From Lachnospiraceae bacterium A4 (lineage in GTDB: Bacteria; Bacillota; Clostridia; Lachnospirales; Lachnospiraceae), in contig KE159542.1 in NCBI GenBank assembly GCA_000403215.2, forward strand, positions 31,960 through 77,265: a stretch of DNA of 45,306 nt. Reading direction: 5' to 3'. The position numbers and the translations under genes are program-made. Below, one piece after another: positions 1 to 45,306 of this stretch. The notes below the pieces were generated by a model. The model saw only the letters and a program-made list of their open reading frames with translations, ran no database searches and was not told the origin of the DNA. The number at the start of each line of letters is the position of its first letter. The first letter of the stretch is position 1.

Positions 1-1053
1 ATCCATGGGCATATGTTCGGTGGTCTTGGCATCTTAGCCGGAAGTGTACGGAATTGGGCCTGCATTCCTTTGAGTATCCGGCTCCATGACGGCCTGCAGG
101 CTGCCATGGAGTGGAAAGGCGCATCTGTTTCTGAGGCTTCCCATGTGGTGCAGATGGTGGAAGATGCTTATCGCGCAGCCCTTACTTTTGGGAATTCCCT
201 GCTCTTGCTGGACAGATATTTTCTTACTGTACCGGCACTTGAAAAGCTGAAATCCCTCAACGGCAGCGGGGATGTACACATGGAGATCGTCACCAAGGCC
301 AAAAAGTCCTGTACCGCATTTGAAAGGCCAGGCTCCCGCAAACCCGGAAGGGGACGGCCTGCCAAAAAAGGAGCGGCTGTCCACCTGAAAGAACTGTTCG
401 CTTCACGCGGGGGGCAATTCCAGAAAACGGAGATTGAACTTTATGGAAAAAGGGAATCCATCCGTTACTACTGCATTGACCTGTTATGGGGGCAGAAGCT
501 GTATCAGGAACTGCGCTTCGTCCTGGTGGAAATGAATGGCGTCCAGGGCATCCTTGCAAGCACCAGCCTGGAGCTGGATCCGCTGTCCATCATCCGGCTC
601 TACAGCTACCGGTTCCGGATTGAATGTACATTCCGCGAACTGAAGCAGCAGATTGGGGCGTTCTGTTACCACTTCTGGTCAAAGTACATGCCGAAGCTAA
701 GCTACTACCAGAAGAAAGGGGAGCCTACGCCCATGGAGAGGGTGGAAGGTGAAAAACCCCGCCAAAAAGTGTTGGAAGCCGTTCGTGCCATTGAGATGCA
801 CATGGCACTGTCCTGTATTGCAATGGGAATTCTGCAGAGCCTTTCTATCTGCTTTATTGGGAAGGTTAGTTCTAGCCAGATCCGTTACCAGAGGACACCT
901 TCCCAAGGAAGGGTTTCGGAAGCCACCCTTATGTACTACTTCCGAAAACATTTTTTCCGCCTTTTGGCGCAAAAACCCGAATTATACATAACGCGAATAA
1001 TTCAGAGGCTACAGGAAAAGTCAGAAGAACAATGGGATTTTCTGGCTTCTTAG
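1..1053 (+). CDS. IS4-like DDE transposase, 3' part (5' end outside window)
   Basis: This is the C-terminal part of a cut-and-paste transposase. The reading frame is open to the left edge, so the true start lies outside the window. The first ATG inside the frame is at 13, and residues here are counted from it. The second catalytic Asp is probably D67, in LLLLDRYF. The IS4-family C-terminal signature Y-x2-R-x3-E-x6-K is perfect at Y197, R200, E204 and K211. A basic, Gly/Arg-rich linker lies near residues 105-120. The visible frame has no stop or frameshift, so this copy could still be active. The terminal inverted repeats could not be identified: one end is off-window and the right end merges into another transposase remnant. 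Confidence 0.8.
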   Translation: MHGHMFGGLGILAGSVRNWACIPLSIRLHDGLQAAMEWKGASVSEASHVVQMVEDAYRAALTFGNSLLLLDRYFLTVPALEKLKSLNGSGDVHMEIVTKAKKSCTAFERPGSRKPGRGRPAKKGAAVHLKELFASRGGQFQKTEIELYGKRESIRYYCIDLLWGQKLYQELRFVLVEMNGVQGILASTSLELDPLSIIRLYSYRFRIECTFRELKQQIGAFCYHFWSKYMPKLSYYQKKGEPTPMERVEGEKPRQKVLEAVRAIEMHMALSCIAMGILQSLSICFIGKVSSSQIRYQRTPSQGRVSEATLMYYFRKHFFRLLAQKPELYITRIIQRLQEKSEEQWDFLAS

Positions 1054-1890
1054 TGGTACAAACTTTCAACTGTCAAGTAAAAATAGATGGGGAAGTTTTT
1101 CGTGGATATAAGTCTGGCGTTCTAAGAGGAGTCATGAGCGACTCTGGGATTGCAGAGGAAATCGTATTTGGCACGCTAAAAACACACGACCTCGAACTTA
1201 TCAGAGACATGCTTAAAACAACACCATGTCTTAAAGCGTATGACATTATAATCAATGACAGAAGATTTCTGTCACGTGAGATACTTAATTATCTAAAAAC
1301 TGAGCGTAAGGCAGACACCTACATCCCAGCGAAAGAAAACATGATCATTTTTGAGGACGCTGTAAATTTGGCTAAGAAAGCTAGGAAATGGCAGAAGCAT
1401 CCCAATAAAAAGAGAAAAGATCAGGAAATTCAGCTGGTAACAGATTCTGATCCTTTATGGCAGAGTGACAAACCAGAACAGGATGTACCTGTCAATGCAT
1501 GTGTAGTCCATGATAAAAAGACAGAATACTACTTTGTATTTATGACAACGGACACAGAACGGACAACCCGCCAGATCATAAACACGTATGAGCTGCACCC
1601 GGAAATCGAAGAGGATTTCCGCCAGATGAAGGATTTCTGGAAATTAACAGATTTTAAAAATACCCAGTATAACTATATCACCTATCATATCGTATCGTAA
1701 TGACGCTGACAGGATATTTATATTTCCAGCTGTACAAAACATGGAGAAAGGAAGATCATTTATAGGAAAATCACTGCCAGTTGTAATGAAAAACTATAAG
1801 GAATTTTGACCAACTGTGCACAAGGATGAATATAACACGTCCTTTAGATTATCTGCACATCGAAAAGCAGCAGAAAACAAAGCATTATAG
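1054..1890 (+). pseudogene. Degenerate second IS4-type transposase
   Basis: The frame from about 1054 to 1700 encodes the middle and C-terminal parts of a different transposase family common in Clostridia. It contains DIIINDRRFLS, carrying the probable second Asp, and YELHPEIEEDFRQMKDFW near the end. The latter is a YREK-like motif in which the Arg is replaced by His. At 1700 a stop follows HIVS. The expected continuation (VMTLTGYLYFQLYK) is found in another frame from about 1692, ends at a TAG near 1764, and continues in a third frame as IGKSLPVVMKNYKEF to a TGA near 1809. There are therefore at least two frame changes and several stops. The N-terminal part is missing, probably lost when the neighbouring element inserted or recombined. 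It is non-functional. Confidence 0.7.
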
Positions 1891-2082
1891 CGGTTGATAG
1901 TATGGGCAACTGGGTGTTTCTTCTGTCTGCTGATTTACGGAAATAATACTGAGTACAAAACTAATAATACGATCCAGTTCAGATTCACATAGTCGCTTAA
2001 TGGAATCAAAGTGTGTATTAATCTTTTCGTTCATAAACTTATCAGCGCGAATATTGTAGATAAGTTTATTGTAGCAGAACAA
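1885..2082 (-). pseudogene. Short ORF, possible N-terminal fragment of a zinc-ribbon transposase
   Basis: This 65-codon frame has a helical, acidic N-terminal half and ends in TPSCPYYQPL. The SCPY element resembles the first half of the CPYC zinc ribbon that opens IS1595-type and related transposases, after a helical segment of about this length. The frame stops where the neighbouring transposase remnant ends, as expected for a truncated insertion sequence. The similarity is judged by eye and is weak. It could equally be a chance frame in AT-rich sequence. A ribosome-binding site is not evident. Confidence 0.25.
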
Positions 2083-2769
2083 AAGTTTGTGTTCAATTCA
2101 AATTTCTATTAACAACACACTTTTGATTATCACCAACTAAACATACCAAATTAATCCGTTTTCTCAGTTAATCCAAGAATAATACTATCAATAAATTATG
2201 CATTTTTTATCTTGAACAAAGAGGTTAAAAAACATCTAAGCCATGTTTTATCTTTTGTAATATTTCTCATCAAACTTCCATGGCTTAGATGTCTACATTA
2301 TGATTATAGCACAAGTATTCACTAATGTCTCTATATATTTTATTATTTTTTAGTTTTTGATTATTATTATCAAAAATATTTACCCTCTCTGGTTTCAGTT
2401 ATAGATATATTTTAACATCAAACAATACACCCTTCATATCATCTTCAACATATCACGCTTCAATTCGCACCATATCTATCATATTTTTTCTTTCGCACTT
2501 ATTTTCAAAATTTAATAGATCTCACTATCCCATGCCAAGCTACTAATCACATAAAAATACAAAGTTCATCACAATCTATTTCACACACACTAAAAATATC
2601 GTCCGTTCTTTTATGTTACTCGTTATAGAAAAAGCAAACCTGTCTCCTCCCATTCCAAATGGAGACAATGTATTTTTGATTGCACATTTCGTCAGTTACA
2701 ATAGGATTACGCAATATCTATATACTTAATTTTCATCTCTATGAAACATTACTTCTCAGAATATCAATT
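2083..2769. other. AT-rich gap without recognisable genes
   Basis: This stretch of nearly 700 bases separates the insertion-sequence remnants from the end of the glycosyltransferase cluster. It is very AT-rich and has no frame with a plausible ribosome-binding site or recognisable protein. The only structure seen is the inverted repeat at 2233-2291. It is probably decayed mobile DNA. Confidence 0.5.
2233..2291 (-). terminator. 13-bp perfect inverted repeat with minus-strand T-run
   Basis: CATCTAAGCCATG (2233-2245) is matched by its exact reverse complement at 2279-2291, with 33 bases between. On the minus strand the stem is followed by TTTTTT, so it could end transcription from the glycosyltransferase genes about 480 bases upstream. 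The long loop is unusual for an intrinsic terminator. A transposon end or small hairpin element is the alternative. Confidence 0.45.
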
Positions 2770-3885
2770 TTATCTCTTTTTCAACATCCTCTCAATTCTC
2801 TCAGCAATGTAATGCTTTTCGACCCAAAAACGAATCCTATCAATACAGATATTCAAAAGAAACGCTATCAGGATATATTTTTTTCGAATCAATGGTATTA
2901 CTACTGTATTGCGAATAAATCCTTTTGCCGGCTTTACAGTATCACTTGTTATTTGTATATAAATAACACTCGATTCTCTTTTTAATCTTTTAACTATGCG
3001 AAATAAACTTTCTTTATTTGAGGCTGTTAAATTATCCAACAAAGCCAGCACATTATGACATTGTTGAACATAATTATATTCACTGATTATACTGCGCTGA
3101 ATCCCGCTTTGTTCAAATTCATTTATAATATAATTTGTAAGCTTCTGTTGCTTCACTTCAAGATTGTCATGATATTTTTTTCTGCAATGATATGTCTCTG
3201 ATTCCATATTTGTATTCCAACAATATAAAATATCTGATAGCGTTGATATTTGATCCGCCTTTAAAAAAAGCTGTAACATCATTATCAAATCATCTTCATG
3301 ACTTACAAAACTAAAAAATTTAAGATGCTCTTCAATTATTAGTTTTCTCTCTATGATACATTTCCATATTGTTGGATATATAATAATCTCCTTATTTGTA
3401 TAGACTTCAAATCCTCTAAACATCATTGGAAAAAATAATTCGTTTTTTATTTGTTCTTTGTTATATATTTTATCCTCATATCTTTCATATATTATTTTTT
3501 TCCCGTTTTTCTTTTTTCGATAACACCCACACAGAACTGCCTGACTGCCATCCGATAAAATTCTATCCATCATTCTCTGATACATATCACAGTCAATTTC
3601 ATCATCCTGATCGCAAAAAGCTATATATTCTCCCGTTGCATGGTCAAGTCCGTAATTTCTTGCATCTGCTATTCCTCCATTTTTTTTATGAAACAGTTGA
3701 ATTTTATTATTTGATGCTGCACATATTTTACAGATTTCATAAGAGCTATCTGTCGAACCGTCATCTATCAGTAATAATTCCAGATTTTTGTATGAAGAAT
3801 TTATAATGTTATTTATAGTATTTTCAATATATTTTTCCCCATTAAAGACTGGCAAAATTATACTTAATTTTGCATTTGGTTTCAT
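2770..3885 (-). CDS. Glycosyltransferase family 2
   Basis: Probable transferase of a sugar from a nucleotide-sugar donor to a growing surface polysaccharide, acting at the cytoplasmic face of the membrane. The 371-residue protein has a GT-A fold N-terminus. It opens with the usual beta strand (LSIILPVFNGEKYI), has DDGSTD at 41-46 for nucleotide binding, the NGGIADARNYGL segment at 70-80, and the metal-binding Asp cluster CDQDDE at 91-96. The C-terminal half is poorly conserved, is lysine-rich at the end, and has hydrophobic stretches but no clear pair of membrane helices. It lies 21 bases downstream of a GT4 gene in the same orientation, so they are probably one operon. Base composition is clearly more AT-rich than in the housekeeping genes further right, which suggests horizontal acquisition. 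Acceptor and sugar cannot be told. Confidence 0.85.
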   Translation of the reverse strand: MKPNAKLSIILPVFNGEKYIENTINNIINSSYKNLELLLIDDGSTDSSYEICKICAASNNKIQLFHKKNGGIADARNYGLDHATGEYIAFCDQDDEIDCDMYQRMMDRILSDGSQAVLCGCYRKKKNGKKIIYERYEDKIYNKEQIKNELFFPMMFRGFEVYTNKEIIIYPTIWKCIIERKLIIEEHLKFFSFVSHEDDLIMMLQLFLKADQISTLSDILYCWNTNMESETYHCRKKYHDNLEVKQQKLTNYIINEFEQSGIQRSIISEYNYVQQCHNVLALLDNLTASNKESLFRIVKRLKRESSVIYIQITSDTVKPAKGFIRNTVVIPLIRKKYILIAFLLNICIDRIRFWVEKHYIAERIERMLKKR

Positions 3886-3906
3886 CTTTTCTCCTGTCCT
3901 CCAGTT

Positions 3907-5067
3907 TTAATGTATTAATAATCTGTTATATAACTCATATATGCTTTCTGCATACTCCTTCTTCGAGAATTTCATTCTTGCCGCCCTATATCCTGCCTCT
4001 GCTATTGCATTACGTTCTGTTACATGTTCTAATCCCCATAAAATAACATGTGACAAACTGTCAATATCACCATATTTATATATAACTCCCGTTATTTTAT
4101 CGTCAATAAGTTCAGGATTTGCGCCTGTATCTGACACAATAGTAAACAAACCTGCCAGCATATACTCCACAGTACATCTTCCTAGCCCCTCCGCTTTGGA
4201 ACAAGTAACTCCTATATCATATTGAGATAGCAATTCATTAATATTATTCTGATATCCCAAAAAACGAACTTGACTTCGTATTCCATTTTTTTCGATTTCT
4301 ATTTCAATCAATCTCTTATAATCAGCATAAGCTTCACCAATAATATCCAGCTGAACTTTGTTTTTAAAAGTTTCTGGAAGTCTGGCTACTGCTTTCACAA
4401 GATCAAGTTGTCCCTTATTAGGCTGAACATGGCCAGTTATGACTATTTTTATTTTCTTTTCATCTCCTGCTACATGTTTAAAGAACTTATCTGTTTCCAT
4501 TCCGTCATAAATAGTATACATTTTTCTACTATCAAGCCCAATACTCTCCCATTTTCTTTTCACTACATCAGAAATCATAACAAACACATCCGCATTTGTA
4601 TTCATATATGCTATGCACTCTTTCATATAAAAAATAACATTGTAGTCCTCTCTTCCCATTTCCCTTATATGCCATACATGTCTTATATTGTGTTTTTTTG
4701 AGATATACGCACCCAGATCCTGCCTATTCGTATTACTGTGTACGATATCCACAGTTGTAAAATCTATAGGTAACTTATCAACTTTTTTGCGAACAATTGC
4801 CCCCCATAAAAAAGAAATATATTTCACCACATGTTTCGCAATAGTTAACAATTTATTTGTATAAGGAGAACCAGCCATAATATCTCGATACCAGAGCGAG
4901 TAATTTTCAATTCCATGTTGATCGCAATAATCATTTAATGAATTTCTCTTCTTTGTTAAAAGTATCGTTTCTACTCCGCAAAACTCTCTAAGACCTTCTA
5001 TCATCGTCATCATTGACTTTGGCGCGCCATATTTATAATCTCCTCCCGAAATAAATAACACCCTCAT
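3907..5067 (-). CDS. Glycosyltransferase family 4 (GT-B)
   Basis: Probable retaining sugar transferase in surface polysaccharide synthesis. The start is set at the ATG at 5067, giving MRVLFISGGDYKYGAPKS. It overlaps the stop of the upstream gene by one base (TAATG), a sign of translational coupling. The longer frame upstream of it lies entirely inside the neighbouring gene. The protein is about 386 residues. The N-terminal Rossmann half carries the GAPKSM donor/acceptor loop. The C-terminal half has VITGHVQPNKGQ and the family signature around SKAEGLGRCTVEYMLAG, with the E-x7-E arrangement typical of GT4. No membrane segment is obvious. The gene is AT-rich like the GT2 gene after it. Confidence 0.85.
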   Translation of the reverse strand: MRVLFISGGDYKYGAPKSMMTMIEGLREFCGVETILLTKKRNSLNDYCDQHGIENYSLWYRDIMAGSPYTNKLLTIAKHVVKYISFLWGAIVRKKVDKLPIDFTTVDIVHSNTNRQDLGAYISKKHNIRHVWHIREMGREDYNVIFYMKECIAYMNTNADVFVMISDVVKRKWESIGLDSRKMYTIYDGMETDKFFKHVAGDEKKIKIVITGHVQPNKGQLDLVKAVARLPETFKNKVQLDIIGEAYADYKRLIEIEIEKNGIRSQVRFLGYQNNINELLSQYDIGVTCSKAEGLGRCTVEYMLAGLFTIVSDTGANPELIDDKITGVIYKYGDIDSLSHVILWGLEHVTERNAIAEAGYRAARMKFSKKEYAESIYELYNRLLIH

Positions 5068-6200
5068 TATAAACTCACCTCTAGCAGCTCCTCCACCTTC
5101 TCCGTCAGCCGCTCCCACGAGAAGCGGTATGCCTCTTTCCTCACATTTGCCACAAACTCAGACTCCATCCCATCCCGATAGAATTTTATAATTGCATCCG
5201 CAATCTTATCTGGTTTCTGTGGCGCTACGACGTATCCTGTCTTTTTGTCTGTCACAACATCTGGCAGACCGCCTACATTGGTGACAATTACGGGCTTGTC
5301 AAAGCCATAAGCAATCTGCACAATACCGCTCTGCGTTGCTGACTCATAGGGAAGCACCACCAAGTCACAGGCTGCAAAATACTTTTCCACCTCGTTGTCG
5401 GGTGTATAACCGTCGATCACCTCGATACAGTCCTGCACACCGCACTGTTCAATCAGTTTGAGATAATCTTCTTGATCTTGGCCAAAAGCACCTACAATCA
5501 TAAGACGAATGCCCTCTAAATTTTGTTTTAGAATCGGCATTGCTTGTATGAGATGTCTCAATCCTTTATAATCCCGCACAAAGCCAAAGAATAACAGTAG
5601 TTTTTCATCTGGATTACGCGATAACTCCTGTCGTGCCTGTTCTTTGGTGAGATTACGGATTTTGAATGCATTGTAGGTGGGATGAGGATTCTGCCGGTAC
5701 TGCGCATCTGGTTTGATTGTGTGCAAGTCCTCTCCATCACTCTTCGAATGTACTATGAAAGAATCTGCCTTTTTTAAAACTAGCTTCGTCAGCAGTTTAT
5801 CCATCGGAAAACGCTCGTGTGGGAACACGTTATGGCAGACAAACATTTTTTTGATTTTTTTTCCCAATACCGTCTCAAGAATCCAGTAACAGGGCGCAAA
5901 ATAGGGATGCCACCACTGCATGAGCACCAAATCCGGTTTGAGCTTCTTGATTCTATGCGCTACGCTTATCAAATTTAATGGATTTGCTGTGTTGATCAGA
6001 AATTGCGCGCTCTCTACTTTGAACATGTCATTTCTGTAATCTCTCTGTTCTTTTTTAAACAAAAATTTAGGATACTGCATTTTATATGAAATCAGCTCGA
6101 CATCAAATTTTTTCGTGAGCGCACGGTAGAGAAGGCTCGTGTAGTGCGCAATGCCGCCCTTGTACGGATAAACAGGGCCGATTAAAACAATTTTTTTCAT
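5067..6200 (-). CDS. Glycosyltransferase family 4 (GT-B)
   Basis: First of three consecutive glycosyltransferase genes and probably part of a surface polysaccharide pathway. The start is placed at the ATG giving MKKIVLIGPVYPYKGGIAHY, which matches the usual GT4 N-terminus and its glycine-rich loop. A TTG start further upstream would add 50 residues with no family resemblance. The C-terminal domain has LLLFFGFVRDYKGLRHLIQA for nucleotide-sugar binding and VVLPYESATQSGIVQIAYG, the GT4 signature, followed by PVIVTNVGGLPDVV. The length is about 377 residues, normal for the family. Its base composition is closer to the chromosomal average than that of the two genes after it, so the cluster may have a mixed origin. 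Confidence 0.87.
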   Translation of the reverse strand: MKKIVLIGPVYPYKGGIAHYTSLLYRALTKKFDVELISYKMQYPKFLFKKEQRDYRNDMFKVESAQFLINTANPLNLISVAHRIKKLKPDLVLMQWWHPYFAPCYWILETVLGKKIKKMFVCHNVFPHERFPMDKLLTKLVLKKADSFIVHSKSDGEDLHTIKPDAQYRQNPHPTYNAFKIRNLTKEQARQELSRNPDEKLLLFFGFVRDYKGLRHLIQAMPILKQNLEGIRLMIVGAFGQDQEDYLKLIEQCGVQDCIEVIDGYTPDNEVEKYFAACDLVVLPYESATQSGIVQIAYGFDKPVIVTNVGGLPDVVTDKKTGYVVAPQKPDKIADAIIKFYRDGMESEFVANVRKEAYRFSWERLTEKVEELLEVSL

Positions 6201-6307
6201 ATGCTCCCCCCATGATTTCGCTTCGCGAAGATTGTCTTTGGCGTTTTCCGTGTGAGACTTCGTACTTCTATGCGAAGCAGCCTTTGCTGTGAGTGGAAAC
6301 TGCATTT

Positions 6308-8005
6308 TTAAATATACGGTTTGCAGTGCACCACGCACTCTTTCCCGCAAAATGCGATACCGTAATAGCTGATATATTTATAGCCGTCATTTCGAAGCTC
6401 CACTTCGTACTGTCTGTCAACAATCTGCTGAATTGCCTCGTCTGCCTTCTGGTCTAGCTCATCAAAATCTTTTGTGGTCTTAAATTCGATGACAAACGCC
6501 TCTCTGCTGCGCCGGATTGGTTTCACTAGCAGGTCACTGCGCCCTTTGCCGCCCTCTCGGTTCGAGCGTATGGTGTAGCCTTTGATCCCGGTCAGCAGCC
6601 CTGCCATCATCCCATGATAATAATATTCATTCTGGTCCATATAGCTGATTGTCTCCTCAAAAATGTCATTGATCTCCTCCGTCATCACAGCACAGTCTTT
6701 TTCGATCACGGCATGGTGCAGTGGATACATGTCCCTTCCCTTCAATTTTTCATGGAACCATTTCTGTATTTTCTGGTTAAAAATATATCGAACCTCTCTG
6801 TTTGGAATGGTGAGCTTTGCATAAATAATCTCCTCTTCTATCCATTCCCTCACTTTGCGGAAATATCCAGTGAAAAACATAAAATTCCAGAGATTATCCC
6901 CCTCGTCATAAATCTCTTTGTAGGTGATATCCTCATGAATCTGTATCTCGATCGATCCGCCTGCCAGCAGCGTTTCTATTTTTTCCCTGTCCTCGTCATC
7001 GGCGCGGTCAACCAGCGTCCTGACAATACTGTTCGAAGAAGTATTTGCCCAGTAAGACATTGGCAGCCAATTCTGATTTGCCTGGGCATCGAACAAATAC
7101 TGTATCACACTCCATGGATTATAAATATCAGTCTGCCCAAACGTATATCCATCATACCAGTCCTTCACCGTCTCATATACATGGTCCATGTCATAATAAT
7201 GGCACATCTGCTGCACTTCGTCTACACGAAATCCAAAATACTCACCATATCTTTCATTTCGTATGGAGACAATATTTAAATTATTCAGTCCTGTAAAAAT
7301 GCTTTCCTTCGACACGCGCAGACAGCCTGTAATCGCCGCAAATCCAAGACTGGTGTTGTCCTTTAATCCACTTTCAAACAAAGCTCTGATGAAATTGATC
7401 ATCTCATTATAAAAACCGCATGAAAATGCATTTTCCAGCGGAACATCATACTCGTCAATCAGCACAATCGTTTTCTTTCTATAATAGATTTCCAGACATT
7501 GCGCCAGAAACAAAATGGATGTCTCATAGTCATTCTGACTGCCCTGCCGGCGCATGAGTTGTAAATATTTCTCCTTATTTTTTTCCAATTCAGGATGCTC
7601 AAGAATAAAGTCGTGGCGTCCAAACTCCTCCGCAAGAACCCTTTCCATCTCCAAATATGACCGCGCAAAGCTCTCCCGCTTGGAATCCTTAAATGTCAGA
7701 TAGATCACTGGGTACTGTCCCCTGTGCGCCAGATAGGATTCTCCTGCCTCCATGATTTTCAGCCCATCAAAAAGGTAAGACCAGTCCCGCCTGTTTCCAT
7801 GCCAGTCCCTGTCGTCCTCAAAGTAATACTTGAGCATACTCATGTTGAGTGTCTTGCCAAACCGGCGCGGGCGTGTGAAAAGCGTGACTTTCGCTTTGCT
7901 GTCCAGCAGTTCTTGAATCATAGGCGTCTTGTCTACGTAATAAAATTCTTTTTGAATCATTTCGGCAAAATCACTGATGCCGATGGGCAGTGCTCTGTAT
8001 TTCAT
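6308..8005 (-). CDS. DUF1703-type AAA-ATPase-like / PD-(D/E)XK protein
   Basis: Large protein of a family abundant in gut Lachnospiraceae and Bacteroidales, biological role unknown. The ATG at 8005 gives MKYRALPIGISDFAEMI, the normal family start, with a strong GGGAGG site upstream. The N-terminal part is an AAA-like ATPase with a P-loop at about 45-52 (RPRRFGKT) and a Walker-B-like TIVLIDEYDVPLENAF. The C-terminal part is a PD-(D/E)XK nuclease-like fold with GRSDLLV supplying the Asp and FVIEFK the Glu and Lys. It ends with YYGIAFCGKECVV, as usual in the family. The length of 565 residues is typical. It lies upstream of the glycosyltransferase genes but is separated from them by about 100 bases and has no evident link to them. 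It might bind or cut nucleic acid, but no activity can be claimed. Confidence 0.85.
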   Translation of the reverse strand: MKYRALPIGISDFAEMIQKEFYYVDKTPMIQELLDSKAKVTLFTRPRRFGKTLNMSMLKYYFEDDRDWHGNRRDWSYLFDGLKIMEAGESYLAHRGQYPVIYLTFKDSKRESFARSYLEMERVLAEEFGRHDFILEHPELEKNKEKYLQLMRRQGSQNDYETSILFLAQCLEIYYRKKTIVLIDEYDVPLENAFSCGFYNEMINFIRALFESGLKDNTSLGFAAITGCLRVSKESIFTGLNNLNIVSIRNERYGEYFGFRVDEVQQMCHYYDMDHVYETVKDWYDGYTFGQTDIYNPWSVIQYLFDAQANQNWLPMSYWANTSSNSIVRTLVDRADDEDREKIETLLAGGSIEIQIHEDITYKEIYDEGDNLWNFMFFTGYFRKVREWIEEEIIYAKLTIPNREVRYIFNQKIQKWFHEKLKGRDMYPLHHAVIEKDCAVMTEEINDIFEETISYMDQNEYYYHGMMAGLLTGIKGYTIRSNREGGKGRSDLLVKPIRRSREAFVIEFKTTKDFDELDQKADEAIQQIVDRQYEVELRNDGYKYISYYGIAFCGKECVVHCKPYI

Positions 8006-8060
8006 AAAATCCTCCCGTCCCGCATGTGGCGGCTCAACGAAACACGCTTGTCTACAAATA

Positions 8061-8081
8061 TAGGAGGCAATCAGCCTCCTA
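8061..8081 (-). promoter_or_regulatory. 8-bp hairpin in the leader of the DUF1703 gene
   Basis: TAGGAGGC and GCCTCCTA form a perfect stem around a five-base loop, 56 bases upstream of the minus-strand ATG at 8005. On either strand the stem contains a Shine-Dalgarno-like AGGAGG paired with its complement. It may be a leader structure affecting expression, or an incidental palindrome. Confidence 0.3.
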
Positions 8082-8160
8082 ATCAAGGAATTTCCCCTAC
8101 CCGACTATGATATCATGTTTTTGTGCGGCGTGCAAGGCTTCAAAACCGCCGTTTTCTCGT

Positions 8161-8188
8161 TTGCACTGCGAAATATTTGTGGTATACT
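8161..8188 (+). promoter_or_regulatory. SigA-type promoter of the NrdG2-like gene
   Basis: TTGCAC (8161-8166) and TATACT (8183-8188) are separated by 16 bases. A TG one base before the -10 gives an extended -10 element. It lies about 95 bases upstream of the start codon at 8283. Confidence 0.55.
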
Positions 8189-8282
8189 ACCATTATGCCT
8201 AAGGAATTGCAGGAAAATAAGCGATACAGATAATACAAAGAGGAGACAGACGCGCAAATAATAACAAGGAGGATTCGAGACC

Positions 8283-8990
8283 ATGTTGATTCTTGGCCTA
8301 ACCAAAACGACTTTACTAGACTACCCGGAACATGTAGCTACAACGCTATTTACTGGAGGCTGTAATTTCCGCTGCCCCTACTGCCACAATCGCGCGCTCA
8401 TTCTGCAAGACAGCACCATGCAGCCGCTATCCGAAGATGAGGTATTCTCTTTTTTACTTAGACGCCAGCATGTCCTAAGCGGCGTGTGCATCACAGGCGG
8501 CGAGCCTACCCTGCATCCAGACCTGCCTGACCTAATACAGCGCATTCGGGCGCTCGGCTATCTGGTAAAACTAGACACAAATGGTACGAATCCGCAAATG
8601 CTGCGCACTCTGCTTCAAGACGGGCTGATCGACTACTGCGCGATGGATATCAAGAATGCGCCTGAAAAATACGCAATGACCGTCGGCAGTCATGGAAACG
8701 GCGAAGCTTTATTGGACCTGTCTGCGGTGGAGGAGTCTGTCCAAACACTGTTGTGCCAGCACAAAATCCCGTATGAGTTTCGAACAACGGTCGTGGAGGA
8801 GCTGCACAGTGCAGCAGACTTTCTCGCCATTGCCAGATGGATTGCGGGCGCCCATGCATATTATTTACAATCTTTTGTAGATAGTACTGGTGTACTCACT
8901 CCGGGCTTCCACGCCCCCTCGGCGGAAAGCATGCAGTCCTATGCGGACCTCTGCCGTCCGTATATTCCCAATACAAACATTCGCGGATAG
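8283..8990 (+). CDS. Anaerobic ribonucleotide-reductase-activating-type radical SAM protein (NrdG2 family)
   Basis: Radical S-adenosylmethionine enzyme of 235 residues, of the family annotated as activase of anaerobic class III ribonucleotide reductase; it would install the glycyl radical. The [4Fe-4S] cluster motif Cx3Cx2C is C27, C31 and C34 (GGCNFRCPYCHN). The SAM-binding motif is ITGGEPTL, and KLDTNGTNP and YCAMDIKNAPEKY are characteristic of the NrdG2/PflA-like branch. A strong AAGGAGG site precedes the ATG. No nrdD is adjacent, so its partner enzyme must be elsewhere, or the target may be another protein. It is the only plus-strand gene in this part and has its own promoter. Confidence 0.85.
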   Translation: MLILGLTKTTLLDYPEHVATTLFTGGCNFRCPYCHNRALILQDSTMQPLSEDEVFSFLLRRQHVLSGVCITGGEPTLHPDLPDLIQRIRALGYLVKLDTNGTNPQMLRTLLQDGLIDYCAMDIKNAPEKYAMTVGSHGNGEALLDLSAVEESVQTLLCQHKIPYEFRTTVVEELHSAADFLAIARWIAGAHAYYLQSFVDSTGVLTPGFHAPSAESMQSYADLCRPYIPNTNIRG

Positions 8991-9000
8991 CGCAACAGCC

Positions 9001-9816
9001 TCAGATCTCTACCCGTTTCATATAGTATCCGAAACAGCCCTTATATAATTTGTTATCCGCGTCCTGCTGCATACGCGCTTCGCCGTTCTCAAAGCCCTCA
9101 AATCCAAACATTTGCGCGATGCGCTGCTCCCTCTCATAATATACACCCGGCACGCCAAGATAATACAGAATTTCCTTCTGTGTATACCGGAACAAGAGAA
9201 GCTGCCTGTAATTGTAATATGAATGCAAGACAAATGAGTTGGTCGCCAGCTCATGATACTTTGCCGCCAAAATCACCACATCACGCGGGCGAATCAAGAT
9301 GCTCTGCGCCTCGGAGCAGATGTGAATTTCTGGATATATTTTTCGAAGCTGCTGCCATTTATCCGCATAGATTTCCTCATGCATCTCCTCCTGAAGCGCA
9401 TCGCACACCGACTGTTCTGCACTCTTTGCGATCTGGGTCTCTTTTGAAACCAACTCCGTACTGGTGTTTATGTCATTGCGCTCACTATTGTTATGCTTTG
9501 TTTTTGGATACTCGTCACGCAGCACACAGACGCCCTTTCGTGCGCCATACAGCGGAATCTCGACCCGCATACAGCGCGCAAGGTTCACTTGCTGGGTCCA
9601 TTTGATCTTTTCCATGCCATACCCACCCTTGATAGGCACGATTCCCATCAAGATTTTCTCATCATCACTGTCCACGGCATACACTTTGCAGCGATCACCG
9701 CACTGCTGCGGCACCCCCCGCAAGCCCACACAAAACCCGCTGTTTTCTACCCTCAAAAAGCCAATGTTCCGCTCTTTTTTTCCATTATTCATATAGTCAA
9801 TATAAAAAAACTGCAT
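9001..9816 (-). CDS. Conserved Lachnospiraceae protein, probable DUF6128 family
   Basis: Function unknown. The protein has 271 residues and starts at the ATG at 9816 behind GGAGGGG. It has two parts. The N-terminal domain (about 1-105) is beta-rich and opens with a short aromatic stretch (MQFFYIDYM) and IGFLRVENSG. After a Ser/Thr-rich linker, the C-terminal domain (about 160-271) contains YHELATNSFVLHSYYNYRQ and YYLGVPGVYYEREQRIAQM. These resemble what I remember of DUF6128 proteins of Lachnospiraceae. No signal peptide or membrane segment is seen. It ends ten bases from the convergent NrdG2-type gene. A small adaptor or envelope-associated role is possible but unsupported. Confidence 0.65.
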   Translation of the reverse strand: MQFFYIDYMNNGKKERNIGFLRVENSGFCVGLRGVPQQCGDRCKVYAVDSDDEKILMGIVPIKGGYGMEKIKWTQQVNLARCMRVEIPLYGARKGVCVLRDEYPKTKHNNSERNDINTSTELVSKETQIAKSAEQSVCDALQEEMHEEIYADKWQQLRKIYPEIHICSEAQSILIRPRDVVILAAKYHELATNSFVLHSYYNYRQLLLFRYTQKEILYYLGVPGVYYEREQRIAQMFGFEGFENGEARMQQDADNKLYKGCFGYYMKRVEI

Positions 9817-9931
9817 ACGAAATCCCCTCCATTCATCATGGCTATTCTAATGTATGTCCAAGTTTGGGATTTTATGCGGAGAGCGCTCATTTTCTGACAG
9901 CTTTTATCATGCAATTGATTTTGTATCTATT

Positions 9932-11017
9932 TTACTCCAGCGAATCAATATACTTCATATAATTGACCACCATGAGCGCAATCTTAAAGGTCAGCGCATC
10001 ATCAAACTTTCTGATATCCAACCCGGTAGACTGGTGGAGTTTCTCGATTCTGTAGACGAGAGTATTGCGGTGTACATAGAGCTGGCGCGATGTCTCTGAC
10101 ACGTTGAGGTTGTTGTCAAAGAACTTTTGTACCGTCGTCAGAATTTCATCATCCAAATCGTCAGGAATATTGTCTCCAAAAATCTCTTTCATAAAAATGC
10201 GGCACAAATTAATCGGGAGCTGGTAAATCAGCCGTCCAATGCCGAGTGTATTATAGGCGCTGATAGATTTTTCCATGTAGAAGATCATGCCCACATCGCG
10301 CGCCATCTTTGCTTCTTTGTAAGACTTGGATACCTCCTTGAGCTCTGACACAATCGTTCCATAAGAAACCTTGGTGATCAGCATTGCCTCGGAGTTGAGC
10401 ATATCGACGATCATCTGCGCTGTCTGCTCTACCTCACTGTAGGCATCGAGCGCGCCAACTTCTTTGATTAAGATAATATTTTTCTGCTCCACGGCTGTCA
10501 GATAGCATCCCGGCTGACCCTCAAATATATTTTTTAACATTTCCATAGAAATGTTATCTTTGTCGTTCTGCGCCTCCACCAGATAGACTACACGCGGCGC
10601 CTCCGGCACAATGTGCAGCTTCTTCGCACGGTTGTAGATATCCACGAGCAGCAGATTATCAAGTAGCAGATTCTGGAAAAAATTATTTTTGTCAAAGTGT
10701 TCCTTGTAGGCGATTACCAGATTCTGTATCTGGCTCACTGCCACCTTGCCAATCATATAGGCATCTGCGCCAGCGCCCTTTGCAATCAGCACATAGAGCA
10801 CTTCGCCATCTTCCAGAATTTTGAGCATGTGGACACCGCCCACAATCTGACTGTCAGCAGGGGAGTCTACGAAATTGCGCACCAGCTCGTGCGATACATT
10901 CCGGTTGTCGAAGGTGGTTGCCACTGTAATTCCTTCCATATCAATTACACACAAATCAATCCTTGTGATCGTCTTTAGCTCGTCGATGCTTGTCTGAATT
11001 ACCTGATTTGAAATCAT
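9932..11017 (-). CDS. CdaR-type transcriptional regulator
   Basis: Probable activator of a carbon-source pathway. The 361-residue protein starts at the ATG at 11017 behind AGGAGG. Its N-terminal region (about 1-130) resembles a CdaR/GGDEF-like sensory domain, with ITRIDLCVIDMEGITVATTF near the start. The C-terminus carries a PucR-type helix-turn-helix at about 290-350 (NLNVSETSRQLYVHRNTLVY, then RIEKLHQSTGLDIRKFDDAL). In the CdaR family this arrangement senses sugar acids or related ligands, and the ligand here is unknown. It follows the sugar ABC ATPase gene on the same strand but is separated by a terminator-like hairpin, so co-regulation is possible but not shown. Confidence 0.8.
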   Translation of the reverse strand: MISNQVIQTSIDELKTITRIDLCVIDMEGITVATTFDNRNVSHELVRNFVDSPADSQIVGGVHMLKILEDGEVLYVLIAKGAGADAYMIGKVAVSQIQNLVIAYKEHFDKNNFFQNLLLDNLLLVDIYNRAKKLHIVPEAPRVVYLVEAQNDKDNISMEMLKNIFEGQPGCYLTAVEQKNIILIKEVGALDAYSEVEQTAQMIVDMLNSEAMLITKVSYGTIVSELKEVSKSYKEAKMARDVGMIFYMEKSISAYNTLGIGRLIYQLPINLCRIFMKEIFGDNIPDDLDDEILTTVQKFFDNNLNVSETSRQLYVHRNTLVYRIEKLHQSTGLDIRKFDDALTFKIALMVVNYMKYIDSLE

Positions 11018-11050
11018 AGTTACCTCCTGAAGTTCCTTAGATGTTAAAAC

Positions 11051-11074
11051 CCCGGGTGAAACATTCCACCCGGG
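11051..11074 (-). terminator. Terminator after the ABC ATPase gene
   Basis: CCCGGGTG (11051-11058) pairs with CACCCGGG (11067-11074). The minus strand continues with a G and TTTT, and the plus strand has a TATATTTTTT run. It lies between the ATPase stop (11102) and the CdaR start (11017). Confidence 0.65.
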
Positions 11075-11101
11075 TATATTTTTTCAGTAATATTACACAA
11101 A

Positions 11102-12214
11102 TTAGTTTGTGATGATCTTCTGTGTCTCTTTGTCAAATACGTGAATCTTCTCGATATCAATTGCGAATTTTACCTTATCGCCGGGTCTTGCAGTTGTTCT
11201 GGGATCAACTCTTGCTGTGATCGGGAACTCTGCCAGATCTGCATACAGGAATACTTCTGCACCGAGTAACTCGTATACACGAATTGTTGTCTCAAATGTA
11301 CTCTCAGACTTTGCTTCTACCATCATCTGAGAATCATAAATATCTTCTGGTCTGATACCGAATGTTACAGTCTTTCCGCCGTATCCGCCTTCAATCAGCT
11401 TCTTTGACTTTGCAGGAGGAAGTGGAATTGAAAGTCCAGCTACCTTCAAGTGTGCTGTATCGCCCTTTAAGTCAACGGACGCGTCGATGAAGTTCATCTG
11501 CGGAGATCCCATGAATCCTGCTACGAACAGGTTCTGTGGCTTTTCATATAAGTTCTGCGGTGTATCTACCTGCTGTACCACGCCATCCTTCATAACAACG
11601 ATACGGGTACCAAGTGTCATAGCCTCTGTCTGGTCATGTGTTACGTAGATGATGGTTGTGCCGAGTCTCTGATGAAGCTTTGCAATCTCGATACGCATCT
11701 GTACACGGAGTTTTGCGTCCAAGTTTGAAAGAGGCTCATCCATGAGGAATACCTTAGGATTACGCACGATTGCACGGCCCATCGCAACACGCTGTCTCTG
11801 ACCACCTGACAAAGCCTTCGGCTTTCTGTCGAGAAGTGCTGTCAAGTCAAGAATCTTAGCTGCTTCCTTAACCATCTTATCAATTTCATTTTTGGGAACT
11901 TTTCTTAATTTAAGACCAAACGCCATGTTGTCATATACTGACATATGAGGATACAAAGCGTAGTTCTGGAATACCATCGCGATATCTCTGTCCTTTGGTT
12001 CAACATCATTTACGACTCTGTCGCCAATCCTTAACTCGCCGGAAGAGATGTCCTCAAGACCTGCAACCATACGAAGTGTTGTAGACTTACCACAGCCTGA
12101 AGGTCCAACGAAGATGATGAACTCCTTGTCAGCAATCTCAAGATTGAAATTCTTAACTGCTTCAAAACCATTAGGATATACTTTACAAACGTTCTTTAAA
12201 GATAAACTTGCCAT
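11102..12214 (-). CDS. ugpC: Sugar ABC transporter ATP-binding protein, UgpC/MsmK type
   Basis: ATPase that energises uptake of sugars or glycerol-3-phosphate through type I ABC importers. In Firmicutes one such subunit often serves several transporters. The start is the ATG at 12214 (MASLSLKNVCKVYPNG) behind GGGAGG, and a longer frame upstream has no family similarity. Of its 370 residues, the Walker A motif is GPSGCGKST at 37-45, the signature LSGGQRQR at 135-142, and Walker B is VFLMDEP with the catalytic E160, followed by a THDQTEA switch His. The C-terminal third is the regulatory OB/TOBE domain (VTFGIRPEDIYD). No permease or binding-protein gene is adjacent, consistent with a shared MsmK-like ATPase. 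A symbol such as msmK or msmX would also fit. Confidence 0.88.
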   Translation of the reverse strand: MASLSLKNVCKVYPNGFEAVKNFNLEIADKEFIIFVGPSGCGKSTTLRMVAGLEDISSGELRIGDRVVNDVEPKDRDIAMVFQNYALYPHMSVYDNMAFGLKLRKVPKNEIDKMVKEAAKILDLTALLDRKPKALSGGQRQRVAMGRAIVRNPKVFLMDEPLSNLDAKLRVQMRIEIAKLHQRLGTTIIYVTHDQTEAMTLGTRIVVMKDGVVQQVDTPQNLYEKPQNLFVAGFMGSPQMNFIDASVDLKGDTAHLKVAGLSIPLPPAKSKKLIEGGYGGKTVTFGIRPEDIYDSQMMVEAKSESTFETTIRVYELLGAEVFLYADLAEFPITARVDPRTTARPGDKVKFAIDIEKIHVFDKETQKIITN

Positions 12215-12270
12215 ATTAAAATGCCTCCCGAAAATTATTGAATATTTTGTTTCGTTGAAAGTATAAGCCA

Positions 12271-12299
12271 TTTAGAACAATGTACTGGACATCTTTCAA
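12271..12299 (-). promoter_or_regulatory. Possible SigA promoter of the ABC ATPase gene
   Basis: On the minus strand TTGAAA (12294-12299) and TCTAAA (12271-12276) are 17 bases apart, about 57 bases upstream of the ATG at 12214. The -10 is a weak match. Nothing else is clear in the 285-base gap to the next gene. Confidence 0.3.
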
Positions 12300-12499
12300 C
12301 AAGTTATTTTGCATGTTCTTAGTATAAAATAAAATGCTTAAAAATGCTATGCCATAAATCCACAAAGTTTTTTACAGGCTTATGTAACAATTGCTTACCC
12401 TGCATAAGGCAGTCCAAAATTTGCCATATCCTGTAAGCACTTTGTCCAAATGGACACTTTGTTTCTGTACATTATAGACAAAACCATATGTTTATTTTG

Positions 12500-13267
12500 T
12501 CACATCTTATCTTGATTCAGGCTCTTCTCAGGCACTTCCACAAACTTTCCATTGCGGAATACCTTCACCATCCTGCCCTCCCGCTCGATGCGGTCGCTCT
12601 CCGCAAAGATGCCGCTGTCAGCCTCCGAAGGGTTCTTTGCGGGCGCATTGGCATTCACTGCCAGCGCTTCCTCATAGCGTCTAAACACGCGCAGAAGCAG
12701 GCAGGACTTTAGATAGACAATCGTGCCAAACGCCAGCAGAATCAAAATCGGCAGACTCTGCGGGACAAAGTAAAATATCACCACCGGCACTGCGTACACG
12801 GCAATCAGAAGCACTGTTGTCGGCAGGTGCGAGAGCGCCATCAAAAACGAATTTTTAATTGTATTTTTGACAGGGTTGATAAACCGCGCCTGCAGTGGAA
12901 ACATATACACGACGCCCATGAGCAGAATCAGTGACACAGTCACCATAGCAAGCCGTATCCACCGCGAAAACTCAATGCCGGAGTAGACAATAATCGTGTA
13001 ATCCACGGACAAAATCCCGATAACCAGCAGCACAAGCAGCCACATGACCGTCGCCTGCTTAAAATTTTCCTTAAATGCCTTAAAAAAGCCCCTCACAATA
13101 TAGGTTTCTTCATTTTTTACCATCTTAAAAGTCATATAATACGCCGCTGAGACTGCCGCCCCAACTGTAAATACTGGAATACTGCATACGATAATCAAGA
13201 TATTCAGTATCATGATATCCGCCACTTTGCTCAAAAAGTTCATCAGCGGACTGTCAAGTTTAAACAT
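12500..13267 (-). CDS. YesL family (DUF624) membrane protein
   Basis: Integral membrane protein of 255 residues of the YesL/DUF624 family, often found near carbohydrate-utilisation genes in Firmicutes. Biochemical role unknown. The N-terminus is typical (MFKLDSPLMNFLSKVADIMI). Hydrophobic segments lie at roughly 18-42, 75-95, 105-130, 140-165 and 165-190. The C-terminal tail is hydrophilic and may lie in the cytoplasm. AAGGAG precedes the ATG. It is the last gene of a minus-strand run with the tandem-HD and GNAT genes. Confidence 0.8.
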   Translation of the reverse strand: MFKLDSPLMNFLSKVADIMILNILIIVCSIPVFTVGAAVSAAYYMTFKMVKNEETYIVRGFFKAFKENFKQATVMWLLVLLVIGILSVDYTIIVYSGIEFSRWIRLAMVTVSLILLMGVVYMFPLQARFINPVKNTIKNSFLMALSHLPTTVLLIAVYAVPVVIFYFVPQSLPILILLAFGTIVYLKSCLLLRVFRRYEEALAVNANAPAKNPSEADSGIFAESDRIEREGRMVKVFRNGKFVEVPEKSLNQDKM

Positions 13268-13296
13268 TCAATCTTTCTCCTTCCATTTCGCGCGCG

Positions 13297-14550
13297 TCAG
13301 ACAAGGCTGCTGTACACTTGGTTATAATTGCGCTGTAGCTTCTGGTGTGTCACGAGCGCCATATCTGCGCGCTGCTTTGCCTTGTCCATAATCTCGTCAT
13401 AATATTTTAAGAACGTGTCCGCCACAATACCCTCGTACTTGCCTGAAATGATGCCATTGTTGAGATCGTCCACAATCTGTTCCTTCGTGCGGGCTTCTCT
13501 GTAGGGCTTGGGCTCCATCGAGTTCACCACCTGCTCGGAAATCTGCAAGATTGCCTCCTTCTGCCCCATGACGCTCGCCTTGAGCCCGCGGGGATAACCA
13601 TTTCCGTCAAAGCGCTCATGATGCGCTGCCGCAACCTTGATAATCTCCTTGGACAGTTTATTTTCCAGCGTCTTTTCCATAATGTCCACATGGGTCTTGA
13701 TGAGGTTCTTCTCCTCCTCACCGAGTTTTCTCGGCGCGTTTAGCAGCTCTACTGGAATCGCAAGCATACCGATATCGTGCAGCATCGCCGCATAGTACAC
13801 TTCATTCTTATCAAGCTCGCTCAGTTTCAGCTTTCTGCCAAGCTCGCGGCACACATAGATGGTCGCCACGGTCTCCGATACCGTCTGCTCCTCCTTGAGT
13901 CCGGTACAGTACATAAGCATCTTCAGATACTTTTCCTTCTCATCGTCCGACAAAAGCACATACTCAAGGCTTTCCGCATACTCCTCCTTAAACGTCTTGT
14001 CCCTCAGCTTGGTAAACAGATCAAACTCCTTCACCGCGGTGTCCAGCAGTTCGCATACCCTGGGGTGAAACTTTGTGCCGGCATAATTGTTGATTAACTT
14101 ATGGTCAAATTTTGCCCCGAATGAGCGCTGCCAGATATCCATAATCTCTGCGGCTTTCAGCGCCTCAAGCTCAAAGCGGTAGCGGTAATCCATATCCTTC
14201 GTCTTGCTGTAGTCTGTGTGATGATAGAGGATAATCTTGGACTGCTCGTCAAGCGGTGACAAATATTTGAGAAACAGGTATCCATATACCGAGTGCGGCA
14301 GCGCATTTTTCGCCTCAAACGTGAGCTGTTTGCGCACATCGTCCGTCTTGAACGCCCCGATATCATGGAGCAGCGCAAGCACCATAAAATCGGCAATCTC
14401 ATACTTTTCATAAGTCCCCTGAACCTCTAAGATCTTTGACATAATATAGCTCACCCGCATACTGTGGTGTGCCATAGATTTGTTCATCAGCCTCAGCGTC
14501 TCATAAATCAAATCTACCATATTTCTGCTTGTAATATATTCTACAGCCAT
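13297..14550 (-). CDS. Tandem HD-domain protein, degenerate HD-GYP
   Basis: Cytosolic protein of 417 residues related to cyclic-dinucleotide phosphodiesterases. Two HD-type domains are visible. The first (about 20-150) keeps a full set of metal ligands: H28/H29, H62-D63 in LLHDIG, H86, and H110/H111. The second (about 225-350) has H258-D259, H287, and the HHERFDGNGYP signature at 310-320 with GYP retained. It lacks the first His of the domain, and the usual D-x2-D in the last helix is replaced by ISEQVVNS. The domain carrying the GYP signature may therefore be catalytically altered, while the N-terminal HD may be active. Substrate unknown. AGGGGTGG precedes the ATG. There are no receiver or membrane segments. 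Confidence 0.75.
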   Translation of the reverse strand: MAVEYITSRNMVDLIYETLRLMNKSMAHHSMRVSYIMSKILEVQGTYEKYEIADFMVLALLHDIGAFKTDDVRKQLTFEAKNALPHSVYGYLFLKYLSPLDEQSKIILYHHTDYSKTKDMDYRYRFELEALKAAEIMDIWQRSFGAKFDHKLINNYAGTKFHPRVCELLDTAVKEFDLFTKLRDKTFKEEYAESLEYVLLSDDEKEKYLKMLMYCTGLKEEQTVSETVATIYVCRELGRKLKLSELDKNEVYYAAMLHDIGMLAIPVELLNAPRKLGEEEKNLIKTHVDIMEKTLENKLSKEIIKVAAAHHERFDGNGYPRGLKASVMGQKEAILQISEQVVNSMEPKPYREARTKEQIVDDLNNGIISGKYEGIVADTFLKYYDEIMDKAKQRADMALVTHQKLQRNYNQVYSSLV

Positions 14551-14578
14551 AGTTCCACCCCTTGTATTTTAATTTTTA

Positions 14579-15124
14579 CTATATTTTCGTAGAAATCCTG
14601 CGCGCCATCGGCGTATAGCGGATTCCGTCCCTCGTCTGCTGCCTGTCGGTATCCACAAAACCCAGACGGTGATAAAAGCCTGTCGCATAGAGCGCTGCAT
14701 CAACCGTGATGCTGTCATGCCCCTCCTCTGTCAGTACATAGCTGCTCACATACTCGACCAAGCCCCTGCCAATCCCCAGCCTGTGATACTGCCCGTCCAC
14801 AAACAAGAGTGATATGTGCGTCTCATTCCTGAGACTGATCATCCCTACCATCCTGCCGTTGTCATACGCGCCAAAAAGCTGATATGAACCCAGCATAAAC
14901 ATTTTGTGCAGCACTTCGTCCGTGATAAAATCCTGAAAGCTCTCGATGCCCTCTGGCGTACAGTCACGTGCCTCAAACTGCATAAACGTGCGCCATGCAA
15001 GCGCCATCGCATCATCCCATTCATTGCGGTAAGCAGGTCTGACGGCAATTCTTACAGGCTTGATGATATTGCGTCCAACTCTCCGTCCAAACTCCAATTC
15101 CTCTGTCACCTTCTCACTCTTCAC
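14579..15124 (-). CDS. GNAT family N-acetyltransferase
   Basis: Acetyl-CoA-dependent acetyltransferase, acceptor unknown. The core of the 181-residue protein starts around residue 26 (IAVRPAYRNEWDDAMALAW). The acetyl-CoA-binding motif A is HRLGIGRGLVEY, followed by ITVDAALYATGFYHRLGF, the usual GNAT C-terminal strand-helix unit. The only available start near the conserved core is a GTG at 15124. It has no good ribosome-binding site, but a TATACT hexamer lies 18 bases upstream, so the message may be nearly leaderless or the start may be elsewhere. It lies 28 bases upstream of the HD gene, probably in the same transcript. Confidence 0.75.
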   Translation of the reverse strand: MKSEKVTEELEFGRRVGRNIIKPVRIAVRPAYRNEWDDAMALAWRTFMQFEARDCTPEGIESFQDFITDEVLHKMFMLGSYQLFGAYDNGRMVGMISLRNETHISLLFVDGQYHRLGIGRGLVEYVSSYVLTEEGHDSITVDAALYATGFYHRLGFVDTDRQQTRDGIRYTPMARRISTKI

Positions 15125-15216
15125 AAAATAGTTATTAATCAGTATAGCACACTTTTCAAAGATTGTATATTTTTTCTGAAAATATTAATTGGGAAAACAG
15201 TTTTGCTGTACTAGAA

Positions 15217-15248
15217 AAGGCACAGACGCGAACCTGCATCTGTGCCTT
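15217..15248 (-). terminator. Terminator of the HPr-like gene
   Basis: AAGGCACAGA (15217-15226) pairs with TCTGTGCCTT (15239-15248). On the minus strand the stem is followed by TTCTAG, which with the CTTTT at the stem base gives a short T-tract. It lies directly downstream of the stop at 15259. Confidence 0.65.
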
Positions 15249-15258
15249 GGCAACTCCA

Positions 15259-15513
15259 CTATTGGCAGATAAAGAACCGCTCCAGCGCATCGACGGCATC
15301 GCCTTCGTCGTTCCCGTTGGCAGCAATCGTCACATTCATTCCCTCAGAAGGGTTAAAGGCAATAATTCCCATAATACTTTTTGCGTTGATCTTATACTTA
15401 TCATACTCCAGCAGGACTTCACTCTTGTACTGGCTGGCAATCTGTACAATCTCTGCCAGTGGATGATCATATTTTTTCTCGATTTCCTTTACCATAACTT
15501 GTTTCTTTAACAC
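15259..15513 (-). CDS. HPr-like (Crh-type) protein lacking the phosphorylatable histidine
   Basis: Small protein of 84 residues that aligns without gaps to HPr of the sugar phosphotransferase system. At the PTS phosphorylation site His15 is replaced by Tyr and Arg17 by His, in KKYDHPLAEIVQ. It therefore should not accept phosphate from enzyme I. The regulatory serine region is intact: KSIMGI with Ser at position 46, the residue phosphorylated by HPr kinase. This pattern parallels Bacillus Crh, which has Gln at 15, and suggests a purely regulatory role with CcpA or other partners. The start is a GTG at 15513, seven bases after GGAGGG, and it is monocistronic with a promoter and a terminator. 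Confidence 0.8.
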   Translation of the reverse strand: MLKKQVMVKEIEKKYDHPLAEIVQIASQYKSEVLLEYDKYKINAKSIMGIIAFNPSEGMNVTIAANGNDEGDAVDALERFFICQ

Positions 15514-15656
15514 ACCGAATCCCTCCGTTAGCTTGACCGATTAATGTTACATGCGACGCAAAAGCGGCGCGCAATATTGCAAAATGTTATTCTTTCTTAT
15601 GTATAATAATTCTTTGCATAATTCGAAAAAGGATTTTGTAATATAAACCATGTATT

Positions 15657-15685
15657 ATTGTCTATTTTTTCACTGAAAAAGTCAA
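15657..15685 (-). promoter_or_regulatory. Possible promoter of the HPr-like gene
   Basis: On the minus strand TTGACT (15680-15685) and GACAAT (15657-15662) are 17 bases apart, about 145 bases upstream of the GTG. The -35 is good and the -10 is weak. The long AT-rich leader between contains no other clear signal. Confidence 0.35.
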
Positions 15686-15745
15686 TGATTTTTTAGGTAT
15701 TTTTTTGAAACAGGCCAAAAACCGTCTTTTTCACGAAAAAAGCAC

Positions 15746-18196
15746 TTATTTTAAATATTTCATTAGTATTTTCTGCAAAACTTCCACATCAATCGGCTTG
15801 GTCATAAACTCATCAAACCCCTTTTTCATGTACTCCTCCCGCGCGCCGGTGATGGCGTTGGCAGTGAGTACGACAATCGGCGTGCTGTGGCTGACGCTCT
15901 CCGCATTCCTGTGCAGGTACTGCATTAGTTCTGTTCCTGTAATCTCCGGCATCATATCATCTGTGAGAATCAAATCGTAAGCCTCCTTGTCCAAATGTGC
16001 AATCGCCTCCTGCCCGTCTCCTGCCCGCGCCACTTCGATGTCCAGCATCTCAAGAATAGAAGCAATGACCTCCAGATTCATCTCATTGTCATCGACCACA
16101 AAGACTTTTTTGCCCGGAAAACGCATGGAGTCCAGAGTCTCCTGCACCTCCTCGCCCTCTTGGCTGTTCAGAAGCTCGAACCGTTTCCTGTAGTCCCCAA
16201 CAGGCTCTTGGGAGACGACTTTCTGCGGAAGCTGCACGATAAAGCTCGAACCCTTCCCGTACTCACTCTCCACACTGATTCTGCCGTCCATCAGTTTGAC
16301 AAGCCGCGCAGTGATGCTAAGCCCCAGCCCAGTCCCCTCGACTGTTCTGTTCTTGAGCCGGTCCAGCCGCTCAAACTCCACAAAAAGCCTTGACTGGTCC
16401 TCCTTCCTGATTCCTACGCCGCTGTCCGAAACCCTGATGTCCAGCAGAAGCGCTGACCCGTCGGTGCACTCAGATACCTCCTGTTTCCTGACGCACAATT
16501 CCACCCATCCTTCTTTGGTATATTTCACGGCATTTGTCAGCAGGTTGATCATCACCTGTTTAATCCGCACCTCGTCCCCGTAAAGGATATCTGGCAGTGT
16601 ACCGTCAATATCAAGGCGCAGCGTCAGCTTTTCCCTGTCAATCCGCTCCTGTATCATCACCACGACATCATTGAGCAGCGCAGACAGTGAATAATCCGAG
16701 GCGGTGATCTCCATTTTCCCTGTCTCAATCTTCGAGAAGTCCAGGATGTCGTTAATCAGCGCAAGAAGCGTCCTGCCCGCACTCTGAATATCTGCCGAGT
16801 ACTTCCTGATACTGCTCTTATCTGTCTCGTGCATAATCAGCTCATTCAGCCCAAGAATGGCGTTGAGCGGCGTGCGTATCTCATGGGACATATGCGACAG
16901 GAAACGGCTCTTCTGCTCGCTTGCCTCCTGTGCTGCCTCCTTGTCCCTCTCCATGAGAACAAAGTCTGCCTCCTCCCTCATGCGGTTGATTTCATTGCGG
17001 TTTCTGACAATCCATACCAGCATACAACTGCCAAAAACCAGAAGCCCATAGCCAAAAATAATAGAACATGGATAAATTATCTCATGCCAGTAGAACACAA
17101 CCGAAGCCGCCGTGGAAGTGCTGATTGCCAAAAATCCCACAAACGCCTCCAGTGACAGGATCATTTTCTCCTGCACCAGACTGACACACACCGCCAGAAT
17201 AATGCCTCCGATTATAAGATGCACCACTGGATAAAAATCCGAGATATTCCGCGCAAAGACTGCAAAAGACACCACACTCGCCGCAGCGACAGCAAACGAG
17301 AGAAATGCCAGCGCTTCATAGCGTTTATGTCCCGGGAAAAATGCATGGCTCAGGAATAATAAAAACGGAATTGGCAGCATCACCAGCGAAAGATTGTTCA
17401 GCCAGCTTACGATGGAGATTCTCTCTGCGAAAATCTCAAGACACCCGCTGTCTGTGCCCACATAAATTATCGCCAGCGCCAAAAAGGCTGTCAGGCACCG
17501 CAGCGAACGGACATCATGCTGCTTGTCAACCAGTATCGCAGAATGGCTCACAATCAGATTGAGCAGTATGAGAATCAGCGCCGCCACACATACCAGCAGA
17601 CTGTTCATAGAACAATCTAATATATAGCGCTCCAGCGCATATCTGTCGCCGACTGCCACAAACTGTACTGTTGAACTGTCCCTGCCCGTCTCATTATACA
17701 GCGAGATTGTAATTGTATCTCCCTTCTTCAACCCATGTGCCGGCATCTGGTGTATCATGTACATCCGCCGGCTGTACGAGCGGTACTCTGTACGGAAATG
17801 ATGCTCGTACCACACCTTGCCATTGACATAGACTGTCGTATCCAGTGCTCTTGCGCGAAAACACAGATATTCCTCCGGCAGCGGCTCAAAGTCAAGCGTC
17901 TTTGAGATGGAGACATAGCCGCCCTGCGTGCGCAGCCGCAAATAGTGCTTGGACTGGGCGTCAACCTGCTGCGGCTTCCCAGCCTCCTTCGCGCTGTCTG
18001 TATAATACCAGCCCTCTCCAAACCACACATCATTATTTCTAAGATTTTTAAAATGCGGCTGCGCGGGGGCATTGAGACAGATTAAAATCGTCAGAACCAG
18101 CACCACAATCGAAAAAGCACTGTACAATATCCTTGTACTGCTCCGCAAATCAATCCTCTCTAGCCACTCCCGCATATGCTTCTTCTGATTTTTCAT
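15746..18196 (-). CDS. Hybrid sensor histidine kinase with 7TM-DISM-like input
   Basis: Membrane receptor kinase of 816 residues. A first membrane helix (about 24-42) precedes an extracytoplasmic beta-rich domain (about 45-190) resembling the DISMED/carbohydrate-binding-like modules of 7TMR-DISM receptors (LCFRARALDTTVYVNGKVWY). Seven hydrophobic segments follow (about 198-395). Then come a short coiled coil, HisKA with H438 in SHMSHEIRTPLN, and an HATPase domain with N-box INLLTNAVKYT, G1 DSGVGI and G2 GTGLGLSI. A C-terminal receiver has D702, D703, phosphoacceptor D746 and K800. A ribosome-binding site precedes the ATG. The OmpR-type regulator gene ends-to-start 17 bases upstream on the same strand, so the two form one operon. 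The ligand is unknown; an extracellular saccharide is a reasonable guess. Confidence 0.88.
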   Translation of the reverse strand: MKNQKKHMREWLERIDLRSSTRILYSAFSIVVLVLTILICLNAPAQPHFKNLRNNDVWFGEGWYYTDSAKEAGKPQQVDAQSKHYLRLRTQGGYVSISKTLDFEPLPEEYLCFRARALDTTVYVNGKVWYEHHFRTEYRSYSRRMYMIHQMPAHGLKKGDTITISLYNETGRDSSTVQFVAVGDRYALERYILDCSMNSLLVCVAALILILLNLIVSHSAILVDKQHDVRSLRCLTAFLALAIIYVGTDSGCLEIFAERISIVSWLNNLSLVMLPIPFLLFLSHAFFPGHKRYEALAFLSFAVAAASVVSFAVFARNISDFYPVVHLIIGGIILAVCVSLVQEKMILSLEAFVGFLAISTSTAASVVFYWHEIIYPCSIIFGYGLLVFGSCMLVWIVRNRNEINRMREEADFVLMERDKEAAQEASEQKSRFLSHMSHEIRTPLNAILGLNELIMHETDKSSIRKYSADIQSAGRTLLALINDILDFSKIETGKMEITASDYSLSALLNDVVVMIQERIDREKLTLRLDIDGTLPDILYGDEVRIKQVMINLLTNAVKYTKEGWVELCVRKQEVSECTDGSALLLDIRVSDSGVGIRKEDQSRLFVEFERLDRLKNRTVEGTGLGLSITARLVKLMDGRISVESEYGKGSSFIVQLPQKVVSQEPVGDYRKRFELLNSQEGEEVQETLDSMRFPGKKVFVVDDNEMNLEVIASILEMLDIEVARAGDGQEAIAHLDKEAYDLILTDDMMPEITGTELMQYLHRNAESVSHSTPIVVLTANAITGAREEYMKKGFDEFMTKPIDVEVLQKILMKYLK

Positions 18197-18213
18197 TGCA
18201 ATCCTTTCCCCAA

Positions 18214-18978
18214 TTATACACTTTTGTTTTTCTCTTCAGCCATTGTCCACAAATACCCGATGCCATACACCGTCTTAATATAATTTTGCGCTTTGAGTTT
18301 ATTGCTGAGCATGTGCACCGCCTCTGTCAGCAGCGTCTCATCAATACACAGCACTCTGGTCTCCATTCGGATTTTCTCGACCAGCGCCTTCTTTTTGAGC
18401 ACAACGCCCTTATTTTCCACCAGATTGCGCAGCAGGCACTGCTCAAAACGGTTCAGCCGTACCCGCTCGCCCGCGACACGAAACTCGCCAAGGTCAAAAT
18501 TAAAAATATAGTCGTCAATCGCCACAACAGGCTCTCCGATGATGCTGCTCCTGCTGCCGGCGCCAATCGCCTCAAACCTGCTGATCGCGCGCAAACTAAA
18601 CTCCCTCGTCTGACGCTTAAACTGTGTACAGACCTTCGCCTTGAGCACCGATACATTAAAAGGCTTTGTAATGTAGTCCGAGATTCCCAGCTTGCCAAGC
18701 TCTGTCAGATCAAGCTGGCAGCCATTCGAGGCAATCAGAATGATCGGCGCACTGCTGGAATCATAGATTCCAAGTCCCAGCTCATAGATCAGATCATATC
18801 CGTCGCCATCAGGCAGCTCGGTATCAATGATAATCTGCTGGTACAGTTCCTTTTCCATCAAAGCCGTCGCCGCCTCAAGCGTCCCACAGCTAAACACGTG
18901 CGTTTCTGTATCTCTAAGCGCTCTGCACAGCCGTTCTGCCAAGTTCGCATCCGCCTCTATTACCAATATTTTATTCAT
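18214..18978 (-). CDS. OmpR/PhoB-type response regulator
   Basis: DNA-binding response regulator of 254 residues. The receiver domain (about 1-120) has the phosphoacceptor D52 in IIIDTELPDGDG, S84 in LIASNG and the conserved K105 in YITKPF. The first acidic pair, usually two Asp, is E8-A9, so metal binding may be weakened. The C-terminal winged helix (about 155-245) has the OmpR features LNRFEQCLLRNLVENKG, and VYGIGYLW at the end. It is the first gene of an operon with the hybrid kinase and is presumably its output, although hybrid kinases usually need a phosphotransfer step that is not encoded here. The start has no strong ribosome-binding site. Confidence 0.87.
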   Translation of the reverse strand: MNKILVIEADANLAERLCRALRDTETHVFSCGTLEAATALMEKELYQQIIIDTELPDGDGYDLIYELGLGIYDSSSAPIILIASNGCQLDLTELGKLGISDYITKPFNVSVLKAKVCTQFKRQTREFSLRAISRFEAIGAGSRSSIIGEPVVAIDDYIFNFDLGEFRVAGERVRLNRFEQCLLRNLVENKGVVLKKKALVEKIRMETRVLCIDETLLTEAVHMLSNKLKAQNYIKTVYGIGYLWTMAEEKNKSV

Positions 18979-19006
18979 ACTGTGATCATTGCCTTTATTA
19001 TATATT

Positions 19007-19047
19007 TACAGACAGCCCACGAATCTTTTATCCGTTGGCTGCCTGTA
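19007..19047. terminator. Imperfect hairpin downstream of spmB
   Basis: A 15-base arm at 19007-19021 (TACAGACAGCCCACG) pairs with 19033-19047 with two mismatches. It lies between the end of spmB (19147) and the start of the response regulator (18978). There is no T-run, so it may be a leader structure or a weak terminator. Confidence 0.35.
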
Positions 19048-19146
19048 GAGTTATGATATTTAGATACATTGAAAATTATAGTACTTATTGCTATATTTAT
19101 CAATAATGTTCTGAAAATTGTACAAAAATCACGGAAAATGTCATTT

Positions 19147-19674
19147 TCACGGTGCAAGAATTCCCGCAAGAATCACACTCGCCACCAGACCCGAGCAGGT
19201 GGCAAGAAGCGCCCCGCTCAGCGTCCATCTCGTCTTTGTGACCTTGGCAGCCATAAAGTACACAGACATTGTGTAAAATACAGTTTCAGTACTGGCAAGC
19301 GCCAGCGATGTCGCAAGCCCCGCAAAGGAATCCGTGCCGTATTCCTTGTAAATATCAAGCGCAAGCCCGGTCGCGGCAGATGCCGAGAAGAGCTTCACGA
19401 CAAAAAGCGATATCAGTTCATTTGGAAAATTGTCAGAAAAAACAGCGATGATTCCGCCAATCACCTGCCCCGCAAATTCCAGAAACCCCGACGCCCTGAG
19501 CACGCCAACCGCAATCATCAGCCCTATGAGCGTCGGCACGATTCCGGCAACGGTTTTCATACCGTCCTTTGCCCCCTTGGTAAAGCTGGCATAGATGTCT
19601 TTTTTCTGTGACAAGCCCATCGCAACGATATAGAAAATCAGCGCTGGTATCAGCATATTTGAAATCTGAACCAT
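19147..19674 (-). CDS. spmB: Spore maturation protein B
   Basis: Membrane protein of 175 residues, the normal length for SpmB. In Bacillus and Clostridium SpmA and SpmB contribute to dehydration of the spore core, and loss of either lowers spore heat resistance. The sequence is a nucleoside-recognition (Gate) domain type membrane protein. Four or so hydrophobic segments are visible, and GIVPTLIGLMIAVGVLRASG and LALASTETVFYTMSVYFMA are typical of SpmB. CAGGAGC precedes the ATG. Its usual partner spmA, normally next to it or fused, is absent on both sides. Confidence 0.87.
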   Translation of the reverse strand: MVQISNMLIPALIFYIVAMGLSQKKDIYASFTKGAKDGMKTVAGIVPTLIGLMIAVGVLRASGFLEFAGQVIGGIIAVFSDNFPNELISLFVVKLFSASAATGLALDIYKEYGTDSFAGLATSLALASTETVFYTMSVYFMAAKVTKTRWTLSGALLATCSGLVASVILAGILAP

Positions 19675-19867
19675 GACATCTGCTCCTGATGAATTTGTAT
19701 TGTGTTAATGTATATTCCCGCAAAATATGAAATATGCTTGCTGCCAATTCAGAAAAACATGTCATTTTGGTACTAATGTACTATGTCAGAAGCCCGTTAT
19801 TGCGTTTATAGTATTCTTACATCAGGCAGCACACGCCTGAAACTTTTACACGAAGGAGTACTTGAAA

Positions 19868-20611
19868 ATGATAAAATTTGCCTTTTGTTATGAACACGAC
19901 GACACCCTCAGTTTTGTCAAAAATGAGGTTCAAAACTGCCTGCGCCAGCGGGAGATCGAGATTTCTGTGCTGTGCTGCCACAATGCCTGTGAGCTTGCGC
20001 AGCGCGCACACTCTGGCTGTCCTGATATCCTCTTTTGTGATTTAGAGCAGGACGACGCTACCCTGCGCAGTGCGATTATGAATGTCAAGCGCGCAAACAA
20101 CAGGCTAATCTGTGTCAGCACAGCCGCCAGCCACAGCGCGCACGCTGAGGATATACTGCTAGAGCCTTTATATCGTATGCCGGCGCTGAACCGCAAGCAC
20201 CTGTGGCGTTACGCCGCCCTCGCCTACGAGAAGATACTCGATGAGCCAGCTTCCTTCACATACTATGTCCGCCCAAGCTACCTCCGCGTCCCGGTGCATG
20301 AAATCCGCTATTTTGCCTCGGAAGGCAGGCGCACCCATATTATCTCTGCGGACTGCCGCGATACCTTTTACCAAAAACTTGATGTGGTGGAGGATTTGAT
20401 GCGCCATAAAAACTGCCGCTTCATGCGGATTCACAAATCCTATCTGGTCAATGCCAGCTTCATTGCCGGCTTCAGCCGCGATTATGTACTGCTGACTACT
20501 GGCGAACGGCTGCGCATCAGCAAATACGAATACTACCAAATGCTCACGAACCAACTGAAAAGCTTGAAGAATACCAAGCTGCGGTACCATCCATCCTACT
20601 CGGAGTGGTGA
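19868..20611 (+). CDS. LytTR-family regulator with degenerate receiver
   Basis: Transcriptional regulator of 247 residues. The C-terminal LytTR DNA-binding domain (about 132-232) is clear: YYVRPSYLRVPVHEIRYFAS, then FMRIHKSYLVNASFI and the final RISKYEYY. The N-terminal half has the layout of a receiver, with a candidate phosphoacceptor D58 in ILFCDLEQ. It lacks the following Met-Pro, and the conserved Lys position reads LLEPLYRMP with Glu99. It may thus be phosphorylation-independent. The ATG at 19868 is chosen because AAGGAG lies nine bases upstream; a TTG six bases earlier is less well placed. The last 68 bases overlap the convergent pectinesterase-like gene. No histidine kinase is adjacent. 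Confidence 0.82.
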   Translation: MIKFAFCYEHDDTLSFVKNEVQNCLRQREIEISVLCCHNACELAQRAHSGCPDILFCDLEQDDATLRSAIMNVKRANNRLICVSTAASHSAHAEDILLEPLYRMPALNRKHLWRYAALAYEKILDEPASFTYYVRPSYLRVPVHEIRYFASEGRRTHIISADCRDTFYQKLDVVEDLMRHKNCRFMRIHKSYLVNASFIAGFSRDYVLLTTGERLRISKYEYYQMLTNQLKSLKNTKLRYHPSYSEW

Positions 20612-21896
20612 CAGTGTTCATCTCAACCAGCGTGTTTCCATAGCTGTCCGCCGTCAAAACGGCGTTGTCAAGCCCGCACCAGCCATTGCCCGCAAGATTG
20701 CTTCTATTATATATGGCAATAACATGATGTTTCAATAGGCTTGGCGCCAAGCGCTCTTGCTCTTTGGTTTCTTTCGTTTCTTCGGTTTCATGATACCCAA
20801 TCCGCGTGATGCCTTCTGCAAGCTGCGGCATAAGGGCTTGCGGTACGCTTCCTGCCTCCACTGTTTTCTCCATCGCTTCCATATACATGCTGATCTCTTC
20901 ATTGGTCATTTTGTGAACCAGTTTGGGCGCAGAACTGCTCAGCCCCGCCGCGTAGAGCGCCCCCGTCTCCTCGAGCATTGAGAGTGTTTCCACATCAAAT
21001 GAGGAGTTCACGTCCATCGCGACATAGCTGCCGTCGTCCGCAAACTCTACCGCGCTCACGCGCGTGTTCTGAAACGTCAGCTCTAGCTGGTTGTACTCTG
21101 GCAAAAGAGACTGGAATGTCATGACATACGGGCACAGATAGCTTGTCATCTGGCAGCCCTTCATCACAAGCGCAGCCTTGCCGCTCACATCAACCGAGGT
21201 CGGGTCGTGCAAAAAGATGCAGCTTCCGCCGCCCAGTGAGATGAATTCACAATTCTCAAACGAGACCGTGCTGTCTCCCCGCGTGCCAATCCCTGCGCAG
21301 TGGTTATTTTCTGATATCACACGGCAGTTCTCAAAAGTGACACGCCTGCCATAGAGAAAATTCTGGTCCACATGGACTGCATACCCCTTATAATTTTTCT
21401 GGCGCTCCCAGCTATCCCCCACAATCTCAGCATTAATCGCGGCAATCTCCTCCTGCGTGAGTACAGGCTGTCCCACACCGCTGTCCATACCATAAATTGT
21501 CAGATTTGCGATTCTCCCCGCCCCGACGGTGAGCGGCGATTTCCTGTAGGAAGCGGCATCATACTGAATGATACATAAATCTTTGTTTAGACCGATTATG
21601 TGAACCTCCTTACCCATCACCTGTACCGCCTCTGTGTAGATGCCGGGATAGACAACCAGCGTATCCCCGTCCGACGCGTTGTCCACGCCCTCCTGTATCG
21701 TCCGAAAATCCCCTGTGCCGTCCTGCGCGATTTTATACTGCCGCTTCTCCAGCGTATTATTCTGCACTGTCATGCCTTCGGGCACAGGCTGCTCTGCCTG
21801 TGCCGTCATCTGCGACTGTGCGGCTGCGAGTATGACAAGTGCGAGTGCCAGCGGTATCCATTTGTTTTTCGGTTGATTTTTCATAATGCAAAACAT
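20544..21896 (-). CDS. Secreted pectinesterase-like protein (pectin-lyase fold)
   Basis: Exported protein of 450 residues. An N-terminal signal sequence (basic KNQPKNK, a hydrophobic stretch to about residue 27, and probable cleavage after AQA near 34) is followed by the pectinesterase opening motif QDGTGDFRTIQEGVD. Parallel beta-helix repeats with asparagine and cysteine follow (VTFENCRVISENNHC, VSFENCEFISLGGGSC). The catalytic motifs of true pectin methylesterases, such as DFIFG and LGRPW, are not recognisable, so another carbohydrate or a non-catalytic role is likely. A Glu/Thr/Lys-rich linker precedes the final segment. AGGAG lies seven bases before the ATG at 21896. The 3' end overlaps the convergent LytTR gene by 68 bases. 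Confidence 0.72.
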   Translation of the reverse strand: MFCIMKNQPKNKWIPLALALVILAAAQSQMTAQAEQPVPEGMTVQNNTLEKRQYKIAQDGTGDFRTIQEGVDNASDGDTLVVYPGIYTEAVQVMGKEVHIIGLNKDLCIIQYDAASYRKSPLTVGAGRIANLTIYGMDSGVGQPVLTQEEIAAINAEIVGDSWERQKNYKGYAVHVDQNFLYGRRVTFENCRVISENNHCAGIGTRGDSTVSFENCEFISLGGGSCIFLHDPTSVDVSGKAALVMKGCQMTSYLCPYVMTFQSLLPEYNQLELTFQNTRVSAVEFADDGSYVAMDVNSSFDVETLSMLEETGALYAAGLSSSAPKLVHKMTNEEISMYMEAMEKTVEAGSVPQALMPQLAEGITRIGYHETEETKETKEQERLAPSLLKHHVIAIYNRSNLAGNGWCGLDNAVLTADSYGNTLVEMNTVTTPSRMDGTAAWYSSSFSVGS

Positions 21897-22100
21897 TTGT
21901 TTTCTCCTATCTGTATCTCATTTGATTTTAAACGTGTGAAAAGAGCACGAAAACCATATAGAAAACAGTATACACGACCTGCACCGTTTTCTCAATCAGA
22001 ATCTGCTTCGGTGTCCGATTTCGATGTCCATTCTGATGCCAATGCCTCTTCACATGATATTTTTTAAGAAAAGAAGTTACAAAATAAGTAACTTTTGTTG

Positions 22101-22129
22101 TAGACAAAGATAAAAAAATTTTGTAAAAT
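22101..22129 (+). promoter_or_regulatory. Probable promoter of the cheC-type/cheY operon
   Basis: TAGACA (22101-22106) and TAAAAT (22124-22129) are 17 bases apart, each one mismatch from the SigA consensus. The start codon at 22173 is 44 bases further on, behind AAGGAG. Confidence 0.45.
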
Positions 22130-22172
22130 AATCTTATTCGATGTATTGCAACTTTTTAAGAAGGAGTCTGCC

Positions 22173-22766
22173 ATGGATTTTTTTTCAAAAGAGGAGGCAG
22201 ACGTAATTGGTGAAATCTCCAACATTTCCATTGGTTCCTCAGCGACAGCGATGAACCTGATGCTTGGACAGCCTATCACCATTACGACGCCGCATGTTAC
22301 TCTTGTACACAAAAATGAAATTTTAGATGATTACGAAAATTCCTGTATTCTGGTACGCGTACAGTATACAGAGGGATTATTCGGCAACAATCTGCTGATC
22401 CTAAAGGATGATGACGCGAAGATCATCACGGATCTTATGATGGGAAACGGTGGAGTTGGAAAATTTTCCACTGGTGATATCACTCCCCTACATATCAGCG
22501 CTGTGTCGGAGGCCATGAACCAGATGACAGCGAGCTCTGCCACGGCGATGAGCAAGATGTTCAACAAAAAGATTGACATTTCCCCGCCGTCCGTTCAACA
22601 GATTGTAGTCGAGAACTTTGAACTTCCAAACGAAATTCCCGACGATCTTTTTGTTAAAATTAACTTCAGACTGAAAATCGGAAAACTGATTGATAGTACG
22701 ATTATGCAATTGTACCCGTTTGATCTTGCACACTCCATTTACAAATTATTCCAGAGGAGGAACTAA
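22173..22766 (+). CDS. cheC: CheC-family CheY-P phosphatase
   Basis: Chemotaxis phosphatase that removes phosphate from CheY. The 197-residue protein has two copies of the CheC/FliY/CheX active-site motif (D/S)x3Ex2N: D10-E14-N17 in DVIGEISN and S109-E113-N116 in SAVSEAMN. Both active sites are complete. It lacks the N-terminal CheY-binding peptide and C-terminal flagellar-switch domain of FliY, so it is a free CheC-type enzyme. The ATG at 22173 is chosen because AAGGAG is six bases upstream. A CheY gene follows after two bases. No CheD, CheA or CheW gene is present in the window. Confidence 0.85.
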   Translation: MDFFSKEEADVIGEISNISIGSSATAMNLMLGQPITITTPHVTLVHKNEILDDYENSCILVRVQYTEGLFGNNLLILKDDDAKIITDLMMGNGGVGKFSTGDITPLHISAVSEAMNQMTASSATAMSKMFNKKIDISPPSVQQIVVENFELPNEIPDDLFVKINFRLKIGKLIDSTIMQLYPFDLAHSIYKLFQRRN

Positions 22767-22768
22767 TA

Positions 22769-23131
22769 ATGGCTAAGAATATTTTAATAGTAGACGATGC
22801 GGCTTTCATGCGGATGATGATCAAGGATATCTTAACAAAAAATGGTTACACGATCGCTGCCGAGGCAGAAAATGGAAAAATTGCTGTAGATAAGTACAAT
22901 GAAACCAAACCTGATTTGGTGCTGATGGATATTACAATGCCGGAGATGGATGGCATCCAGGCGTTAAAGGCAATCAAGGGAAATGACCCAAACGCCTCTG
23001 TCATCATGTGCTCTGCGATGGGACAGCAGGCAATGGTAATCGAGGCAATCCAGTCGGGCGCGAAGGATTTTATCGTGAAGCCCTTCCAAGCAGAACGCGT
23101 ACTAGAAGCCGTCAAAAAGGTAATTGGATAA
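22769..23131 (+). CDS. cheY: Chemotaxis response regulator CheY
   Basis: Single-domain receiver of 120 residues. Phosphorylated CheY binds the flagellar switch and sets the direction of rotation. All catalytic residues are present: D9 and D10, phosphoacceptor D54 in LVLMDITMPEMDG, S82 in CSAMG and K104 in FIVKPF. AGGAGG precedes the ATG, and only two bases separate it from the CheC-type phosphatase gene, so enzyme and substrate are made together. A bidirectional terminator follows. A general sporulation- or stress-type receiver cannot be excluded, but the sequence and partner support CheY. Confidence 0.88.
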   Translation: MAKNILIVDDAAFMRMMIKDILTKNGYTIAAEAENGKIAVDKYNETKPDLVLMDITMPEMDGIQALKAIKGNDPNASVIMCSAMGQQAMVIEAIQSGAKDFIVKPFQAERVLEAVKKVIG

Positions 23132-23154
23132 ATATTGAATCAAGCAGGACACCC

Positions 23155-23183
23155 AAAAGGTCTGGAAATTCTCCAGACCTTTT
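23155..23183. terminator. Bidirectional terminator
   Basis: AAAAGGTCTGGA (23155-23166) and its exact complement TCCAGACCTTTT (23172-23183) form a 12-bp hairpin. It lies between the convergent ends of cheY (23131) and the minus-strand gene ending at 23190, with T-runs on both strands. Confidence 0.85.
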
Positions 23184-23189
23184 AACATG

Positions 23190-23882
23190 CTAACGTTCCA
23201 TTGTCAGCTCTCTTAGCACCTTCTCCGACGCGTCATGCCCGATGCTGTTCGTATCCTCCTCAATCTCCTGCTGCGCCTCCTGTGCCTTGTTGTCGTCTGC
23301 GATGGCACGCATGATGCGATTCATGTCCTCCGGCGAGAACATGGTGATCGCGTTTGCCAGTGCGCCTAAAGAATCCCGGTTCACCATCAGACTCCCGCCG
23401 CCCTCTAGCGGGATTGTCAGCACATTTTTCTTGTCGCTCATATCGCCCAGGCAGATGGCATTTTTTTGTGCGTCGCAGACAAACTCTACACCATGGTATG
23501 ATATCACGCCATTTTTCGCCAAATGCTCATAGGGAAACGCGGGTTTGTATGTTCCATTTAATTTTTCCATAAAGATATTGCGCCTGACGCTGCTGTTCTC
23601 CAAGATACTCAGAAACTCCTTCTGGTCGGAGGCTTTCTCCTCCAAGGCCTCCTTCTCCTGTGCCTCCCTGCGCTGCTCCTGCTCTTTGCGGACTGCATCG
23701 AGATTCCTGTCAACCTTGTCAATCAGCTTATCCCACTCCTTCACGGTATAACTTCTGGCGCCGATCGAAAATGTCGGCTCTGTCTCCCCGTTTTTCAGCT
23801 TTTGCTCCATCTCGTTTTTCTTCTCACTGATACATGCCATCAGCTCCTGTGTGGACATGCCTGCAATGTTACGAATTTCCAT
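23190..23882 (-). CDS. Conserved hypothetical protein with coiled coil
   Basis: I do not recognise a named family. The 230-residue protein starts at the ATG at 23882 behind GGGGAGGA. The N-terminal third contains [20 protein letters not shown], a pattern (Y-T-x-K-E-W-x-x-L) seen in many Lachnospiraceae proteins of unknown role. It is followed by a charged coiled coil (about 60-95) rich in Glu, Lys and Gln. A compact domain comes next (about 105-205: [18 protein letters not shown] and [14 protein letters not shown]), then an acidic tail. There is no signal peptide or membrane helix. It is divergent from the hydrogenase-chemoreceptor gene, sharing a 190-base intergenic region. Confidence 0.7.
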
Positions 23883-23934
23883 TTATATCCTCCCCTTCGC
23901 TTTTTCAATATATATCGGACAATTACAGAAAATA

Positions 23935-23963
23935 TTGACATGCCCGTCAATGCCTTTTATAAT
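23935..23963 (+). promoter_or_regulatory. Perfect-consensus SigA promoter of the hydrogenase-chemoreceptor gene
   Basis: TTGACA (23935-23940) and TATAAT (23958-23963) are exactly 17 bases apart. It is the best promoter in the window, about 110 bases upstream of the start codon at 24073. Confidence 0.8.
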
Positions 23964-24072
23964 ATACTTATACATTTTACACAAAAAAACATCAAAATTT
24001 ACAATTATAAAGTCTTGTAAACTACTTTTGCAAACCAAAGAAAGAAACGTGTCACAACACAAGAGGGGAATC

Positions 24073-26001
24073 ATGAGTATAATTAATGTAGATATCGACA
24101 AGTGCGTGGGCTGTAATGCCTGCGTGCGCGCATGTCCGGTGGGAGATGCCAACATCGCGCGCATGGACGAAGAAGGAAAACTGAAAATAATGATTGACGA
24201 TGAGAAATGTATCAAATGCGGCGCCTGTATCCGTGCCTGTTCACACAGTGCCCGCTCATATATTGACGATACACAGCGTTTCTTGCAGGATTTGGCAAAC
24301 GGACAGGAGATCGCGCTCATCGCGGCGCCGTCCATCAAAATCGCCTTTGACGGAAACTGGCGCCATGCCCTGCAATGGCTCAGCAACCACGGCATCAAAA
24401 AAATCTATGACGTCAGCTTCGGCGCAGACATCTGCACTTGGGCACACTTGCGGTATCTGGAGAAAAATCCCGGCAAAAAGCTCATCTCACAACCCTGTGC
24501 AGCAGTTGTCAACTATGTGCAGCGTCACAAGCCGGACCTTTTTTCCAATCTCTCACCGATCCACAGCCCGATGCTCTGTCTTGCGGTATACATCAAGAAA
24601 GTAATCGGATACCGTGGGAAAATTGCCGCCATCTCGCCGTGTGTCGCCAAGATCGAGGAGTTTCGTGAGACGGGACTGGTGGACTACAATGTGACGATGG
24701 AGCACTTAAAACGCTACTTTGATGAGAATGGCGTCAAACTGCCAGAAGTCAAAATCTTCAGCGAATTTGAATTTGACGGGCAGCAGGGATTAGAGGGCGC
24801 CATATACCCCAAGCCGGGCGGACTGATGAGCAATATCCTAGCACATGCGCCAAACCTGAACGTCATCACCTCCGAGGGCACAGAATCCCTCTATCATGAC
24901 ATGGAAACCTACAGCGGCCTGAGAGAGCAGGACAAGCCGGACCTGTTCGATGTGCTCAACTGCGAGGACGGCTGCAATGGCGGACCTGCAACGGGTGTGC
25001 ATTACCAGCGCTTTGCCATGAACAACATCATGCACGACGTAGAGCAGTATGCCAAAAAGGTGCGCAAGGCACACACTACCAAAAAAGGGGTAGACCAGCA
25101 GTTTGCAGAGTTTGACAAAACATTAAATCTCAATGATTATATCCGTACATACAAGCACTATGATGTCGAGAAGAATCCCATCACAGAACGGGAGATTGAC
25201 AATGCTTTCACAATGATGGGAAAAACAACCACGGCAGAAAAGCATTTTGACTGCCACTCCTGCGGCTACCACTCATGCCGCGATATGGCGGTTGCCATTG
25301 CCCGCGGGCTGAACACGCCTGAGAACTGCCATGAGTACATGATGAAGTCTATCCAAGAAGAGCGCCTCCGCGTAAGCGAAGTGAATGAAAAAGTACTGGC
25401 GATGAACAATGAGCTGATGCGCGTGTTCCGTGATCTGTACGAAAATATCGAGACGGTCAAGCATGAGACGGAACAAATCCGGGAGGAGAGCGGCAAAAGC
25501 TCTAATGAAATGACAACTGTGTCACAGCGCATGGAGGACTTGAATCAAATGAACCAGCACATCAAAGCTGCAATGCTGGCGATCAACCAGAGCATTGTCA
25601 AGTACAATGAGATGACACAGAATGTAGAAAAAATTGCTGGAAAAATTAACCTTCTCTCACTCAACGCCGCGATCGAAGCGGCGCGGGCTGGCGAAGCTGG
25701 ACGGGGTTTTGCGGTCGTGGCGTCCAATATCCGCGAACTCTCCAACAACTCAAAATCCTCCGTCGGCAGCGCGCGTGACAATGACGAGGAAATCCGTACC
25801 GCGATTGACAATGTCAATCAGGCAATCAAGAGCTTTGACGCCACAATCAACAGCCTGATCACCGCGACAGGCGACGCCATTCAAGGCGTGAAGCTGACCT
25901 CCGACAACAGCCAGCGCATCCGCAAATCGATGGAAGAGCTCGAACAGCTCGCAAAAGAGGTGGAGGATATGATTGTCGAGACAAATAAAGTGCTGCAATA
26001 A
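24073..26001 (+). CDS. Sensory [FeFe]-hydrogenase fused to a chemoreceptor signalling domain
   Basis: Soluble chemoreceptor of 642 residues whose input is an [FeFe]-hydrogenase module. Two 2[4Fe-4S] ferredoxin motifs come first (C11, C14, C17, C21 and C46, C49, C52, C56). The H-cluster domain (about 78-330) keeps the four cluster cysteines C142, C190 ([11 protein letters not shown]), C297 and C301 (NCEDGCNGG). The cysteine that shuttles protons in catalytic enzymes, in TSCCP, appears to be Pro141. A further FeS domain has C394, C397, C402 and C419. The rest (about 425-642) is a methyl-accepting-type coiled coil with the hairpin tip [20 protein letters not shown]. No membrane helix or HAMP is present. 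It fits the chemotaxis-linked sensory hydrogenases (HydDB group C2 type). The ATG at 24073 is chosen for GAGGGG just upstream; an earlier in-frame stretch is untranslated leader. H2 or redox sensing is inferred. Confidence 0.88.
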
Positions 26002-26013
26002 GGAAGATACAAA

Positions 26014-26053
26014 ATCCCGCATAAAATATTTAAAAATATGTTTTATGCGGGAT
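26014..26053. terminator. Bidirectional terminator
   Basis: ATCCCGCATAAAA (26014-26026) pairs exactly with TTTTATGCGGGAT (26041-26053). The plus strand continues with ATTTTTT and the minus strand with a short TTTT. It separates the hydrogenase-chemoreceptor from the convergent NYN/PIN gene. Confidence 0.85.
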
Positions 26054-26058
26054 ATTTT

Positions 26059-26697
26059 TTAGGATTTCTGCTTTTCTTTTAAGAGGGTCTTGAGCTTTTT
26101 ATAAATGGCACTGCTCTTCTGGCTGTCGCGAAACTCTTTGCTCAGCCCATTATTAATCGCCACTTTGGTCTTAAAGCTGTTGAAAATCTCAAGAATCCGG
26201 TCTGAATACTCCTCCTCTGTGAGGTATTGCAGCAACTCCTCCTTTGTGGCTTTGTTGGAATCAGACACTTTTGATTTCGGTTTTGCCTTGGGCTTTGGTT
26301 CGTCGGCAGGCGCCGCCGTCTTAGAAGCCTCCTCTTCCGCCTCAAAGTTTGCAATCCGCGTCACACTCGCGCCGCGCGCCGCCCAGAAGTCAACCAGATG
26401 ATTGAACCCTGTATCCCGCGAGACAATATAGAAACAGTCTCCCGTCCCCTCGCTCTTTGCAATCATATAGCCCAGATAGGACGCAAGCTGGAAATCAAGC
26501 GAGTTTTTAGCGCCTGTGCCTGCCTTATAGGATTCGAGTTTTACGCGCTGTCTTGTGATCTTTTCCACCAGCTCCAGCGAAAATGCCTTGCTCTGCTCTG
26601 TATACATCACGCAGATGGTATCGTTCTCACCGAGATTTTCTATCCCGATAAAGCCGTCTGCATGAACATTTTCATAGTCTATAAAGTAATAATTCAT
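26059..26697 (-). CDS. NYN/PIN-like domain protein
   Basis: Probable RNA-processing nuclease of 212 residues. The N-terminal PIN-like domain (about 1-115) has the expected acidic residues D7 in YFIDYEN, D68 in NSLDFQLASYLG and D95 in IVSRDTGF, as in NYN nucleases that cut RNA. A low-complexity linker rich in Pro, Lys and Ala (about 120-150) joins it to a small helical C-terminal domain (about 155-205), KEELLQYLTEEEYSDRILEI onward. The ribosome-binding site is weak. The substrate cannot be told. Confidence 0.78.
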   Translation of the reverse strand: MNYYFIDYENVHADGFIGIENLGENDTICVMYTEQSKAFSLELVEKITRQRVKLESYKAGTGAKNSLDFQLASYLGYMIAKSEGTGDCFYIVSRDTGFNHLVDFWAARGASVTRIANFEAEEEASKTAAPADEPKPKAKPKSKVSDSNKATKEELLQYLTEEEYSDRILEIFNSFKTKVAINNGLSKEFRDSQKSSAIYKKLKTLLKEKQKS

Positions 26698-26759
26698 AGT
26701 GGTGCGTTTCCCTTCCTCATATCATAATGTTTACATTATATCATGACCTTATTACAAGC

Positions 26760-28100
26760 TCAATCAAAATACTTTAACTTATATTTTTTTGCCGCACCTC
26801 TGCCAACAATCTCAATGAGTCCATTCTCACTCATTTGGCGGGTAAGCAGATAGGCTCTCGTTTTTTTGATGTTCAGGAGCTCCTGTAACTCGTCATCTGT
26901 CATTTCTTTGTACTCTGCCAGATAATCCAGCATCGTTTTCATCTGCGGCGTGACCACTGCGGGCGCAGCCTTTGCGGAGGGCAGTACTGTATTCGTCTTA
27001 TTGGGAGTCGTCTTACTTGGATTCGTGTTCATATTCGGAAGTATGAGTTTGAATGTATTGGGCGTTACCTCAATGCAGGGCTGTACAGCACAATCTTTAT
27101 ACAATGCATAAATTTTACGAATACCAGTTCCATATGCTTCAATCAGCTTCAACCGGTGAAAAATCTCAGCTAATTTGCGGTTGCGGGGCTGGGAAATACC
27201 GCTTCGGATATCCTCCGGCGACAATCCGGGCAAAAGACCGCCAATCGAGATAAACTCCATATATAAATCGTTGATATTTATAATAATGCTGCCGCTGTAA
27301 CTGTAATCTCGGTGAACAAAAGCGTTGAGCAGCGCCTCCCGCAGCGCTTCTTCGGGATAATCAGATTTTTCCACCCGTTCCAGTCCCTTGAACGCCGCAG
27401 AGGTGCGGTTGCAGAGAGACAGGTACATATAGCTGTCCTCCAACTGCCTGAAAACCGAACCGCCAAACTCCTTTGCGTCCTTGAACATCATTTTGTCTTC
27501 ATCTCCAAACACTGCAATCTTTGTCGTATGCTGGCATTGGTCCGATAAAATCCGTGCCAGATTCGTATACTGATCATCATGAATATTTCGCAGTCCCAAT
27601 GCAATATATTTTTCTTCAGTAAAATTCACCTTGTATCGTTTGAAAGTACTCTCTGCTTCCTCAAAAGATAATTCCTGCGTCATGCTGCGCATCTCCTCAA
27701 ACACATCACCGTCAGAAGCCTTGATCATTCTGCGAATCTGGTCCGAAGATGCCTGTACACTTGAAGCCCCCTGCCGCACATACACTCCGGTGGGTTTCAT
27801 GCCTTTGGATTTTAGATAATAAGGTTTGTAGCTGCCTTCTCCCACTTCAACTTGAATTACTTTGTTCTCTTGAAGGGCATATCGCACAAACATGGTGATA
27901 TCAGGCAAAATGGCATCACGGATGCCATTGGTCAGACGCGTGTAGGTGTCATCTACATCCTCAATGCCGATAGGATTGCCTTTATCATCAATACCAATAT
28001 AAATCATGCCGCCCTCCGTATTTGCAAATGCTATAATTTCCTTGTACAAATCATCGACCATCTGGGATTTATATTCAATGCGTTCGCTTTCATACTGCAT
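26760..28100 (-). CDS. AlbA_2/RecG-like ATP-binding regulator
   Basis: Putative transcriptional regulator of 446 residues of the Schlafen-AlbA_2 family, frequently annotated as ATP-binding or RecG-like. The start is the ATG at 28100 (MQYESERIEYKS), eight bases after GGAGG; an ORF start 26 residues upstream lacks one. The AlbA_2 domain (about 1-120) includes EIIAFANTEGGMIYIGIDDKG. A C-terminal ATPase-like (HATPase_c_4) domain follows, with EALREALLNAFVHRDYSYSG and PRNRKLAEIFHRLKLIEAYG. A Pro/Asn/Thr-rich linker leads to a winged helix at the C-terminus (MTDDELQELLNIKKTRAYLL). Target genes are unknown. It lies 62 bases upstream of the PIN gene on the same strand. Confidence 0.8.
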   Translation of the reverse strand: MQYESERIEYKSQMVDDLYKEIIAFANTEGGMIYIGIDDKGNPIGIEDVDDTYTRLTNGIRDAILPDITMFVRYALQENKVIQVEVGEGSYKPYYLKSKGMKPTGVYVRQGASSVQASSDQIRRMIKASDGDVFEEMRSMTQELSFEEAESTFKRYKVNFTEEKYIALGLRNIHDDQYTNLARILSDQCQHTTKIAVFGDEDKMMFKDAKEFGGSVFRQLEDSYMYLSLCNRTSAAFKGLERVEKSDYPEEALREALLNAFVHRDYSYSGSIIININDLYMEFISIGGLLPGLSPEDIRSGISQPRNRKLAEIFHRLKLIEAYGTGIRKIYALYKDCAVQPCIEVTPNTFKLILPNMNTNPSKTTPNKTNTVLPSAKAAPAVVTPQMKTMLDYLAEYKEMTDDELQELLNIKKTRAYLLTRQMSENGLIEIVGRGAAKKYKLKYFD

Positions 28101-28250
28101 AGGCTGTACCTCCACTTTTACTACTTCATAGTATACTCCCTTTTTCATTATTTTCAATAATTGAAAGTGAAAATTCACTATTTATTCACTTATGCATGTG
28201 AAAATTTATCTCCCCTGCCCGCCGCATATGCCGCTATAGCGGATTATCTT

Positions 28251-28273
28251 CTTTGCACGGGTCTGTGCATAAA
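28251..28273. repeat. Dispersed short repeat, copy 1
   Basis: CTTTGCACGGGTCTG followed by TGCATAAA. The same sequence recurs at 39618-39646 with a 6-base internal duplication. It contains the inverted repeat TGCAC/GTGCA. Confidence 0.5.
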
Positions 28274-28360
28274 CGCACGTCACATTTTGCACAAAAAGTA
28301 CCAATCATTTTATGCAAAATAGACGAAATTTTACGAAATATAGATTTTTGTTTAGGGATA

Positions 28361-28369
28361 TGATACAAT
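28361..28369 (+). promoter_or_regulatory. Extended -10 promoter of the metallophosphoesterase gene
   Basis: TGATACAAT is a TGn plus TACAAT extended -10 element, 84 bases upstream of the first ATG. No convincing -35 is seen. Confidence 0.4.
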
Positions 28370-28448
28370 AGATTCGTAATTATAGTAATAGTTTCACAAA
28401 GCCAATACAAGAGCGCTTTCGAGAAGCTATTTATACGAAAGGAGAAAA

Positions 28449-28478
28449 CTTTTATGCACAAAACTTTTATGCACAAAA
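28449..28478 (+). repeat. 15-bp tandem repeat across the start codon
   Basis: CTTTTATGCACAAAA occurs twice in tandem (28449-28463 and 28464-28478), giving two in-frame ATGs (28454 and 28469) and the protein start MHKTFMHKK. A unit of 15 bases keeps the frame. Confidence 0.8.
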
Positions 28479-30121
28479 AAGGAGCAAAACGAATCGCATT
28501 ATCATGTGCTGCACTGCTCGCACTCTCATCAGGAGGCACTGTCTTGGCAGCAGAGGCTACAGCCGTTCCGATTTCAGCGGCGCTTGGAACTGGTCTGTCG
28601 TATGAATTTACAGGCGCAGATGCAGGCAAGGCTGGATATGCTGAGGGTACTATATCCCTTTCTTCTGCCACAGATGCGGCCTATCATCTGTACTGGAGCA
28701 ACAATACAGGTGCGCTTAGCGGGTACTATCCGATTGCGACATTAGAGGTCGGCGCAGGCAAAACAGAAACTTTTTCTTTTGGCTACCACACGGCAATTCC
28801 GGCAGACGCGACAAAGGTGATCGCAGTAAATACATCTGTGACCGACTATCCGTCCGTGGCAGCAGCGGCGGCAGTTTTTGACATTCCCGCCAATAAACGT
28901 CTGGGGTATTCCTCCAAAGACGCACTTTACACGTTTAATTCCTTCTCCGATATCCATATCGACGAGGAGCATTTCGGCGATACGCCCGCATACTGGTGGG
29001 AGTACTCTGAGGCACACTGGGCACAGGCGCTCAACTACGCCACAAACCTCAATGTGGACTTTATCGTCTCCTCCGGCGACCAAGTTACCAATGCCAAACT
29101 TGCCACACTCGATAAAGAGTGGAAGGCTTATCAGCTCATTTTGTCGCAGTCTGATTACGTGAACCCGATATATGAGTCCGGCGGCAACCATGAAGTCCGC
29201 CAAGACGATGCAGTTTCTTATGAATTGCAGACTTTTATCAACAGTACAGGTCTTGACGGCTCGATGAGCACTATGGCAGCCGGAAAGCCTTATTACTCTA
29301 TCACAGAGCCCAAAACAGGCGACCTGTTTATCTTTATGGCGTTAGAAGGCGGCTATCGTCCGGCAAAATATGACGAATTTACAGACGAGCAGCTCAACTG
29401 GGTAGAAAATCTTCTGAAAAACAACTACGGAAAAGGCAAGAACATCTACATTATACAGCACGCGCTCATCAAGGGATATGGCCCCGGTGATGATCTGACA
29501 AATCCGTATTATGGCGGCGCGATTGACATGAGCCTGCCCTCCGCACAGCGTTTTATCGAACTGCTTGAGAACTATAAGGATGTTGTCTGGATTTCCGGGC
29601 ACTCGCATGAGGCGTTCGAGCTGGGTTACAACTTCACAGATAACTTTGGCGCGGCTTGCAGCATGATTCACAATCCGTCCATCGGAAACCCAACGCATGT
29701 GACTGACGGCGCAATCGACTATACCTTCAATGAGAATCTTTCACAGGGCTATTATGTGCAGACCTTCAAGGACGCGATTCTCTTCAACGGCGCGAATATC
29801 TGCGACCAGAAGATTTATCCGTCTTACTGCTATATCATCGACGGAAAGACCTCCCCGCAGAAGCAGGCGGCAAAGCCAGTGACCTTGTATAAAGACGTAA
29901 AGGTTACAGCGGGCATGATGCGTTCTGTCATCGCTAACACGAACACGGTTCTTGGCTTATACTACGAGTACAGCTCATATGACCAGTATCAGGCGTTAAA
30001 GAAATGCTATTATCAGTATAAAAATGCAAACTTTGACGCAATGAACAGCGAAGAACTGCTGACAGCTTACAGCAAATTAAAATCAGGTATTGCTACACTG
30101 CACGAAATTGCGAATAAATAA
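28454..30121 (+). CDS. Secreted calcineurin-like metallophosphoesterase
   Basis: Exported phosphoesterase of 555 residues, perhaps acting on extracellular phosphate esters or nucleotides. A signal peptide (basic KKGAKR, a hydrophobic stretch and probable cleavage after VLA near residue 32) is followed by a beta-sandwich-like N-terminal domain (about 40-150). The metallophosphoesterase domain carries all metal ligands: D166 and H168 (FSDIHID), D209 (SSGDQ), N245-H246 (GGNHE), H336 (IIQHALI) and GHSH at 382-385. The C-terminal region (from about 470) is helical and Tyr-rich, and has no obvious cell-wall anchor. The first ATG is chosen because GGAG lies nine bases upstream; a second in-frame ATG at 28469 results from the tandem repeat. 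Substrate unknown. Confidence 0.87.
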   Translation: MHKTFMHKKGAKRIALSCAALLALSSGGTVLAAEATAVPISAALGTGLSYEFTGADAGKAGYAEGTISLSSATDAAYHLYWSNNTGALSGYYPIATLEVGAGKTETFSFGYHTAIPADATKVIAVNTSVTDYPSVAAAAAVFDIPANKRLGYSSKDALYTFNSFSDIHIDEEHFGDTPAYWWEYSEAHWAQALNYATNLNVDFIVSSGDQVTNAKLATLDKEWKAYQLILSQSDYVNPIYESGGNHEVRQDDAVSYELQTFINSTGLDGSMSTMAAGKPYYSITEPKTGDLFIFMALEGGYRPAKYDEFTDEQLNWVENLLKNNYGKGKNIYIIQHALIKGYGPGDDLTNPYYGGAIDMSLPSAQRFIELLENYKDVVWISGHSHEAFELGYNFTDNFGAACSMIHNPSIGNPTHVTDGAIDYTFNENLSQGYYVQTFKDAILFNGANICDQKIYPSYCYIIDGKTSPQKQAAKPVTLYKDVKVTAGMMRSVIANTNTVLGLYYEYSSYDQYQALKKCYYQYKNANFDAMNSEELLTAYSKLKSGIATLHEIANK

Positions 30122-30142
30122 AAAGTACAATATCTTTAACAG

Positions 30143-30179
30143 ACACAGCCTCATCTGCTTGTGACAGATGAGGCTGTGT
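30143..30179. terminator. Hairpin between convergent genes
   Basis: A perfect 15-bp stem: ACACAGCCTCATCTG (30143-30157) and CAGATGAGGCTGTGT (30165-30179). It separates the metallophosphoesterase from the convergent chemoreceptor. T-runs are poor on both strands, but stem and place suggest a terminator. Confidence 0.6.
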
Positions 30180-30199
30180 TCATCAATCCCCATTCCTTC

Positions 30200-31141
30200 T
30201 TACATCTCCTGCACCATTGCAACCGCCTGTTCGATAATATGTTCGAACATTTCCATCAACACACCTTTTTTGCTGTCGTCAATATCCATATGGTCCATAA
30301 TTTCACCGTAAACCCCTGCCGTGGACGTGAGCGAATCCTGAACCGTCTTAACATACGCACGGTTCTGCTCTACGGCATGGTCAATCGCGTCCCGAACCGC
30401 AGACGTGCCCGATGCGCGCTCTTTGATATCATCAAAATACCTGCCCGTCTCCTCCATACTCCTGATACTGCCAAGCATCGCCTCATCTGACGCCTGTATA
30501 AATTTATTCAGCTCACTGCTCTTTTGCTCAACCTCCACAATGCTTGCATGGATACCATCCACCATATCCTGACTCATCTTTGCGAGCTTGCCGACCTCCT
30601 CCGCAACCACCGCAAAACCCTTTCCCTGCTCACCTGCCCGCGCCGCCTCAATGCTTGCATTGAGCGACAAAAGATCTGTCTGGTCTGCGACCTCGCTAAT
30701 ACCCGACAGGCTGTTACGGATTTTGTCAAGCGCCTGCTGAAGCTGTCCAAACGTTGCCGTCATATTCCTGAAATTCTCCTTCACAGAGCTGGCGTCCTGC
30801 CGCAGACGCTCCATCTGGCGCTGCGCGTCTGCCACCGATTGATCAATCTCCATCTCCACATCATTGAACTGGTCGGCGGCGGCGGTGATTTCCTGAAACC
30901 CGTCATCCATTCCGTTGATATCGTCCCGCAGGCTGATAATGTCATTTTGCAGCCCCGCAAGCTGTTCATTGGCATAGCGCATTTTCTGGGTCGTCTGAAA
31001 GACATCTCCCGCCAGACTCTCCACCACCTGAGCGGCGCTTGTCAGCGCATACTCCAACGGATACTTGTCAAACTGTACTCCTTTTTCCGGCAGGACTGCT
31101 GCCTCCTTCTCTGCTGCTTTTTTTCCAAATCGTCTCAACAC
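30200..31141 (-). CDS. Soluble methyl-accepting-type chemoreceptor
   Basis: Cytoplasmic chemoreceptor of 313 residues with no membrane helix. It is nearly all coiled coil (about 35-300) and has the signalling hairpin tip ([20 protein letters not shown], then [12 protein letters not shown]) at about 152-183. No sensory domain is fused to the N-terminus, which is short and basic ([13 protein letters not shown]). It starts with GTG at 31141 behind GGGAGG, 28 bases after the stop of the FIST gene. The two form an operon, and FIST is the likely separate input module. It should signal to CheA through CheW encoded elsewhere. Confidence 0.87.
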
Positions 31142-31169
31142 GCTTTTTCCTCCCTATTTTTCCGTCAAA

Positions 31170-32240
31170 CTACTCAAATGCCAGACAGCACATTGTCTGG
31201 TTGACAAACTGCGTATTATAATGTTCTCCCACGCCAACCATGCCCGCGTGCGAAAAGCTGCGGCTCATCTCAGCAAGATAGCTGTCCCAGTACTTGTCGT
31301 CATTGAACATAATATAGCGAAACAGACAATTGACAGACAGCACCGCAGACGCCCTGCCCAGATCATGCTGTATCTTTGTGATGGTATCCTGCACTACTTC
31401 TCTGTAGTCTCCCATATTCAGAATCGTCAAAAAATCCATCTTGTTTGCCGGCCGAAACGTCGTGATGCTGCCGTCCGCCTCAACGCCCTTGATCGAAACG
31501 ATATATGTATCCGAGTCGCAGACATGCCCAAACGGGTTTTTGAACGTCTGTGTCGTGATTTTATCTCTGGAGATTCCCAGCTCCGAAGTGTAAACCTTCT
31601 CCGCAGAAACATTTTCCAAAGTACGGATTTTATAGGATTTGGGGTCCGCCTCCGTCACCATAAACTGCTTCTGTTTATCCGAGTGGACATAGATATTTTC
31701 CTTGTAGGACTTAATCTTTCCTTTGAGATTGCGAAACATAAAAAACGCACATGCGTCCTGATACACTTTGCCATTACATGCAACCGAAGCCGAATTGCTC
31801 GTACCACCCGCAAGATCGTATCCCGCGCGGCAGAGATAATTTGACAAAGTTGTGACCGCACGGACATCACAGCCCGCCGAGCAGATATCGAAACATGCCG
31901 TCCTCCCCCGCTCGCCACCGACCGCCTTCACCGCGTTTTCAAGGCGCCTGATATATTTGATGGGCATGACTGACGCCTGCTCAAGCACATCTGCCACGAC
32001 TTTGATCTCGCCCCGCATCGCAGTCACTGTGATGCCTTGGTCAAAAAACTGCTTATCTATATACGCCTGCCCCACGCCGCCTATACACGCAACGCCGGGA
32101 AAACGCTTCTCAATCTCTGTTGCGGCGTGCTCTAGCATCTCCTCGCCCGCAACCGAAAAAAACAGCGCCGCAGGTTCGCTGATTCCGCTCAAAGCCTCCG
32201 TCACATCTCCCTTCTTGCTGCTGCCAAATGTAAATTTCAT
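31170..32240 (-). CDS. FIST domain sensory protein
   Basis: Cytoplasmic ligand-binding protein of 356 residues with FIST N- and C-terminal domains. FIST domains are predicted to bind small molecules such as amino acids and occur with chemoreceptors and cyclic-dinucleotide enzymes. The N-terminal half (about 15-215) includes FPGVACIGGVGQAYID and AGGTSNSASVACNGKVYQDA. The C-terminal half ends with SHAGMVGVGEHYNTQFVNQT, typical of FIST_C. There are no membrane segments. GGAGG precedes the ATG, and TATAAT on the minus strand at 32274-32279 is a likely -10. It is the first gene of a two-gene operon with the soluble chemoreceptor. Confidence 0.85.
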   Translation of the reverse strand: MKFTFGSSKKGDVTEALSGISEPAALFFSVAGEEMLEHAATEIEKRFPGVACIGGVGQAYIDKQFFDQGITVTAMRGEIKVVADVLEQASVMPIKYIRRLENAVKAVGGERGRTACFDICSAGCDVRAVTTLSNYLCRAGYDLAGGTSNSASVACNGKVYQDACAFFMFRNLKGKIKSYKENIYVHSDKQKQFMVTEADPKSYKIRTLENVSAEKVYTSELGISRDKITTQTFKNPFGHVCDSDTYIVSIKGVEADGSITTFRPANKMDFLTILNMGDYREVVQDTITKIQHDLGRASAVLSVNCLFRYIMFNDDKYWDSYLAEMSRSFSHAGMVGVGEHYNTQFVNQTMCCLAFE

Positions 32241-32557
32241 CCTTTGTGTCCTCCATATTGATCTCTTTTACCGATTATATACAACGCATCGACAATTAAA
32301 TTATTGTAATTATAACATAGAATATAGAATTTTCCTACTATTTTTTGTATACTGTGCATAAAAAATTATAGAGCCAGCAATTTTCTGTTTTACAAAGTCA
32401 ATCCTTGGTGTACCAATCGCAGAAATTGTATCAAATCATAATATTTCAGGCTTTATATTGAAAATTCTCATCAAATGAATTATAGTTAAAATGTACGAAA
32501 TAAGACGATAAATTAAAATATATAGTGCGATAGCACTAAAAAAGGAGGCAGACAGAT
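32241..32557. other. Divergent AT-rich intergenic region
   Basis: This 317-base gap lies between the FIST operon and malQ. It holds the TATAAT of the FIST promoter (32274-32279, minus) and, just before the malQ ribosome-binding site, a 6-bp hairpin TAGTGC-GATA-GCACTA (32523-32538). No coding sequence is seen. Confidence 0.5.
32523..32538 (+). promoter_or_regulatory. Hairpin before the malQ ribosome-binding site
   Basis: TAGTGC and GCACTA pair around GATA immediately upstream of the AAAGGAGG. It may be an operator-like palindrome or a leader hairpin. No regulator is assigned. Confidence 0.3.
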
Positions 32558-34123
32558 ATGAACAGAGCTGCGGGCATTTTACTACCTATCGCCAGCTTGC
32601 CATCAAACTACGGCATTGGCTGTTTTTCCCAAAGCGCTTACGATTTTGTAGACTGGCTCAAACAAGCTGGTCAAACCTATTGGCAAATCCTGCCGCTTGG
32701 TCCTACAAGCTACGGAGATTCCCCATACCAGTCCTTTTCCACATTTGCCGGAAACCCATACTTCATTAGTTTGGAAACTTTGGTGGAGGAAGGCGTCCTC
32801 ACAAAAGCTGAATGTGATGAAGCGGACTTTGGCAGCATTGATCATGACATTGATTATGAAAAACTTTACATAAACCGCTATCCACTCCTGCGCAAAGCAT
32901 ATGAGCTCAGCAACATCAGCAAAAACGCCGCCTATCAAAAATTTGTGTCAGAAAATAGCTGGTGGCTGTCGGATTACGCTTTGTTTATGGCAGTAAAAGA
33001 ACGTTTTGAGGGAAAGCCGTGGACAGAGTGGGCGGAGGATATCCGTCTGCGCTGGGCAAACGCGATGGACTACTACCGCAGAGAGCTGTATTTTGACATT
33101 GAGTTCCAGCAATACCTGCAATTCCAGTTTTTTACCCAATGGAATAAGCTGCGTAAATACGCCAATGACAAGGGCGTCCGAATCGTAGGCGATATCCCGA
33201 TTTACGTTGCGATGGACAGCGCGGATACATGGGCGCACCCAGAACTTTTCCAGCTGGACGGTGAGAATATCCCCACGGCTGTAGCGGGCTGCCCGCCAGA
33301 CGGCTTCTCGGCAGACGGCCAGTTGTGGGGCAATCCGCTCTACCGCTGGGATTACCACAGACAGACAGGATACGATTGGTGGATTACACGCCTGTGGTAC
33401 TGCTTCCAGATGTATGACGTTGTCCGCATCGACCATTTCCGCGGCTTTGACGAATACTACTCCATTCCATACGGAGAGGAGACAGCCGTGAACGGACACT
33501 GGGAAAAAGGCCCCGGGATTGAGTTGTTCCGCACGATGGAGAGACGACTTGGCAAACATGAAGTGATTGCGGAGGATTTGGGCTATGTCACAGACTCTGT
33601 CCGCCAGTTGGTGCGCGACAGCGGCTTCCCCGGCATGAAGGTCTTAGAATTTGCATTTGATTCCAGAGACTCCGGCTCTGCAAGCGACTATTTCCCGCAC
33701 AATTTCACGGAAAACAGCGTCGCATACACGGGAACGCACGACAATGAAACTCTTGTGGGCTGGTTCCAGAGCATTCCCCGCCAAGACCTGCAAATGGTGC
33801 GCGATTATCTCTGCGACCAGCATACTCCGGAAAATCAGCTCTACAAACCGCTGATTTCGCTGGTGATGCGCAGTATTGCCAAGACATGCATTATACCGAT
33901 GCAGGACTATCTTGGCCTTGACAACGACACCCGCACCAACAAGCCCTCCACATTAGGCATCAACTGGCGCTGGCGCGTCCGCAAGAAAGAACTGAGCGCT
34001 GCACTTCAAAAAGAAATTCTGGGTGTGACCAAACGTTATGGCCGCATGAACTGGTTCCAGACCGAAGAAGAAAAGGCAGAAGAAGCCAAAGCAAAAGAAG
34101 CAGAAAAAGCAAAGGCAAAATAA
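32558..34123 (+). CDS. malQ: 4-alpha-glucanotransferase (amylomaltase)
   Basis: Enzyme of family GH77 that transfers maltooligosaccharide units in maltodextrin and glycogen use, in the cytoplasm. The 521-residue protein carries the catalytic nucleophile D292 in VVRIDHFRGF, the acid/base E339 in VIAEDLGYV and the stabiliser D395 in TGTHDNET. The N-terminus is typical (AAGILLPIASLPSNYGIG). The usual family length is about 500, and an unusual tail rich in Lys, Glu and Ala (about the last 20 residues) follows. AAAGGAGG precedes the ATG. It stands alone between an intergenic hairpin and a terminator, so it is probably monocistronic. Confidence 0.93.
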   Translation: MNRAAGILLPIASLPSNYGIGCFSQSAYDFVDWLKQAGQTYWQILPLGPTSYGDSPYQSFSTFAGNPYFISLETLVEEGVLTKAECDEADFGSIDHDIDYEKLYINRYPLLRKAYELSNISKNAAYQKFVSENSWWLSDYALFMAVKERFEGKPWTEWAEDIRLRWANAMDYYRRELYFDIEFQQYLQFQFFTQWNKLRKYANDKGVRIVGDIPIYVAMDSADTWAHPELFQLDGENIPTAVAGCPPDGFSADGQLWGNPLYRWDYHRQTGYDWWITRLWYCFQMYDVVRIDHFRGFDEYYSIPYGEETAVNGHWEKGPGIELFRTMERRLGKHEVIAEDLGYVTDSVRQLVRDSGFPGMKVLEFAFDSRDSGSASDYFPHNFTENSVAYTGTHDNETLVGWFQSIPRQDLQMVRDYLCDQHTPENQLYKPLISLVMRSIAKTCIIPMQDYLGLDNDTRTNKPSTLGINWRWRVRKKELSAALQKEILGVTKRYGRMNWFQTEEEKAEEAKAKEAEKAKAK

Positions 34124-34130
34124 CATATAT

Positions 34131-34174
34131 AAAACAGAGGCAGACTCCACACAACAGGAATCTGCCTCTGTTTT
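34131..34174. terminator. Bidirectional terminator after malQ and acpP
   Basis: AAAACAGAGGCAGA (34131-34144) pairs exactly with TCTGCCTCTGTTTT (34161-34174), a 14-bp stem with T-runs on both strands. It lies between the convergent ends of malQ and acpP. Confidence 0.85.
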
Positions 34175-34215
34175 CATCTACAGTTCTAAACTACACTCTG
34201 ATCTGAAATAGTCCC

Positions 34216-34449
34216 TTAAATGTCCGCGCCCTGCTCCTTGAGAAACTCGATAATATCGCCAACTGTCTTGACGCGCTTATCCACCTCTTCATAATCCGCC
34301 GTGATCCCATACTCGTCCTCAAACGCCATCATCAGCTCTACCAAATCAATAGAATCCGCACCAAGATCATCCTTCAGATTCAAGTCCTCTGTAAGCTCGA
34401 CGCCTGTTAAATGTAACTGTTCCTCGATGATTTCCAATACTCTTTCCAT
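34216..34449 (-). CDS. acpP: Acyl carrier protein
   Basis: Carrier of acyl chains on a phosphopantetheine arm in fatty acid synthesis. The 77-residue acidic protein has the attachment site S33 in LGADSIDLVEL. AAGGAG precedes the ATG. It has its own strong promoter. No other fatty-acid gene is adjacent, so it may be a second carrier for another pathway, but the sequence is like that of the primary ACP. Confidence 0.9.
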   Translation of the reverse strand: MERVLEIIEEQLHLTGVELTEDLNLKDDLGADSIDLVELMMAFEDEYGITADYEEVDKRVKTVGDIIEFLKEQGADI

Positions 34450-34571
34450 TCAAAAGTCTCCTTTATACACACTAACTTCGTATTTCTGCGAAACATCCAT
34501 GTAACTTTCATACTCTCATTGTATGCAGTTTGCAACAGCCATATGATGTTCGATTCCTATTAACAAACAGA

Positions 34572-34600
34572 AGTATAGTATTCCAATATATATTTGTCAA
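34572..34600 (-). promoter_or_regulatory. Strong SigA promoter of acpP
   Basis: On the minus strand TTGACA (34595-34600) and TATACT (34572-34577) are exactly 17 bases apart. The leader is about 115 bases. Confidence 0.75.
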
Positions 34601-34644
34601 CGTATTTTCTAAAATTTTTGTAAAAAATACATAAAAATACAAAA

Positions 34645-35502
34645 TCATCCTTCTTTTAACAAGTGTTGATAGACCTCTCTCTTGGAAATCCCCCGGTCCT
34701 TTGCCACCCGCTTCATCGCCTCTTTGCGCTCGATTCCCTGCGCCTCATACTGCGCCATATGCGCCTCAATCGAAATTTCCTGCCAGTTCTGTTCCTGCTC
34801 CCGCCGAAATTCAGAAAGGCTTTTTCCCTCCACCACAAGCACATATTCGCCCCGTGGCGGCTGCGTCTCAAACAGAGCAAGCGCCGTTTCAAGCGTTGTC
34901 GGCGTAATCTCCTCAAACTTCTTTGTCAGCTCTCTGCAAAGGGTCACTCTGCGCTCTCCAAGCGCCTCATACAGCTCAGTGAGCGTGCGCTGCAAGTGAT
35001 GCGGCGCCTCATACAAGATTATCGTTCTGGACTCCTTTTGCAAGTCCTCGAGAACTGCCTTTTTTTCTTTTTTGTCCGCGGGCAGAAATCCCTCAAAGCA
35101 AAACCGTCTCGTACTTAATCCAGATAGTATCAATGCCGTGATACACGCTGCCGCCCCTGGCAGAGAAGTCACCACAATCCCTGCCTCCTGACATTTCTGC
35201 ACAAGCACCTCTCCTGGGTCGGAGACTGCGGGCGTTCCAGCGTCTGTGATCAGCGCCACATTTTTTCCCTGCCTCATCTGCTCGATTAATGCAGCCGCCT
35301 TCTCGACCTTGTTATATTCATGATAGCTCGTCATCGGCGTGTGGATGTCAAAATGATTTAATAACTTGATGCTGTTTCTGGTATCCTCTGCGGCGATTAA
35401 ATCCACCGTCTGCAGCGTTTCCACCACCCGCGGCGTCATATCCTTCAGATTGCCAATTGGCGTCGCGCACAGATACAATTTTCCTGCCATTCCTCTTTCC
35501 AT
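34645..35502 (-). CDS. rsmI: 16S rRNA (cytidine1402-2'-O)-methyltransferase
   Basis: Methylates C1402 of 16S rRNA in the decoding centre. The protein is 285 residues if the first ATG is used, 281 from the internal Met (MAGKLYLCATPIGNLKDMT), which fits the family better. An AAAGGA lies seven bases before the first ATG, so the start is uncertain. Tetrapyrrole-methylase-type SAM sites are present: ATPIGNLKDMTPR at the N-terminus and ITDAGTPAVSDPG in the middle, with LPGAAACITALILSGL after. It follows trmN6 by about 28 bases, as rsmI follows it in the yaaR-holB-ricT run of Bacillus. Confidence 0.93.
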   Translation of the reverse strand: MERGMAGKLYLCATPIGNLKDMTPRVVETLQTVDLIAAEDTRNSIKLLNHFDIHTPMTSYHEYNKVEKAAALIEQMRQGKNVALITDAGTPAVSDPGEVLVQKCQEAGIVVTSLPGAAACITALILSGLSTRRFCFEGFLPADKKEKKAVLEDLQKESRTIILYEAPHHLQRTLTELYEALGERRVTLCRELTKKFEEITPTTLETALALFETQPPRGEYVLVVEGKSLSEFRREQEQNWQEISIEAHMAQYEAQGIERKEAMKRVAKDRGISKREVYQHLLKEG

Positions 35503-35529
35503 CTCCTTGTCCTTTAAAAGCTATACATA

Positions 35530-36267
35530 TCAAAATCCATACGTATCGCGAAGCTCATCGGTATACACATTGGGCGCTTGAAAAATAATTAACGGCTTCT
35601 CCACGGTCATGCGCGGCCTGCCCCCGCGGCAGCCTTCAATTAATACCATATTCGGCTCTTTATCCGCGTAGGGATACACCAGCCGCATTCGCTTAGGTTC
35701 GAGCCTGTACTGCACCATCGCCGTCATAATCTCCGCCAAACGGAACGGTCTGTGAACCATGCAGAACTTTCCACCCGTTTTCAAAAGTTTTGCAGCAGAC
35801 CGGACCACATCTTCCAGCGTGCATAAAATCTCATGGCGCGCAATTGCTTTTGGCGCATCAGGATTTGTCAAGCCATGCTGCCCGATCATATACGGCGGAT
35901 TGCACGTTATGACATCAAAAGAAGCAGCGTCAAAAAACCGTTCTGCTTCCTTCAAATCTCCTGTCACAATATCAATCTTTTTTTCGAGATGGTTCAGTTG
36001 TACACTGCGCCGCGCCATGTCGGCGCTCTCCTCCTGAATCTCGATGGCACAAATCTTAGCAGCCTGCGTCTTTGCCTCGATCAAAATCGGGATAATCCCC
36101 GTGCCCGTGCCCAAATCAAGCACCGCGGCGCCCGGCTTCACCTGCGCGAAGCCGCTCAGCAGTACCGCGTCCATGCCAAAGCAGAATTTCTCAGGATTCT
36201 GGATAATCTGATAACCGTTGCGCTCTAAATCGTCAATCCGCTCATGTTCCTTTAGTTCGATATCCAT
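35530..36267 (-). CDS. trmN6: tRNA1(Val) (adenine37-N6)-methyltransferase-like
   Basis: SAM-dependent methyltransferase of the YfiC/TrmN6 family (YabB in Bacillus), acting on adenine near the anticodon of tRNA. Motif I is VLDLGTGTG (51-57 for the glycine loop), motif IV is NPPY at 123-126, typical of adenine-N6 enzymes. The 245-residue length is normal. AGAGGT precedes the ATG. It lies between ricT and rsmI, 11 bases after ricT, as in the conserved Firmicute order. The exact tRNA substrate is taken from the family. Confidence 0.87.
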   Translation of the reverse strand: MDIELKEHERIDDLERNGYQIIQNPEKFCFGMDAVLLSGFAQVKPGAAVLDLGTGTGIIPILIEAKTQAAKICAIEIQEESADMARRSVQLNHLEKKIDIVTGDLKEAERFFDAASFDVITCNPPYMIGQHGLTNPDAPKAIARHEILCTLEDVVRSAAKLLKTGGKFCMVHRPFRLAEIMTAMVQYRLEPKRMRLVYPYADKEPNMVLIEGCRGGRPRMTVEKPLIIFQAPNVYTDELRDTYGF

Positions 36268-36278
36268 ATACAGACCTC

Positions 36279-37211
36279 TTATACCGTGTCGTCGAGCTTA
36301 GATTTGGCGTCCTGCTTCTCCTGTTTTTCCAGTTTCTCAAGCTCTTTTAATTCCTTGCGCTCCTCGGCGCTCATCACGTCGTTTTTGTCCTTGCGGTGGC
36401 GTCTCTTAAAGCGAAGCTGCTCGACTTTGTACTCATGAATTTCCTTCTCGTCGTTCACCTCAACAATCACCTTGACGAGCTGCCGAAGTACATTGACACT
36501 CTGCACTTCCCCTTTCAGCCCGTCATCAGCAGTCACAAAATCCCCCACATTCGGCAGTTTGCGGTTTAAGTACTCATATGTCTCCTCCTCGTGTTTTAAG
36601 CAGCACATCAGACGGCCGCACACGCCGGAAATCTTCGTTGGATTCAGAGACAGGTTCTGCTCCTTTGCCATCTTAATTGAAACTGGGACAAACTCTGATA
36701 AATGGGAATGACAGCAGAGCGGCCTGCCGCAGATTCCGATTCCGCCAAGAATTTTCGTCTCATCACGCACCCCAATCTGGCGCAGCTCGATTCTAGTCTT
36801 AAACACCGAAGCCAAATCTTTTACCAGCTCTCGAAAATCAATACGGCCGTCTGCCGTAAAATAAAACAGCACTTTATTATTGTCAAACGTATACTCCGCA
36901 TCAATCAGCTTCATCTCAAGATTATGCTTCTTAATCTTCTCCAGACAAATCTTAAACGCATCTTTCTCCTTCTGTTTATTGGCAGCCTCCTGCTCGATAT
37001 CGCGAGCCGTCGCCACGCGCAGCACAGGTTTTAAGGGTGAAACCACCCTGTCCTCCTCAATCTCTTTGGGATCGCCCACCACAGTGCCATACTCAATGCC
37101 GCGCGCTGTCTCCACAATCACATGCGCGCCGCGCTTTATATCAAAATCCACCGGGTCAAAGAAATAAATCTTGCCCGCTGTCCGAAATCTCACGCCAATT
37201 ACTTTTATCAT
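36279..37211 (-). CDS. ricT: PSP1-domain regulator RicT (YaaT)
   Basis: Protein of the RicA-RicF-RicT complex, which in Bacillus promotes mRNA processing by RNase Y and sporulation phosphorelay activity. Of its 310 residues, the PSP1 domain covers about 60-145, and the Cys-rich signature comprises C161, C166 and C167 (ICGRPLCCHSHL) and C198, C203 and C204 (VCGRLMCC), which in Bacillus help bind [4Fe-4S] clusters. The C-terminal tail is long, charged and Lys-rich. A ribosome-binding site precedes the ATG. It is in the holB-ricT-trmN6-rsmI run. Confidence 0.92.
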   Translation of the reverse strand: MIKVIGVRFRTAGKIYFFDPVDFDIKRGAHVIVETARGIEYGTVVGDPKEIEEDRVVSPLKPVLRVATARDIEQEAANKQKEKDAFKICLEKIKKHNLEMKLIDAEYTFDNNKVLFYFTADGRIDFRELVKDLASVFKTRIELRQIGVRDETKILGGIGICGRPLCCHSHLSEFVPVSIKMAKEQNLSLNPTKISGVCGRLMCCLKHEEETYEYLNRKLPNVGDFVTADDGLKGEVQSVNVLRQLVKVIVEVNDEKEIHEYKVEQLRFKRRHRKDKNDVMSAEERKELKELEKLEKQEKQDAKSKLDDTV

Positions 37212-37249
37212 AGAATCTATCTACCTCACTTTACTTCATCGTTGCACGA

Positions 37250-38332
37250 TCAGCCCGCCTTCATATCCAGAAACATCAGTTCCATTGTCAGGTCAAAATT
37301 GACGTTCGCCGCAATCCTGCTGCGCGCCCTGCCGATGGCATGGATAATCTTCTCGATCGCATCATAACTGTAGTATCCCGCCGCGCTTGCCAGCGCTGTC
37401 ATATCTTCCTTGAAAATAATAGGACACTTGCTGTCAAAAGCCCCGCACGCCTTATATAATAACACATCCCGATACCAGATAAAACACAAATCCAAATAAT
37501 CATTCGTGTCAAATTTTTCCTCAGAAATCTTTTTTACTTCGGCGGCGATCTGGTTGATTTCCAGCTCCGAAATATGCTTCAAAAGTCCGAGCACAGAAGA
37601 CTTCATATGATCAAATACCTCATTGGAGGCAAGCTCTATTGCACGCCCTACATTGCCTCTCGCAAAAGAGGCGCAAATAGATGCCCTGTAATCAGGTATC
37701 TCGACCTTCTGCATCAGATACTTCTTAATCAGATCTTCCGGCACCGGCTTTATATTCAGTACGACACAGCGGCTTAAAATCGTTTGCAGCATCGCCTCAG
37801 CCCTCGTCGCAAGCAGCAAAATCACTGCGTATGCCGGCGGCTCCTCCAATGTTTTCAAGAGCGCATTCTGCGCCTGCACATTCATTTTCTCAGCCTCATC
37901 AATAATATAAATCTTATACTCTCCGCTGTACGGCTTGATGTCAATATCCCCATTTACCTGCTGTCTGATATTGTCCACCGAAATCACATTGGGCTTCTCA
38001 TGCGTCACATAGATAATATCAGGGTGATTGCCATTCACCGCCTGCTTGCAGGCTCTGCACTGGTTACAGGGCGGCGGTCCCTGATATTGCGCCGGCGCGT
38101 CAAACAGCGTCTCCTGATGCGCGGTAGGCGCCTTGCCCGCCTCACATTGAAGCGCACGCGCAAAAATATCCGCAATCATTCGCTTTCCAGACAGCTTTTC
38201 TCCCTGTATCAGATAGGCATGTGAGATTTTATTGTGCTTTATGGCATTCTGCAAATTGTCCGTGAGCTGTGCCAGTCCCACCACATCACTCCATGTCACA
38301 TATCCCGGTTCTGTATTCCTACTCGTTTCCAT
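37250..38332 (-). CDS. holB: DNA polymerase III delta' subunit
   Basis: Clamp-loader subunit. The 360-residue protein has the AAA+ fold with a Walker A-like GEKLSGKRM at about 44-52 that lacks the final Ser/Thr, as expected for the non-hydrolysing delta' subunit. Zinc-binding cysteines C63, C89, C92 and C95 are in place (CNQCRACKQ), and YKIYIIDEAEKMNVQAQNAL and LKTLEEPP follow. The start behind GAGAGGG gives METSRNTEPGYVTWSD. It lies 38 bases upstream of ricT, in the conserved order. Confidence 0.9.
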   Translation of the reverse strand: METSRNTEPGYVTWSDVVGLAQLTDNLQNAIKHNKISHAYLIQGEKLSGKRMIADIFARALQCEAGKAPTAHQETLFDAPAQYQGPPPCNQCRACKQAVNGNHPDIIYVTHEKPNVISVDNIRQQVNGDIDIKPYSGEYKIYIIDEAEKMNVQAQNALLKTLEEPPAYAVILLLATRAEAMLQTILSRCVVLNIKPVPEDLIKKYLMQKVEIPDYRASICASFARGNVGRAIELASNEVFDHMKSSVLGLLKHISELEINQIAAEVKKISEEKFDTNDYLDLCFIWYRDVLLYKACGAFDSKCPIIFKEDMTALASAAGYYSYDAIEKIIHAIGRARSRIAANVNFDLTMELMFLDMKAG

Positions 38333-38342
38333 AACTGCCCTC

Positions 38343-39053
38343 TCAGGTGTTCGTGCTTACATTGTCCCAATCATCTGCACCATCTGCATCAATCAGCCAG
38401 TTCAGTCCGCAGTGCCTCTCGTACACTACATCCGGGTCCAGCCCCGCCGGCGCCTCCTCCTCATGAATCCGTGCATCTACACACGCCCAGTCATAGCGAA
38501 AAATCAAGTCTGCCTCGTCCAATATTTCAGAAATATTTCTCAGGCTCACCTTCTCCATAAATTCCTCCATACTGTCACAGTCTGCGACAGCATTGATGGC
38601 AAATTCACAGTCACACGCCTCCGAAGGATAATCTAATTGTGTTACAATGCCAAGCGCCCACAATAAAACCCAGTATGCCTCATATTTCCATGTCATACTG
38701 GCAAAATCCTGACTGTTGCACTTTCCTTTAAAAATTTTCCTCTCCTTATGTGTAAGCTCTTCCTCCAGACCAAATTCTTCTAATTTTTCACCAAAAAATT
38801 TCCGGCTCTTCTTAAAATTTCCCGGCGCCCCCGCCGCGTCACATGCTACCTGAATCGCAAGCAGGCAAGTGACCGCCCGCCGCGCAATCTCCTCCGCCGT
38901 CCTCACCCTGACTGCATCAGCCGTCTCAATTGTCGGAAGATGCTGTATATAAGGTACGTTGTGCGCTTTCAAGATCTCGATGGAACGTTTTTTTCTCATC
39001 TGCGCTTCTTTCAGATCATATTGGCTGTCGCCACCCCCGGTTACAAGTTCCAT
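38343..39053 (-). CDS. DUF4272 domain protein
   Basis: Function unknown. The protein is about 236 residues from the ATG at 39053, which has GGAGGG four bases upstream; a Met at residue 19 of this product (MRKKRSIEILKAH) is an alternative start. DUF4272 features are KRSIEILKAHNVPYIQHLPT, and WKYEAYWVLLWALG. The fold is helical and soluble. It stands between yaaR and holB and ends only ten bases before holB, a place where other Firmicutes normally have no gene, so it was probably inserted into the operon. Confidence 0.75.
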   Translation of the reverse strand: MELVTGGGDSQYDLKEAQMRKKRSIEILKAHNVPYIQHLPTIETADAVRVRTAEEIARRAVTCLLAIQVACDAAGAPGNFKKSRKFFGEKLEEFGLEEELTHKERKIFKGKCNSQDFASMTWKYEAYWVLLWALGIVTQLDYPSEACDCEFAINAVADCDSMEEFMEKVSLRNISEILDEADLIFRYDWACVDARIHEEEAPAGLDPDVVYERHCGLNWLIDADGADDWDNVSTNT

Positions 39054-39120
39054 ACTACCCTCCATGTCGCGGCTCTGCCGCGGCTCAATCGTGGAATCTC
39101 AACTATGCTATCGTGCCCAA

Positions 39121-39561
39121 TCATGCTAAAATATCCAGTAAAAGCCCCCGAATCTCGTCTACTTTAGCAAGTATCGCAATCTTATCACACTCATCGCTCA
39201 CAAGAGCCTGCGCCAGCTCATCGAGCTTCTCATCGACAAGCCGAATAATGCCGTACACCCTGTGCCGCCCGCGCCTGTCCAGAAAATTTTCCCGCGAAAA
39301 CTTATGCGAACGGTTCACAATCTCATTCATAAAATCTTTGATCAGCGTCCGATAGCGCCGCATATCCCGCACGTCCATGCGCTTCACAATCTTGTCGCCC
39401 TGCATCACGATTTCCTGCATCATCAGATTCAGCCGCTCAGCAAGCCCCTCCTCCTCAATGTTGCTCGCCAGCATAAATTTAAAGGTATCATCTGTCGGCT
39501 GTGGTGCCTGTGTCTGCTGCACAGGCGCTGTCTGCTGTACTTCATTGATCTTAAAATCCAT
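39121..39561 (-). CDS. yaaR: YaaR family protein (DUF327)
   Basis: Small acidic protein of 146 residues of unknown function, conserved just upstream of holB in Firmicutes. After a Gln/Thr/Pro-rich N-terminus, a helical domain begins around residue 28 and contains [20 protein letters not shown] and [20 protein letters not shown], typical of YaaR. AGGGGG precedes the ATG. The DUF4272 gene follows after about 67 bases. Confidence 0.85.
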
Positions 39562-39617
39562 CTATATACCCCCTGAACATTACCTGTTCCCTTATAATCA
39601 CTTTCGCGGCTTACTTC

Positions 39618-39646
39618 CTTTGCACGGGTCTGGGTCTGTGCATAAA
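39618..39646. repeat. Dispersed short repeat, copy 2
   Basis: CTTTGCACGGGTCTG, then an extra GGTCTG, then TGCATAAA: the same motif as at 28251-28273 with a 6-base internal duplication. It lies in the 93-base gap between the guanylate-kinase-like gene and yaaR. Confidence 0.5.
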
Positions 39647-39654
39647 AAGGGCTT

Positions 39655-40248
39655 TTACGCCCCCCGAAACGACAATATATACGCCGTGATTTCAGACAGA
39701 CAGGCTTTCAAGTCCTGATTCAAAAAGCATCTGGTAATCCCTGCCTCCTCAAGATTTTTCGCAGAAAAGTCCTTCGCGTCCGCAAGAAACCGCCTGCACA
39801 TCTCCTCATATTTGGGTTCGGGCTGGTCCTTCTCACGGCGCAGTGCACGCGTCAACCGCTCCCCGTCGTCCAAGTCAATGTAAATTGGAACCACTTTATC
39901 CTGTCCAAAATAATCTCTTATCTTCACATAGGACTCCAGTGTTCCAATGACCAGATAGTCAAAGCTCTCCAAATCAATCTGGTTATCCTTTGCCATAAAG
40001 TAATGCCATATGCCATGGACAGTGTCATAGGAACGGCTCTCTATAATCCTGCCCTCTTTTTGCAGACACGCCATCTTCTCTGCCGATGTAAAATGATACT
40101 CCACGCCCTCCCGCTCCCCTGCGCGGATTGGGCGTGTCGTATACAAAACAATACGCTTTAAACGAAGCGTTGAAGTTCTTAAAAGTTTTTTATAGATTGT
40201 ATCCTTGCCCGATGAACTTTTTCCAACAATGCAAAAAACTTTTCCCAT
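39655..40248 (-). CDS. Guanylate kinase-like protein
   Basis: P-loop nucleotide kinase family protein of 197 residues. The Walker A motif is GKSSSGKDT at 9-17, and TTRPIRAGEREGVEYHFTS is the GMP-binding segment of guanylate kinases. The C-terminal lid region includes RALRREKDQPEPKYEEMCRR. It is more divergent than the usual housekeeping Gmk. Its start overlaps the pyruvate kinase stop by one base (TAATG), indicating translational coupling. It occupies the place held by the thymidylate kinase gene tmk upstream of yaaR in Bacillus. Activity on GMP is likely but not certain. Confidence 0.78.
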   Translation of the reverse strand: MGKVFCIVGKSSSGKDTIYKKLLRTSTLRLKRIVLYTTRPIRAGEREGVEYHFTSAEKMACLQKEGRIIESRSYDTVHGIWHYFMAKDNQIDLESFDYLVIGTLESYVKIRDYFGQDKVVPIYIDLDDGERLTRALRREKDQPEPKYEEMCRRFLADAKDFSAKNLEEAGITRCFLNQDLKACLSEITAYILSFRGA

Positions 40249-41666
40249 TAAACCTCTACCACACGAACCATGTTCGTATTTCCAGCAACGCCTAGCGGAA
40301 CGCCTGCGGTGATGACAACCTTGTCCCCATAATTGACCAGACCCGCGTCAACGCTTGCTTTGACTGCCGCATGAAACAGCTTTTCTGTATCGTCCTCTTT
40401 TTCGATCAACAGCGGACTGACACCAAACATCATTGCCATCTGGCGGTACACAGTCTCGTCCACCGCGCAGCCAATCACCATACAGCCCGGCTGATACTTT
40501 GAAATCATTCCCGCCGTAAAGCCAGACATTGTTACCGTAATAATCGCCTTTGCGTCCAAATCCATCGCTGTCGTACAACATGCATGGCAGATTGCCGTTG
40601 TCACTTCTTCATTGTTCACCCAGTTATGGCTTCTCTTGCGCAGCCTGTCTGCATAGCAAATCTCCTGCTCGGTGCGCTCTGCGATTCTGCTCATGGTTTT
40701 CACTGCCTCGATTGGATAAGCGCCCGCAGCACTCTCTCCGCTCAGCATGATTGCAGACGTGCCATCATAAATTGCGTTTGCAACGTCCGTCGTCTCTGCC
40801 CTGGTGGGTCTGGGATTTTTAATCATAGACTCCAGCATTTGTGTGGCAGTAATGACAATTTTTCCTTTTTGTAGTGCCTTGCGAATCATCTTCTTCTGTA
40901 GAATGGGCACCTCCTCAAGCGGAATCTCAACACCCATATCTCCTCTTGCCACCATAATACCATCTGATACGTCAAGGATTTCATCGAGGTTGTCAATTCC
41001 CTGCATATTCTCAATCTTAGAGATTACTTTCATTCTGCCATGATGCTCATTGATAATCTCTTTGACCGCCCGAACATCATCTGCACATCTCACAAATGAT
41101 GCCGCAATATAATCATATCCCATTTTTACGCCAAAAATAATATCGTCCCTGTCCACATCACTGATATACGGCATGGACAAGATCGCTCCCGGCACATTGA
41201 TTCCCTTATGGTTTGAGACCGTTCCGCCGTTAATAACCTCACAGACAATATCCGTATCTTCAATCGCCTTAATCGTCAGCTCAATCAAACCATCATCAAT
41301 CAGAATGCTTCTTCCAACCTCAACGTCATTTTTTAGATTCTTGTATGTGATGGTTGCGCGCTCAGCCGTACCCATGATCTCCTCCGTCGTCAGCCGAAAC
41401 GTTGCACCAGCCTCCAAGAAAGCCTTTCCCCCATCGAAATCACGAAGCCGGATTTCTGGTCCTTTGGTATCCTGCATCATAGCAAGAGGCAGGCCCAGCT
41501 CCTTAGCCGCCTTCTTTGCACGACTGATCTTCATCTCATGCTCCGCATGGTCCCCATGTGAGAAATTAAAACGCGCCACATTCATCCCCGCAAGAAGCAG
41601 TTCTTTTAATTTTTCTTCTGTCTGCGATACTGGTCCTATTGTACAAACAATCTTCGTTTTTCTCAT
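40248..41666 (-). CDS. pyk: Pyruvate kinase
   Basis: Final step of glycolysis: phosphoenolpyruvate plus ADP to pyruvate plus ATP. The ATG at 41666 (MRKTKIVCTIGPVSQ) is chosen; an AAAGGA is ten bases upstream and the extra 14 residues of the longer frame do not fit the family. The 472-residue length is standard, without the PEP-utiliser extension of Bacillus. Conserved segments are RFNFSHGDH, MVARGDMGVEIP and ATQMLESMI (substrate and metal binding). It is coupled by a one-base overlap to the guanylate-kinase-like gene. Confidence 0.95.
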   Translation of the reverse strand: MRKTKIVCTIGPVSQTEEKLKELLLAGMNVARFNFSHGDHAEHEMKISRAKKAAKELGLPLAMMQDTKGPEIRLRDFDGGKAFLEAGATFRLTTEEIMGTAERATITYKNLKNDVEVGRSILIDDGLIELTIKAIEDTDIVCEVINGGTVSNHKGINVPGAILSMPYISDVDRDDIIFGVKMGYDYIAASFVRCADDVRAVKEIINEHHGRMKVISKIENMQGIDNLDEILDVSDGIMVARGDMGVEIPLEEVPILQKKMIRKALQKGKIVITATQMLESMIKNPRPTRAETTDVANAIYDGTSAIMLSGESAAGAYPIEAVKTMSRIAERTEQEICYADRLRKRSHNWVNNEEVTTAICHACCTTAMDLDAKAIITVTMSGFTAGMISKYQPGCMVIGCAVDETVYRQMAMMFGVSPLLIEKEDDTEKLFHAAVKASVDAGLVNYGDKVVITAGVPLGVAGNTNMVRVVEV

Positions 41667-41707
41667 GAAATCAACATCCTTTCTGAACGAAATATTCATA
41701 TATTTCA

Positions 41708-42223
41708 TTATGCAATCTTATGACTGGATACATTTGCAACTGCATATTTTTTCTTTTTACCATTGTGGATTCTGCCCCTGTGAATGTACAATGTCTCCAT
41801 CAATGAGCAGAATTTATCCGCTGAAGTCACAATCCACGCTTCCCTGCACATTGGCGGAATCACCGTGAGCGGCCACATGTGTTTGATAATAATATCCCTC
41901 TGTCTCGCTGTCAGATTATATTCCTTCTGCGCATTCTGCAAAGACCTTGATGGATGAAAAAAGCCATGCAGCCTGTGTGGATTGAGCGCATCACTTTTAT
42001 GCCAGTCATACAGAAAATAATCATGAAGCAGTGCGCCCCGAACCAAATCTCTTGTATTGCATCGAATCTTGAGCTTATCCCGGATATAGAGACTCGCCTT
42101 TGCTACATTGATTGAATGCTCTCGCACCGACATATTTCCATGTTGTATATATGCCTTCGTGCTCTTAAAATTTTCTGACTCAAAAATATCATTTGCATAT
42201 TTTCTTAATTCATACTCATACAT
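41708..42223 (-). CDS. HD domain phosphohydrolase-like protein
   Basis: Metal-dependent HD-type protein of 171 residues, substrate unknown. Metal-ligand motifs are VREHSINVAKASLY (first His), LLHDYFLYDW (His-Asp), IKHMWPLT and TSADKFCSLMETLYI (last Asp). GGGGAG lies seven bases before the ATG. It is the first gene of the minus-strand run with pyk, 41 bases from it. Confidence 0.8.
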   Translation of the reverse strand: MYEYELRKYANDIFESENFKSTKAYIQHGNMSVREHSINVAKASLYIRDKLKIRCNTRDLVRGALLHDYFLYDWHKSDALNPHRLHGFFHPSRSLQNAQKEYNLTARQRDIIIKHMWPLTVIPPMCREAWIVTSADKFCSLMETLYIHRGRIHNGKKKKYAVANVSSHKIA

Positions 42224-42332
42224 TCGTTTTCTCCCCTAATTCACTTTTCATTGCTTTGATCAGAGCAATTGAAAATTGCCCTACCAGCATATTGGTCCAT
42301 CTGATACAATCATCACAAATTTACCAACTTAC

Positions 42333-42343
42333 ATTCTATCATA
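42333..42343 (-). promoter_or_regulatory. Possible promoter of the HD-pyk run
   Basis: On the minus strand TGATAGAAT is an extended -10 element (hexamer 42333-42338), about 110 bases upstream of the HD gene start. No good -35 is seen. Confidence 0.3.
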
Positions 42344-42420
42344 TATCCGTCTAAGAAAAAAGGTGCTTCATAAATTTTTATAAAAAGAATAAATAACAAT
42401 TAAGAATAAATAAAGAAAAA

Positions 42421-42437
42421 ACACGCCTTTAGCGTGC
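42421..42437 (-). terminator. Terminator of the rRNA-tRNA operon
   Basis: On the minus strand GCACGC pairs with GCGTGT around TAAAG (one G-T pair) and is followed by TTTTTTC. It lies 33 bases downstream of tRNA-Phe. Confidence 0.75.
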
Positions 42438-42469
42438 CTGCATCATCAAATACTGTTTGGTTTTATAAA

Positions 42470-42542
<73 letters not shown>

Positions 42543-42547
42543 AGAAA

Positions 42548-42621
42548 TAGCGGGGATAGGATTTGAACCTATGACCTTCGGGTTATGAGCCCGACGAGCT
42601 TCCAGACTGCTCCACCCCGCG
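42548..42621 (-). tRNA. tRNA-fMet initiator (CAT)
   Basis: Acceptor CGCGGGG/CCCCGC with C1 facing T72 unpaired, and three G-C pairs in the anticodon stem (GGG/CCC) around CTCATAA. Both mark it as the initiator. CCA is not encoded. Confidence 0.92.
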
Positions 42622-42667
42622 TCAATATTTAATATAGTATTCCCATAAAGAAATTATGATATCTAAA

Positions 42668-42749
42668 TGGGTGGAGAAGGATTCGAACCTTCGAAGGCGG
42701 TGCCAACAGATTTACAGTCTGCCCCCTTTGGCCACTCGGGAATCCACCC
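42668..42749 (-). tRNA. tRNA-Tyr (GTA)
   Basis: Acceptor GGGTGGA/TCCACCC, anticodon loop CTGTAAA and the long variable arm expected of bacterial tRNA-Tyr (82 bases). CCA is not encoded. Confidence 0.93.
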
Positions 42750-42753
42750 ATAA

Positions 42754-42826
42754 AGCCGATGATCGGACTCGAACCGATAACCTGCTGATTACAAATCAGC
42801 TGCTCTGCCAATTGAGCCACATCGGC
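42754..42826 (-). tRNA. tRNA-Thr (TGT)
   Basis: Acceptor GCCGATG/CATCGGC, discriminator T, anticodon loop TTTGTAA with anticodon TGT. CCA is not encoded. Confidence 0.93.
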
Positions 42827-42832
42827 ATATAA

Positions 42833-42905
42833 TGGGACCTATAGGGCTCGAACCTATGACCCTCTGCTTGTAAGGCAGATGCTCTCCCAGCTGAGCTAAG
42901 ATCCC
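42833..42905 (-). tRNA. tRNA-Val (TAC)
   Basis: Acceptor GGGATCT pairing with AGGTCCC (one G-T), anticodon loop CTTACAA. CCA is not encoded. Confidence 0.93.
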
Positions 42906-42929
42906 ATATACGTGAAATAATTCACTTAA

Positions 42930-43003
42930 CGACCCCGATCGGACTCGAACCGACGACCTCCGCCGTGACAGGGCGGCGCTCTAACCAACTGAGCCACGAG
43001 GCC
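42930..43003 (-). tRNA. tRNA-Asp (GTC)
   Basis: Acceptor GGCCTCG/CGGGGTC with two G-T pairs, anticodon loop CTGTCAC, discriminator G. First tRNA after 23S rRNA, about 93 bases from it. Confidence 0.94.
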
Positions 43004-43095
43004 AAGTATTCCCTCAAAACCGAACACAAAAATTTATTTCTTAACTACCATTTCATTCATCCATTCTTTTCCAACATCTTCTTCCCATACCTCTC

Positions 43096-45306
<2,211 letters not shown>

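Follow-up and report, generated by a model that had tools for sequence, protein, structure and literature searches.

The window, that is the whole stretch of 45,306 nucleotides analysed here, carries on its forward strand a gene for a fusion of a sensory [FeFe]-hydrogenase (HydS) with a chemoreceptor (MCP), preceded by two genes related to chemotaxis. The features are:

22176..22766, forward: FliY-N/CheC-like CheY-P phosphatase (PF04509, 8e-24; PRK08119, 238 bits versus a cut-off of 218)
22769..23131, forward: CheY-like response regulator (PF00072, 8e-34)
24063..24069, forward: GAGGGGA, probable ribosome-binding site (read from the sequence), with the ATG at 24073 downstream
24073..26001, forward: HydS-MCP fusion gene, 642 aa (translation, Pfam, orthologues)
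24100..24249, forward: ferredoxin-type domain, residues 10-59, two four-Cys motifs (Pfam Fer4_7, 5e-10)
24313..24987, forward: hydrogenase H-domain, residues 81-305 (Pfam Fe_hyd_lg_C, 3.1e-28; Foldseek)
24421..24447, forward: GADICTWAH, residues 117-125, with C121 and H125, the latter at the position of CpI E279 (CpI alignment, conservation)
24484..24516, forward: L1 motif, residues 138-148, with P141 at the C299 position and ligand C142 (CpI alignment, conservation)
24634..24651, forward: L2 motif SPCVAK, residues 188-193, with S188 at M353, ligand C190 and K193 at K358
24955..24975, forward: L3 motif LNCEDGC, residues 295-301, with L295 at M497 and ligands C297 and C301
25246..25329, forward: C-terminal FeS domain PF04060, residues 392-419, Cys 394/397/402/419 (Pfam, 1.5e-6)
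25558..25986, forward: MCP signalling domain, residues 496-638 (Pfam MCPsignal, 5.2e-20), with its tip at roughly 516-560

The translation of 24073-26001 has no internal stop and yields 642 residues; as to the start codon, L005-L008 share the N-terminal MSIINVD with the window protein. The original prediction had placed two ferredoxin motifs, an H-domain, a further FeS domain and an MCP domain in a single protein devoid of membrane helices, and this architecture is borne out by the translation and by the Pfam scan (E≤0.001), in which the MCP domain scores 72.4 bits with PF00015 versus a cut-off of 34.6 and has a nearly invariant tip, while hydropathy averaging reveals no membrane helix, the highest 19-residue mean being 1.25. 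All 50 matches listed by Foldseek for the whole AlphaFold2 model are hydrogenases or hydrogenase-like subunits, the first among them being CbA5H (8zqd, E 4.4e-17). The model (mean pLDDT 78.9, pTM 0.63) is globular to residue ~418 and draws 419-641 as one helix lacking a hairpin turn. The predicted complete chemoreceptor hairpin is thus backed by the MCPsignal match but not by the model; we infer a receptor hairpin from Pfam and from the alignment of residues 434-630 with the solved receptor 3g67, the best solved MCP match by sequence (3.8e-12). The soluble chemoreceptor 3g67/3g6b (Tm14) shares the receptor hairpin with the window protein, but has no hydrogenase-fold input.

Residues of the H-cluster pocket were mapped by phmmer alignment to variants of CpI, whose residue numbers are anchored on the four cluster cysteines. 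C142 corresponds to C300, C190 to C355 and C297/C301 to C499/C503; among other pairs S161 aligns with S319, S165-P166 with S323-P324, A85 with A230 and Y245 with F417, while E279 is aligned with H125 and E282 falls in a gap. The check around L1 that had been suggested for the prediction places C142 on a CpI ligand, and the proposed replacement of the proton-shuttling cysteine by Pro141 holds, since Pro141 occupies position 299. The four H-cluster cysteines are likewise where they had been claimed to be, although in this alignment they mark the predicted site of the [4Fe-4S]H cubane and do not imply the presence of the [2Fe] half. As the C299 and E279 positions are taken by Pro and His while the [2Fe] contacts are kept, the first proton carriers are gone and the diiron contacts remain. 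The positions of K193, S165-P166, A85 and P86, which from work on CpI we take to line the [2Fe] site, are conserved, so the pocket still looks built for a diiron unit. According to the passages of PMC10055695 covered, sensory sequences have Cys at the C299 position in 17%, Ala in ~43% and Pro in ~10% of cases, and Gly, Ser or Thr at M353; Pro141 is thus a known sensory variant, and the modified pocket of the prediction is present but not peculiar to the window protein.

The canonical motif of catalytic groups A and B, TSC[CS]P, is replaced here by SQPCA, and the catalytic family models score far below their cut-offs (TIGR04105, 138.2 bits versus 450; TIGR02512, 99 versus 405.95). The changes C299 to Pro141, E279 to His125, M353 to Ser188 and M497 to Leu295, together with the MCP output, agree with the earlier assignment to a sensor rather than an H2-producing enzyme. 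The same four changes, the MCP fusion and the existence of a separate group B enzyme (L001) in the genome make it very improbable that the protein is a leftover catalytic enzyme attached to a receptor and still turning over H2 in the cell, even if the four H-domain cysteines are conserved in 61 of 61 aligned rows and K193 in 60, and if TmHydS, in the part of the source covered, retains activity, far below that of CpI (PMC10055695).

With an H-domain carrying four cluster cysteines and an MCP domain in the same polypeptide, the protein belongs to a kind that has already been named, HydDB group C2, an assignment made from its predicted domain content and the published description of C2. In the covered part of PMC5037454, C2 [FeFe]-hydrogenases, in which the H-domain is linked to an MCP as in the window protein, are labelled 'chemotactic (putative)' and regarded as possible H2 sensors, the sensory role being proposed only; the statement of the prediction that chemotaxis-linked sensory hydrogenases are named as a group is correct in this sense. 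The window subfamily differs from C2 as described in that the MCP is joined straight after the FeS domain with no PAS match and in that it is present in many genomes without detected HydEFG. A Clostridium survey discarded C2 hits as unvalidated (PMC9431212, passages covered), and no experiment on any C2 protein was found in the open PMC literature searched; for other members of group C, physiological hints are given for RaHydS and TsHfsB in the part covered of PMC8924675. An alternative definition, by which group C proteins carry PAS downstream of the C-terminal FeS domain (PMC10407848, PMC13104023, both in part), does not fit, since no PAS matches the window protein at E≤0.001, whereas the same kind of scan detects PAS in L229. 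Group D (TamHydS type: no PAS, an end after the FeS domain and mostly Ala at C299) does not fit either, because of the MCP and Pro141.

The closest characterized systems are TmHydS and TamHydS. As far as the covered passages describe them, both have N-terminal [4Fe-4S] clusters and a C-terminal FeS domain like the window protein, in which Tyr245 stands at the F417 position as does Y223 of TmHydS (PMC10055695, PMC13104023, PMC10407848), and TmHydS shares altered C299, M353 and M497 positions (PMC10055695). They differ in having Ala instead of Pro at C299, and neither is described with an MCP in those passages, TmHydS possessing a PAS domain and TamHydS lacking it. What is new here is not the kind of protein but the description of its subfamily, the finding that sensor carriage and HydG are not linked, and the maturase gap.

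In one genome collection, 451 stretches encode a relative of the window protein (tblastn, E≤1e-3), a recurrence that goes far beyond chance. The best 80 of these 451 loci (identity 53-93%) were retained; most of their record titles denote Lachnospiraceae metagenome-assembled genomes (MAGs) and a few carry other labels; gut samples such as deer cecum or rectum appear in some. By domain content and alignment, the window protein belongs to a conserved Lachnospiraceae subfamily with no PAS match. In 45 aligned members C121, H125, C142, C169, K193, L295 and the FeS cysteines are invariant, position 141 has Pro in all but one, which has Leu, S165-P166 and A85 are kept in 45/45 and P86 in 44/45. A larger table of 61 rows (36 with and 25 without HydG in the genome) was compiled after six of 105 loci had failed the motif pattern (L116, L151, L152, L153, L155 and L174, all of which have QPC and GADIC; L116, with HydG, and L174, without, were left out of it). 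Here A85 is kept in 60 and P86 in 59 rows, C394/C397/C402/C419 are Cys in all 61, and the eight ferredoxin cysteines are Cys in every row readable at those positions; in all, 18 Cys positions are conserved across the table, barring one X and gaps.

Two non-ligand cysteines, C121 (24433-24435) and C169 (24577-24579), are also invariant in 61/61 rows, as is H125; the two cysteines might form a thiol switch or supply an extra ligand. C121 and H125 were considered as markers of the window subfamily alone and rejected, as GADIC also occurs in L020, L027, L221, L222, L224, L227 and L230. The pocket has drifted in L013 and L149, where SQLCASVV and TASS replace SQPCAAVV and AAPS, and in L015, where K193 is replaced by Gln, together with VSSA.

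The host genome encodes a second HydS-MCP protein, L002, which resembles the window protein in domain order and in the QPC motif, with 35% identity, but has GADITTWGY, with Thr at the C121 position (this motif is also found in L225), the window type usually having QPCAA. In L099, L113, L116 and also L231 of G162 the window-type gene is immediately preceded by a second HydS-like ORF (~35% identity); that of G162 is of the L002 type. Proline before the L1 cysteine is further found in proteins with histidine kinase/receiver outputs (L221, L222, L224, L230), some with Hpt, and in a GGDEF-EAL fusion (L225); the motif in such proteins is SQPC or TQPC, and SEPC in L225. L020 and L027 (with MCP) and the kinases L221, L222, L224 and L230 combine this proline with GADIC and C121 as in the window protein, and L020, L027, L221 and L230 share H125 as well, but they differ in having other output domains or a shorter MCP. 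Pfam detects no PF04060 in L020 and L230, and no PAS at E≤0.001 in L221, L222, L224, L225 and L230; as ~180 residues between the FeS domain and the kinase of L221 and L222 lack any Pfam match, a diverged PAS is possible there. The occurrence of a related input module on kinase and GGDEF-EAL outputs counts for the energy-taxis reading of the window protein given below.

A coupling of hydrogen or redox state to swimming had also been suggested. The host genome does contain candidate partners: CheA is encoded twice, each time with P2, dimer, ATPase and CheW domains, CheW also twice, and a CheW-receiver protein of CheV type once; control of the kinase by the receptor is putative. No conserved operon was found around the receptor gene when the available flanks at the 80 loci, often short, were compared: the CheY-like gene is matched at 6/80 loci (of three such matches, one stands at 56% and the others at 35-37%), the PIN7 gene in 5/80 and the 23193-23882 gene in 1/80, the phosphatase has no match among the ORFs of the 80 loci, and L081 retains several genes downstream. 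A SigD-like promoter was found in 0/76 upstream regions (control 21/4000). The phosphatase, which precedes the CheY-like gene, covers only positions 34-220 of the 376 of the FliY model. Elsewhere in the window a FIST-domain protein (31170-32240, reverse strand; 84 bits with the NosP model, below the cut-off of 450) is directly followed downstream, on the same strand, by a 313-aa MCP (30200-31141); the pair at 30200-32240 is possibly a second cytoplasmic chemotaxis input, linked to NO or heme.

The maturase results carry most of the argument. Three H-domain genes are present in the host genome (6.96 Mb in 40 contigs; completeness 97.65%, contamination 3.77%), i.e. L001 (group B, 608.9 bits versus a cut-off of 450), L002 and the window gene. 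HydG has no match in it at E≤0.001, the best HydF score is 94.1 bits versus a cut-off of 325.55, and the best HydE score is 46.8 versus 254.6, the two low matches being BioB and MtaB; the set of HydE, HydF and HydG that goes with a HydEFG-matured hydrogenase is thus not found in this genome. None of the three is over its cut-off in any of the ten genus-sample genomes that have an orthologue with at least 57% identity (the host and nine congeners), while 11 of 38 genomes of the genus have all three. The congeners show two settings for hydEFG: next to genes for a 297-aa regulator and a large sensor in L158-L160, and immediately downstream of a 373-aa gene in L156 and L157. The host contig (L179) carries all these neighbours, and hydEFG is not beside them. 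In contig 2 of G000 (211,913 bases) a 430-aa gene comes next after the gene that stands directly before hydE in L156/L157, while the 297-aa gene, which in L158, L159 and L160 is beside hydE, has genes that read as NUDIX-, PdxK- and TtcA-like after it. That hydEFG is merely missing from the assembly is therefore unlikely, as the expected neighbours are present and the genome-wide searches negative. The window also encodes (6308-8086, reverse strand) an AAA-ATPase_like plus PDDEXK_9 protein; in L159, hydF is immediately followed by the gene for a 571-aa protein that resembles it by eye.

Carriage of the sensor is not linked to HydG in the family at large. Among 396 sampled genomes of the family at least 95% complete, 186 of which have HydG, carriers of the wider sensor type (E≤1e-80 to the window protein) have HydG in 39/82 cases versus 147/314 for the others, i.e. 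no enrichment (odds ratio 1.03, p=0.90), and carriers of the window's own subfamily (E under 1e-200) in 8/13 (p=0.40). Among 50 receptor-carrying genomes from the best 80 loci, 33 have HydG: 4/16 in the close clade (at least 79% identity) and 29/34 in the remainder. A quick tree built from the 61 rows and an outgroup, in which four rows are long-branched, requires 8 changes of the HydG label, compared with 19.6 in shuffles. Since many of the genomes are MAGs, one genome may bear two handles and the rows are related, these counts do not represent independent events. The idea that the receptor type marks the loss of maturases was ruled out by the presence of HydG in 33/50 carriers and in 8/13 of the family sample.

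That the H-domain is a decaying hydrogenase domain carried on a working MCP would fit the maturases not being found and the pocket drift in 2/25 HydG-less rows (L013 with SQLC and TASS; L015). We compared mean pairwise dN between segments; dS is saturated for many pairs, so dN/dS is not reported. For the 12 HydG-less rows of the close clade, dN is 0.062 for the H-domain, 0.094 for the ferredoxin domain, 0.138 for the FeS region, 0.151 and 0.177 for the MCP arms and 0.018 for the tip, the most conserved segment measured. The close clade with HydG (5 rows, L091 being the most distant) yields 0.087, 0.104, 0.176, 0.212 and 0.212, and 0.031, respectively. In the distant sets the values for the H-domain and the N-arm are 0.191 and 0.364 with HydG (15 rows) and 0.251 and 0.443 without it (10 rows). 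The ratio of the two is 0.41 in both close sets and 0.52 and 0.57 in the distant ones, and the H-domain has a lower dN than the ferredoxin domain and the MCP arms in all four sets, two with and two without HydG. The H-domain thus appears about equally constrained in both situations, with no clear sign of relaxation. Together with the conservation of the 18 Cys positions, these values make decay the least credible of the readings, and pocket decay in HydG-less species is rejected for the main clade, L013/L149 and L015 being exceptions.

In our opinion the window protein is best regarded as a cytoplasmic energy-taxis receptor for reductant or H2, whose cofactor in this host is either the [4Fe-4S] cluster alone or an H-cluster assembled independently of HydEFG; we give this reading a probability of roughly 0.55. 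The FeS input would sense how reduced the cell is, perhaps by way of ferredoxin, and would relay this to CheA via the conserved signalling tip; we infer the stimulus, the direction of signalling and the switching cluster alike. If the maturase genes are truly absent, the H-domain of the host would work with the cubane alone or with a HydEFG-independent H-cluster, and the role of H2 as a ligand would depend on the [2Fe] unit ever being present. The missing HydE/F/G and the lack of HydG enrichment favour a readout independent of a HydEFG-made cofactor, while HydG in 33/50 carrier genomes counts against it; in other words, the pocket residues seem to speak for a diiron site and the genomes against the known route of filling it. 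With regard to the switch, H2 changes the structure of TamHydS without reducing its C-terminal cluster (PMC13104023, in the part covered), which argues against the C-terminal cluster, and the switch could lie in the H-domain. The original prediction spoke of a reading of H2 or electron pressure: as HydEFG was not found in the host and HydG is not enriched among sensor carriers, H2 sensing is putative and electron pressure at least as likely a stimulus.

A plain H2 receptor, in which a full H-cluster (HydEFG having been missed, or another route being used) binds H2 slowly and a change of its state acts on CheA to produce hydrogen taxis, is a weaker candidate. It draws on the conserved [2Fe] contacts, on the same 33/50 genomes with HydG, on the naming of C2 as a possible H2 sensor by HydDB (PMC5037454) and, in the covered passages of PMC10055695 and PMC13104023, on the acceptance of a synthetic [2Fe] unit by TmHydS despite Ser at the M497 position and on the reaction of TamHydS with H2. 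It is opposed by the maturase searches in the host and the nine congeners, by the other genes that in one host contig hold the positions adjacent to hydEFG in congeners, and by the lack of HydG enrichment among sensor carriers, so we consider it unlikely compared with the energy-taxis receptor described above.

The maturase gap extends beyond the receptor. An H-domain gene is present in 93 of the 98 relatives sampled; all three maturases exceed their cut-offs in 36 of the relatives and none does in 56, and 51 combine an H-domain gene with none of the three; among the 52 good genomes (at least 95% complete, at most 5% contaminated) all have an H-domain gene, 25 have all three maturases and 25 none. 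Group B genes keep the canonical motifs in 21/21 cases and group A genes in 20/20, the genes taken being part of the H-domain places found in the 98 relatives, with 14 in each group from HydG-less genomes (for group B the host included). Eleven of 30 kept H-domain loci come from HydG-less genomes, some of them <90% complete, and all 11 retain TSC[CS]P and the other two motifs. A case in point is G080 (contig 1, L162), a single-contig 3.2 Mb genome with a canonical hydrogenase (TSCCPAW, MPCLAK, MACPGGC), in the whole of which none of HydE, HydF and HydG is over its cut-off. For group B, pN is 0.044 without and 0.050 with HydG; the corresponding values for group A are 0.105 and 0.046, the former falling to 0.069 when the distant G035 gene is removed, at a pS of 0.666 versus 0.612. 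Group A may therefore be slightly less constrained in HydG-less genomes, which runs somewhat against a maturase-independent reading. The term HydEFG does not occur in the part covered of a 2025 paper on gut hydrogenases (PMC12578642), and no title or abstract on a maturase gap in Lachnospiraceae was found in the open PMC literature searched.

We tentatively suggest, at somewhat less than even odds, that in part of the Lachnospiraceae both sensory and catalytic [FeFe]-hydrogenase folds stay under selection without HydEFG, through an unknown route to the H-cluster or a function of the cubane alone. If the latter is the case, the window receptor would have the shape of a hydrogenase but act as a redox chemoreceptor without H2 sensing. 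The subfamily offers a natural comparison, as closely related receptors occur both in species that have HydG and in others that do not. If the gap is real, gene-based counts of gut H2 producers would need review, or the H-cluster would be made or dispensed with in another way in these bacteria.
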